Source of the DNA: Sinotaia quadrata
Taxonomy: Eukaryota > Mollusca > Gastropoda > Architaenioglossa > Viviparidae
Length of the DNA stretch: 64,000 nucleotides
Direction: 5' to 3'
Assembly: GCA_028829895.1 (NCBI GenBank)
Contig: CM054178.1
Span: 68,835,835-68,899,834 of the forward strand
The notes beneath the pieces are model-generated. The model had not been told where the DNA came from, did not search any database, and worked only from the letters and a program-made list of their open reading frames with translations. The first letter of the stretch is position 1; each line of letters opens with the position of its first letter. Positions 1 to 64,000 of this stretch are shown in pieces. The translations under genes and the position numbers were made by a program.

Positions 1-220
1 CCAAACAAATTTAAAAAGAAAATGCCAACGGTCGATATATCGAGTTTCTGGTCGATATACTCCTTTAGATCTATTCATGACGCGACAACAGAGTGAAGTT
101 TTCTGGGTTTTTTAAAATAAAAAGTTATTCGTTTCTCCCGCACACAATGGTATTTATACAGTTATATTTTGAAAGAAATACGGACTTATGCTTGTGTGAT
201 CGTGTGCAAGAGAAATCGAA
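1..220. other. Unassigned AT-rich flank
   Basis: No gene or repeat structure is recognised before the first minisatellite. Confidence 0.5.
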
Positions 221-591
221 ATTAATTCCTTAACGTGTTCAATTCTCACAGACAGAAAATACTGAAGGGTCTTAATTAATTCCTTAACGTGTTCAGTTCT
301 CACAGACAGAAACTACTGAAGGGTCTTAATTAATTCCTTAACGTGTTCAGTTCTCACAGACAGAAAATACTGAAGGGTCTTAATTAATTCCTTAACGTGT
401 TCAGTTCTCACAGACAGAAAATACTGAAGGGTCTTAATTAATTCCTTAACGCGTTCAGTTCTCACAGACAGAAAATACTGAAGGGTCTTAATTAATTCCT
501 TAACGCGTTCAGTTCTCACAGACAGAAAATACTGAAGGGTCTTAATTAATTCCTTAACGCGTTCAGTTCTCACAGACAGAAAATACTGAAG
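221..591. repeat. 54-bp minisatellite, about 7 copies
   Basis: The unit begins ttctcacagacagaaaatac and contains ttaattaattccttaacg. Copies differ by a few substitutions, such as gtgttc versus gcgttc. Because 54 is a multiple of three, the minus strand stays open across the array and reads as an 18-residue periodic peptide. I treat that as a by-product of unit length, not a gene. Confidence 0.95.
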
Positions 592-639
592 CACTCGCTG
601 ACCCACCCACCCCAAGCAATGGTGATTGTATACTACCTG

Positions 640-1880
640 TGAGCGAGTAAATTTGCCTATATAAATTGTTAAATTGTCAAAGTGATCCGATTTGGGACCC
701 TTCTTATGATGGTTAATTTTGTTAGTGTCAAAGTTGGAAATAAAATCTCAGGTGGAGAATATGCTAGAAATTGCTGATGTAATCCAACTAGTTCCAACTG
801 GATGTCTAGTTTTTCTGACTAATAGTCTCACACTTGTTCATAACAAATTCATCCAATGGGGACGGAGGGAAAGTTTCTTTGTTGAAGAAGCGCTCTGTTC
901 TGAATTTGAACATAACTCGAGTCCAGTCATAAAGGCAATCGTTAGCTATTGCTAAGTTAACTGATAAAGAAAAAATGGACTTAGAATATTTCGTACTTTT
1001 ACTATTGATCTATGATTTGAATTGGATAATGCTTATGTAATTGAACCATTATTTCTATGTTCATTAATTTGACCTGGTTGTACATTATACTTGTGAATTT
1101 TAATCGTGATAAGTTTCTTATGCTGGCTGTATACCGGGCTAACGAAATTGTTGCAGGATTTGTAATTTGAGACTGTTTGTAAGAGAGAAAGGGTCTGGAG
1201 TTGAACAATGCCCGAAACTTAATATGCTGCCTTAATTTGACTTGTTGGTGTGTGCATCCGGCGTTGTCATCAACTTATCATTAAAACGTGTGGCTGTAAG
1301 ATGATTCCTGTGAATTCTGTTAGAGGGCCAATACGGCAGAAATTTTGGCTTGGGTTTGGTCTCGAGAATTTATGAAATTTATTTTGAACGTTCCTCATGG
1401 CATTGAGTAAACGCACGCGGAAATTCAAGAAAATTCCTTGTGCTTTATAGAGCATGTGAAATTCAGGACGATTCTCTACGGCGTGCTTGGAAAGCGCGTC
1501 AAAGATTCTGGAACAGTTATGTAACATGCCTTTAGAGAGGACACGTGGGACTTCACCTAAAATGAAAGATAGTGACTTGTTGCAAACCGTATGACTTTGA
1601 AACTCATGCCGCCAACAGCCGCCATCTTTGAAAAGGTTATGTGCATTGACTTTAATTATTTCTCTGAACTCTAATTTCTATAATGATAACCATGAACTTA
1701 TGTATTATGATTTTGATTATGTATTTATGATACTGACTGCTTATGTCTATGCGGGTCAAATTGAACAATTATGTGAAGTGATTCAAATGTCAGTGCTCTT
1801 TGATTATATTCATGTGTTATATATTTGATTGTTGATTTAATAAATTTATTGATACATTTATTGACCATCTTCACATTTAC
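640..1880 (+). mobile_element. Dispersed repeat family A, copy 1
   Basis: This segment is alignable by eye to 8120-9250 and to the reverse complement of 57620-58465. Shared blocks include gagtaaatttgcctat, gagaatatgctagaaattgc and the distal ttgatttaataaatttattg. Short open frames are present (for example 719-955) but none is conserved between copies, so this looks like a non-autonomous or decayed element. The distal end carries AATAAA, as a retroposon 3' end might. A 41-bp tandem array starts immediately where homology to copy 2 stops. Confidence 0.75.
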
Positions 1881-2270
1881 TAGAGTGTCTTAGTGTTTTT
1901 GTAATTATTTGACAATTCTACTAGAGTGTCTTAGCGTTTTGTTAATTATTTGACAATTTTACTAGGGTGTCTTAGCGTTTTGTTAATTATTTGACAATTT
2001 TACTAGAGTGTCTTAGCGTTTTGTTAATTATTTGACAATTTTACTAGAGTGTCTTAGCGTTTTGTTAATTATTTGACAATTTTACTAGAGTGTCTTAGCG
2101 TTTTGTTAATCATTTGACAATTTTAGTAGTGTGAAAAGCTGTTTGACAATTTTAGTAGTGTGAACCGCTATTTGACAATTATAGCAGTGTAAGACACTAT
2201 TAAACAATTTTAGCAGTGTGAAACGCTACTTGACAGTTTTAGCAGTGTGAAACGCTATTAGGCAATTTTC
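1877..2270. repeat. 41-bp minisatellite grading into ~29-bp units
   Basis: Six units of 41 bp (actagagtgtcttagcgttt...) are followed by shorter derived units containing agtagtgtgaa and tttgacaatt. The two unit types share the tttgacaattt core, so the short form probably arose by deletion from the long one. Confidence 0.92.
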
Positions 2271-2698
2271 TGTTTGGTGAGATTCTTTATTTGTCTGAAA
2301 ATGAAATGACATTATTTGAGAGGAATAGTTTTATCCTTTGTACGGGTCGTAACTGGCGCAGTATTTGTTCTTGTCTTAGCGCTTTAATAGAATTCTTATT
2401 AGGTCGTTTCTATTTACTTGACACATTTACTGCTTATATTTTTAAAAACATTTAATATTCTTAATCATTCCACAGATGAGAATTATTCAAACAAAAACAG
2501 ATTTAATTACGTGTATTTTGAATTCCTATTAATTATATATGTTTAAGAAAGACCAACGTGAAGACACATATAAACTGTTTCTTGGCCGCCCTATCTCTCT
2601 CTCTTTCGTTTTGTCGTTCTTTATTTCTTTCTTACACTTGTTCATCGATCCTTTCGTTTATCTATATTGGTGTCTGTCCTTAGCTCGTTCTCTCTTTC

Positions 2699-2702
<4 letters not shown>
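2271..2702. other. Unassigned AT-rich spacer
   Basis: No homology to the other repeats and no convincing coding segment. The open frame at 2539-2781 runs into simple repeat. Confidence 0.5.
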
Positions 2703-2759
<57 letters not shown>

Positions 2760-2803
2760 TACATACATATATACATATTAAGCCTTTGTGTGTGTGTGTG
2801 TGA
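2703..2803. repeat. Compound (TC)n(AC)n microsatellite with a following (TG)n
   Basis: TC dinucleotides at 2703-2736 switch to AC at 2737-2759. A shorter TG run follows at 2788-2803. Confidence 0.97.
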
Positions 2804-3308
2804 TACATCTGAGTTTCGAATGTCTATTTCTGCATACAATGTTCGAAACTTGACTTTTTTAAAAGGGGTTTTTAAATCAAAATTAAACAGAAATTTATAA
2901 ATACCCCTCCCCCCCCAACATTTACATTTTCCCTTCATCCTCCTCATAAAGTGCTCAACATAAAAGAATTCGTAATCTACACAAACCTCGTTTCGTCTCC
3001 AAAAACCAGTTTCATCTGTTCGAAATCAAAACGTGACTATATTTTTTTTAAAAAGACGTTTTGTAAAGTCACAAGATTAGCCATTTAGCGACTGTTTATT
3101 GAAATCTGTCCTTATTCCAGACTACCTCTGCTTCCCACCAGACAAACCTTGTTCTTGTTTACTTGTTCTACAAACACTTCTTGCGTTCAAAGCGCGATAT
3201 CAGCACAGGCCATCTTTCATCTTGCAAAGGGAGATTAGTCAGAAATGTGTGCGATACTGTGGTGTATGAACTGAGCCCTTGAGAGAAAATTTAGCAGGGA
3301 GGAAGAAG

Positions 3309-3532
3309 CGCGCGCGCGCGCGAGAGAGAGATGTTCTGATTTGTGATACATGTGCCTGGGTTCTCTCAGTAGCAGCACTCGCTTTCATGTCCTTTACATT
3401 TACAATTAATAAGATTAAGATTACGCTGAACAGTAGACATCCATATGTTTGAGCTTTCCTGTCCTTTACATTTACAATTAATACGATTAAAATTATTGTG
3501 AACAGGCGATATCCATATCTCTGAGCGTTTCT
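3309..3532. repeat. (CG)n(AG)n run and a two-copy 72-bp duplication
   Basis: An alternating CG run followed by AG lies at 3309-3330. From 3389 a block beginning gtcctttacatttacaatta is repeated at 3461, with substitutions. Confidence 0.8.
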
Positions 3533-3724
3533 TACACAAGCATGCATATGTATTACACGATTCATAATATACTACACGCGCTCATATGTACACAGACACA
3601 CATGTGAATACATTTGCTTAATGATATACTTGAGGACTGATGTGCGAACAGACAAACATAAGCTATTAGATGAAAATGAAATCTCCTTTAGTTTATAATA
3701 TTTAATCCATAGATCATATATAGA

Positions 3725-3778
3725 ACACACACACACACACACACACCCCCCAAATCCCCACACCCACACCCACACCCA
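3725..3778. repeat. (CA)n and (CCCACA)n simple repeat
   Basis: A CA run grades into a hexanucleotide CCCACA run. Confidence 0.9.
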
Positions 3779-4213
3779 ACACTGCATATATGACAGACGA
3801 TATGACAGCAACACAACCTCACTTCTGATATGAGGATGAGGTCAGCGAAATGGTATAGAGACAAGATTTCACAACTTAAAGCGGAAGCGGAAATAAGAAA
3901 AAATCTTTCTTTGATACACCTAAAACACATCACAATCGAACACGGTAGGCATTACGATAATTTTAGATAAAATGAATGCTAAAGTATCATGATGTAATCA
4001 ATGAAAATGATTATGAAAAGTTGGTTAAGAGGATGCTTAATTAAGGGGAGATTAGCAGTGGTTTAATTTCGATCGTCCTACAAGGTCTCTTTCTGCAGAG
4101 AAGGGAGACAATTGAATATGCTAAAGTAAATCTGCGGCTCTCTGCAGTATATGCCTAACCTGAGGATAACATAGCAAGTGACCAAGAATCCAGTGTGTAC
4201 TTCATAAATCATT

Positions 4214-4640
4214 ACAGGTGCCCAAGACACTTCAGTACTGTACCCAGACAATTCTATACAGGTTAAGACACTTCAGTACTGTACCCAGACAATTCTATAC
4301 AGGTTAAAACCCTTCAGTTCTAGGTTCTGACGATGTCGTTTTAGATGAGGATATTTCTCTACTAAACTAGAACACTTCTGTATTTTATTAAGACTCTTTT
4401 TGTATATTAGGTAAAGACACATCAGCACTAGATTCTGACAATCTCGAATTAGATGAAGATTTTCTGTACTATAGTGTATTAAGACATGTTCTAGGTTAAA
4501 ACACTTTTGTAGTAGATTCTGACAATATCGCATTAGATGAAGATATTTTCGTACTAAACTCGAACACTTTTGTATAATATTATGATACTTCGCTAGTAGA
4601 CTAAGGCACTTTTGCCATTGTTAGACTTGTTGGCACTAGG
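4214..4640. repeat. Degenerate repeat block, two clear 41-bp copies
   Basis: A 41-bp unit (gacacttcagtactgtaccc...) is duplicated at 4226 and 4267. Diverged relatives with gattctgacaat and ttagatgaagat follow to about 4640. Confidence 0.75.
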
Positions 4641-4814
4641 CTCTGACACTTGAAGAAATCAGGATCTCTTGTGTGAGAACAGTCTGAGAGAAAGTTAATT
4701 TTTTGGAGAAGCATTCAGACGGCCACTGGCACCACTGCCACTCCATGGATGAGTTCCAATAACGAAGGATTTGTTCCAGCAATTCGTTCCAGTAGAGTGG
4801 AAGTAAAGCAGAGA

Positions 4815-6125
4815 AAATGTGACGTTTTGCTGGGAGATGGGCAAGATATTAATTCTCCACCACCCTAAGCCACACATAAACTGAGACTAATCCCCCCAAA
4901 CACCTTCTGGCTGGCCGCACGTGCTGGAGAAATGAATGATAGATACTGTAGAATAGAAGAGTGATAGTTCTAGAAGATAGCTCGAGCCCCCTAATAAATA
5001 CAGCCAGGATAGTAACTAAATACAACATGTAAGTGAGTCACACTAACATGAGTGGTCTATGTATCAACAATAATTGTATTCAACTCGAAATAACATAAGA
5101 TATCATGCCTATATATATATGTAGCAAATAGTTCAACATTTACAATTAGTGTATATATATATATATATATATATATGGAGAGAGAAAGAAATATGTGGTG
5201 TTCCCCAATGACCATGTGACTCCTATGGCACTCTAGTAGTTATTTGGTTCAATCATAAGAGTGAGCTATAAATGAGTTTATTAGAGAACACTGAATGTTT
5301 CAGAGTAAACTCTAGAGTAATTTGGTAGAATTTGTCTACAACTTGACTGAGGCTGTGGGGTTGTGAGTTTATAAATACATTACTTTTGGTATGCCTGACG
5401 TTCAGTCTAAGTCCCAATGAATGTGGTCCATTGAACCAGTCCAATGGATGTAGGTCGTTCTGCTCTGATGCTGCTTGCCATGCAAAACTCATCAAAGTCA
5501 ACTTCCAGAATAAAGTGGTCATGCTTTGGCATTGTTTGTCATCGAACTCAATGCCTTAGATATCATAGATAAAGTCTCCGATAAAGTCTCAGACAAAGTG
5601 CCGATCTACAATAAAATACACATGGGCTAAGAAATTGTCCTCATGTTCCAGAACATTCTTACTTACATTGCCATCATACATTTAAATATCATAAGCAAAA
5701 TATAATAATATAAAATAAAGTTAATGTAAAGAGATAAACATTAATGTAATATTAGTTAGTCAAGCAAAACCAAATACCTTTGGCAGTAATAGATACAGAG
5801 GATGATTTCCTGCTGTGTTGATAACCATTGATAAGGTTAGTAGTATGATTAATCTTTGTTAACACTGTGAGCCAAAATACGTTTTTCTTCAATGGTCAGC
5901 TGCATTCCACTAAAGTTTACAGGTGAGTTTCTGGTACATTTATTTATGTGGCTGCGCTGTGCTTTGACTAGTTATTTTAGAGAGCTGTCTAGAACATTCA
6001 AGTATGTTCCCAGCATGGGGATAAGGGTCAGCCTTTCTAGAAGGTAGGTTTATGTGTAGTCTATTTTTAGTCTATTTTTAGATGATGGATGGATATGGGC
6101 TATATAAGCCATTTTGTGATAGACA
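4815..6125 (+). mobile_element. Dispersed repeat family B, copy 1 (fullest)
   Basis: This shares long blocks with 13973-14560 (same strand) and with the reverse complement of 30870-32121. Shared strings include gatagttctagaagatagct, tggctggc near the left end, gagaacactgaatgttt in the middle, and ccttctagaaaggt-like sequence near the right end. It contains an internal (TA)n run at 5152-5174. No transposase or reverse transcriptase is recognisable, and its short frames are not conserved between copies. Confidence 0.75.
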
Positions 6126-6900
6126 GCCCCACTTAATTCCACTCATTATTTAAAATAGAAAGTTTCAGAACGACCCTAACCAAGCCAATTGTCTTTACTT
6201 GGCAACTTTCACAACATCCTCCTGATTTAATTTTTTCCCTGTCCCACCCTTCTCTCCTGAGATCTGCCTGATACTATTTTCACCCACTCACTCAACTCCC
6301 ACCCACTGCAACCCAATTCTCGAGTAAACACTCATTGTGTATGTAAGCTGAATGTAAAGCAATTAGAAGATTACTGGAAAGAGGTTCATGTTCTGTTGGG
6401 CATCCCAACGGATTTCTCTTTGCTTTCAGTGATGTTCATTATGTTTGGTTGTCAATTGCAGGGTTTGCAAGTCTGAACATACTTCTACCGATTTACGGCT
6501 GCCATGATGCTTGGCTGTAATCCAAATGTCCAGTTACAGCATGCACATCTGAACATACTTTAACCAATTTATGATTGTCGTAATCTGAATTCATGTCTTT
6601 GAATTTAGAAGACACTTACCACCCTCCCTCTCCTTAACTTCCTCCCGCAATTTACCTTCTTCACTTTTGCATATATGATTAAAAATTATTTATATTATTA
6701 CAAATTGTGTGAGTTTGACTAATCTGTTTAATTCAATTGTGGAGTAATAAAGATTTGATCAGTTGTTTGTGTATATTGTACACATTCATTATTATGGAAT
6801 ATATTTGAAAACAGATCAGTTTATAATTTTTAATAAATTGTATTATTACTTTTACGTTTCTATGCTGGAAATTTATTGAACGTTTACTATCGCGTTTTGA
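6126..6900. other. Unassigned spacer
   Basis: AT-rich sequence without clear repeats, apart from a loosely duplicated phrase around tctgaacatactt (6471 and 6549). No gene is supported. Confidence 0.5.
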
Positions 6901-6902
6901 GC

Positions 6903-7253
6903 TTGGATCTTTGGGCTGGGGTCATTGGACTTGGATCTTTGGGCTAGGGTCATTGGACTTGGATCTTTAGGCTGGGATCATCGGACTTGGATTTTTGGGC
7001 TGGGGTCATTAGACTTGGATCTTTGGGCTGAGGTCATTGGACTTGGATCTTTGGGCTGGGGTCATTGGACTTGGATCTTTAGGCTGGGATCATCGGACGG
7101 ATTTTTGGGCTGGGGTCATTGGATCTTTGGGCTGGGGTCATTGGACTTGGATCTTTAGGCTGGGATCATCGGACTTGGATTTTTGGGCTGGGGTCATTAG
7201 ACTTGGATCTTTGGGTTGGGGTCATTGGACTTGGATCTTTGGGCTGGGATCAT
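6903..7253. repeat. 28-bp minisatellite, about 12 copies
   Basis: The unit ttggatctttgggctggggt... repeats with variants: gggatcatcggac against ggggtcattggac, and some shortened units. The periodic W/G-rich open frames at 6925-7258 are products of the array. Confidence 0.95.
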
Positions 7254-7689
7254 TATAAATTATAGCTCAGCGATATTAATAGAAAAGATCCCAGGACTCA
7301 GAAGAGTTCAGTGTAACATTTAAAGTGTATTATCTTGATTCATAATTAACAACTGTAACATCCTGTACGTGCAACCATCACCAGGTGAAAGTATTATTTT
7401 AATTCTAATTAAGAACTTATCTTAATATTCTTAAGAACTATACTATTTTCTGTACGTGAAGTTATTTCCATGTGATGGTGGGCTAGAGAACTAGCGGATA
7501 TAATTAGCTCATTTTATCTAATCTGATGGACACCCTGTAGAGGATTACAAACCATTCTAGCTGCTGTCTTTCCTTTCTTACCTTTGCTGTCGAGTATCTC
7601 TCTGAAACCTTCCTCTAATACTGACCTCTTTCCTCTACGATATGTGTGGCTTGTGTTTTGGTTTACATCAATGATAGTCGCATGATGTT

Positions 7690-8040
7690 AGCACTTTTGC
7701 TATTTGAAGGAATAAAATTATCGTATGTAAAGTGTTTGTCTCTTTTTTCGTCCACTACCATTTGTAGGAGTAATCTTATCTTATGTAATTAGTTTGTCTC
7801 CTCTTTTGTTCACTATCAATGGAAGGAGAAATCTTTTCTTATATAACAAGTTTGTCTCCTCCTTCGTTTACTACAATTTGAAGGAGAAATCTTGTCTTAT
7901 GTAACAAATTTTCTCCTCTTTCATCTACTATTTTTTGAAGAAGAAATATTATCTTATGTCACACGTTTGTCTCCTCTTCTACTAAAATCTGAAGAAGAAA
8001 TCTTATATGTAACAATTTTGTCCCTATTTTCGTCAGCTCG
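7690..8040. repeat. Diverged ~59-bp tandem repeat, 5-6 copies
   Basis: Blocks headed gtttgtctcctc, followed by gaaggagaaatctt, recur near 7732, 7791, 7850, 7909 and 7966. Confidence 0.85.
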
Positions 8041-8119
8041 TATACTTTGTTTGGTCAGAATGTCAATTACCAGTGGCGTCGTTGCATTTTTCCTTTGAAC
8101 ATAATTATTTCAAAATTAT

Positions 8120-9250
8120 TTGTGGTAGAGTAAATTTAGAGTATCTCTATTTTAATACTTAATTGTTGTATAAATTGTTAAAATTGCCAGAGTAGCCCGA
8201 CTTTGGGCACTTCTTATGACGGTATTTTTGAAAGTGTCTGAGTTGAAGTAAACACTTGGGTTGAGAATATGCTAAAAATTGCTGATGTAAGGTAAACTAG
8301 TTCAACTGGATGAGTAGTTTTTATTATTCAATGGTTATGATTTACAAGAACGAGACCAGATAGTGGGCAGAGATCAAGAAGTTTACCTGCTGTAGAAAAT
8401 TATATTGTCGGATCACTTGAATTTGGTGTGCCAAAGAAGTCAAGTCTTGAAAGGCAGCCTTTAGCTTATTGATGAGTTAAGTGACTGGTTGAGAGAGAAT
8501 GGACCTAGAAATATTTCATGCATTTTGCTATTGATGTGTTATGCTTGTGTTTTATGTAGAGATGTATTATGTTAGTAGACTATTATTTCTACAATTGTTT
8601 GAACTAAGCTGCTCGTATGTAGTGTGCTGACACTTGACGTTGCTATGCTGCATTTATTATGGTGTGTGTGTATCGGGCTAATAAATATCATTACAGGAAC
8701 TGTAAGTTGAGACTGGAATATAAGAAAGATTGGAGTTATAAAACAATAAATGGAAATTTAGGTTTTCTTCCTGATTATATTTTTCAGAGTAAAGCAGCCT
8801 TTTTCTCTCATCATGTTATTTGGATCTCCTGATTCACTTATTGTAATCTGTTATGCCCAACTGTGGTAGAGGCGTGAAGCAGTGTGTGTAAGTGTGAAAG
8901 GATACACTACAATCCTTTGATGTATCATGGCAAAGTATGCTGATTACATTGGGCAATTTCTGGTACAATGAAATTACTAGAAATTGCTACAATTGTTGTT
9001 CTGCTTGAAGGAAGTGACAGCAAAAAAGAGCAATCAAGTTGGCTTGAGTGAATAACAGTGCATCAGTGTTATCGACGTTTGAGAAGACAGGCATATATTG
9101 GCGTCGACAATAGACTTGTGATCTTGTTGCAAAAGTGTGCCAAAGACAGCGTTTAATTCAGGCTATGTATTTTCTCATTGTAATTATCATATGTATTCTG
9201 ATTCTTGATTTAATAAATTTATTGACATTCTTACACGTATTGATAACCTT
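8120..9250 (+). mobile_element. Dispersed repeat family A, copy 2
   Basis: Collinear with 640-1880. It shares the gagaatatgctaaaaattgc block, the ttcatgcattttgctattg region (also in copy 3) and the distal ttgatttaataaatttattg end. Unlike copy 1, it carries no tandem array after the distal end. No coding capacity is evident. Confidence 0.75.
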
Positions 9251-9639
9251 ATGTTGGAGTAGAAAGTGGGTTGATGGGGGCTCGCTAAATATAGATTAAA
9301 GACGGATTTGTCTTCTCCTTTAGTAAGCAGTTTTCTATCTACGGAATATTGTGTGACTGTAAAAGTTTATTTTAGATGTTGTGGAAGAGAGAAAACGTTT
9401 GCAGCACCCACATATCCGCCAAGTGAGAGAGACGAGTAATGTCTGCTTAACATAAATTAAGATTCCCATCACTCGTAATTAGTTATGATTGATTAATTAA
9501 TAATACTCATAATAATTACTTGGCTATTTAAAGAATTATCTGTATGCTCTGCAGTGAACATTGGCTGCTGTTTCGAGAAAGTTAATATAAACATGATGCC
9601 CGGTAAAGAAACACGGCTAGCATTTCACCTTTTATATTC

Positions 9640-9800
9640 TTCATTGCGCACACACATACATACACACACATAAACACTCAACATCCACTTTAATACACAC
9701 ACAAACACACATTCACACACATACGCACGCATACATAAGTAGCAACATGCAAAAGTCCACACAGAAGCACACACGTAAACGAACACACGCCTGAATATAC
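9640..9800. repeat. Imperfect CA-rich low-complexity tract
   Basis: Interrupted ACACACAT and CACACA runs. The minus-strand V/C-rich frames here are low-complexity artefacts. Confidence 0.85.
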
Positions 9801-9899
9801 TAGCAAACAAACGCTTGCACGCACACGTAAGCACTCTCCATCACTGGCCTTTCGTACATACACATATCTATAAATAGAATCCATGCTCGCATATGTGCT

Positions 9900-10910
9900 T
9901 TTACGAAAATAACATTTTCTTATACAGAATATTTTACTCTTTTCTGTTTGGCAATAAAATTTGAATAAATTATGTAAGTAATATTCTGTCCAAATAGAAT
10001 ATTCATCACTAACAAACTAGTTCTACTTTGGCCATTTTCTTTTTGTAGTGGCAGTCACAATGTTCAAGAAAAATCTGAAAAAAGAGTTGTCTCTCACATT
10101 GCTAGTCAATGATGTATATATGCCATCCATTCTTCACCGGGGACGAGAGGGTGAGGGAGGGAGACTGATGCCTTTAACCAACCGTCAAATCATATCTTGG
10201 ATCAGTTTTGGAATTTTATGCTACAGATTCGGGAACAACTTTTACGTCAAGCATGAAAATTAATTAAATGGCTGCTATTGGTTTACTGATTGTGTTTACA
10301 GACTTCAAAGTCGAAGTCTTGTGCCAAGAAGTAGCGTGCTCCTGTCAGACTTTCACCGCACATATGAGGTCATGACAACATACGGGGTGGGGTGGGGGTG
10401 GGTAGGACACACAGTGCACTTTTTTACGTTGTAGGAGTGCCACTTTACGTAACTACACTGTTCTCTGTACTTGCGCCTCCATTCATTGCATTTCTGAACT
10501 ACTTGAGATACCCCCCCAAAAAAAAAAACAACAATTTTTTTTAACAAAATCCTCCACATACCTATGACAGTCCGGACTTCATCTTTGTTGTAAACACTTG
10601 TTCTCTCACAGCTGCTAGTCCAAGTTTTACATTTCTGCGTGAAATTCATTATGATTGTAATCTCGGGTATAATTATACCACAAAGTTAGATTTATAGTCA
10701 GATTGGCATTCATTATGGATTCATTATGGCTCCAATACGCCATTGTGCATATTGTGAAGATAAGCATGAAGATTGTAATTAGAATGGGTAACTCAGGACT
10801 TTCGTTAGTAGAATGAATTAACATAATTTTCAAAGTAACAAACATTTTTTAAAGAATGTTATTTTAATGCTCTTACATTATATATCATGCTGATTCGCTA
10901 TTTTCACCAG
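9900..10910. other. Sequence upstream of the first EF-hand exon; no exon recognised
   Basis: I looked for the missing N-terminal exon of the EF-hand gene. It should end in one spare base before GT. A pyrimidine-rich AG lies at 10046-10047, followed by a Lys-rich frame, but that frame does not resemble an EF-hand N-terminus and its possible donor is in the wrong phase. The true upstream exon is outside the window or too short to recognise. Confidence 0.4.
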
Positions 10911-11054
10911 AGATCAAGAGGACATTTTCTATGTTCGACAAAGATGGAAATGGGCACATAACTCGCCATGAACTTCGCAATGTGGTGCGCATGCTCGGAC
11001 AGTTCATGTCGGAAGCTGAGCTTGAGCAAATGATTGAACGAGCAGACTGTGACG
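10911..11054 (+). CDS. Calmodulin-like EF-hand protein, exon carrying EF-hand 1 and half of EF-hand 2
   Basis: This is an internal exon of a Ca2+-binding sensor of the calmodulin/troponin-C type. It starts after ttttcaccag (two bases finish a codon, probably Glu). It reads IKRTFSMF, then the first loop DKDGNGHITRHE, which has canonical D1, D3, N5, G6, I8 and E12. The exiting helix and the entering helix of the second EF-hand (EAELEQMIERA) follow. The second loop starts D-C-D and is interrupted by the donor gacg|gtatgt in phase 1. The exon at 23990 resumes it as A-S-G-T-I-D-F-E-E. From the family, the protein should bind Ca2+ through helix-loop-helix pairs and regulate partner proteins; the partner is unknown. 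The N-terminal exon or exons are missing. A typical calmodulin has 149 residues; about 140 are covered here. Confidence 0.95.
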
Positions 11055-11074
11055 GTATGTCGTTATTGTTAGTG

Positions 11075-11086
11075 AAGAGAGAGAGA

Positions 11087-11125
<39 letters not shown>

Positions 11126-11128
11126 GTT

Positions 11129-11170
<42 letters not shown>
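11075..11170. repeat. (GA)n(GT)n microsatellite just inside intron 1
   Basis: A short GA run is followed by long GT runs that begin about 35 bases after the EF-hand exon donor. The GT run is interrupted once by gttgtttgtt. Confidence 0.97.
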
Positions 11171-11173
<3 letters not shown>

Positions 11174-11289
11174 TTATCTGTTTACTTTCTTTTCTACTTT
11201 GCATTCTGACCTTCTATCGAAACGCATTATAAACCTCTTAATTTTCGCATTATAACGCGTTTTCTTCTCGTACCCTTTCTCCCCTCTGA

Positions 11290-11735
11290 CATCTTTCCCT
11301 CTTCTAGTATCCTAACCTTCTCCTCCCCCCCCCCCCGAAATCTTAACTGTCCCTATTCTAGCAACCTAACCTTCTCCCTCCTGGCATCTTAACTTTTCTT
11401 CCTCTTCTAGCATCCTAACCTTCTACCCCCACCCCGACATCTTAACTTTCCCTTTCCAGCAACCTAACCTTCTCCTTCCTGACATCATTAACTTTCCCTA
11501 TTCTAGCATCCTAGCCTTTTTCTCCTGACATCTTAACTTTCCCTATTCTAGCAACCTAACCTTCTCCTTCCTGACATTTTAACTTTCCCTATTCTAGCAT
11601 CCTAACCTTTTCTCTCCTCATATCTTAACTTTTCCTATTCTAGCATCCTAACCTGCTCCATCCTGGCATCATAATACTCTCCTAGAATCCTAAATAATCT
11701 CTCGGAACATCCTTAAACTCTCATTCTTTGCATCT
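11290..11735. repeat. Pyrimidine-rich degenerate ~47-bp tandem repeat
   Basis: The phrases attctagcaacctaacctt and tgacatcttaactttccct recur about nine times with decay. This is intronic. Confidence 0.85.
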
Positions 11736-12016
11736 TACCCCCCACTTCTTTGCATCCTAGCTTTCTCTCTCTCTCTCCCCTTGTAACTAGTACTCTCTCT
11801 CTCCTGGCATCTCAAAACTCAACTACTGGAATTCGAACACCCACCCTCCATCCAGAAGCTGTCTACATTTTCATTGAATTTTATTTTTATATTCTTTCTT
11901 GTTTCACCCTCTTTGTGCTTTGTTTGTACTTTCCTATAGTTCAATTCGTCTTACACTCTGTCATTTCGAAGATACCCCACCCCTACGTCATGGGCACAGC
12001 TTGTCTTTGTCTGCAG

Positions 12017-12078
12017 GAATAATGGCAATGGTTGGATTCATTGGATTTATCGTTGCTGCGTATTTGCAAAGCATTTAA
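12017..12078 (+). CDS. Candidate alternative terminal exon encoding a membrane-like tail
   Basis: The acceptor tttgtctgcag is followed by 'ga' and a frame reading IMAMVGFIGFIVAAYLQSI, then TAA. Joined to the 11054 donor (phase 1), the frame is kept and codes for a hydrophobic stretch long enough to span a membrane. The result would be a protein truncated within EF-hand 2 and tail-anchored. Tail-anchored EF-hand proteins exist (the calneuron/CaBP7-8 group), but their anchor follows four EF-hands. The phase match has a one-in-three chance of being accidental, and the pyrimidine tract is modest. This is a weak call. Confidence 0.22.
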
Positions 12079-12079
12079 A

Positions 12080-12587
12080 GTTTGATTCACACTTTTAGAG
12101 ATCAATAGACAGATACTGGCCCACGCTCACTCACACTCCGCACCTAGACTGAGGCAGACAGTCCAAAGTTAAAGTGGTAGACTCGCTGAATAGAATAGCC
12201 AATTTTTACTTTTATTTCAAGGGCATATGCGCGGACTCTTCATCACATTCTCTCCAACGTAGTTACTTATATATTTCCAGCCCTCCTCTCTTCCCCCGCC
12301 CCCGTCGTGAACGCTATGCTCTGCTGTTTCCGATTCGTTGGAGGCAACGTCTAGTTTACATTTATTTAAACAGTTCACAATAGATTGACTTTGTTCCTTG
12401 ACACTCTGAATGTTGCAGCATGAATCGTGTCTGAGTGTTTGAATGAACCAGACATTATTTTCTCTAGGACGATATTTGTATTGATCTTGTGCTGCCACTA
12501 AGAGAATCAGAAACTGAACTCCATTTGAAACTAGTAGTAAGTACTGATGTTACTGAATCAAGATTTGTCACAATACGGTATACGTCG
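12080..12587. other. Intronic unique-looking sequence
   Basis: No repeat structure. The minus frame at 12217-12498 has no recognisable motif. Confidence 0.4.
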
Positions 12588-12785
12588 CAGACAATAAAAA
12601 TCCCTTACAAGGGGCAAGACCTTTTCTTATTACCTCACAGACAAATATAAAGAATCCCTTACAATCGGGGATAAAACCTTTTCGTATTACCTCACAGACT
12701 AATATAAAGAATCCCTTACAATCGGGCTTAAGATTTTTTCATTACTTCACGCCCGATTTTTAAAGAATCACTTACAAGACAAGGT
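12588..12785. repeat. ~60-bp tandem repeat, 3-4 copies
   Basis: Units contain aatcccttacaatcggg, ccttttc, attacctcacagac. Confidence 0.85.
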
Positions 12786-12919
12786 TAATTCCTTTTCTCC
12801 TTTCCCTACATCTGGGCAGTCTAAGTTCCAGGCCCCGCAGATTCAGTCGTATGTTGTCTTGTTGGTGTCACTTCACTGTCTGAGGTGGCGCTAGAGGTCG
12901 CTGGTGGAATTACTTTTCA

Positions 12920-13068
12920 CACTTAGCTTGTAAAAGTACTTAGCACAGTTAGCTTGTAGAGCTACTTTGCCCAGTTAACTTGTAGAGTTACTTTGCCAGT
13001 TAGCTTGTAGAGTTACTTTGCCCAGTTAGCTTGTAGGATTACTTTGCCAGTTAGCTTGTAGAGTTACT
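12920..13068. repeat. ~26-bp tandem repeat, about 6 copies
   Basis: The unit is agttagcttgtagagttact plus ttgccc, with small deletions. Confidence 0.9.
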
Positions 13069-13114
13069 GTATTGCTTTGGTCGCTGTAATCAGTTTAACC
13101 ACATTCTACTTTTG

Positions 13115-13262
13115 GTGTTAAATAAAACAAAACACACAAAATAATCCTAATTCTGTGTGTTAAATAAACAGCTACAACAAAACACACGGTCAAATAATCC
13201 TAATTCTGTGTGTTAAAAAAACAGCAACAACAAAACACACGGTCAAATAATCCTAATTTTGT
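13115..13262. repeat. ~53-bp tandem repeat, about 3 copies
   Basis: Units contain aataatcctaattctgtgtg and caacaaaacacacgg. Confidence 0.88.
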
Positions 13263-13887
13263 GTCAAGAATCAGCCGGGCAATTATCACGCCATAGCCTC
13301 ATGCTTTGCAAGAATAACTTGATGTAATCGAGGACGGATTAAGCGTATGCGTCAGGGTCAATCAAATTTCCAGGCAGCAAAAAGTACTTGTTTGTTTATC
13401 TGACTGCAATCAATTAAACATCTCCTTCGACTTTTGACCTTGCAGTCTGAGAGTGTGTTTATTTTGGCGACAATAAATCAAATATAATTATTCCCAGAAC
13501 ATAGCATGCAATTAGTATTTAATTCGACGTCAGTAGGATTGATTTTTCTCGCTCTCAAAATATATTCTTGATGTTTATTTTGGGTGAAATCAATGAAATA
13601 TCGATCTATGACATCCACACTTACACTAGTGCGCGAGGGACACAGTAACCGAATGCCAGTATTGATTTAATTGCAGCCGTTATCAAGGCTTTTCAAACAC
13701 AAAACTTAATGTTGATTACCTTTTAATATATCATTAGAAGTCATCAAGCTCACACTGTAAATTGTAGCAGGAACGTGAATATATTCATTTCAATTTTGTA
13801 AGCTGTTGCCTTAAGTCTGGGTTGTGGAATTGCAACTTTGGATCTTTCAGCTCTATGATTGCTGACCTGCATTTTAACCTTTCATTT
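13263..13887. other. Unassigned intronic sequence
   Basis: AT-rich, no repeat or exon recognised. Confidence 0.4.
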
Positions 13888-13972
13888 GTTCGTTTTCACA
13901 ATTGCAGCTTAGGATGGTTCATTCGTTCGTTTTCATAATTGCAGCTTAAATATTTCAATTATTCGATTTCGT
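13888..13972. repeat. ~38-bp repeat, three diverged copies
   Basis: The phrase ttcgttttcacaattgcagc occurs three times with decay, directly abutting repeat B copy 2. Confidence 0.75.
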
Positions 13973-14560
13973 AATTGTGACGTTTTACTGGAAGATGGAC
14001 AAGATGTTAATTCTTCACCACCCCAGGCTGCTCATAATCTTAGCTAATCCCCGAAACGCACCTGGCTGGCTACACGTGTTAGGATGAATAATAGATAATG
14101 AAGAATAGAAGAGTGATAGTTCTAGAAGATAGCTCGAGCCCCCACATGCATACAGCCATATCAGTAAACAGAGGTGGCAGACTACACCATAAAACATGTA
14201 AGTGAGTGAGACTTACATGAGTGGTCTAAGTATCAACAAGAAATGTATTCAACAAGAAATAGCATGAGACAACATGGTTACATATAGCTAATAACTCAAC
14301 AGTTACAATTATAGTTTATATATAAATGATTATAGTTCATAAATTGTTTATTGTGATGTCATAAGAGAAAGTTTGTTTGAGTCCAATGGCACCAAAGTAG
14401 TTATTTGGTTCATTTGTATGAGTGAACTATAATTGAGTTTATAAGAGAACACTGAATGTTTCTGAGTGAACTCTAAAAGTACTTTGATTAAAGTTTGAGA
14501 GAATTTGACTGAATCTTGACTGAAGATGTTCCGCTTGTTGGTTTTAGGAATTGCTTAACA
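13973..14560 (+). mobile_element. Dispersed repeat family B, copy 2 (partial)
   Basis: This matches the left half of copy 1: gttttactggaagatggaca..., then gatagttctagaagatagct, gtaagtgagtgagacttaca and gagaacactgaatgtttc. Homology ends near 14560, so the right half present in copies 1 and 3 is absent. The copy lies in the first EF-hand intron. Confidence 0.75.
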
Positions 14561-14699
14561 TTGTAATTTAGGGTCCCAGTGACAATATATATATATATAA
14601 CCCTACCCACAGACCTATGTAGACCAAATATGCTTATAAACCAACCTTATGTCAACCCACAGCACTAGGCAGGCAAATATGTGGTCTACAGAGAGAGAA

Positions 14700-15722
14700 G
14701 TTTTGTGATACACAGAAAGGAGCCATTTATTTAGTACATACGCACTCTTAGATAGACAGGTGTTGTGATACACAGAAAGGGGCCATCTATTTAGTACATA
14801 CGCACTCTTAGATAGATAGGTGTTGTGATACACAGAAAGGGGCCATCTGTTTAGTACATACGCACTCTTAGATAGATAGGTGTTGTGTTACACAAAAAGG
14901 GACCATCTATTTAGTACATACGCACTCTTAGATAGATAGGTGTTGTGTTACACAAAAAGGGACCATCTATTTAGTACATACGCACTCTTAGATAGGTGTT
15001 GTGTTACACAAAAAGGGACCATCTATTTAGTACATACGCACTCTTAGACAGGTGTTGTGATACACAGAAAGGGGCTATCTATTTAGTACATACGCACTCT
15101 TAGACAGGTGTTGTGATACACAGAAAGGGGCTATCTATTTAGTACATACGCACTCTTAGACAGGTGTTGTGATACACAGAAAGGGGCTATCTATTTAGTA
15201 CATACGCACTCTTAGACAGGTGTTGTGATACACAGAAAGGGGCTATCTATTTAGTACATACGCACTCTTAGACAGGTGTTGTGATACACAGAAAGGGGCT
15301 ATCTATTTAGTACATACGCACTCTTAGATAGGTGTTGTGTTACACAAAAAGGGGCCATCTATTTAGTACATACGCACTCTTAGATAGGTATTGTGTTACA
15401 CAAAAAGGGACCATCTATTTAGTACATACGCACTCTTAGATAGGTATTGTGTTACACAAAAAGGGACCATCTATTTAGTACATACGCACTCTTAGATAGG
15501 TATTGTGTTACACAAAAAGGGACCATCTATTTAGTACATACGCACTCTTAGATAGGTATTGTGTTACACAAAAAGGGACCATCTATTTAGTACATACGCA
15601 CTCTTAGATAGATAGGTGTTGTGTTACACAAAAAGGGACCATTTATTTAGTACATACGCACTCTTAGATATATAGGTGTTGTGTTACACAAAAAGGGACC
15701 ATCTATTTAGTACATACGCACT
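14700..15722. repeat. Large 52/56/60-bp minisatellite, about 18 copies
   Basis: The unit contains ccatctatttagtacatacg, cactcttagata and ggtgttgtg. Length varies in steps of four because each unit ends in one to three GATA/GACA motifs. Copies form blocks: gatacacagaaagggg near the start and in the middle, and gttacacaaaaagggacc in two others. This suggests block-wise expansion by unequal exchange. Confidence 0.97.
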
Positions 15723-15859
15723 GAGTTGAGAGATCGTTCTTAGAATATGTATGTAAGGAGAGTGGGGGGGAGGGCGGTAAATAAAATGACATTTTTTTTT
15801 AATTCATTCTTTTACATGGCAATAACTCCAGACTGTCTAGGTTTGTTTGAATATGTGCA

Positions 15860-15938
15860 AATGAGTAGAAGAGAATTATGTGTAAATGAGTAGAAGAGAA
15901 TTATGTGTAAATGAGTAGAAGAGAATTATGTGTAAAAG
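15860..15938. repeat. 25-bp repeat, three near-perfect copies
   Basis: The unit is atgagtagaagagaattatg plus tgtaa. Confidence 0.92.
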
Positions 15939-16283
15939 CGAAACTCATTAAAAGCAATACGATCGTCAGTGGCCACAAGAACGTCATGCGAACTGTAAAA
16001 CAACTATTTATTATTATCTGACTACAGAAAACAACTATTTATATTATCTGTCTAAATAAATCTACTATAAACACCATTATTTATATGAATCTACTCTTTA
16101 TTGTCTCCTTGAAATTACTATATAAACGTTTGTATTAGTGAGTCTACTGTCTACACTTCAGTCTATTTGAATTATCATCTACTCTTTACACTACTCTCTT
16201 CATGTTTCTACTCTTTACACTGTTGACTCTGTGAATCTACTAATTAATTAGCCGTATCCATGTCAACATACTTCTCTGTAAAT

Positions 16284-16515
16284 CTCTCTCATGTAATCTA
16301 AATGTAAATCATAATTCTCTCTCATGTAATCTAAATGTAAAATTGTAAATCATAATTCTCTCTCATGTAATCTAAATGTAAATCATAATTCTCTCTCATG
16401 TAATCTAAATGTAAATCATAATTCTCTCTCATGTAATCTAAATGTAAATCATAATTCTCTCTCATGTAATCTGAATGTAAATCATAATTCTCTCTCATAT
16501 AATCTAAATGTAAAT
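16284..16515. repeat. 33-bp minisatellite, about 7 copies
   Basis: The unit is ttctctctcatgtaatctaa followed by atgtaaatcataa. The second unit carries a small insertion. Confidence 0.95.
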
Positions 16516-17035
16516 CATAATCTCCGATAATGAAACACAGTGTTTGTTTCTAAGGCTCTGCCTTGTTCTGTCTGGCATTGCGCCATACCCGTTTCGAATG
16601 CAATATATAAAATAAAACCTCTGTTATTAATGTAACAATTCAGCCATAGCCAACATAAATGCAATGTTCTAACTACAGACCAACGTGAAGAGTCAATATC
16701 AACAAATAATGATAATTTAATATATCAGCCATGCGACGTCTAGAAACTAACAATGCAAACTATTGGTGAATCTACTGAAAAGCCATAGGTTAGCATGTAT
16801 TGAGGTCATTTCTCGCTCGCCTCTTGAATTATATATACCAAACCGAGCTTGATGTGGTCAGTAGTTTGAAATGCGATAATACTCAACAAGAAATCTAGAA
16901 TCTTGAATTCGTTATCTCTCATTACACACACAGACACAATAAATAAATTACTGAACACTGAAAAACTGAATTACCCCATCAACAAACAAAATAAATAAAA
17001 TTATTGATCGCTGAAGAGCGTATCCCTAGCCCATT
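16516..17035. other. Unassigned intronic sequence
   Basis: No exon or repeat recognised. Confidence 0.4.
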
Positions 17036-17545
17036 TAACGTACTTACTTGAGTTACTTATTTCTGCCTATTTAACGTACTTAGTGGAGTTACTTATTTTT
17101 GCCTATTTAACGTACTTAGTGGAGTTACTTATTTTTGCCTATTTAACGTACTTAGTGGAGTTACTTATTTCTGCCTATTTAACGTACTTACTGGAGTTAC
17201 TTATTTCTGCCCATTTAACGTACTTACTTGAGTTACTTATTTCTGCCTATTTAACGTACTTAGTGGTGTTACTTATTTCTGCCCATTTAACGTACTTAGT
17301 GGAGTTACTTATTTCTGCCCATTTAACGTACTTACTTGAGTTACTTATTTCTGCCTATTTAACGTACTTAGTGGTGTTACTTATTTCTGCCCATTTAACG
17401 TACTTACTTGAGTTACTTATTTCTGCCCATTTAACGTACTTACTTGAGTTACTTATTTCTGCCCATTTAACGTACTTACTAGAGTGTCTTATTTCTGCCT
17501 ATTTAACGTACTTAGTGGAGTTACTTATTTCTACCAATTTAAACG
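17036..17545. repeat. 36-bp minisatellite, about 14 copies
   Basis: The unit is gagttacttatttctgccta followed by tttaacgtacttagtg, with tagtg/cttga variants. Since 36 is a multiple of three, the plus strand is open (17083-17589) and reads as a 12-residue hydrophobic period (ELLISAYLTYLV). There is no initiation context, signal or homologue to support a gene. Confidence 0.97.
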
Positions 17546-17890
17546 TTGGGCTACATTATTTAATTAAGAACGAAATGATGCCAAGGTAAAACTGGCAAGC
17601 AGTGTTCGACCAGGCGCACTGTTGAGGACAACAGACGTCACGATCCACTAAACTCGATTAACGGGAGGTGCCAGAATGGATTATGCTAGTTTCCCGCGCT
17701 TCATAAATCTTTCACCGTGCATTGTGTTCGTCTGGCGAAAAACCACAAACGGAGCGCTAGCGAACGTGTTGATAAAGCCAGTACAATAATTGGGCCAGCG
17801 ATCCAATTTTGGGCCAACTAATAGGATGTTTCCTGAATGTAGTTTTGCACTGGTAAAGCGGTATCATGACTTGTTCATTTGTTGATTAAA
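17546..17890. other. Intronic sequence without assignment
   Basis: Somewhat more GC-rich than its surroundings. Nothing is recognised. Confidence 0.4.
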
Positions 17891-17892
17891 AT

Positions 17893-17951
<59 letters not shown>

Positions 17952-17980
17952 GACAGAGACAGAGACAGAGACAGAGAGTC
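17891..17980. repeat. (GT)n(GA)n(GACA)n microsatellite
   Basis: GT, then GA, then interspersed AGACAG runs. Confidence 0.97.
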
Positions 17981-18119
17981 CGAACACACCCGCTCTAGAT
18001 CTTTTGGGTGATTGAAGATCAATGGATTTCATTTTTACTGAAAATAAATGTAGGTCCATCGTAATTTGATTTATACATACATTTCTTTGGAGCTCAGTAA
18101 CGGCAGAAGGTACAAGGAC

Positions 18120-18265
18120 GAATGATAATAATAATGGTGCTGTTGCTGGTGGTGGTGATGATGATGATGATAATGAAATGAAAAATATAATTAAATATAA
18201 AATAGATACTAATTAAAAAGTAGTTATTTCTTCGCTTTCTCTCTCTCTCTCTATATATATATATG
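18120..18265. repeat. GAT/GGT-rich tract and (CT)n(AT)n
   Basis: Trinucleotide-like GGT/GAT runs lie at 18140-18175 and a CT-to-AT dinucleotide run at 18235-18264. Confidence 0.85.
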
Positions 18266-18745
18266 AGAACTGCCACTATTTTTACTATCCTTTTATTTCT
18301 ACAAATATTATTATTACCATTGCTACCACTGTGGCATATACTACTATTACTGCCATTGCAGTGTAAGTAGTAACTCATTGCATTTTAAAAAGAAATCCTA
18401 CTTAGTGATTATTCTGACGAATTTTACCGTGTTGTTCGGGTGGAAGTGTCAGTTGATATGATAAAGAACACACGTTATGGGCATTTGATATTTTCAACTT
18501 GCTCCCACCCGTACCCCAAAGTATCACTAGCGAAAGATTCCGCTTTGCCAAAAGTACATCAGATCAATGGTGTCGACACTGTAACACTTTATCCCATCGC
18601 TCTGAATGACTTCGACATCTTGTTGTGTGGGATCAAGTGACGTCAGACTTCACTTTAAAGGGCAGTTAACTCGCCACAATATTTATAAAGTGTGGCTACA
18701 AACAACCCTTGAGCATGTATTCATTAGACAGACGGGATAGAACAC

Positions 18746-18980
18746 GTGAATGCACAGTCAGTGCAATATTCCGTCACGTGCATGTACAGACAGTAGTATT
18801 ATTCGGCCACATGAATGCGCAGTCAGTGCAATATTCGCGTCACGTGTATGTACAGAGAATACAAAATTCAGTCATGTGAATGCACAGTCAGTGCAATATT
18901 CGATCACGTGAAAGTACTAACAGTAGCAATATTCGGTCACGTAAATATACAGAGAGTACAATATTTGGCCGCGTGAATAA
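18746..18980. repeat. ~30/60-bp tandem array containing repeated CACGTG palindromes
   Basis: Two alternating half-units (gtgaatgcacagtcagtgca and gtgcatgtacagacagta) are each introduced by CACGTG or a one-base variant and followed by caatattcg-like sequence. CACGTG is the core E-box palindrome read by bHLH factors. Whether this intronic cluster is bound is unknown. Confidence 0.85.
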
Positions 18981-19054
18981 TGAAAAAGTACGTAACTCTT
19001 ATATCTCTTATCAAGAGATACGATATGCCGACGGGAAAGTTGCAGGGTACTCCG

Positions 19055-19340
19055 CTTTCGATGTATAATTTCATTCCAAATATAGATGGCTGTAAAATTT
19101 TATTCAGATAACTTATTCCAAATGCAGATGGATATATAATTTTATTCAGATAATTTATTCTAAATGTAGATGAATGTATAATTTTATTCAGATAACCTAT
19201 TCCAAATGTAGATGAATGTATAATTTTATTCAGATAACCTATTCCAAATGTAGATGAATGTATAATTTTATTCAGATAACCTATTACAAATGTAGCTGAA
19301 TGTATAATTTTATTCACATAACCTATTACAAATAGAGATG
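19055..19340. repeat. 42-bp minisatellite, about 6 copies
   Basis: The unit is gtagatgaatgtataatttt followed by attcagataacctattccaaat. As 42 is 14 codons, the minus strand stays open (18937-19317) with a YLNKIIHSSTFGIG period. It is not considered a gene. Confidence 0.95.
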
Positions 19341-20165
19341 GATTGTTGGGCAGATCGTTTAGTCGATGCTGAAATAGTGTTCTATTCCTTGAAAAATCCT
19401 TTCTTTTATTGTCTGATTCTTACATCATCTGTTCACATTCTTTTGAACTTACTGCAAGGGAACTTCCTAAGGGGAGATAACATAATTTCAACTGTACACA
19501 CTTGAAACGTTTATAAAATTTCAGACTTGTAGCAAAGCTAACGCGCCATTTTGAAGACTCCATCCGTACAATATTCACCAGAGAATAACTCACGAATTTA
19601 TTTAGACTAGTCGAGATATTTTTTGTTACATCGTCTTCGCTAGATGGTCGTCAGTTTCGTTTGGAAATATCACATATAACGAAAGACGGACAGACACATC
19701 GATATAAAGATAGATAACAAAAGCATAAGCGTGAGTTTATGTTATGTACAATATACAGCAAAGGTGATGACGACGATGACGATGAAGATAACGTGATTGT
19801 TAATGCTTTTTTTTAATATATATTGATGATGATAATTTTGATGATTATGACTATATCATATGACAAACATAATTCTAACCAGCCGTGCATTAACATATGG
19901 GTACACTTGAAACATTTAGAGTTGACCTTGATAATATCAGCAAGCATAATGTCAAATGTCACAAACACAAAATCTGCCTCATTATCTAAAGCGAGTCAAC
20001 AGTTTAATGAAAGAAATGAAGTAGTTATTTTTATGATTTCTTCCATCACTGGCGGTAGGCCTTTTATGCTAAATGTATTTCTGATTACATAGGTTGACGA
20101 AGTCGTTATTTAAAAACATTAGACAATATGAATATAGGTATGTGTGTTTGCGAATGTATTATGGC
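19341..20165. other. Unassigned intronic sequence
   Basis: Contains a short GATGAC-rich stretch near 19760-19790 and no convincing exon. Confidence 0.4.
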
Positions 20166-20167
20166 GG

Positions 20168-20212
<45 letters not shown>

Positions 20213-20245
20213 TGTGTGTGTATGTGAGTGTGTGTGTGTGTGTGA
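20168..20245. repeat. (GT)n microsatellite
   Basis: Almost pure GT with a few GA interruptions. More scattered GT-rich sequence continues at 20400-20515. Confidence 0.97.
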
Positions 20246-21214
20246 AATTATAATCAGCCCTTGTTATTTCCTCCTTGGCTACTGACAAAATATCATCTTA
20301 AGTTCTTGTTTGAAAAACCGTAGGAAATATTAAACTCTACATCACTAGTATGCATGTATGCGTGCATTCTTATTGAAATATCCTTTGCGAATTATTACAT
20401 GTCTGTGTGGGTACGTATGCAGTGAAAGCGTTTGAGTGTGCTAGCGTGTGTGAGGTTGTCAGTGTTTGAAAGTATGTGTGTGTTTGTATTTGTGAGTGTG
20501 TGTTTGTGTGCACTGATGGGACTTTAATCATTCCCTGACATTGTTTCTATGGCTGCTTATTAAAATTACAAAGATCTTTAAAAACACAAGAGAGAACACT
20601 GTGAAGAATTCTACATTCAATATGTTTGTGCATTTGCGTGTATGTACTGCAGTAAATTGCACTATTTGAAACGAAAGTTTGTAATTAGTTCTTGTTACTT
20701 GCATATTTTATCTTCTTTTGTGCAATTTCCATTTCTTGTTTATTTTAATGTATCTAATATTTAATGTGTTTGATTTTTTCGTTAGCTTTGTGTACAAACG
20801 CCCGAGTGTATGTACACGTAGGTGCGAGTGAGTGCAATTCTCTATGTGTGTATGTGTCTGTGCTTGGTAGATGTCTAAATGTCCCAAATACAGTAAACTA
20901 TGCATGCGCTATCATTAAGTATTCCACATCGGATTGTCTGAAGCAAAGGGACATTACTGTTGTTACTTTTTTTTTTGGTAGGTGTCGCCTAATGGAATTA
21001 GAAAGACTTGTAAAAAGCTTTCAAAAGATCGATACTTTCAGCTCAGTGTTCACACGATTTGGAAAATATTCCAATTAACATTTAACTTTCTTTTTCCACA
21101 TGTTTCGTCTTTGTGGTTTGAAATGTCAGAGTTCAGATTAAATGTAGTGTGAAATTCTCTTTCTTCTTTCTTTCTTAAATGATAAATGCTTTATAGTACG
21201 GTTTTCAGATCTAC

Positions 21215-21500
21215 TTTTTATTTGTTGACTTGATTGTTTGTTTGCTTGTTTCTTCACATATATGTTAGCTTGATTGTTTGCTTGTAAATTTGAGGATTGT
21301 TTGTTTTATTATCTGTTTGTTTACTAGCTTATTTGTTTGTTGTTTAATTGCCTGATTGTTTGCTTATTTCCTTATTGCTTCTTGATTGTTTGTTTGTCTG
21401 AATGTTAGTCGGCTTATTTGTTTAACTGTTTATTTGTTGGATTGTTCCTTTGCATGCTTTATTATTTAATTCTTTGTATTTTTTATTGTTTGTTTGTTCA
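21215..21500. repeat. (TTTG)-rich low-complexity tract
   Basis: Imperfect tgtttgtttgcttg-type repeats. Confidence 0.85.
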
Positions 21501-21501
21501 T

Positions 21502-21700
21502 ATCTACTCTTTATCTTAAATAAAGTAATCTATACATCTTGCAAATTCTTCATAACTAGTGTCATTTCTTTTCTTTATCTTAACTAAAGTAATCTATACA
21601 TCTTGCAAATTCTTCACAACTAGTGTAATTTCTACTCTTTATCTTAACTAATGTAATCTCTACATCTTGCAAATTCTTCATAACTAGTGTCATTTCTCTG
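21502..21700. repeat. ~65-bp tandem repeat, three copies
   Basis: Units share ctttatcttaactaaagtaa, tctatacatcttgcaaattc and aactagtgt. Confidence 0.93.
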
Positions 21701-21928
21701 GCGTACCCTTCATTGCCGCTTTTGCATATTGCTTGGGGTGACTCGTATTTATGCGATTTGGATCAAATCTATCCACTCTGCACCCTAAATCCACCTACGA
21801 GTGCCGATTCAAACAGTCAGACTTATTGACTATTGGGCGATGGCCTGATATATGTATTTGACTCACCAGCCCCAGTAAAATAACTACATTAGAAAAATGT
21901 ATAAAAATATACAACAATGACGCTAACG

Positions 21929-22437
21929 TAACAAGAGACACTACACTACAAGTATGACGCAGATTTACGTTTAACAGCTACATTAATAAAGATGTAACAA
22001 GAGACACTACACTACAATTATGACGCAGATTTATGTTTAACAGCTACATTAATAAAGATGTAACAAGAGACACTACACTACAAGTATGACGCAGATTTAC
22101 GTTTAACAGCTACATTAATAAAGACGTAACAAGAGACACTACACTACAAGTATGACGCAGATTTACGTTTAACAGCTACATTAATAAAGACGTAACAAGA
22201 GACACTACACTACAATTATGACGCAGATTTACGTTTAACAGCTACATTAATAAAGACGTAACAAGAGACACTACACTACAATTATGACGCAGATTTACGT
22301 TTAACAGCTACATTAATAAAGACGTAACAAGAGACACTACACTACAAATTATGACGCAGATTTACGTTTAACAGCTACATTAATAAAGATGTAACAAGAG
22401 ACAATACACTACAAGTATGACGCGGATTTACACTTAC
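21929..22437. repeat. 66-bp minisatellite, almost 8 copies
   Basis: The unit contains taacaagagacactacacta, atgacgcagatttacgttta and cagctacattaataaaga. Copies are nearly identical, so the expansion is probably recent. Confidence 0.97.
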
Positions 22438-23340
22438 ATCAACAGCTACAGATTAACAATAAAAAATAATTATAAAAAAATCACAAAAGTATAAAGATGT
22501 GAAGACAGGATTTCTCAGTGATCACTATAATGATAGGATTTTCTTTATGTTCAATCTAACAGAATTGTTCATAACCAATGTTTTAAAGGGAAGACAAAGG
22601 CCACAACTTTCTCCTTTAACACAACTCAACCTTCATGTCATTTATTGAAGCTCTGGCCATGCATTCAGTGCGTGTCAAGGTCACTCAACCGCAAAGTCTC
22701 AAATCACACAACGTGCACTTCTATTGTACACCGGGATTCACAAAAGGGTTCCTAATCACGTTTTTCTCCGAGCCATTCCTGGGAATACTACTTTTCTTCT
22801 TGCTTTCTTCTTGTAAGTGTGTAATAGGTCAATACCACCGAAGGTATTTATGCACATGCCCCACCCATGCTTCCCACTAAAAATATATAATTTTAAACTT
22901 GCCAATGCAGCTCACTTGACTGCCTGGTACATGGCCAGTCAGGTTCTGACACTACATTCATCTCCTGTACCAAATGTTTTTGTTTTATAAGCCAATGTTT
23001 TGCTTTATTCTCACACAAGCCTCGCAATCTCCATCCCTCTCAACTCTGTCCTCCTTTTTCCACAGAAGTCTGCACTTCTGACTACGGACACATTCACACT
23101 GACTAATTTATCAATTACTTCAATTTGGAAATTGTAACTGAAAATGGGCAGAACTCAAGTGTTCGTATGTGATTATTGTGCATCCTGTTAACTTCATCCC
23201 TCTCTACAAATCAACCCCCCTTCCTCTGGACTCCATGCTTCAGATAATGACCCCTTTAAGCTACTTAACCTACTTTGGGCTCTCTCTGCACACAAGGTGT
23301 GAAATGCGCAATATGTTTGGCAACATAGCTAACCCAGTAA
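22438..23340. other. Unassigned intronic sequence
   Basis: Open frames at 22635-22880 and 23169-23366 have no recognisable motif or splice support. Confidence 0.4.
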
Positions 23341-23344
23341 TAGT

Positions 23345-23476
23345 TTTCACTGGTGGACAACAATAAATTATATTTACACATTATTAATAGCAACTATAGA
23401 AATATGAAAAAAACACTGGTAGTCAACAATAAATTATATCTACACATTATTAGTAGCAATTACAGAAATATGAAAT
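23345..23476. repeat. ~65-bp repeat, two copies
   Basis: Copies share caacaataaattatat, tacacattatta and agaaatatgaaa. Confidence 0.85.
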
Positions 23477-23863
23477 ATGCAAACTAGATGTAAAATTTAG
23501 AAATGCAAGTGGCATAATTTTCCCTCTAAAGGATGTAATCCTCAGTCTTAACTATGCCAACATAAGAGTTTGCATAAAGGTAAGAATTATTATTCTATCT
23601 TAGCTAAATTTCCTTAAACAGTTGTTATGGTCGACACATAAAATGGATGACCGTGATGTTAGTTGCAGGAATACTGCTTAATCCCTGATAAGACTGACTT
23701 ACAACACTCAGATTGGTCAAACTTCCACTTGCATAAGGACAGTACTGTACTGCCAGTTCTCTTGATGTATGATGGTACATCAGTCTCTGCCAGCAAAGAG
23801 ACCGAATATCATGGCTAGCTGTAGTGGAATTTAGAAATTGTAATCGCAAAGCACTTGCCTTCA

Positions 23864-24009
23864 GATATTTATTATTCACGCTTATTTACTTACAAGTTTG
23901 CTTTTTTGTTTTGTAGCAAGTAGCACTATAGCCTTTGATATTTACTATTCACGCTTATTTACTTACAAGTTTGCTTTTTTGTTTTGTAGCAAGTGGCACT
24001 ATAGACTTC
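23864..24009 (+). repeat. 73-bp tandem duplication of a 3' splice site
   Basis: Positions 23864-23936 and 23937-24009 are near-identical. Each holds the pyrimidine tract gcttttttgttttgtag and the first bases of the exon (caagtagcactatag against caagtggcactatag). The upstream acceptor ends at 23916 and the downstream one at 23989. Only the downstream site keeps the EF-hand frame. Splicing to the upstream site would add 73 bases and reach TAA at 24036-24038. Confidence 0.95.
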
Positions 24010-24235
24010 GAGGAGTTCCTGCCCTTGATTGCTGCTAAAATGCGAGACAACACAGCCAAGGACAAAGAGATGCGAGACGCCTTTCGCGCCTTCGATCAAA
24101 ATGGCGATGGTTTTATCTCGGTGAGCGAATTACGGCGAGCCATGTCTAAAATGGGTCAGCAGTTAACGGACGCTGAGATCGAGGCCATCATTCGAGACGT
24201 AGATAAAGATGGCGACGGTTATGTTAATTACGAAG
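23990..24235 (+). CDS. Calmodulin-like EF-hand protein, exon carrying the rest of EF-hand 2 through most of EF-hand 4
   Basis: With the phase-1 junction from 11054, this exon completes the second loop (D-C-D-A-S-G-T-I-D-F-E-E). It continues with FLPLIAAKMRDN and the central linker. The third EF-hand loop is DQNGDGFISVSE and the fourth starts DKDGDGYVNYE. All metal-coordinating positions (1, 3, 5, 6, 8, 12) are occupied by acceptable residues, so all four hands look functional. The helix between (LRRAMSKMGQQLTDAEIEA) is typical of the calmodulin/troponin-C superfamily. The donor gaag|gtaaag is phase 1 and splits the codon for Glu12 of loop 4, which the 27075 exon completes. The intron before it is about 12.9 kb. 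Confidence 0.96.
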
Positions 24236-24595
24236 GTAAAGTGAAATAAGTTTAATCCAGCAAGCATGAGCTAAAGTGTTAGGGATGTTGAGGTGTGAAC
24301 GAAATGTAGAAGAATGTCCAAATAGGTTCTCTTCCGTATATACTAGTGGGCAAATGCAAGCCTTCTTGTAAATAACTATATACTTTCAACCTTGTAAATA
24401 ACTATATTCTTTGTAAGCAGGTTTGCAAGTCTGTTCCACTTTCATCACTTACAAATAAGAGGCATGTAAGCAGCCATACAAATGTGTTCTACATACATTA
24501 GTGTAAAAATAACTAACGAGTTATAGAGAGGTCCAGTGACTAGCGTCCTACTGATCGGGTATGCTTAACGACATTTAATAGATGTAAGAAACAAA

Positions 24596-24807
24596 GCACT
24601 GTTTAAACAGAGATGTAAAGCACTATTCACACAGAGAAGTAAAACACTATTCACACAGAGAAGTAAAGCACTATTCACCCAGAAATGTAAAGCACTATTC
24701 ACACAGAGAAGTTAAGCACTATTCACACAGAACTGTAAAGCACTATTCACAGAGAGAAATTAAGCACTATTCACACAGAGATGTAAAGTACTATTCACAC
24801 AGATAAG
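24596..24807. repeat. 24-bp minisatellite, about 9 copies
   Basis: The unit is actattcacacagagaagt plus aaagc, with small variants. Confidence 0.93.
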
Positions 24808-25365
24808 TATGTCAGGTTTCATTTGAAATCAACAACTGGCGATCCTATGAAAACCAGGCATACTTTTATTGGAATGAATTTCTCTAAACAGACACAAACT
24901 GTTGAAAGTACACAGACAAAAGTAAACAGCAAAAATTAACACGTAGATATTGGCAGCACTTGACAGCGATATCGACTTAAATGTGAAGCAATAATTACTA
25001 AGCACACACACAAATACACACAACCCCCCAAAAAAAACCACGCACACACACTCACACACACTCTCTCTCGCTTAATAATCGCTATAAATAACACGTAAGC
25101 ATGTAATAGTCATAACCTGATGTACACACAGGTGAAGTGACAAATAACAGAGTATACTTTGCCAAAAGTATGTTTCCCAAAGTAGCCTTTAATCAAACTT
25201 AATATCTAACTATAAAAAATTAAAGCACTCATACAATATCTGAAATCACATATACTGTACAAACATTCACAAAAGTAATGCTGTACACAAAAAAGAACAC
25301 GTACTGCGTTCACAAGCTAGAAGGAAGAGACGTATTATGACCACCAGCAAGCAAAGAACAATTAC
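24808..25365. other. Unassigned intronic sequence with a short CA-rich stretch
   Basis: CA-rich sequence lies at 25000-25065. Nothing else is recognised. Confidence 0.4.
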
Positions 25366-26060
25366 CGCGCTCACAAACAGTCAAGCACATACTGTGCCCA
25401 CAAACAAGTAAAACACGTATTGTGCCCACAAACAAGTAAAACACATGCTCTCACACAAGTCAAGCACATATTGTACCCACAAGCACAGTCAAGCACATAA
25501 TGTGCCCACAAACAAGTAAAACACGTATTGTGCCCACAAAAAAGTAAACTACATACTATGCCCACAAACAAGTAAACTACATACTATGCCCACGAACAAG
25601 TAAAGCACATTGTGCCCACACAAAAGTAAAACACTATTCCACAATCACGTAAAACGCATTTGTGCCCAGGAACAAGTAAAACACGTATTGTGCTTACGAA
25701 CAGGTAAAACACTTACTATGCCCTCGAATAAATAAAACCCGTATTGTGCCCCGAAAAGTAAGCACATATTGTACCCAGAAACATGCATGAAAACACATTA
25801 TATGCTCGCAAACAAGAAAAGAACATATAACAAAAATACTTACCCTTATCCTATATACAATAATACTTACCCTGCCGTATTTACAAACATACTTACCTTG
25901 TCGTATATACAATAATACTTACCCTGCCTAAAATACAAAAATACTTACCCTGCTGACAAACAAAACCCGCGTATACATTGCACCAACAATCAAGACAAGC
26001 ACGCCTGCTATGCCCACAAACAAGAATATAACACATACTGAACACACAAACAAGGAAAGC
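25366..26060. repeat. ~28-bp minisatellite, decaying downstream
   Basis: Units of cccacaaacaagtaaaacac plus gtattgtg are clear to about 25730. They then decay into variants including aatacttaccctgcc. Confidence 0.9.
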
Positions 26061-26364
26061 ACACGTACAAAAAAAAAACCCAAGAAAATATTTAAAACGA
26101 CATCGGCTTGCTTCTGTGTCTCTCAGACTTCTCTGGAAAGGGGGTCACGTCGGTCTGTTGGGGTGGGGTTAAATTTCAAACGAAACAAAACATTTCAAAC
26201 TTCCGTAGTTTGGTTGGCACACTGCTTTTGTTCTCCCATAACAGCCCAGCTATCCCTACTGCACTTTGACTTTAGAAATCTTACCATTGTTCAAAGACTG
26301 GGTGGAACTCACATGTAAACATTAAGTCACTGAGGGCGGCAAAAAAAAAAGCGTAGATGTACTT

Positions 26365-26450
26365 TTAAGGGGGTCTGTAATAGTTATATACAAGAAGTAT
26401 ATTTGTTTAAGGGGATCTGTAATAGTTATATACAAGAAGTATATTTGTTT
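26365..26450. repeat. 42-bp duplication
   Basis: The phrase tctgtaatagttatatacaa plus gaagtatatttg occurs twice, 42 bases apart. Confidence 0.92.
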
Positions 26451-26770
26451 AATAATAATCCTTTAAAATTAATTTACTTTTAAAATTCGTATTCGTTATT
26501 GCCATCCTAGGTGTTTTTGTTTTCAAGAAAAGTAACATTAATATTTATTTTCAGTATATCTACCTATCCGTCCATCCACGCCAAGCACCCACCCATCTAT
26601 CCATCTTTCTATCTATATGTCTATTTTGCTAGATATCTTGCTGTTTCAATATTTGCATACTTGCCTATTCACTAATTCATTTACCACTAGGTCTATCTAT
26701 TCAACTATCTTTCATCTCACCTCTTCCTCTAGGCTCTGGTGCGTACGAGTGTGGAATGGTGGTGTAGTGT

Positions 26771-26844
<74 letters not shown>
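26771..26844. repeat. (GT)n microsatellite
   Basis: About 37 uninterrupted GT units in the second EF-hand intron. Confidence 0.98.
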
Positions 26845-26845
<1 letters not shown>

Positions 26846-27074
26846 TAACACTGTCTAGATCTCTCTGATATCCCTTGAAAATTTCTTTATCTTATTCTTT
26901 TAATCTCGCATTTATTAATGATAGATCTTGCTTTCATTCTTTGTTCTTTATTATTGTTTTATTATTACTTTATTACTTTATTATTAAAAGGAAACAGATT
27001 GCTGAACAAATAAATAAATAACAATGTTATTATCGTTAGAATAATTAAATTATCCAATTAAACATTTGTTTCAG

Positions 27075-27103
27075 AATTTTCAAAATTCATGTTTGGTAAC
27101 TGA
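27075..27103 (+). CDS. Calmodulin-like EF-hand protein, short terminal exon with stop
   Basis: The acceptor acatttgtttcag is followed by 'aa', which completes the Glu12 codon left open at 24235 (G|AA). Reading continues F-S-K-F-M-F-G-N and then TGA at 27101-27103. The result, Y-E-E-F followed by a short hydrophobic tail, is just what follows the fourth EF-hand loop in calmodulin-family proteins (calmodulin has EEF and a short tail). That family fit, plus the phase match and the pyrimidine-rich acceptor, supports a real last coding exon despite only 29 coding bases. The tail residues differ from calmodulin, so this is a calmodulin-like paralogue rather than calmodulin itself. Confidence 0.85.
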
Positions 27104-27776
27104 TCGCTGAACACACGTTTCCCTTCCAGCCAGCGAAACCTACACAACTCAAACGAAACCAACAGATGCATGTGATCAACTTGAGTCGAAATATGTGTAC
27201 ATTCAAAGTGTTCATCGAAACATGATGTGAATGGTGTATTTTTGTTTATTTATTTACGTTTTACCACGATTTGTGGACATTCAAATATATCCTTTTCTTT
27301 TAAAGCATCCCTGTTTCCATTCCATTTGAACTACGATGTCGCCACATCTCCACCGCTTCGCTCCCCTCCTCAACTTTCACTGATATTTATCTGTCCCTCT
27401 GGGTTCCACTTCCGTTGAGCCAGTTTAAAGATTCAGTCACATTATCGCACGAAGTATGAAAACACTTTCATGTGGCCTACAAGTCCATGCTGACACCCCG
27501 GCTGAAGCATAAATCAAAGGTACAGGATGTTCTGTCTAAAAATAGCCCATCTTTGCAGGAGGGAGGGAAAACTCTTACACTAAATTATATATACTATTAA
27601 AAGAAAACTGTTACTCTGTAGATTACATGTGATTAGAGCGGGTGCTGGTACCCTTTAGACTTTTTTTAAAGGTGCAACTGAACAGAGTGTGAGATGTACA
27701 CATGCTTCTAATTCACGTTGCCTTGTTGACCCTTGACCCACTCTTTTGGAGCGGTTGATGCCAGGCATGACTATAA

Positions 27777-27782
27777 ATAAAA
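27777..27782 (+). promoter_or_regulatory. Candidate poly(A) signal AATAAA for the EF-hand gene
   Basis: The hexamer lies about 675 bases after the TGA at 27103. Many AT-rich stretches here could contain AATAAA by chance. Confidence 0.3.
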
Positions 27783-28953
27783 GATATTGGATACAAATCA
27801 TCGTTAACCATGCCTACCCACCACTTCTGCTCTAGTATCTTCATCGATGTCATTATTTTCATTGTCATCATCGGTCATCATAATGACCATCATCATCATT
27901 TCTCTTTGGCCAGTTTGCTCCATATTTGCCATGGACGTATTATGAAACGGCTCCTCAACGCCATATTTAAATTTATCTCTGATCCACTCTGAATTTTCTG
28001 GCCTAATAACAGCGATCATCGCAGAAAAAAAAGGCAACCTAGTGATGATAATAATAATAATAAAAAAAACGTTGCAGTGTTCTCTAGTACTTATATTAAT
28101 TGCTGATTTCTCCCTGGCATCTTGGACATATTGATTCCGTACAACGCACTTCTTTATTATTTTATATAAATACTAATCAATAATGTTATTAGACGCCATT
28201 ATTGTCTATTGTAAAGTCGTTCACATTTTGCAGTACCTTTAAGCTAATGTATATTAACATTCAATGTAATTTCTTTAATGTCTTACACCTGATGTTGGAT
28301 GATATATCGATTGTTTAATCACGACCAAAGAATGCCGCTTTGGTCTGTCACTTTTGGAATATGCATATGTTTGTTTTATGGCGTATCGTTTGATTCTTTC
28401 CTATTGTGTGCTTCATCTTTACTAAAATAAACTTCCACATGAATTTACTATATTTACTTAAATATTATTGCTCTTCAATGTATTTATTTATGTGTGCATT
28501 TTACTGCTGTCATAATTTGTAAAGGCTTATTTGGAGACTTCACCGACAACCAGTTGTAAAGTTATAGACAAAATACTCTGGGTGGGATGGAGGTGAGGGG
28601 GCATGGCATTGACACACATCCTGCACTTGGTAAATCTGTAGTTTTCGAGCTGTTGATACAGCTCGATAAACCGGAAGTTACATGCAAAGAGCGGAAGTGG
28701 CACAGCGGGTGCTAGCAGGCGCGTTGGTGCGCTTTAATGTAGCATTAGAATGCTTGAATTAAGCGAGAAAGACGAAGAATTATGGGGAAATACACACACA
28801 AACGCACTCATGTACCACACGCATCCACCCACATACAAACCACAGTCACCGTGCACGAATCGGAAGTGTTATGAAGTGTCCTATGTTCACAATGGTCTCT
28901 ACGGCACCCAGTATTAACTGATCCGCATTCTTTGTTCTGTGCATTGTTTTCAG
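27783..28953. other. Intergenic, unassigned
   Basis: ATC-rich stretches lie near 27860-27900 and a TAA run near 28045-28070. No gene is supported. Confidence 0.4.
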
Positions 28954-29017
28954 CTTCGCTCGCGTATGCACACTATCGAGAGAAAAAAAATCATGTCTAC
29001 TACACAGTCGCGACCAG
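28954..29017 (+). CDS. Candidate 64-bp exon, gene unknown
   Basis: A good acceptor (gcattgttttcag) and a good donor (cgaccag|gtaata) bracket 64 bases. All three frames are open. One frame has an internal ATG (28992) giving MSTTQSRP before the donor, so this could be a first coding or 5'UTR exon. No partner exon is identified and no domain can be read. Confidence 0.18.
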
Positions 29018-29051
29018 GTAATAGAAGAAAGAACAATTTATTCTCTCTCTG

Positions 29052-29052
<1 letters not shown>

Positions 29053-29094
<42 letters not shown>
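29053..29094. repeat. (CA)n microsatellite followed by GA-rich tract
   Basis: About 20 CA units, then gagagggagagaaagaga. Confidence 0.96.
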
Positions 29095-29095
<1 letters not shown>

Positions 29096-29129
29096 TCACA
29101 GAGAGGGAGAGAAAGAGAGAAATAGAGGC

Positions 29130-30120
29130 ATACAAAATTTTTACTCATTCTTATACGCACGCACAACATACACAGGCAAAAACATTAGAGGTGCAATATT
29201 GAATTTCAAATGCTAGTCACGTTGTTTGTAAAAGGACCAGTCAATAAACTATGACACTTTACAAAACCCACGTCACGTTTCCATTTATCGTGCGATCAAG
29301 TGTGCGTTTTACTGTAGTTTCAAAATCTTGCTAATACGAACACAAGCGAGTTTTATTTAAACGTTTATCTAGATTGGTAGTTATCGCTACTGTTGTAGGC
29401 TCTTGGGCAGGCAGACAGACAAACACACTGCTATAACGGCATGAACAAGAATAAGTTGAGATGTAAATATGCTGATTTGTGTACGGGAGTGACACGAACG
29501 TCAAATTCTGATTATACAGTTTTACAAAATCACAAATTTCACATACTTAAAATTGAAATGTAAATTTTCTAATTCCACATAAATGTCCCTTTAAAAATAA
29601 GTGATTTCACCTCTAAACTATTTAAAAACAATCTTCTCTAATAGCTTTAGTTTATCATGCAATATTTTCACATCGTTTTGTATTGTATTTATCTATAATT
29701 TTCAAGTTCTTCCCTTTTCATCATTATTTTGTTCTAATTTATTTTTTTAATTAATTATTCATTTTCTTCATGATGTAATTTTGTGAATCTATTACAATAT
29801 TATATAAGGTTCAAACATTATTTACTTTGTAGTTTTGGAATTTATTATGTTATTGTTTACTTAAATTTTCAAGTAGTTGACTATTGCTTGGTACGTTTTC
29901 AATGCACATTCATTGGGCTTTCCCCCACCCCACCCCCACCCCCACCCATACACACATTAAAATAAAATTATTTGTACAAATTATCGTTTGAAAACTGTTC
30001 AACGGAGAGAGCTTATGTTTTGTCAACGCCGAATAACTAAGAGCAGACAATCCATAGATTGTCAACTGTGTAAAATTTATAGCCTTTCTCTAAAAATGCT
30101 CTGAATGTATTCTTTTTTTC
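29130..30120. other. Intergenic, AT-rich, unassigned
   Basis: Contains a CCCCACC-rich stretch at 29922-29945. No gene is recognised. Confidence 0.4.
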
Positions 30121-30125
30121 TCCGT

Positions 30126-30266
<141 letters not shown>

Positions 30267-30682
30267 CTATTTATGAAAAATGTAACTCTTTATCTTTGAT
30301 TCACTTTTCTAAAGTCTTTAGAGGATCATTATTTTTGGAAATATTTTTTTTAAATCGATTTCTAAATTGCAAATGCGTTTTTCTCTCTCTTAATTGACTT
30401 TTATCCCGAGTTTTATTTTTGCACAACGCGTTCGAATTGTTGGTTATCTTTTCTTTGTCTTGATATAGCACGTGATTAATAATTAAACTAATAATTAATA
30501 CTATCACTCAGTGTAATTTCGATTAAACATACAAGAATAAACTTAAATGTGCACTTTTATGAAATTACAAATTTATACTTACTGTGAATCTGTACTTTTA
30601 TATATGTGCGTGTATGGATGGATATACAGAAAGGTGGTTGAACAGATGAACGGATGGCAAGATATATATATACATATTTATA

Positions 30683-30687
<5 letters not shown>

Positions 30688-30729
<42 letters not shown>
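30688..30729. repeat. (TG)n microsatellite
   Basis: About 20 TG units. Confidence 0.97.
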
Positions 30730-30730
<1 letters not shown>

Positions 30731-30869
30731 CATCTTCTACCTAATTCCCTATATCCCGAATTTGTTTAGGACTAACTCAAAAATCTAAAAGAACATTACT
30801 AAAAGGTTACACATAAAAACGGACTTTTCTTATATTTCAATCTAAATGCTGTCACTTGACCTATCAAAC

Positions 30870-32121
30870 AGTGTTCGTTACACCTGTCACACAGTGGCTT
30901 ATGTATCCACACCCACCCCTTCTCTAGAAACAGACTACACATAAACCTACCTTCTAGAAAGGTTTACCCTTATCCCCAGGCTGGAAACACACCTGAATGT
31001 TCCAGATAACTCACTAAATTAACCAATCAGAGTGCAGCTCAGCCAAGTGAACAAATGTACCTGTAACACACCTGTAAATTGTTAGTCAGCTGACCATTAA
31101 GGCAACATGCATTTTGGCTTCCAGTGCTAGCAAAGTATAATCATACTACTAACCTGATTGCCGGTTATCCACAGAACAAAATCATCCTCAGCATATATTA
31201 CTGCTAAATGTTTGTGGTTTTGCTTACCTAAGTAATATTATGCTCGTGTTTATCTCTTGACGTTAACTATAATTTATATTGTTATATTCCCTTATGATAT
31301 TTAAATGTATGATGACCATGTAAGAAAGAGTGTTCTGTCATAGAACACATGAGGACAATTTCTTAGCCCATGTGTATTTTATTGGCATATCGTCACATTA
31401 TCTTTGATGCCACTTTATTCTGGATGTGGTTTTTGATGAACACTGCACCATGAAGCAACACCAGAATGGAATAACCCACAGGCCAGAGACACAGATCAAT
31501 GGACCTTGTGTGCAACCATATATATGTCACTGGGACCTCAGACATCATGTGAGAGAGCCAAGGCTAAGTAACTACAAAACCAACAAGCTGAACAGCTTCA
31601 GTAAAGTTATAGACAAACTCTACCAAAGTCTTTTTAGAGTTCACTCAGAAATATTCATATAAACTAATTTATATTTCATTCATAAAAATGATCCCAATAA
31701 CTACTACAGTGCCACAGGACTCAACACGAACATTCTCTTACAACACCACATGGTTGTGATTATGCAGTATAAACATTGATAAACTCTAATTGGAACTCTT
31801 GAACTATTTGCTACATATAAAAAGCTGTTTTATTTCTTGTTGAATGCAATTACTGTTCATACTTAGACCATTCGTGATGGCGTGACTCACATGTTATATG
31901 TTGAAGTCTGTTACCTGTATTTACTTACTATCCTGACTGTATTAACAGGGGGCTCGAGCTATCTTCTAGAACTACCACCCTTCTATTCTACACTATCTAT
32001 CATTCATCTTTCTTATACGTGTGGCCAGCCAGAAGGCGTGTTTTGGGGATTAGCCTAAGGTAATGGGCAGTCTGGAGTGGTAAAGAATTAACATCTTTCC
32101 CATCTCCCAGCAAAACTTCAC
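30870..32121 (-). mobile_element. Dispersed repeat family B, copy 3 (inverted)
   Basis: Read on the minus strand, it follows copy 1 from gttttgctgggagatggg... through gatagctcgagccccctgtt to the distal ggtttatgtgtagtct block. It is close to full length. The open frame at 31426-31662 is opposite in sense to the corresponding copy-1 frame (5253-5522, minus strand), so the same element strand is open in both. This is the only hint of old coding content, and I recognise no domain. Confidence 0.75.
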
Positions 32122-32124
32122 GAT

Positions 32125-32295
32125 ATCTGAATGCTGTCACTCAACACCCCAAACAATGTGGCCGTTACATCTGAATGCTGTTACTCGACACACCAAACAA
32201 TGTAACCGTTACACCTTAATGCTGTCACTCGACACTCCTAACACCGTCTCCATTACACATCTAGATATTGTAACGGGACCTCTTAAACAATGTAA
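32125..32295. repeat. ~47-bp tandem repeat, about 4 copies
   Basis: Units contain gaatgctgtcactc, caccccaaacaatgt and ccgttacat. The array starts right at the edge of repeat B copy 3. Confidence 0.85.
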
Positions 32296-32379
32296 ATTAT
32301 CAATAGTTACTCGCCCGCCTACATACATTATTACACTTTTATGGTCGGTTGTCGGTACTGGTTCTCACAACTAGTTTCC

Positions 32380-32612
32380 TTTTTGTCTTAAAAACAAACA
32401 AACAAGAACAGTAACCAACAAGGCAGAATGTCATTTTGTCTTAAAAACAAACAAACAAGAACATTAACCAACAAGGCAGAATGTCATTTTGTCTTACAAA
32501 CAAACAAACAAGAACATTAACCAACAATGCAGAATGTTTTTTGTCTTACAAACAAACAAACAAGAACATTAACCAACAAGGCAGAATGTCTTTTTGTCTT
32601 ATTGTGGCCATT
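32380..32612. repeat. ~53-bp tandem repeat, about 4.5 copies
   Basis: Units contain ttgtcttacaaacaaacaaa, caagaacattaaccaacaa and ggcagaatgt. Confidence 0.95.
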
Positions 32613-34260
32613 TTCTTTATACTCAGAGCACCTAATTTCGTGTCAGATGATTTTCTCGACAATCTTTGAATATTTCGTCTTTACTTTCAACAGCTTTTAG
32701 TCGATCACGTTTCTTGTCTCATTAACCCTTTCTTTTACTTGTATAAAAGGATCCAATGGCGAGAGTCCTACGTATGACGCAATCAGGAATAAAAGGGTTA
32801 TGATGTCTCGGATTATATTGCGTAAGTGTTTCAACGTGTGGTTTATTTTTAATTGTTTTTGTGAAGCTAACAGGGGGTGTGGGTCGAGGATGGAGTGGAG
32901 AGGCAGAACAGTCAAATGCTAGACCAGCCTTTCTCAAACTTTTTACCCTGGAGGAACCCTTGAAATAATGTTTCAGGTCTTAGGGCATTCCTGCCTAAAA
33001 ATGACTAAATCTTCGATGCTTATTTGTTTCATTCTCAATAGTTGTTTTTTTGTTTCGGTTTCGCGAAAGGTAGTGTATCGATCATCACCCAGACTAACCA
33101 CCCATCCCACCCTTCAAAGAGCAACAAGAAAGATAGTATTAAGAACCGAAACTAACTGATGAGTATAAAGAACATCATTTTCACGCTTTTAAGATGGCCA
33201 CCCCCCACCCCCACGGCACTCTGTAGACAGTACCCAGTCTAAATTACACCCTCCTCCCCAACTACAACCCGACTTATTGGGATTTGACCCATTTTGAGCC
33301 TGCCTGTCTGAGAACACGGGGTCACTGGGTTATGTAGATAGGCAGACACCACAAAATTTGCATACTGCACATACGTTGGAAGGTTCAAGTCTTTCACTGC
33401 CAGACATCTCTGTGAATATAGGGGTCGTGTTCGGCGCAAGTGTTTTAATAAAGTAATTGTGTCCAAAGTCTTTGGGCAAGTAACGGCGTGAGGCAATTGT
33501 CATCGGGTTTCTTTGGGGGAACATTTATAATTACCTACACAAGTTTTAAATGTTTCAAATATTTATTTATAAGATGCCTTTTGGACTAAAGCACATTTCA
33601 GCATATTGAAATTATATATATTTAAAAATACGGAAAATACTGTTGTAAAAATGTTCAGAAAGGAATAACCATATAGTCAAAAAGTTGTTTATTTTTATTT
33701 TTAAAAAATATGTCAAACAAGAAAGATAAGTCGTATTTTACTTTCGAAAAAATAAGTAAATGCAACAAGTCACCGCTAAAGGAAACGAAACTTAAAGCAA
33801 CTGAACGGTAAACTTTAAACAAATAACAACAAAACAGGACACAAGTTCTCCAAAACAACTGAACGCATAACAATAAAAAAAAGAAAACGAACAATTAGGC
33901 AAAACAAAAACAAAGCATAAATTAAATTAAAAACAACCAATTCATAAATATGGACACATCAAAATACAACACAAATAAAAGCAGTTCTGATCGCATTATT
34001 TTCTATAGATATTATAGATCCAAATGCATTACATTATTTGTACAGTATAATCCTAGCTCCAAAGAATACGAATTTTTAAATAAAATTTTTATTAGAAACT
34101 TAAGCGACATATTGTTTTAATACAAGAGATGGTTATAAGAGCTATCCCAGAACACAAATGCTATCTTAATAAATTGCATGCATCGTCGCATTTTTTCTTG
34201 ATCAAAACTCACAAGTCCAGATGTCAAGGTCACACAAGTGAATTTCAAGACAGCTACTGT
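32613..34260. other. Intergenic, unassigned
   Basis: Minus frames at 33239-33524 and 32697-32937 show no recognisable motif. The stretch 33650-34130 is strongly A/T-rich. Confidence 0.4.
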
Positions 34261-34267
34261 TTGAGGG

Positions 34268-34283
34268 AAGGGGGGGGGGGGGG
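34268..34283. repeat. G-run (about 15 consecutive G)
   Basis: A homopolymeric G tract about 190 bases upstream of the start codon of the Cys-doublet gene. No TATA box or initiator can be placed with confidence in the region between. Confidence 0.9.
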
Positions 34284-34469
34284 TAATTTTCACAAGGGCG
34301 GTAACCGCCCATAAAGCGCTGATGGCGAAGAACGGCTGATGCTTGGGGTCTAAGAGAGGATCTGCTTAGAGCCTGGAAGGGCCCCCTGCTGCCAGGTTGT
34401 GAGGAGCTTTGCGAGAGCCTTTGGAACGGTTGTGTTTCTGGGTACATTTTATAACAAGTTGATTTGAGC

Positions 34470-34509
34470 ATGGCGCGCCTAATCTCGTTCGTTCTTGTTT
34501 TGTCGTTCG
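34470..34509 (+). CDS. Cys-doublet secreted protein, exon 1 (signal peptide)
   Basis: An ATG with G at +4 opens 13 codons (MARLISFVLVLSF) and one spare base before the strong donor ttcg|gtaagt. The spare G joins 'tc' at 38089 to make Val14 without a frameshift. The joined N-terminus MARLISFVLVLSFVHVNA is a typical secretory signal: one Arg, a hydrophobic core, and Val and Ala at -3 and -1. Cleavage is probably after Ala18. The exon is short, so the call rests on the hydrophobic content, the donor and the phase match with exon 2. The intron to exon 2 is about 3.6 kb. The 5'UTR extent is unknown. Confidence 0.78.
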
Positions 34510-36215
34510 GTAAGTATGAATTGAATTCAATTTCATATTATTTATAACATTGCTTTCATCGAATTTCGCATTATTTTTGTATCAGCATAAATGTTGTCAT
34601 TATCGTCTTCGTCGTTTTAATCGTCATCATCACCACCTTATTGTATCATATTCAAATATTTTATATACCTTTTCGTCAAGTATTTATCTTTTTTTATTTC
34701 TCCTTAGTTTTCCCCAAACATGTAGTTTTCGTATTCATCGCATTCTTATCATTAGTTACCTTCAACACCCCAGCCCACCCTCAATCCGCGAACCCAGGTG
34801 TCAGCAAAATTAGCATCCGTTCCATTATCACAACTATCATCGTTGTTGCGTCCTATCATCGTAGCCATTGACAATGCAGGTAACAGAATCCTAACTGTAA
34901 CTATTAAAATTATCTTATTGTAACTTTCGTTACTGTCATTTGTATTTTTATTAATGCCTGTCTCATCGTGTCACATAGTTCACATAGGACACAGTAGGAG
35001 AATGTTGCAACTAAGCCTTTCTTGGCAGGGCTCCAAGTTGTCTCCGGTCGCGAAATCAGCGTTTGCTGGCAGTAGACATTGTGAATACAGCGGTCAGTCA
35101 ATCCATCAGACCTCACTCTAATCAGCGGGCCCCAAACTATCAAACATTATAAAACATAAATAAACAAATAGCGACTAGGAGTTTCATAACAGTAATGCTT
35201 TACGTGCAGCGTGGCGAGGAGTCAGTGGATAACTCTGAAATTGACTACTAAGAGTTATTTTTCCCCTTTTGTTTATTGGATATTGTCATAGTCTCCTCTC
35301 TGTAACTGTAGACATAAAGATTTTATCTTGCGAGTCTCATAAGATTTTTTTTAAAGTATCTGCATCACGCGAGATACTGAAAATGTCTTATTTATTTTTT
35401 TTTAAATTGAAACAGTAGACAGAAATGTTGTTTCATTGTTGGACTTCACCTATAATGGCTGGAGTTAATTCTTGTTTAGAAGGAAACCTATTTTATATAC
35501 CACGTGACTATAAGTAGATTACTCTGAAAATGAATTAGAGGAATTGTTGTTTGTTTATATACTAATATGTAAACATCTCTATCGCTGTTTCAATGCTTAA
35601 ATATAAAACACTCAGTTGTAAAAGAATTGTAATTCATTTATATACTAATACTCGAGGCCACTTTCTATGCTTAATATGAAACACTTAATACTGAAAGTAA
35701 CTGCAGTTCTGTTGTGCACTGAACATTATAGATCAGTGTTTTAATATTTAAATAATAAACATTTGGTACTGAAAAATTCATTAACATCGGAATAGAGGCT
35801 TGCCATCTATATGTGTATAACTGTCGTATTATTTTCTATTAATCTTTCACCTTACTGTTTGAATAAGACTAGGCGAGCAAGGCTTCAGGACAACAATCAT
35901 CCACTAGTTACTAGCAGGTTAATAACTACTGCCTGAGATAATCATCTTTATAATGTTTCTGATTGGTTGCAATTTTCGTTGACTCTCCGCTTGTTTTTTT
36001 TTTTGTTTTTTTGTTTTGTTTGGTCCAGCGTTAATGTCATCATAGTCCTATGTCCAAAATCCAATACAGTGCACTTAGACTGCCATAGAATGAGGTCATA
36101 TGAGTTAAGAGTGCACACCCACTTCGTTTTTCGCTAGTTTCTGGTTACGGCTGCGCTGCATGGCTGGTAAATTATCACTTTTCACCAGTCAGCAGCTCCA
36201 CTGACAGATCACGTT
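34510..36215. other. Intron 1 of the Cys-doublet gene, AT-rich part
   Basis: A TTTTTG-rich stretch occurs near 35990-36030. No further exon is needed by phase and none is seen. Confidence 0.55.
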
Positions 36216-36219
36216 ATGA

Positions 36220-36691
36220 ACACGTGTGTGTTTATGTATGATGTATGTGGTGTGTTCTTTGTGTGTTTGGTATGCGTATATGTGTTTTCTGTGTATGTGT
36301 GCGTTTTCAGTGTATGTGTGTGTGGTGTGTGTATGTTATGTTTGGTTGTGTGTGCATGCGCTTGTGTGATATATATGCATGTGTAGTATGTGTAGTTATG
36401 GATGCGTGTGTGGTATGTGTATATGGTATGCGTGTGTGTGGTGTGTATGTACGTGCATATGTACTTATAGATGTGTTTATGCGTGTGTGTGATACGTAGT
36501 ATATATGTGTGTATACATGTGTGGTATGTATGTATATGTGTGTATATGTATGCGTACGTGTTTGATGTGTGTGTGTATGTATGTGGTGTGGATATGTGTG
36601 GTGTTGTGGATACGTGTATGTATATGTGTGGTGTTGTGGATACGTGTATGTATGTGTGTGGTGTGTATATGTGTGCATGTGTGTGGTTTGG

Positions 36692-36723
<32 letters not shown>

Positions 36724-36830
36724 TGTGGATATGTGTGTATGTGTGTGTGTGTGTTGTGGATATGTGTTTTTATGGATGTGGTGTGGATATGTGTGTGGAG
36801 TGGATATGTGTGTGTGTGAGGAGATGGGGG
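36220..36830. repeat. GT/GTAT-rich low-complexity tract, ~600 bp
   Basis: Imperfect tgtgtggtgtg, gtatatgtgtg and ggatatgtgtg units. Around 36600-36660 a roughly 36-bp unit (tgtggtgttgtggatacgtg...) is duplicated. The Cys/Val-rich frames on plus and the Thr/His-rich frames on minus are low-complexity artefacts. The tract lies in intron 1 of the Cys-doublet gene. Confidence 0.93.
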
Positions 36831-37495
36831 GATAGGGAAGCTAAATTTAAATTTTAAAATAAGAAATATAACATATGTAAGACGCAGCATCCACTCAAAA
36901 ATAAAAATGAACGTTAAAATGCACGTTAAAATACATATATAAAAAAAATAAACTTAGAAAATCAAAACGACCTCATCCAACATCCAACACTAAAATGTAT
37001 AGATTTATTTACTCTATTTCTGTCAACTGATAAGAAATGGCGCGACCGAGATTACTGGGCCAAAACAAGCGCGCGAAGGAAACGAAAAGCACTTTACTGC
37101 AAGCTCATTCCGGGTATGGGAAATGTCAGTGGGTTCCCTCCCTTGGGAGCCAGGAAGATCTGTCGAGCGCGCTGAAAATTCTCTCTAGCTAAAGGAGGTC
37201 AGTAGTGTTGATGATGACGGTAGTGTTGTTTCGGTTAATTGGAGTGCTACGTTTGCAAAGTGCACGAGGTGCTAACACGCTCACAAGAGCTCTAACTTAA
37301 AACAATATTTTATTTTAAATATATTTTATTTTAAAAAATCGGTGACATATAGCGGATAGTAAGATGATACTCAGTGAAGGTACTGTGACGTCAGTGAGCA
37401 TTTCTGACGTCATGATGATGATTGATGACGAAGGAAAAAGAAGAAGATAAGAAGGTGGCCGAGATAATAAATCATCAACACACAATTGCAAAGAA
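36831..37495. other. Intron 1 of the Cys-doublet gene, unassigned
   Basis: No repeat or exon recognised. Confidence 0.4.
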
Positions 37496-37499
37496 GATA

Positions 37500-37632
37500 A
37501 TGATGAAGAAGCTGAATATGATAGTGATATATTATGATGATAATGATGATGATGATGACGACGACGATGATGATGTTATATATGCTGCATGGATACACTA
37601 CCACACGATGACGGTGATGACAGTGATGATGT
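37500..37632. repeat. (GAT/GAC)n tract
   Basis: Runs of gatgatgatgacgacgacga, with looser continuation downstream. Confidence 0.9.
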
Positions 37633-38088
37633 TCTTGTTGTTGATATTTTTTATAATGCTTGCTGCATACACTCTTTAACGTAAAATGAAACTCTAAGTG
37701 ATGAAGATAATAATATTTCATCGGTTTATTTATTACTTCACGCATTTCTATAGGCGCCTTTAGTTATAAGTACACGCGTGTGTCATTGAATAAAAAGTTG
37801 TTTCGCTCTTTAATGACTGTGTGTGACAATTTACTGAGATTAGATGTGGTTGAATAACTTGTCAGTTTTCTACCCTACATGTTGTTATTACGAATGAATA
37901 TACAACTTTAGTAAAAGCTTTGATCTAGACGGATATTAAACTGATTTCAAGAGATATATTACTCATTTCGTCAGACGAACATACATGTACTTTAAAAGAC
38001 GTCCTTAGTGTTCATGGTTATAACATCTGCAACTTCACAACGTTACACACGCACATACAAATGTTGATCTTTTCTTATTAATTTCAAG

Positions 38089-39335
38089 TCCACGTGAACG
38101 CCAACCAGGACGTAAGCCTCGACAATGAACATTTTCAGCACCGTGAATGCTGCTTGACGTCAGACCCCCCTGCCTGCTGCGCAGCCCTTCCATTGCCCTC
38201 CGCCACGCATGATTGGAACGAGACATCACGAAGCGCGCTAATCAGCTGCTGTGGCTTCCGGATGAAAAGATCGGCTTACTCGGCATTCGCTCGCAGCGAT
38301 GGCGCGCCAGTGTACCGCGCAACGACGGACTGCTGCCGCTCAACTTCCGCGTCCTTCGAGCGGCCATCTTGCTGCAGCTCTTCCGCATCTACCATTCGTG
38401 CCATGTGCTGCGTATCAGTGTACCAGCCCAACGACGCCCTCGACAGGCAGCAGCTTGCTCCGGAGCCCGAGGAACCGCCACCGCCACCACCGTCGTCATG
38501 CTGCGATGCTGCCGTCAAACTGTCCTGCTGCATGGCGGCAGCAGCAGCAGCCGTCCGTCCGCAGTGCTGTTCTTCATCCAGGCCGGACACCAGTCTTTCT
38601 GCTCAGAGGTCTGACGTCAGTCGCGCAGAGGCTGAGTGCTGTTCAGTGCACATGAACTTCCGGGACACATGTTGTTCCAGGTTCGCTTCCGTACATCTGG
38701 TCGCGCGCTGCTGTCTGCCGCCCGAAGGAGTGGTACAGCTACCGCAGTACGAGTGCTGTTCTACTCCATCATCCCTGAGGGAATCGTGTTGTGAGGCAGG
38801 TTTTGCTGCGGGTGCTTCTGCTGTTCATTGCTGCACGGCTCCAACTACACCTATCCCGACGCCGGCGCCGGCGCCGAGAAGTGACTGCTGCTCTGCTTCC
38901 GCCCTCAGACCCGTCTGTTGTGTCTCGTCGTTCACAGCACAAGCACGCTCATCTTGCTGCCAGACGGTGCAGTACCCCGTGCACGAACCGTGCTGCAGCT
39001 CTTCTTCAATGGTGGACTTGTCTCGGTGTTGCGCTGTTACTGTTGTGTTCTCGCCCTGCTGCGCCGCACGGCAAAGCCCCGAACGGTTGATCAGTGCAAC
39101 ACCAACCACCACTACGACAGCTCGACCTGCCTATGTTCAGGTCAGCTGTTGCTCTTCTTCCTCTCCAGCATACCGGGACCAATGCTGCGGGACGGCGTCC
39201 CCCCAACTGGTCCTCCAGTTGCCGTGCTGCACTACCTCCAGAGCGTACGTGATGGCCCAGCAGGCAAGACCGAACTGCTGTTCGTCGTCTGGTGCGTCCA
39301 CGGCTGATGTAGTTCGCGCGCCGGCGCCAGTGCAG
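38089..39335 (+). CDS. Cys-doublet secreted protein, exon 2 (residues 14-429, 25 CC doublets)
   Basis: This is the main exon of a predicted extracellular protein with no family I recognise. It begins after tattaatttcaag; an in-frame stop at 38079 rules out upstream extension. The mature N-terminus is followed from residue 34 by 25 Cys-Cys doublets. No cysteine stands alone. After an irregular first group, doublets come in threes: CC-x(7-11)-CC-x(8-12)-CC, then a longer Ser/Pro/Ala/Thr-rich linker. The middle doublet is usually preceded by hydrophobic-Arg-x-x (for example LRESCC, FRDTCC, YRDQCC). Linkers include runs of six Pro, seven Ala and five Thr. An N-glycosylation sequon (NET) lies near residue 57. 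The exon is much more GC-rich than its AT-rich surroundings. The donor is cag|gttggc at 39336, or alternatively agc|gtaaat at 39345, both phase 0. The frame stays open in the intron to 39620, but there cysteines become single, so the repeat ends at the donor. Extracellular location is inferred from the signal peptide. Structural, adhesive or defence roles are possible but unproven. Confidence 0.88.
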
Positions 39336-39980
39336 GTTGGCAGCGTAAATGGTTATGATCGGTTTTGTGTGGCTGACGGAGATACTGCATTAGGGGACTG
39401 CACTCTCTCTTTTCTATGTCTCTGTCTTTCTATCCCTCTCCATTCTGTTCTCCTTCAGCTTTCTTCTTTATCTCTCCAACATCTATACCTCTCTCTTTTT
39501 CGTTCGTTCGTTCATCCTGTATCCTTCTTTATTGTTTGTACTTTAGTCTCTCTGTCTGTCTCTTATCTCTCAACATTTATGCATAGAAATATGAATGATT
39601 TCTTCGCAGTGTTTATATAATTGGGGGCAGCTATGGGTGAATATGGATATACCGTTGGAATAAAAACATCCAAACGCATTTAAAGCACACGGTTTGTTTG
39701 CTAATTCAAAAGTCAACGAGGCGTGTGGAGGTGTGTGCTTTCAGCAGATTTTAAAATTCCTGCAAAGAGTGCAATAAGTCCAGACAGCCCTTTCAAATTG
39801 AAACGAATGAAATCTCAGCGAAATCTACCGGTTTCGTTCTGTATTTAAACGATGGAAAGTCGTGCAATTAGCACTGCTAACTGATAGGTAAATCACGAGT
39901 GCAACAGTAAGAATGAGGCGATATCAATAAATACTATTTAGCATAGCCTTGTATATTTTTTTCTAATTTGTATTTTCTAG
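39336..39980. other. Intron 2 of the Cys-doublet gene
   Basis: The start is pyrimidine-rich and the end is tattttctag. No CC-encoding segment is seen inside. Intron retention would add up to 95 mostly hydrophobic residues before a stop at 39618-39620. Confidence 0.7.
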
Positions 39981-40502
39981 AGAACGGCCGTTTTGAGTTG
40001 CTGCCTCAGGACGGGGTCAATGAGAGAGTCGTGCTGCTCCAGTCAAGCCCAGACGGACACCCCGATCCGTTGTTGTTCCGGCTACGTTCTCGAGCGCGTG
40101 GACTTTCCTCAGCACGAACAGCTAGCTCCTTCCCAGCCTACCTGCTGCTCCAGAAGCAGCGAGTCTGACGCACGCAGCTGCTGCATGTCGTACGCTGTCT
40201 CTGTTCGACCTCAGTGCTGTTCGTCCTACTTGGTGTCGTTCCACCCGGCGCCGCTGCAAGACGCCGGCCCGAACTGCTGCACCGGTACCGTACTAGTGCG
40301 GGCCCAGTGCTGCGCTGCCAACGCTTTCCAGTCGTCAACCGCTAGCTGCTGCACTTCGTCTGCGTCCCAGTGGGTTGCAGCACCGATCCAGCAACCCCTT
40401 CCGTCCTGCTGCCATACTCCTGCGTCAATCCGAGTCCCCTGCTGCATAAGTTCGAGCTACGCGGCGCCGTGTTGTCAATCGATGAGGCGTCGATACCGAT
40501 AG
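39981..40502 (+). CDS. Cys-doublet secreted protein, exon 3 (residues 430-602, 12 CC doublets, stop)
   Basis: The exon starts after tttgtattttctag in phase 0 (RTAVLSCC...) and ends with TAG at 40500-40502. It holds twelve CC doublets forming exactly four three-doublet modules. Intra-module spacings are 9/11, 10/10, 9/11 and 9/8, and linkers are 22, 18 and 18 residues. This is the clearest display of the module. No unpaired Cys is present. Arg-x-x-CC recurs (MRESCC, VRPQCC, VRAQCC, IRVPCC). The protein ends in a basic tail, QSMRRRYR. The same module, composition and GC content as exon 2 tie the two exons together, and the total coding length (1809 bases) is an exact multiple of three. Confidence 0.88.
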   Translation, partial: RTAVLSCCLRTGSMRESCCSSQAQTDTPIRCCSGYVLERVDFPQHEQLAPSQPTCCSRSSESDARSCCMSYAVSVRPQCCSSYLVSFHPAPLQDAGPNCCTGTVLVRAQCCAANAFQSSTASCCTSSASQWVAAPIQQPLPSCCHTPASIRVPCCISSSYAAPCCQSMRRRYR

Positions 40503-40991
40503 ATGATAGAGGACGGTGAAGGAAATGGCATTAAAAAGAAATCCATTTTATCGGGCATCCATAGTACTTTGTTTCTTTAAGCCCTTCCTTTCATGTTCCA
40601 GATGACAGCGAAATGCTTACAACTCAGTAAGCAATTACAACCGCCAATAATACTATTGAGAGGCGTGATGATGATAACAAAAATGATAATAATATCATCA
40701 TTGACAATGATGAGAGCAGAGGACTGCAATCTTGATACCATGAATGACGATTATAATATCAATATCTTACCCTTAATGATAGTGCATAATTTGCTTCTTT
40801 GATGAAGATAATAATTTTCTTTAAGATTGAAACAGGAATATTAATTATAGAAGTATCCGGTTTTTTACTTTTCATTATCTTTAACAACTTAATTCCGAGT
40901 GCCTTTCTTTTAGTAATATGTCGCACTGACCTAGCCACCTACATCAGCGGTGGTAAGACTAACTGATTCAAATAATCCTCGTCATTAAAAA

Positions 40992-40997
40992 AATAAA
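40992..40997 (+). promoter_or_regulatory. Candidate poly(A) signal AATAAA for the Cys-doublet gene
   Basis: First clear AATAAA after the TAG, about 490 bases downstream, at the edge of an AAT-rich run. It could be fortuitous. Confidence 0.3.
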
Positions 40998-41489
40998 TAA
41001 TAATAATAATAATAATAATATACACCTACCCATTCTTCCCCCCCCCCTCCATTCACAATAGTAGGAATACAAAGCGTCTAAAGATAACAGCGACGTTCCT
41101 TCACCAGACGGTGGGGGAAGGGGGTAGGGAAATTGAGATAAAAGAGACGGACGAGACCGAACAGTACTCTTGCATACAATCTCAGAAACCCAGGGGCTAT
41201 GGGATTGTGTAAGCAAAGGTCTGTGGCACCGCTAGCACAAAAAGTAGCATCCCAGTAGAAAGGGTAGGTTTCCTCAGCAGATTTCCAGTAAATCACTTCC
41301 GAAAGCAGTCCTCTATGTACGCCATATTGATACACCCAGATGCACCGTGACATGTTGGGCCTTCCGGAATTGTTAGGTAGCCGATATAATAGATCTTCAA
41401 CAACCATCTGACATTCAACAAACGGCAGAAGATGTGTCAAAGCCACTGCTCCTTTAACTACGTACTCTGTTGTTATTGACTCTGTTACT

Positions 41490-41870
41490 AAACTACTAGT
41501 ACTACTCCACTACTAGTACAACTTCACTACCAGCACAACAAAAGAACTACTACTACCATCACCACTACGCTACCAGTACTACTCCACTGCTAGTACAACT
41601 TCACTACCAGCACAACAAAAGAACTACTTCTACCACCACCACTACTACGCTACCAGTACTACAACCCTACCAGTACAACATAAAGCTACTACTACCACCA
41701 GTAGTACCACCATACTACAGTAGCAGTATTACTACATCCACACTACCAGTACTACTACTCTACAGGTACAACACCTTCTACTTCCAGCACTAAAAATTAT
41801 GTTATCATTACACTACCTGGACCACTCTAACTATCCTAACTGTCTCTACTACTACTACACAATATGTACA
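41490..41870. repeat. (ACT)n-like trinucleotide-rich tract
   Basis: Imperfect ctactacta/ccagtacta units, including a longer phrase (agtacaacttcactaccagc) occurring twice. Confidence 0.9.
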
Positions 41871-41871
41871 A

Positions 41872-42022
41872 TAATACTACCGCCAGTACTACTTCTAATA
41901 TTACCAGTATTGTTGCACTTCTGTATTATGTCTACTCTACCAGTACTACTTCTAATATTACCAGTATTATTGCACTTCTGTATTATGTCTACTCTACCAG
42001 TACTTCTGTTACCAAGACCTGT
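41872..42022. repeat. ~62-bp repeat, two copies
   Basis: Copies share agtactacttctaatattac plus cagtattgttgcacttctgt. Confidence 0.92.
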
Positions 42023-42029
42023 TTTGTTT

Positions 42030-42748
42030 ACATAATAAAAGCAAGTACATAATGCTATAACTTGTTATGCAAATGAAAAAAAATAAAAAATAAATAAAAA
42101 GGTAACTAAACCGTGACATCAAAGATACATTTCCCCCCTTAAAACGCCTTTCTTAGACACTCACTCTAGTCACCTCCCACCCACAAGTGGGATAGATGGA
42201 GCGCAAGATTGCTTAGCGATGTGTTATTTAATATATTTCATTTATGTACGTGTTTGCTAGATTTGCCTTGGGATTTTATAAATTATTATTTGAACTTGTT
42301 TGGCTTTAGTCCTCGCTCGTCTTCCTACTTTTCTGCCTATTTTTTTACGTACTTGTGTATTACGTCATTAAACGCAGTGCTTAATTGGTTCTTAAACCAT
42401 TTCCTTCACTCCTATCGTCGCTCACCACTCGATCACTATGTTTATGTCATTATTTTATTATTTTGGGGTGCAATTATTAATTGTTGCTGTACTAACATGT
42501 GTACTTAGATTTTATCAATGTTATGCATGAATGTCTAAGAATGCCAACAGTCGCAGTCCATTGTGATACTGTTTGCATTACTTGTAGCTGATGTATGTTA
42601 CTCTTGATTAATACATTAAAGTTTACGCACCAATGATTATAATTGTATTGTTTATTCTGTTATCTTCGTGTTGTTTATATTATTATTATTTTATCCGAAA
42701 GTTATTTATAACTTAAATTAACAAACATGAAACCATTTGGGAAGAATT
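42030..42748. other. Intergenic, unassigned
   Basis: The plus frame at 42209-42508 is hydrophobic/aromatic but matches nothing I know and has no splice or signal support. Confidence 0.35.
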
Positions 42749-43205
42749 CAAATTTACTAATTAAATAGTTGTCTTTGTTGAATAGGACATATTATAAACG
42801 ACAGAGAATTTGGATTAGCAGTGACACAATAACTAAGGAGAAATAATCCTTACATTAACCAGTTGAAGTAATTAGCTCCCTTGCAAACATATCCCGACAC
42901 AGACTTGTACCCAGAAGAATTTAAATTTGTCTTTATTAAATAGAAAAATTACATATCAAGGGAAATTGGGATAGCAGTGACACAATAAGTAATGGGAAGT
43001 AATCCTTACATAGTTGTAGTAATTAGTTCCCTTACGAATGTCACTACACAGACTTGTACCCAAAAGAATTTAAATTTGTCTTTGTTAAATAAGAAATGCA
43101 AGCTATTAACATATACCAAAGAACAGAGAATTTGGGATAGAAGTGAAACATAAGTACGCGGAAATAAATCAGCACATTAACCAGTTGTAGTAATTAGCTG
43201 CTTTG
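42749..43205. repeat. ~150-bp tandem repeat, three diverged copies
   Basis: Copies share cagacttgtacccagaagaa, ttaaatttgtctttgttaaa and tgggatagcagtgacacaat. Confidence 0.88.
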
Positions 43206-44280
43206 CAGTAGACGTACAACATTAGATAAAACCAATCTTGAATACTTGCTTTGCTATTTTAAACGAGTTTTGTCCTTAGGAACAATAAAATTGGAAACAG
43301 ACAGAAGAATACAGTATGTTTAAAAACGTTATTGGTTAAGGTGTTCCAGCCCCTCACCCCAACTTTAACCAAAAAAATTAGATGAATAAGCTTTTAAATC
43401 GTTTTCTGAAAACATCTTATTTCTGAACGGATCCAGAGTTACGTACCTTCCGGAAGTGCTGTTGGGAAAGCTCCTCCCAATTCCCTTGCAAATTAATAAA
43501 AACATGAACATATTATTGAAGAGAAATTACGATACACAGTGCGAATAAAGTTTTCTTAGCAAAGATAATTCAACATTAATCTATGAAATATAAGATATTT
43601 GCATAGAACTATTTTCACCAGCAGATAGAGCTGTGAAAACTACAGGAAACGTTTGCGCATGTATAATGTGTGCGACGATTAATAGGCTAGGTTTCCTATG
43701 CAAAATGTATACAGCAGTTTCTACTAAGTTATGCTTGAGCATAGTGACCTCCATGAATAAAACATGCGATAATACATAAGCACAGTAGTTTAATATTAAA
43801 TAAATGGATTAGACTAGGATTAAGGGGTTAGTTTACATTTTTGATTGTATATTACATTACATTTTAAATTGCATTTCTACAAAATGCAGACGACACCAAA
43901 ATAGTCCCCCAAAAGGAGGTAAGAATACCAGTTTGAACCGCAATGGACTGGCATTAGAAACACAACATCAAAAAGTAAGTGACTATCACAGGCGAATACA
44001 ATTTTCAGTTTAATTCGCTATTTGAAATGTGTTGATTGGAGTCAATGCCTTTGAAATATATTTCTATTTTAATCGAACGATCATTGCTAGATAATATTTC
44101 AAGCCCCGTTACTGCCACAAGATTCGGTAATCGTTTAGTGCTTATAATGTTTGGCGAAAAAATTCTGAAAATAACTTTCCGTTTTAAGTTATCTCTAACA
44201 CCTGTTTCTGGTGAGTCCGTGAAACAATATTGAATGATGTGATCACATCACTGATGAAAATATTGCTTCCTTCAGCTATA
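43206..44280. other. Intergenic, AT-rich, unassigned
   Basis: No exon or repeat recognised. Confidence 0.4.
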
Positions 44281-44772
<492 letters not shown>

Positions 44773-47480
44773 CAATTACTGAATTAAAGATAGAAATTCC
44801 TGGATGACGCGATGGCACAAGTGATCAGTTGCTTACTCATTACAGAAGTACAAGATGCTGTCAGGTGAACAAATGTGTCCCTTTGAGTACATTTCCAGCC
44901 AAAACGCACAAACCCCTGTTGAAAATGAAGAGATTTCAATCAAACGGTATTGGAACCGTTCAACAAAGGTAATAACGTACAAACATGTTTTGGAAATTAT
45001 AATCCCTTCAACATCAACAACAACAAATAATCATTTTAAAAAATAAACTTAGGGAAGGAAAGATGACTACAATCGTGTTGTACACTTTTTCATAAAATAT
45101 TTTTTTCTACACCCGCACACTTCAGAATAGTTGATTATTGTTAAATGCAAACTACTGACCTCTTATGGGAGGTGATATAATATTTCTTCCATTTGCAGCT
45201 TTACTGTTTACATACACACGTATGATCATGCAAATAAAACAAGAGGAGATAAAATACGTTAAACTCTAAACAAGCAAACGGGAAAATTACACTGATCAAA
45301 TACAATTATTAAATGTGGCCGCAAAAGCGTAGGTGTTTATGTAATGTAAGGGAAGTCACTGATTTGCAACCTGGAATAAAATATTTGGAGATTGTCTCCC
45401 TTACATCACAGACGTCCATTAAAGCCTGAATACTGCACACGAAATAAGTATTTACATGCTAATTTAAAAGAAAACAAAAACAATAAGGACAAAATAGATG
45501 TTTATGGTGGATAATGAAGGTACATAAATTACAATGAGAGAAAGTGCTGTTGTATCAACATTACTAGGAGAGTAGGTCGAGTCAGTCGCGGGGAGGGGAG
45601 GTTGTTGCATTGCTGGCAGGAGCGAAAGCGGTGAAGGGCAAAACATTTCCTTTAGCTCCCTGTGATTAGGATTATGTCCCTGTTCAGAGTGAAAAGAAAG
45701 TTTACAAGTGATCGTTAATTACTCCGAGGTAAAGGTAGCGGGCTCGGCTTCCAGTCCTTTGGGTGGGCCGATCATTTGAATGTGTTAAATATTTCTCATC
45801 AGTTATAAGTCAGAATTGCACCTACTCAACCCACCGGCTGTCCCTAGATGGGTAGATCTTAATCTCTCCCATCCATAACCAAAGCTCCCCTTTGTGTTTG
45901 AATCCGTCTGCGAAATGTACGACACTTGAAAATGATTGTATAAACTAAAATAAAATAAACAGAAAATCTGTTTTAACCGGAGAAGAGGAAAATGACACAA
46001 GAAGGAAGTTATTTTGTGGCGGGGCTTAACGAACTCTCATCGTCCATTTAATACTTCCAACATCAGCGCAATAACAGATATTGGCCAGAAACTTCTACCA
46101 TTAATTACCAGATAAATCTATCAAAAACATTCTCCAAGAACAAGCTATACTTAAAGTCTACCCGGTTGAAATAATACTAGGTCAAAATCCTTCCCAAATG
46201 TGCAGCTAACACAAGAAAAATTAGAAATTGATTAATAGGAAAAGCAACATAAAGACCCAATATATATATATATATATAAACAATAAAACCGTTACCGGAC
46301 CTTTTACTAGCCACATTCTTGTGACTACCCCCTCCCTCGCCCCCACCCCAGAAGAAAATCAGACAATTTTGACATGGACAAGTTTTGAGAACCAATACAA
46401 AATCTATTTTTAGCTCATTGGCACCATATATGCAGATTGGACACAGTTTCACACAAACAGTTCACAAAGCCCAATAACATGCAAAGAAGGTTGGGGACGG
46501 ATATATATATATATATAATATCTCATAAAACACGTATGAATGTCTTTGTGTGTGTGTGCACGCGCGTACATGCCTGCATACATGCGTGAGTGTGCGTGTG
46601 TATTTGAATGAGAGTGTTTGACTTTGGAAATGTATTTTCCACTCTCTGGAGATATATTTTATTCCTTGACATTTTAAAGATTTATAATAATTAACATGTA
46701 CAGCTGGAGAACGACTGATCTGGAAATTCGATTTGAACAACACGAGCATGATTAGGTCTTCAAACAGATTTCATGGAGCTGGCGTCCAAGACAGGAATTC
46801 GCTACGGCCTTGATTCTGAAATAATTTACATACTCAGGAAGGAAAAAAAATATTGCGCAAGTATAAGTAATGCAAGAGGTTTTAAAATTCCACGGGGTGT
46901 GACATCGAAAGATCCTAAAGAAGACGGTAATGATACTATATTACATTATGAAGTGTGTTGTGCGCGAGGGTTTAATGGGGTGGAAAAATGGCGACTTTGG
47001 GTTTTCATGTTTAACACTGCATTAATTGCCGTGAACAAGCCCCAAGTGAATGTTCGTACATTAATACAGTTCGAATTCACTTTCAGTACTAATTACAGCA
47101 ATGCATTGCTTTTCATTTGAATAATCGGAAAACATTATTATTTTACTGGTCACAATTAAATATTTAATTTTCTAATAATTCTTTTAGATGTCAAATAATA
47201 TCAATGCGAACAGCAAAATGTTTGATAATCCTCCAAGCAGCCGACATTTGCCGATTGTAACAGTTAATTTTCTGCTCAAGCGTGTGAAAAGAAGTTTAGA
47301 GTAGATACGGTATGAGGGGGGAACCGAGGAGAAAAAGCCTACATTTTTCACTAAAGGTTTTTCACTGAGGAATTCTCAAGCTTTTATTTTTGAAGCAGCA
47401 CTTCTGGGAAGCTAGAGAGAAGTATTGGGTTGCTACATGTTGTGTTTAGTGAGATAGATATATATGGCTGCGATTAAAAC
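44773..47480. other. Intergenic, no gene supported
   Basis: Contains small (TA)n runs at 46260-46278 and 46501-46517 and a GT-rich stretch near 46548-46600. The longest plus frame, 46773-47120 (115 codons), starts with ATG but has no recognisable domain, signal or splice context. Confidence 0.4.
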
Positions 47481-47484
47481 TGGG

Positions 47485-47770
47485 GCTACTACTACAATAA
47501 CAAAAACTACTACTACAACACCTACTACTACTACTAGCACGACAACAACAACTATTACTAAACTACAACAACAACAACTTCTACTACTACTACTGCTACT
47601 ATACAGCAACAAAAACTACTAATACAACTGCAAAAACAACCACTACTACAACAATTATTACTGCTACAACAATTACTACAAATACTGCAACTACTACTAT
47701 AACTACTACTACTACAACTACAACTACTACTACAACAGCTACAGCAGCTACTACTAATCTACCAACACTA
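47485..47770. repeat. (ACT/ACA)n trinucleotide-rich tract
   Basis: Imperfect ctactactac and caacaacaac runs. Confidence 0.93.
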
Positions 47771-48046
47771 CTCGCCTACTAAGATGATATTTACTAAAAT
47801 CTAAACGTCCAGGGAATAAACATATTCTGTAATTAAGTTCTGTTCCGTCCTATCTTTTAAGCAAATAACAGGGGATAGTTGCCAGAAAGTAATATCCATA
47901 GTTGCTTTATTCAGTCTCCCAAGACAGAAGCATTAGTCTTGCAATCTGATAAGAGTGGCCTTATGCAATCTCATTAGCGCGTGATTATCTTTCTCGATTT
48001 AATCCTCCAAGTAAACAAATTCAGTCAAATACCTTAAATGTTTGAT

Positions 48047-48206
<160 letters not shown>

Positions 48207-48990
48207 TATTTAATTCTTTCTTTCAAACTATAACACGTTTCTCCCATTTTTCTCTTTCCCCTTTCCCATCCTCGTCTTTACAAAAAATTCTCTCTCCATA
48301 CTTCACTTTCATCTCTTCCATCTTTTCTCATTCTTTCTTTTCAGCCTTAGCTTCTCTTTTTCCTTTTTTTAATTCTTGTCCTATCTTCCTCTGCCCACAC
48401 CTCTCCCCACCACATTCCTTATATCAGTTCAGTATCATGAATCTTCTAACGCATCAATCTGCAGCAAAGGAAACCCTCTGGTAATTTCAAAGAGCGGCCT
48501 GTAAGGAGAAAATAGATGTAGCTGGGCAAAGTTCCGTGTGACAAAACCTGCACAGCAATCCGTCTGCAACTGTAAATTGCTCTTTTTCATCAAGGCGTGT
48601 CCAATGCCCCAAATTGTTATTGGAACAACTGCTGGCATGCTCCCATCTGCCGTTAAACTGAATCTTTGGTGAACTATGCTCTACTCAATTTCAAGTATGC
48701 TCTCTTGTTAGTTTATTTGATGTATCTAACCTTTACATTTTAAAAATCACGGAGAGTTGCATTAAGGAGACAAACATTTCGATACCATTGGCACATTCGT
48801 ACACAAAGGGAGGTAATATAAATAACTTTCCTTGATTTTATCCTATCCTAATTGAATTTGAAAAGAATGTTTGTGGGAATGCTGGCAAGGAATGACAAAT
48901 ATTTATTAAAATGCTGTTATTAGCAGAATTCAAATTCTGGAAAACAGAATCAAAATGTAAATGTGTAGAACATCCAATCTTATACGTATG
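48207..48990. other. Intergenic, unassigned
   Basis: Pyrimidine-rich at 48230-48420, otherwise featureless. Confidence 0.4.
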
Positions 48991-48991
48991 G

Positions 48992-49120
48992 AGAGCGTTT
49001 ACTCGCAGTATAGTGCACTAATTTCTCGCAGTATAGTGCACTAATTTCTCGCAGTATAGTGCACTAATTTCTCGCAGTATAGTGTGCTAATGTCTTGCAG
49101 TATAGTGTATTGATTTCTCG
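48992..49120. repeat. 24-bp minisatellite, about 5 copies
   Basis: The unit is tctcgcagtatagtgcacta plus attt. The copies decay towards 49120. Confidence 0.93.
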
Positions 49121-49261
49121 CAATGTGTTGTACGTTTTCACTCAATGTATTTTATGTTTTTACAATATGTACAGTGTATATTTACACACAGTATCGTGTA
49201 TGCTTTCACGCAGTCATGACCTCTAGTTAGCTGAATTGTCTATCACAACATTCTCCCCAAT

Positions 49262-49291
49262 TTTTCTCCCTCTCTCTCTCTTTCACACACA

Positions 49292-49352
<61 letters not shown>
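49262..49352. repeat. (CT)n(CA)n microsatellite
   Basis: A short CT run is followed by about 35 CA units. Confidence 0.97.
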
Positions 49353-51254
49353 TATAACATTTAATTTAGTTAAAAGTTCAATGAAGGCGTTGCCCGCGAC
49401 ACCATTGCGTCGTCTACCAATACGATGGCAATCATTTCTGACGTCCTTGAGAACTCTCCCATTTCGTCAAACATGAACAATCTCGGTGCTTCCACCCCCC
49501 ACCCCACGGTTCAAATGTTGCTGTTGTTGCCGTAAAGCTCCCACGCTGAACGGACATTATGACTGATTTTAAATTGATTTCCTCTTAGAGTGTTGTAAAT
49601 TCAGCTTTACCAACTGTGAGTTGTCTGCTCTTGTATATTCAACGATGATGTAAGAATAAAAAGTAGTTTCACAAAGAGAAGGATGTTTTTCTTCAGCCCA
49701 TATAACGAATTTGATAAGTTCATAATATGTTTCTACAGATTAAAAGATTTATCAAGAAAGGGAAAACAGATAAAAATCAAACCCGTATCGTAATATCTTC
49801 ACATTGTAATTATATGCTTCTAGATTTATAAAAAAAATTATTTATTTAGAGAATAAAGAAAATGTTTCCCATTTCATTTCAATATTTTTGTTTTCTTTTT
49901 AACTTCGGCTATTATTGTTATTGATCGAACTTGAATAGGATAAATTGATAATGAAAATATTTCTTTGGTTTCCGGATGATATGGAGTAATCGTTCCTGAT
50001 GTGTGGCGCATACGTTTAAAATCAAAATTGTTTTCTCCGACTCAACAACAAAGGCTGCATGCGTTTAAATAAAAGAAAAGTAAAGAAAAAAAAGTATTAA
50101 ACGCATTTAAATAAACGAAAATATCCAGAAATATTTCTGTTTTGCTATTGAAAGTTAAAATGAGCTAGTGAAAAGAAAGCTTAATTTCAACACTGTCCTT
50201 TAAGTAATCAGCTTATGAAAACTTTCAGCCTTAATGTTAATGGATGTCTGTTTAGTAATCATCTTTTGTTGAAAAATTGTTTTTGAATGTGTGGCTGTGT
50301 GCTCCTCTTCTGCCACGACCGTTATTAAATGCACACGCGTTACATTAATGCATACGTTTCATCAACCACCATCCTCTAATTAAAGTCAAAGCATATAGCT
50401 AAATATGACATTGTATTATTAAATAACTGTACTGCAGATGAGGCGGAGGAAGGCTGATCTTCTAAAGGGAAATCACCAGCATATCTTCGCAAGCGCTATT
50501 ATCCATAGACTCGAGATTACTTCTTCCCGTCAATATTGGTTTGGATCTACACCATAGTCAGGCCATCGCTGAGTGCGGATTCTTCTGCTGAATGACTCTA
50601 ACGACCTGATGTTAATTAAAATAGCTCTAGATCCGTATCCACTAAGTAAAGACCAAACATAGAGTTAAAGGTCAAATGGATTAATATGTAGAAGGACAAT
50701 TACTAACAATTTAGGCAAATAACATAGAAAAATACAATCTAATAACAGATACAGTGAATAAAACCGTCCAGCTTTCTAGCTCTTAACTGGTCATGAAGCA
50801 TTGACACTCCCAGCAATGTTCATAGTCATCAGGTAAATAAAACTGGACATTTGGTCTAAATCTTCACACCAATAATTATGCGATTGTGTTTTAAATATTC
50901 TTTGCCTTTACTTTATACAGGTCAACCAATAAGAAAAGAATAACTAAGTTACAATAATTAATTTGTGCTGTGAGATGACGTAACTGAAATAGAGAGGACA
51001 CAATACATTCAAATATAAACATGAAGTAGGGTTGACATAAAATGTCCATGAGGTCGAAGGCTGAAAATAACACCGTAAGGCAAAAAGTCCCTCGGTCTCA
51101 GTGAGGTGTGTATCGGGTGCATGCTAGTCCAGATATGCATCGGGGTAGCTGCAGTTCTTTCAACAAAGGGAGATCGACACCCTGTCAAATCTCGACAACT
51201 CTCTCACAAAGAGAAGGAAGACACCGAAAACGAGTGAAGAAGGAAAATGGCCTG
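49353..51254. other. Intergenic, unassigned
   Basis: AT-rich sequence with no repeat family match that I can see and no supported gene. Confidence 0.4.
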
Positions 51255-52540
51255 AATGCTGAAATATATTTGTGTACAGACTAAATATTTTGTTCAGCTA
51301 TGTTCAGGTTTACACATCTTACCCATATGCAGCTTACATTTATACTTGCTGTCATAAAACAATCTTACCATCTTATAATACTTAATTATCAATTTCGAAA
51401 CATGATGCCGGCCAGATGCCAAACACCTGGAGATTTACAGAGCTTAAATAATGGGGGGGGGGGTGTCATTAATTCTGTTCCTTCCACCTTCCTGCATATC
51501 TTATTATATCTGACTTGGTGATATGTTTTCTGATCATGTCTGTTTTGGAGTATGTTTTCTCGTCATGTCTGTTTTCGAGTATGTTTTCTTATCATGTCTG
51601 TTTTCGAGTATGTTTTCTCGCCATGAATATCTTGGAGTATGTTTTCTCGTCATGTCTGTTTTGGAGTATGTTTTCTTATCATGTCTGTTTTGGAGTATGT
51701 TTTCTCGTCATGTCTGTTTTGGAGTATGTTTTCTATCATGTCTGTTTTGGAGTATGTTTTCTCGTCATGTCTGTTTTGGAGTATGTTTTCTATCATGTCT
51801 GTTTTGGAGTATGTTTTCTTATCATGTCTGTTTTGGAGTATGTTTTCTCGTCATGTCTGTTTTGGAGTATGTTTTCTCGCCATAACTGTCGGAGTATGTT
51901 TTCTCGTCGTGACTGTCTCGGACTATGTTTTCTCGTCATGTCTGACTTGGAGTATACTTTTTGTCATGTCTTGGAGCATATTTTTTTGTCATGTCTGTCT
52001 TGGAGTATATTTCTTGTCATGTCTTGGAGCATATTTCCTTGTCATGTCTGTCTTGGAAAATGTTTTCTTTTCTTGTCTGTCTCGGAGTATGATCTTTTAT
52101 TATGTCTGTCTTGGAGTATGCTTTCTTGTCATGTCTGTCTTGGAATATGTTTTTGCTTCAAGTATGTCTTGTAGTATGTTTTCTTGCCATATCTTTTTTT
52201 GAGTGTGTATTCGTGTCTTGGAGTAAGTTTTCCTAGTCATGCCGTCTGTCCGAAGTTCGAAGAATAATTTGCTTCTGTTGAACTTTGCTAGAGTAAGCAG
52301 TTTTAACATCGACTAGAAATATCTCGAATTGTCCATTGATCAAACTTTATGCCCAGTATATGTAACTGTCAATTATTATCATAACATTGTGAGGGACCAA
52401 TTTCACTTATAGATCTATTGATTAACATTTCTAGAGTGACACTCTTGGCCACACCCCAGTCGGGTGACACGAGCTACAGTCATCTATCTCACTAATATGC
52501 CACTTTAATTAACGCACCCGACATGGCTAGCCGTCTTAGG
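51255..52540 (+). mobile_element. Dispersed repeat family C, copy 1, split by a minisatellite
   Basis: The left part (51255-51510) matches 58690-58930: ctgaaatatatttgtg, gctatgttcaggtttacaca, cataaaacaatctt, tcgaaacatgatg and aaacacc. The right part (52255-52540) matches 59030-59290: ctgttgaactttgctaga and cactcttggccacaccccag. A 29-bp array lies between them. Confidence 0.7.
51515..52230. repeat. 29-bp minisatellite, about 24 copies
   Basis: The unit is tgtctgttttggagtatgtt plus ttctcgtca, with one-base length variants. Units decay in the last third. Alternate frames stay open across three-unit cycles (for example 51515-52174). These frames look like membrane proteins by composition only. 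Confidence 0.96.
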
Positions 52541-53559
52541 TGAATCACTATTTCACATCTAAATGGGGGAGGGGGGGCTGATTTACCAACCTTACAAATC
52601 ATGCGCACCCGCATGGTCATTTAAAAAATGATTTAAACATATTTATTTTTGAGAGAATCAGGACATTAAAGTTTTAATGAGGCTGTATTGTTACTAGTGT
52701 TATGCCAACTACATGTATTAAGTTGATGTACGACAGTTTGGCTGTGGAGAGAAAGAAGAACAAATGAAACTTCATCACGTTTCTTTTCATTGTGAATCCT
52801 GTAGAGAGTGAGACGTTGACAAAGGATACGATAAATGGGGTGTGTCCAAATTATGTATCAAACAGCTGAGATAATTTTCAATAAAAGAGGATCTGCTAGC
52901 TTGATGGAATCCACTTAAAGGATGCAGTATGGAAGGACCGACGAGAAAAATAATCAGTTGAATTGGAGATCGTTTAGAGAATGCAAGTATGGAAAGGCCT
53001 ACGAGTCAAATATAATTACAAGACTTGTAGACAGTTTCCCCAAGAATAACCAAAGTCGATTACCTGTATCAGCTCTCTAGGTATGGATTAATGCATTAAG
53101 AGTAAGTGTCTCTGACCGAATCGCGTAAATATAGATTTTGCCCGGCATCATTCAACAACATCCAAGTGGTTATTTTAAAAAAATCTGTTTTACGGCTTTG
53201 TGACCCAGACTGCCAAATAAAGATGTATTATACATATCAGCAAACTGCCATCAATACAAACCATGCACCACCAGGACGACGACGACGACCACCACCACCT
53301 CTGGACTAGTGACCAACTGCTCACAAGAGAAATTCGCTTGCATAGATTTTCCACCTAGGTCCAACTCCTTACCCCACCCCGATTCCATCTCTCTTGCCAC
53401 GAAATTGTCTAGAGCTAGAAGCGGGCCTTTTAACTAATATATATATTGTTACTGGTTTTCGTCGACAGGTTAAGCTTATTATATGCAAGTGCCAAATTAT
53501 GTCTTTTACATGTTCAAGTAAAATAAAGACATTGCATTATCCAGACACACTTTTACACG

Positions 53560-53560
<1 letters not shown>
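52541..53560. other. Intergenic, unassigned
   Basis: A duplicated phrase (gtatggaaggaccgacgag and gtatggaaaggcctacgag) occurs at 52928 and 52988. No gene. Confidence 0.45.

Positions 53561-53562
<2 letters not shown>

Positions 53563-53609
<47 letters not shown>
53563..53609. repeat. (CA)n microsatellite
   Basis: About 22 CA units. Confidence 0.97.
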
Positions 53610-54155
53610 ACACAAACGATTAACCTCACTCTAAGATACATTATTTCACTGGTCATCCAGTGCAGACCAGTTCCTGTATGAGGTGTAATGAGGGTATTAG
53701 GAAAGGCTTGAAAAATCAATGTTATCGTAAAAAGAAATCGAGCGTGCGAATTTTCAATTTAAAGGAAAAGAAACAAAAAGATGGAAATAAACAGCATGAA
53801 ATTAAAAAGGAAGAGCCCTTCCACGAAGGGATCCCTTCACAAACTTGAATCACTCAGATAAACTTTAGCCGTGAACTAGATCACATTGATGCAGATATTA
53901 CCGTCGTCATCAAGGAACGTGTGAACTGGAACGCCCGAATGAGATGTCGAAAGTCTACAAAGAAAATTAAAATAGGATTATTAATTTTGACTACCCTTGG
54001 GTTTTTCTGGGGTGTTGACATCTACTACCCTGGTACTGCTATTGCCGAGAATAACCTATTATGGTGGTTGCAGTCTCTCTAGTTGTTGCTGTCTATTTGT
54101 GGTTTTGTTATTATTAGTGTTAGGATACGCACTACTGCGAATCAGCTGAGGGTGA
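53610..54155. other. Intergenic, unassigned
   Basis: A Lys-rich plus frame (53660-53848) has no recognisable domain. Confidence 0.4.
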
Positions 54156-54159
54156 CTAC

Positions 54160-54545
54160 AATTTAGTCCACGGGTCACAGTTGTCAAGTTCACTATGACA
54201 GGACAGTTTAGTACATGGGTCACAGTTGTCAAGTTCACTATGACAGGACAGTTTAGTACATGGGTCACAGTTGACAGGTGACTATGACAGGACAATTTAG
54301 TCCACAGGTTCACTATGACAGGACACTTTAGTACATGGGTCACAGTTGTCAAGTTCACTATGACAGGACAGTTTAGTACATGGGTCACAGTTGACAGGTG
54401 ACTATGACAGGACAATTTAGACTACGGGTCACAGTTAACAGGTGACTATGACAGGACAATTTAGACTACGGGTCACAGTTGACAGGTGACTATGACAGGA
54501 CAATTTAGTCCACAGGTTCACTATGACAGGACACTTTAGTACATG
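54160..54545. repeat. ~45/39-bp minisatellite, about 9 copies
   Basis: Units combine gactatgacaggacaattta or cactatgacaggacagttta with gggtcacagttg. A higher-order arrangement of long and short units is visible. Confidence 0.94.
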
Positions 54546-55160
54546 TCTTTGTTTAATACTCTACGTAATCCAAAGACGACTTACCACTTAGTTCACGCAT
54601 GACTAAGCTAAAGTAGTGTTCTACCTTCCTAATTTAATTCGTTTTTGATCTGCCTATCGCTTCTCAAGCCCTTCAAACAAGTACGTTCTGCCACACATGC
54701 ACATGAAATATTATCCAGAACCGTTAGACCAAAATACATCCGGCAAAAGAATACTTGGGGGAACGAAGATTCCGGACATTGTTTATGCTAGATTCCATTA
54801 AGAAATTGTCTGCCTGCAAGAAGGGTATAATGCTTGTCGGCATTCACGTGAACACTTCCCAAAATGTCGGAGTGCAGGATTAGGGGATGGATGGACGAAA
54901 ATAATAAAACACACAGCACCATCCAAGCAGCACAAATCACATTTTTGCCAATTTAATATCGAGCTTCCAGCAAATGGTGAACAGCCCATGAAGTAGTCTG
55001 GAGATGGTCCATTTCGGCTGCCTTCTAACGAGGTAAAGAATAGTTGTCTATAAATCTGTCTCTGGCATGGAAACCGAAGTACATGGTCAAATGGACTGCC
55101 GTAAAGCACGGCGGAAACTGGAATACAATGTGCAAATTTCTTTTCCAAAGAAAGAGGTGT
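54546..55160. other. Intergenic, unassigned
   Basis: The minus frame 54798-55148 (116 codons, Cys-containing) has no recognised family or splice support. Confidence 0.35.
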
Positions 55161-55162
55161 GT

Positions 55163-55203
<41 letters not shown>

Positions 55204-55251
55204 CGTGCGTGTGTGTGTGTGTGTGTGCGTGCGTGCCTGTGTGTGTGTGTT

Positions 55252-55288
<37 letters not shown>

Positions 55289-55290
55289 CA
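55161..55290. repeat. (GT)n(GC/GT)n(GA)n compound microsatellite
   Basis: GT runs with GC interruptions followed by about 14 GA units. Confidence 0.97.
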
Positions 55291-55434
55291 ATAGTGCATC
55301 AGTCTGTGTGCGTGAGAATGAATTTGTGAGAAAGAGAAGCTGTGCACATGTGTAAGCGCGCGGTTTGTTGGTTGTGTGATTTGCGTGATTGCTTGAATTC
55401 GTGGGAGCGTGCAAATGATCGAAGGTGTTGGTAT

Positions 55435-55700
55435 ATAAGTATGGGAGTGCGTGATTAAGTGGGAGTGAGTGATTAAGTGTGAGTGATTAAGTCTGAGAGT
55501 GAGTGATTAAGCGGGAGTGAGTGATTAAGTGTGAGTGATTAAGTCTGAGAGTGAGTGATTAAGTGTGAGTGAGTGATTAAGTGTGAGTGATTAAGTCTGA
55601 GAGTGAATGATTAAGTGGGAGTGGGTGATTAAGTGTGAGTGATTAAGTCTGAGAGTGCGTGATTAAGTGGAAGTATGTGATTAAGTTTGAGTGAGTGATT
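55435..55700. repeat. gtgagtgattaa-based minisatellite
   Basis: Short unit (gtgattaagtgtgagt) arranged in longer cycles that include gattaagtctgagag. Confidence 0.93.
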
Positions 55701-56925
55701 TAGTGAGTGTGTGATTAAATGCCATTACCCGTGAGTGAATGAATAAATGAGATAGTGAGTGATAAGTGTGAGAGCAAGTGGATCAGTGTTAGTGCGTGAT
55801 TGCGAGTGCGTGATTACATTATGTGACTACTAAAGAGTGTGAATACCTACATGTTTGTATGGAATACGAGTGAAAGCGTGTGTGCGTGTGTGCGTGTATG
55901 TATTTGTTGTGAGTTTGTGTAAAGCGGTATGTTTGTATTTGTGCCCGTGCGCACGTATGTGGGTGTGTACGTGTGAGTGTCTGTAGAGAACATTATTATG
56001 TAATGGTGAATACGCATGCGTGAAGTTATAAAAGATAATGTCTTGCGTATTTGGTGTATCAAATTGCCTACAAGCAAATTCCAGACATGAAATGTAGCCT
56101 CTGTATGAGATTAGCAGGGGAAACAACTCAGAGCTGTTTAACAAGCTTGGTGATAGCAAGGTAGGGCTAGTTGACGTGCATTCTGGTTGGGAAGAGGTCT
56201 ATAAATAGCGCGGCAGGTGTGTCGGGAAAAGTCATGAAAAATATTAATCTTAGAAAATAGAATTTGAAACTTGGATAATGCTTCGTCAAAAAAGGTTAAT
56301 AAATTAATTTTACCACTCATCCACTCACATAAAATATATTAAAGAAACTCAGTCTTTGGCGAAGTATTATGGCCGAAATATGTTGACCTTCAAACAAGAA
56401 ATGTTTTTTCACAAGAAGCCATTTTCGTAATGCCAAGTGTCCAAAAGGGTTACATAATACTATAGCGTGTAATGCAATTTACATAACTATTTATATGTGG
56501 GATTTATATAAATACAAAAATAAAGAGCTCTTTTTAAAGGAACTCTATTCAAAGCACTTCTGTAAATTTCCGATCTGAAGGATCGTTTATTTAGCCATTT
56601 CGATCTGATATTGATTTGGGGAATTTCCTACAGAAATATGCGCGTATGATGCAGATATTGTACAATTTACACCTTGGTCTGTAGAGGTAGTGTACTATGG
56701 TTATAGCTTAATGAACAGCAAGCACAAAACAAACTTCATTTACTGTGCCACACCCATTCCAAAGTGTTTTCGGTAAGTATGTATTATTGCAAAAAGCGTG
56801 CCTCACGGACAGCGACAAGGATTAATTTTTGGGATCTTATATTTCCAAAACGGGCGAAAACACCGAGTGGGTCCGGCTTTGTGGTAAATACTCTGGGTGC
56901 AGATTTGCCCCAGAGAGCGGTTATT
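55701..56925. other. Intergenic, unassigned
   Basis: GT-rich at 55860-55985, otherwise AT-rich. No gene. Confidence 0.4.
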
Positions 56926-56934
56926 ACACTACTC

Positions 56935-57020
56935 TAGTTGTAACATATGGACCAACGGACTTGAGATAGCAAATTCGTTGTAACATATGGACTAACGGAT
57001 GTGAGACAGCAAACTCGTTG
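56935..57020. repeat. ~40-bp duplication
   Basis: The phrase gttgtaacatatggac, then aacgga and agcaaa, occurs twice. Confidence 0.9.
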
Positions 57021-57619
57021 CCTTGATCTTAAGAGTGATTAAAAATCGCACAAAATTTCTGTGGGTTGCTTTTTGTTTGCCCTTGTTCTATTCCCCCAAC
57101 CCCAGGCCTGTAAGTGATCGAACCACAGATGCTAGAGCCACATGTGTGCCATCCATCTGTCCCTTCCTTAGCATGCTGACGTGAGCAATGAATATTCTTG
57201 ACGTCAGGCATGTAGAGCGTCGTCACCAAGATCAAAGGGAGTATTTCTAAAATTAGCACGCTGAGGTCAACCCCGTGCAATGTATTAAAGTGAATAAGCC
57301 ACCTATCGACCTTTGCGTCAGTTCTACACGAAGAAATATCTGGAAATTGTCTTCATATACTCAGCCAAGGTCAGCAAGCAGTCTTTCTCTTCAAAATACC
57401 CCTCCCACTCACCATGGGGAAGACACGGAGAGGACTTTAGGCACAAAAAACTTTGAAATCAAGTAACTGCTAATTTTGATTCAAGGTCGGTCGGATGATT
57501 ACTGGGTAAGTAGGATGGTTGGATGGGTAGATGGGCAGATTGGTGGAAAGATGGATAGGTTGGCAGGTCGATGGGCTCTAGCAGGTGGTAGGCCGGGTGG
57601 GTGCATGGTTTGCGTAACT
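57021..57619. other. Intergenic, unassigned
   Basis: GGT/GATGG-rich near 57485-57600. No gene is supported. Confidence 0.4.
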
Positions 57620-58465
57620 TGCCACCATTCAGTGGAATGCAATGCATTTTTTACACTGACACACTGCAGCAGATAATTCGCATGTCTACAATAGTTGTAG
57701 TAGTTTACAATCAGTAAACCAGGAGGTTCACATAGCACAAAGTCTGCTTTCCCTGTAAAAATATAATCAGAGAACAAACACAAAATTATTTTCTTTTAAC
57801 TGTATTCTTTCTTTATTATTCAAGTTTCAACTTACATTTTCCTGCAACAGTAGGTATTAGCCTGAATACACGCACACAACACAATTATTACAGCAACAAT
57901 TATTACAGCATAATAGTTTATGAACAGGTTCACTAGAAACAATGTCAAGTGTTTAGCATACTATATATAAGCATTAGAGTTCACCATTTGTAGAAATAAT
58001 AGTCTACTCATATAATACATCTCTACATAAAACGCAAGTATAACATACCAATAGCAAAAATGCATGATATATTTATAAGTCATGTTCCCTCATTCAGTCA
58101 GTTAACTCACCAATAAGCTAATGGCTGCCTTTCAAGACTTGACTTCATGCCACACCAAATTCAAAGTGATTAGACAGTTGAATACTATACAGCAGGTAAA
58201 CTTTTGATCTCAGTCCATTGGCTGGTCTCGTTCTAGTAAATCATAACTATTGGATAATTAAAACTACTCATGCAGTTGTAAACGGTTTGCATTGCATCAG
58301 CAATTTCTAGCATATTCTCAACTCGAGTTGTTTACTCCAACTCTGACACTTACGAAAATATCATCATAAGGAGTGCTAGGTCTGATCACTTCGACAATTT
58401 AGCAATTTATATAACAATTCAGTCTAGAAATAGGGATAGGCAAATTTACTCCACCACACACAATG
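57620..58465 (-). mobile_element. Dispersed repeat family A, copy 3 (inverted)
   Basis: Read on the minus strand it follows copy 2 closely: gagtaaatttgcctat, gagaatatgctagaaattgc, gatgtattat...gtagactattatttctac, and tgattatatttttacag. It lacks the far distal end. It stands next to family C copy 2. Confidence 0.75.
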
Positions 58466-58689
58466 AAGCAAAAATAAAGTTTATGGAAACCTGATAATCA
58501 GAATTCACATTCTGCAATCCTATAGACAAAAGGAAATTAACCTTCAGTTGATCCTCACTCTCCCACAAATAAGTGTATATATAATCCAAGTCATATAATG
58601 TAGGAATTCTAAATCCTGAATGTTAAAGTCAAAGGTTGAACTCTCGGAAATATACACAAAGATAAATGGAGAGCTCAAAAGAAGAAACA

Positions 58690-58932
58690 GCAACTAATCA
58701 GATTGCAGAAATATATTAGTGAAAAGAATAAATATTTCATTTAGCTATATTTAATCTCACAAATTTTACTTAAAATGAAAATTCAGTTTTATACTTGTCA
58801 TAAAACTCTCTGAAAAATTATAATGTTTAAATATTATATTCGAAACATGATAATGAATAAATGCAAAACACCCGTAAATTTTGTGAGTACGAAAGAAGAA
58901 AAAATCCATTTATTCCATTCATTCCTCTATCT

Positions 58933-58986
<54 letters not shown>

Positions 58987-59290
58987 AATATCTATCTTGA
59001 AATGCATGTTGTTATTTTGATGGCTTTCGTGGAGAAGAATTATAAATCGCATCTGCTGAATTTTGCTAAGTATTTTAAATCTCTGTTTTAAAAAAAATGA
59101 AATCCCTACCATTTTATTGGCCAAATGTCATGCCCAATCATGTGCGACGTTATATTATTCACACGTTGTCTCCTTCCGGACCGAATTCGCTTAAAACGCT
59201 ATTCATTAACCTCCCTGCTGATTGACAGTCTTGGCCACGCCCTAATCATGTGATGCGATTTCCCCGTCAGTAATCTAACTTGACTATAAA
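58690..59290 (+). mobile_element. Dispersed repeat family C, copy 2, split by (TA)n
   Basis: Collinear with 51255-52540. Here a (TA)n run (58936-58982) occupies the place of the 29-bp array. The right part includes agtcttggccacgcccta. Confidence 0.7.
58936..58982. repeat. (TA)n microsatellite
   Basis: About 23 TA units. Confidence 0.97.
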
Positions 59291-59639
59291 CCCCGGATGG
59301 TCAATGAGCGTTATCTGCCACAGGCATGTCGTGTGCGTCACCGTCAGTGGTTGTCGGCCAATCTTTAATGTTGAACATCTAAAACAATCATGCACGCTGA
59401 GTGAATGCCTTTATAAATGGCCTCTAAGTGCAAGAGTTACTCACCCGATATCTTATCCATTTCACACCAAGAGAAATGGAATTGTGTTATAAGCGAACGA
59501 AAAATAATTACAATGGAAGCCATTTTCAATGGAAAAGGGGTTAAACGACAAAGAAAACAAACAACGTTTAAAACATGCGCGAAAGGTTATGACAACCGTA
59601 ATGTTCAAATTAATAGGTTTAAATTTCATCATGGGATAC

Positions 59640-60010
59640 ATCGTTTGAAAAAATATAGTAATATGACTATTAGTAATAGATACATTAATAAGAATGACAA
59701 TTAATAAATAGATACATTAACAATAATGATGATAATTAATAATAGTCACATTATTAATAATGATAATTAATAATTAATAGATACATTATAAATAGTAATA
59801 TTAATAATAGATGCATTAACAATAATGACAATTAACAATAGTTACATTATTAAGATTTATGATTGATTATAGAAAAATAATAATAATATTGATAATTAAT
59901 AATAGATGCATTAATAATACATGGCAATTAATAATAGTTATATTAATAATGATGATGATATTTAATAATAGATACATTAATAATAATAATGAACACAATA
60001 ACAATTGTAG
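59640..60010. repeat. AT-rich degenerate repeat (aataatagatacatta)
   Basis: Phrases such as aataatgataattaataata and gatacattaataa recur about ten times. Confidence 0.88.
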
Positions 60011-60685
60011 TAGGGTTACGTCATCACCATTATATATTAGTATTTACGTAACTGTATGCTTGTAAAAAAAATAGAAATAAAAAGAGAAAGAGACTCAGTA
60101 ACTTAGTCTTCAAATTTAAAAAATGAAATATTGTTAAACGGTCACATCTACATCACCATATTAGTTCAATAGAGAGAAAGAAAATAAACTACGTACACAG
60201 CAAAATGTTGAAAATAATGATAATTAATCAAGGAGAAGATACGGTACTCACAAAATACTTCACGAACACCAAATTGTATTAAAAACCAAAATAAACATTC
60301 TGGTTTTTTTTTTTTTTTTTAAAGTAAACTGAAGCTCAAGGCAGATTCGCTCTCACTTCCCTGTCAGTGCAATCAAACTGGCAACTTTAAAAAAAATACA
60401 AGCGAAAGGTTCTGATCCCGAAATGTTGTTTACGAACAGCAAGAATTTAAATTCTTGAAATCGTTGAATTTCTTTTTCTTATTTAAAATTAATCCTGTGC
60501 GAAATACATTGAGAAGTCTCTTGGGTTTTTTTAAGTGCTTTCGAGAAGGCAAGGAGACAAACACACAGCTAACTGTACTCTAGAGTATATATAATAAATT
60601 CGGTCTAAACGAGATTAAGAAAAAATATAAATAATAAATGCTTTTCTGTTTTGCCTCTACGTGCTTAATGTAAACAAATGATTTT
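60011..60685. other. Intergenic, unassigned, with a T19 homopolymer near 60303
   Basis: AT-rich; no gene. Confidence 0.4.
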
Positions 60686-60689
60686 ATTG

Positions 60690-60800
60690 TGTGAACATTC
60701 TGATTGTGTGTGTTCTGTGGAAGTGTGAGATGTCGAGATTTTGCTGTGTGAACAGTCGGGTTGTGTGTGTTGTGTGCAAGTGTGAGATGTCGAAGTGTGA
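60690..60800. repeat. ~60-bp duplication
   Basis: Copies share gtgtgaaca, ttgtgtgtgt and aagtgtgagatgtcga. Confidence 0.88.
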
Positions 60801-60894
60801 TTAAGTGTGAACTTTATAATGTGTAATATGCTTGTGTATAAGCATAAGGCTGAATGATGTGTTGGCATCGCGTCTTCTAACAAATTCCCTTAAA

Positions 60895-61460
60895 ATATCT
60901 TTAATTTAATTTAATTTAATTTATTAATTTAAAATTAATCGTTTTGGGTAGAACTATGGAGATGATGGGGCCTTTGTCACTAATATATCCCATAATAAGA
61001 CGTCCCTCGATATACAACTGAAGAATTCAGAGAGAAAATTATGTCGTGTTGATCTTAATGGAAAAAAATGATTAACGAATGTTGAATTTCAAGATATTTT
61101 GCAAGAAACATATCATTGGGATATTTTAGTACTTCAACAGGAATATTCCCAATACATTAATAACATTTTAGGACAAAGAATAATTTGAGAAATTATTAGT
61201 CAACAAGTACTATTTTCAAGCGCATTGATACACAATCCTGACATTCACCAGAGAACATTAGGAAGGAGATATAGTAACATTCATGTTTACGTGTTTACGT
61301 TGACTCTATCTTGAATTCATTCATAGTAACAAAACGTCATTCCCAGAAAAATTATCAAGGACATTTATAAACTCAATCAACCTACAATACTCGTAAACAC
61401 AATTTGTACGAGAAACAAAATGTCATTTTGCCACCAAATGAGTTAGCTCCTCCTCATTTC
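60895..61460. other. Intergenic, unassigned
   Basis: Starts with a (TTTAA)n run at 60900-60925. No exon recognised. Confidence 0.4.
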
Positions 61461-61465
61461 CTTAG

Positions 61466-61530
61466 GCCATCGACGTCATCAGCAAAGCGTAAGTTCATTA
61501 TTGTTCCACCTACAGACATATTGTGTGACG
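61466..61530 (+). CDS. Candidate exon upstream of a small Cys-rich domain
   Basis: The acceptor tcctcatttccttag and donor tgacg|gtaaat bracket 65 bases. In the phase that fits the next exon it reads PSTSSAKRKFIIVPPTDILCD with one spare base. That supplies the first cysteine of the candidate domain. An alternative donor, gc|gtaagt, lies inside at 61489. No signal-peptide exon was found upstream. Confidence 0.3.
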
Positions 61531-61607
61531 GTAAATGTTTGTCTTTAATGTTGTGGAAGAGAATCAACTTTAACAGCGCCATTTTGACTTTAGAGAATGC
61601 ACGAAAC

Positions 61608-61611
<4 letters not shown>

Positions 61612-61691
<80 letters not shown>
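61612..61691. repeat. (CT)n microsatellite, 40 units
   Basis: A pure CT run ending 16 bases before the AG of the next candidate exon, so it would serve as an extremely long polypyrimidine tract. Confidence 0.98.
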
Positions 61692-61694
<3 letters not shown>

Positions 61695-61707
61695 CCATGC
61701 TTTTCAG

Positions 61708-61799
61708 TTTACGGTCGAAGACGTGAGGATTTCTGTGACTTAAACCCCACATACTGCTGCAACGAAAGCTCAGAAATAGGAGTGTGTTGCAAACAATGA
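61708..61799 (+). CDS. Candidate terminal exon, small Cys-rich domain
   Basis: After tgccatgcttttcag, a phase-1 continuation of 61466-61530 reads V-Y-G-R-R-R and then cysteines. Counting the Cys in the previous exon, the spacing is C-x10-C-x6-CC-x8-CC. The frame stops with TGA right after the last pair (CCKQ). The C-C-CC-CC spacing recalls the extracellular six-cysteine region of Shisa/CYYR1/VOPP1-like proteins, but no transmembrane segment follows here, so a small secreted peptide is equally possible. AATAAA occurs at 61945. The call is tentative: two matching phases and Cys spacing, but no signal peptide. Confidence 0.35.
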
Positions 61800-61944
61800 A
61801 AAGGGTGTTGATGGATGGGGGATATAAATTCATTTTGTAATTCATTCCCCGATAGTTTCATTGGTAAGGGTCTTCATCCCTCTCCCCCATCTGTCTAGTT
61901 CACTTGTACCTCGTTGTCCTGAGTAGGCGTTTTATTCTTGTACA

Positions 61945-61950
61945 AATAAA
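61945..61950 (+). promoter_or_regulatory. Candidate poly(A) signal AATAAA
   Basis: About 145 bases after the TGA of the candidate Cys-rich exon; a plausible distance, but the hexamer is common here. Confidence 0.3.
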
Positions 61951-62625
61951 TATGGATCATTTCAGGAGAAAGAGAAAAGGAAAAAAGGAAAACCAGGTTA
62001 TAAAAACCGAAACTGCAATTGATAGTCTGTCTGCAATAGATCACGTGATGACTATAGTAATAGTAATCAGTGTAGGAAAATATCTTTGAAGAGAGAAAGA
62101 GAGAGAGAGAGGGTGGGTGGGAAATCGATAGGCAAAATTAAAAGGACGGCGAATGACATCGCACAAAGTCCCGGCTTAAAACAATTTTGGCGGCAAAATC
62201 CATCACCTAGGAGACACTGAATGTATGATGAATGTAATTAGGTGAGAATTTATGATTTAAAATTACGTTTATATTAACTCGGAGTACTCTCCATACACAT
62301 CGATTTTGACAGTGCAAGAAATTATATTAAAGATAGAGACTATAGTTGTCACGATTAAAAGCATCATTCGTGATTCTGTTACACTTGCCTCAGGTCTTTG
62401 CCATTTCTAGTCTTCCTTTCTTAAATTTTACAACATGCTTTTAACAAAATACTCATTTCTTCTCTCTCTTGTCTGACGCGTTGTGGAGGATTATTATTTT
62501 CTTCTACCTTTGCGTTCGTAATTAGGAGCTGCAGTAAAGTTATCATATGGGATATGATCGGTATCATCAGCAACATTAATACTGTCAACATCAACACTGT
62601 CATTATCGTTACCAAAGCTATCATC
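61951..62625. other. Unassigned
   Basis: A short GA-rich run lies at 62090-62112. No exon is supported. Confidence 0.4.
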
Positions 62626-62629
62626 AACA

Positions 62630-62770
62630 GTTATCATGAGTAACATTATCATTGTGATCAGCAAAAGTAAAATCTGTTACTAGACCTATTATCATTATCA
62701 TGAGTAACATTATCATTGTGATCAGAAAAGTAAAATCTGTTACTAGACCCATTGTCATTATCATGAACAA
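62630..62770. repeat. ~63-bp duplication, TCA-rich
   Basis: Copies share gagtaacattatcattgtga, aagtaaaatctgttactaga and attatcatga. Confidence 0.93.
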
Positions 62771-62929
62771 CAGGAGCAAAAGAAATAGATATGTCATCGC
62801 CATTGTCACGGTTTACTTTATCGTCATCAATGCCATTATCATTATCACCTATTCACCTCATTCATCATCATTAAGATTATTTTACTTTTTACTTTTCTCT
62901 TTCTGTTACTCTTACATTTACTTATTGAC

Positions 62930-63330
62930 GTTGTCTCTCATCTTGAATTCATTCTAGTTACGTGTTTACGTAATTTCTATCTTGAATTCATTCTTGTTAC
63001 GTGTTTACATAATTTCTACCTTGAATTCATTCTTGTTACGTACGTTGTCTCTCATCTTGAATTCGTTCTAGTTATGTGTTTAGGTTGTTTCTATCTTGAA
63101 TTCATTCTTGTTTACGTATTGTTGTTGTCTCTATCTTCAATTCATTCATGTTTTTACGTTTCCTAATTGACGTTGTGTCTATCTTGAATTAATGTTTACA
63201 TTTGACGGTGACTCGTTCTTGAAATACATTCATGTTCATGTTTCTTATTGAAGTTTTCTGTAGCTTGAATTCATTTAGTTTTACATTTTCTTACTGACGT
63301 TTTCTCCATCTTGAATTCATTCATGTTGAC
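62930..63330. repeat. Degenerate ~50-60-bp tandem repeat, about 8 copies
   Basis: The phrases tctatcttgaattcattct and gttacgtgtttac recur with decay. Confidence 0.9.
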
Positions 63331-63517
63331 GTTTTCTTATTTCTCCTTTCCTTTTCATTCTTTCTTTAACCTTAACATAGGTAATCATGCCTTTCTCCCG
63401 ACTTTTCCGATAATAAATGATATTACAGTTTTTGACATTCCATCTTCGTTATCCGTAATTTGTGAGCAGCACCGCTGCAGAGTTAGCAAAACTTTGATGA
63501 TTGTTATTCATCTTTAG

Positions 63518-63732
63518 AACTCGTCTCCAAGGACAACATGAACTCGCCACCACCAGGTTTCGCTCCTTTCCCAGCTGTGTATCCAAAGCGCCAGTTAAGG
63601 TTGAAGTTCAAATCCACACTTGGATATTTCGTCTTCATTCTAGACGGATGTGGTATCGACTGTTGTTGGTCAGTGAAAAGAATCGAACTTCAAACAGTCG
63701 AGTGGAAGGGTCGTGGAAAGGAAATGAAATAA
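63518..63732 (+). CDS. Candidate exon, Pro-rich start
   Basis: The acceptor attcatctttag is followed by two bases and then L-V-S-K-D-N-M-N-S-P-P-P-G-F-A-P-F-P. The frame is open to a TGA/TAA-class stop at 63730-63732. The first 27 residues look coding in composition; the later part may be intron read-through, but I see no strong donor. If it belongs with the Cys-rich candidate upstream it could be an alternative 3' exon (same phase 1). Unproven. Confidence 0.2.
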
Positions 63733-64000
63733 TTAGGTTTGCAGAAAATTTCTGGCAATGGTGGCTTGAGGGTAGTGATTTTGATCGGTGAACCATTCAG
63801 AAACTTGCTTTCCTTTCTTTCAAAAGGGGCAAGAGGAATAAAATGGTAATTTTATTTGTATATCCTTTTTTGTAGTTCTTTTGTCTCTGATGTTATTTAT
63901 TTTTAATCGTTCCTTGTAGAGGAAAGAGAAGTTATAGTCGTCATCATCATCATCAGCAGCAGCAGCAACATCAATAACACTTGTCTTCTTATTCTTATCA
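63733..64000. other. Unassigned end of window with a short CAT/CAG run
   Basis: catcatcatcatcagcagca lies at 63940-63968. Confidence 0.5.

Follow-up and report, generated by a model that had tools for sequence, protein, structure and literature searches.

A predicted secreted protein of three-doublet di-cysteine modules in the gastropod Sinotaia quadrata, with a galaxin-like layout but without galaxin sequence

Proteins built from repeated pairs of adjacent cysteines are described in the skeletal matrix of corals and sponges (PMC2726143; PMC12419799). Galaxin is reported to carry about 20 such CC pairs (PMC4878875), and Amgalaxin-like 2 of the coral Acropora millepora is presented as a secreted protein of 582 residues with 41-residue tandem repeats, each bearing three di-cysteine motifs (PMC2726143). 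The calcarins of the sponge Sycon ciliatum are given 10-23 di-cysteines, as a rule separated by 10-15 residues, for which a hairpin-disulfide ladder is predicted (PMC12419799). Both molluscs and annelids are reported to have galaxin-like proteins (PMC7853314); for the gastropod Crepidula, the proteins of the shell are stated to include a galaxin homologue (PMC9365450), and a role in shell-layer formation is ascribed to the galaxin-like cysrichin of the pearl mussel Hyriopsis cumingii (PMC10045328). Whether the di-cysteine arrays of coral, sponge and mollusc skeletons share an origin is treated as an open question in PMC12419799.

The locus considered here lies in a 64,000-nucleotide stretch of the genome of the viviparid snail Sinotaia quadrata (contig CM054178.1, positions 68,835,835 to 68,899,834 of the forward strand), which was analysed as a whole and is referred to as the window. 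The contig that carries the window measures 147.7 Mb, and the genome 984 Mb. The features of the locus, in coordinates of the window, are:

34470..34509, plus strand: exon 1, with the start codon and most of the signal-peptide-like stretch; GT donor, phase fitting exon 2
38089..39335, plus strand: exon 2, which completes the signal region and encodes modules 1-8 and an orphan doublet, 25 CC doublets in all; called from an AG acceptor, a GT donor and the open frame
38331..38411, plus strand: module 2, taken from its first doublet to its third as an example of a typical module, CC-x11-CC-x10-CC
39981..40502, plus strand: exon 3, with modules 9-12 (12 CC doublets) and the stop codon; AG acceptor, in phase
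40530..40535, plus strand: ATTAAA, a possible polyadenylation signal from a motif scan, starting 28 bases past the last base of the stop codon

Joined, the predicted exons amount to 602 codons and a stop, with GT-AG ends and matching phases. These ends and phases and the doublet count agree with the preliminary description of the locus as three phase-matched exons for about 602 residues with 37 CC doublets; the signal peptide that it named is seen as a signal-peptide-like start, judged by eye, that spans exons 1 and 2. All 74 cysteines of the protein fall within the 37 doublets and none stands alone, as against a mean of 8 and a maximum of 15 doublets in 2,000 composition-preserving shuffles. 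Exon 2 has a GC content of 0.61 (the rest of the window, taken in 2-kb stretches, has 0.30-0.45), and a chance open frame in GC-rich DNA, or a pseudogene, would fit both the failure of our searches to find a homologue and the longest open frame seen in 2,000 first-order Markov versions of exon 2, which at 414 codons covers nearly the entire exon and makes the length of the reading frame weak evidence for a gene. The same simulated sequences, however, never held more than 7 CC in a single frame, as opposed to the 25 observed, and the splice sites are in phase. The doublets moreover use all four pairs of cysteine codons (23 TGCTGC, 7 TGCTGT, 5 TGTTGT and 2 TGTTGC) and are therefore not a simple DNA repeat or microsatellite. 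We regard a non-gene as the least probable of the readings considered; judged from its sequence, the three-exon locus is a real, unusual gene with predicted exon junctions.

Every doublet either belongs to one of twelve modules of the form CC-x(7-11)-CC-x(8-12)-CC or is the orphan at residue 410. This is the module first proposed for the locus, and it is borne out apart from module 1, which is irregular (gaps of 7 and 22); the positions likewise agree with the proposed distribution of four modules in exon 3 and about eight, plus an extra doublet, in exon 2. A period of three doublets fits 34 of the 36 gaps when one slip is allowed, a phasing equalled by none of 20,000 permutations that were each given their own best slip. 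Successive modules start 35-56 residues apart, except at module 1 (61) and across the orphan doublet (69), and are separated by variable linkers, some of them Pro- or Thr-rich and one, between modules 6 and 7, as short as 10 residues. Eight of the 12 modules have an Arg three residues ahead of the second doublet. Aligned with the part encoded by exons 1 and 2, exon 3 scores 205, above all 500 shuffles with the cysteines held fixed (maximum 182), and residues outside the doublets are therefore conserved between modules. The gene probably grew by duplication of a repeat followed by divergence.

The preliminary description had further known of no recorded repeat with three vicinal cysteine pairs per module on this scale. 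That part does not stand, since the repeat of Amgalaxin-like 2 carries three di-cysteine motifs in the account of PMC2726143: with di-cysteine arrays of three-doublet repeats already described, a secreted protein of three-doublet modules is supported at this locus, and the claim that nothing like it has been described is not. Compared by description only, both proteins are secreted (here by prediction) and have three di-cysteine motifs per repeat, in repeats of 41 residues there and in 12 modules with steps of 35-56 residues here. They differ in the acidic domain of Amgalaxin-like 2, which is absent from the snail protein (of its 602 residues 20 are Asp and 19 Glu, and no acidic block is apparent by eye), and in the likeness of the repeats, those of Amgalaxin-like 2 being characterized in PMC2726143 as more alike than those of Amgalaxin, whereas the present modules have strongly diverged. 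Calcarins also hold many di-cysteines, and a recognised domain is noted in only one of them (PMC12419799); as described, they have a region flanked by single cysteines and no detailed repeat structure, in contrast to 37 doublets in three-doublet modules. Cysrichin is likewise a mollusc protein rich in Cys and Ser with di-cysteine repeats, but has 163 residues, one di-cysteine in its stated repeat motif and 8.6% Gly (PMC10045328). The snail protein contains 15% Ser, 12.5% Ala, 12.3% Cys, 9% Pro, 1.8% Gly and 0.3% Lys. Keratin-associated proteins resemble it in being crosslinking proteins rich in Cys, Ser, Pro and Arg, with CC doublets, and differ in being intracellular and vertebrate and in their far shorter spacing; they gave no Pfam match on it.

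As to a known family with the same spacing, the architecture is thus found in galaxins and calcarins, whereas by sequence no family passes its threshold. Searches of protein databases returned no match at E <= 10 (7,990 and also 52 candidates scored) or at E <= 1 (7,994 scored), a result that counts against the structural reading put forward below, and a PDB sequence search was equally empty. Lustrin and the other Cys-rich families of Pfam and NCBIfam all stayed short of their cut-offs. Up to E 10 these collections reported only Galaxin_repeat, DUF2749 (E 2.4; 0.33 on one piece of exon 2) and TALPID3 (E 9.6), all of them below cut-off or chance-like. We recognised no paper on this protein in a literature search conducted for the most part outside subscription journals. 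A search of the snail's own genome with exon 2 found exon 2 itself, exon 3 and a third locus, which was rejected as a paralogue and sits in a minisatellite; no paralogue of the gene was thus found by this search. Nor was a second gene of the kind seen within 100 kb on either side (264,000 bases, of which 2,500 read N). The sole other frame there with four or more CC to pass the complexity filter (47561-47758, minus strand) is a trinucleotide-repeat frame.

The bearing of galaxins on the locus deserves closer attention. The Galaxin_repeat family (PF24748) matches exon 3 at E 0.017 with 15.5 bits, below its cut-off of 28; it is the only Pfam family reported for this exon, and none of ten Cys-fixed shuffles of the exon matched it. 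The whole protein gave no match to the family at E <= 1, nor did any of four pieces of exon 2 at E <= 10, and the locus is absent from the genome-wide PF24748 matches listed at E <= 10 (150 of 188 candidates scored). That genome-wide search produced at least 142 matches, from which 20 loci, all over the cut-off, were examined, ten of them on both strands. Sorted by eye, seven are galaxin-like exons (L024-L028, L037 and L038), twelve resemble tandem repeats of short period and were rejected (L029-L036, L039, L040, L042 and L043), and L041 was left unsorted. Five hand-picked exons of this genome (L024-L028) served as the galaxin control set; all five match Galaxin_repeat at E <= 0.001 (best 4.9e-28) and display an alternating CC-x11-CC-x(12-15) spacing, the motifs CC-x(3-4)-[YF][DN] and CC-x(0-1)-G, and single cysteines at the ends.

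With galaxins the snail protein shares tandem di-cysteine repeats, with doublets 11-15 residues apart, in a protein that appears to be secreted (37 doublets after a signal-like start, by eye). The regular alternation of the control exons is missing from it (standard deviation of doublet gaps 6.2 versus 1.0-1.5), as are their single end cysteines and the [YF][DN] motif, which follows none of its 37 doublets; CC-x(0-1)-G is found at 4 of the 37, too few in our judgement for the galaxin feature. Profile-profile comparison with the genome's own galaxins (hhalign) gave probabilities of 4.0 and 4.6% (E about 0.01). Against the five control exons, 15, 91, 4, 204 and 18 of 500 Cys-fixed shuffles reach the score of exon 3, and 476, 94, 120, 442 and 336 of 500 that of exon 2, so that exon 3 is exceptional against three of these galaxins and exon 2 against none. 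By these comparisons the protein does not pass as a galaxin, and its sequence does not place it there; the weak residual similarity of exon 3 still allows a distant origin from galaxins.

Such an origin would make the protein a very diverged true galaxin whose canonical repeat acquired a third doublet and lengthened linkers while its Tyr-Asp motif disappeared, a reading that concerns descent and is compatible with a structural function. The three-doublet repeats of coral Amgalaxin-like 2, as given in PMC2726143, point the same way as the subthreshold match of exon 3, its unmatched shuffles and its scores against three control exons. The shortfall in bits, the lack of any match for the whole protein, the exon 2 pieces and the locus among the genome-wide matches listed, the low profile-profile probability, the missing motif, and the ordinary shuffle scores of exon 2 throughout and of exon 3 for the other two galaxins all speak against it, and we consider it doubtful. 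We would give an even chance to an origin independent of galaxin, in which a mollusc matrix protein arose around a three-doublet disulfide module of its own. What is new, so far as the sequence can tell, is a three-doublet di-cysteine array with a galaxin-like layout but without galaxin sequence, by analogy probably a disulfide-bonded building material and not a wholly new kind of protein.

Concerning function, we lean towards a secreted, disulfide-crosslinked extracellular structural protein that would work like galaxin, be it convergent or very diverged. The confinement of all cysteines to doublets, the significant phase of the modules and the residues conserved between them are in favour of this reading, and the Ser/Ala/Cys/Pro-rich, Lys-poor composition suits a crosslinked structural protein. 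Precedents for such a role are the skeletal di-cysteine proteins of corals and sponges and, among molluscs, the galaxin homologue of the Crepidula shell and cysrichin. Adjacent cysteines seldom bond each other, and in the oxidising secretory pathway each cysteine would therefore be expected to bond one of another doublet. Each module might then form a compact disulfide knot or ladder, with leftover cysteines providing chain-to-chain links and the linkers acting as flexible spacers; the product could be an insoluble crosslinked matrix, with the organic matrix of the shell, the periostracum, the operculum and the egg capsule as possible sites. In vitro experiments that PMC2726143 cites suggest that the two cysteines of a di-cysteine motif may bond each other; this would restrict crosslinking and counts against a structural role.

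Nor need a di-cysteine protein be structural, because one squid galaxin, EsGal1, is antimicrobial, with reported activity against Gram-positive bacteria (PMC5216023); in mussels, galaxin is also listed with the genes altered in an infection study (PMC7772429). A protein of this type, secreted to act on microbes or to shape symbionts, is nonetheless unlikely here, given that a compact cationic peptide would hardly have 602 residues, long linkers of low complexity and a calculated pI of 7.9. With six cysteines and the size of many disulfide-rich peptides, the modules could instead be cleaved from a toxin- or hormone-like precursor as many three-disulfide peptides. Neighbouring basic residues, however, form only two clusters in the 602 residues (KR at 73 and RRR at 598), hence none between most modules, and no known peptide family was matched; with its cleavage sites missing we reject this very improbable reading. 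Cysteine doublets can also bind metals, yet a metal-binding or thiol-storage protein is scarcely credible beside a signal-peptide-like start, the confinement of every cysteine to a doublet with no CxC motif, and a spacing of 8-12 residues that is not metallothionein-like.

Structure prediction was applied to exon 3 alone (pLDDT 38) and to a 33-residue module, for which the best of five models reached a pLDDT of 77 (the others 64-66; pTM 0.40). This best model contains a helix, not the hairpin described for calcarins, and a PDB fold search with the module model gave no match. The models, which are of poor quality, neither back nor refute the proposed disulfide-module mechanism, nor the beta-hairpins, with disulfides from one doublet to the next, that would be expected of a galaxin.

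A galaxin architecture without galaxin sequence, in a genome that also bears galaxins, offers a direct test of convergence. If its origin is independent, the design of di-cysteine crosslinking would have emerged separately beside ordinary galaxins. Its 74 cysteines, all in doublets, also make the protein a candidate for a design found in nature for materials crosslinked by disulfides.

Elsewhere in the genome, and in line with its molluscan nature, PF14830, which we take to be a mollusc-restricted haemocyanin family, has 33 matches in one stretch of a contig (C2) and none in 14 control genomes, whose kind is unstated. Within the window, EF-hand exons lie upstream of the three-exon gene on the same strand (10868-11080 and 23932-24246).

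Searching the genome with the Pfam Galaxin_repeat model (PF24748), with inspection of the reading frames, located at least three canonical galaxin exons inside 51 kb of contig C5, and the same search placed further galaxin exons on C7 and C2; this mollusc galaxin family merits annotation.

G000:C5:63702828-63753661, canonical galaxin exons L025, L026 and L028

Twelve of the 20 loci over the cut-off that were fetched in this search have the appearance of tandem repeats, and the model therefore appears to give false matches on Cys-coding minisatellites. Minisatellites and microsatellites are also very dense across the whole window (129 partly overlapping rows in Tandem Repeats Finder), some of them giving rise to long open frames. 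One reading frame that closes with a small Cys-rich segment returned no match in a Pfam search at E <= 0.1.

Window 61371-61796, + strand, reading frame that opens with a TC repeat; its small Cys-rich end contains two CC doublets

Upstream of the CC-doublet gene, and on its strand, lie two EF-hand exons 13 kb apart.

Window 10868-11080, + strand, calmodulin-like EF-hand exon (EF-hand_7, E 7.3e-10)
Window 23932-24246, + strand, calmodulin-like EF-hand exon (EF-hand_7, E 6.2e-20)

On the same contig, 33 matches to PF14830 extend over ~207 kb, six of them carrying one internal stop codon.

G000:C2:47038876-47246060, mollusc haemocyanin exon array (PF14830 matches)
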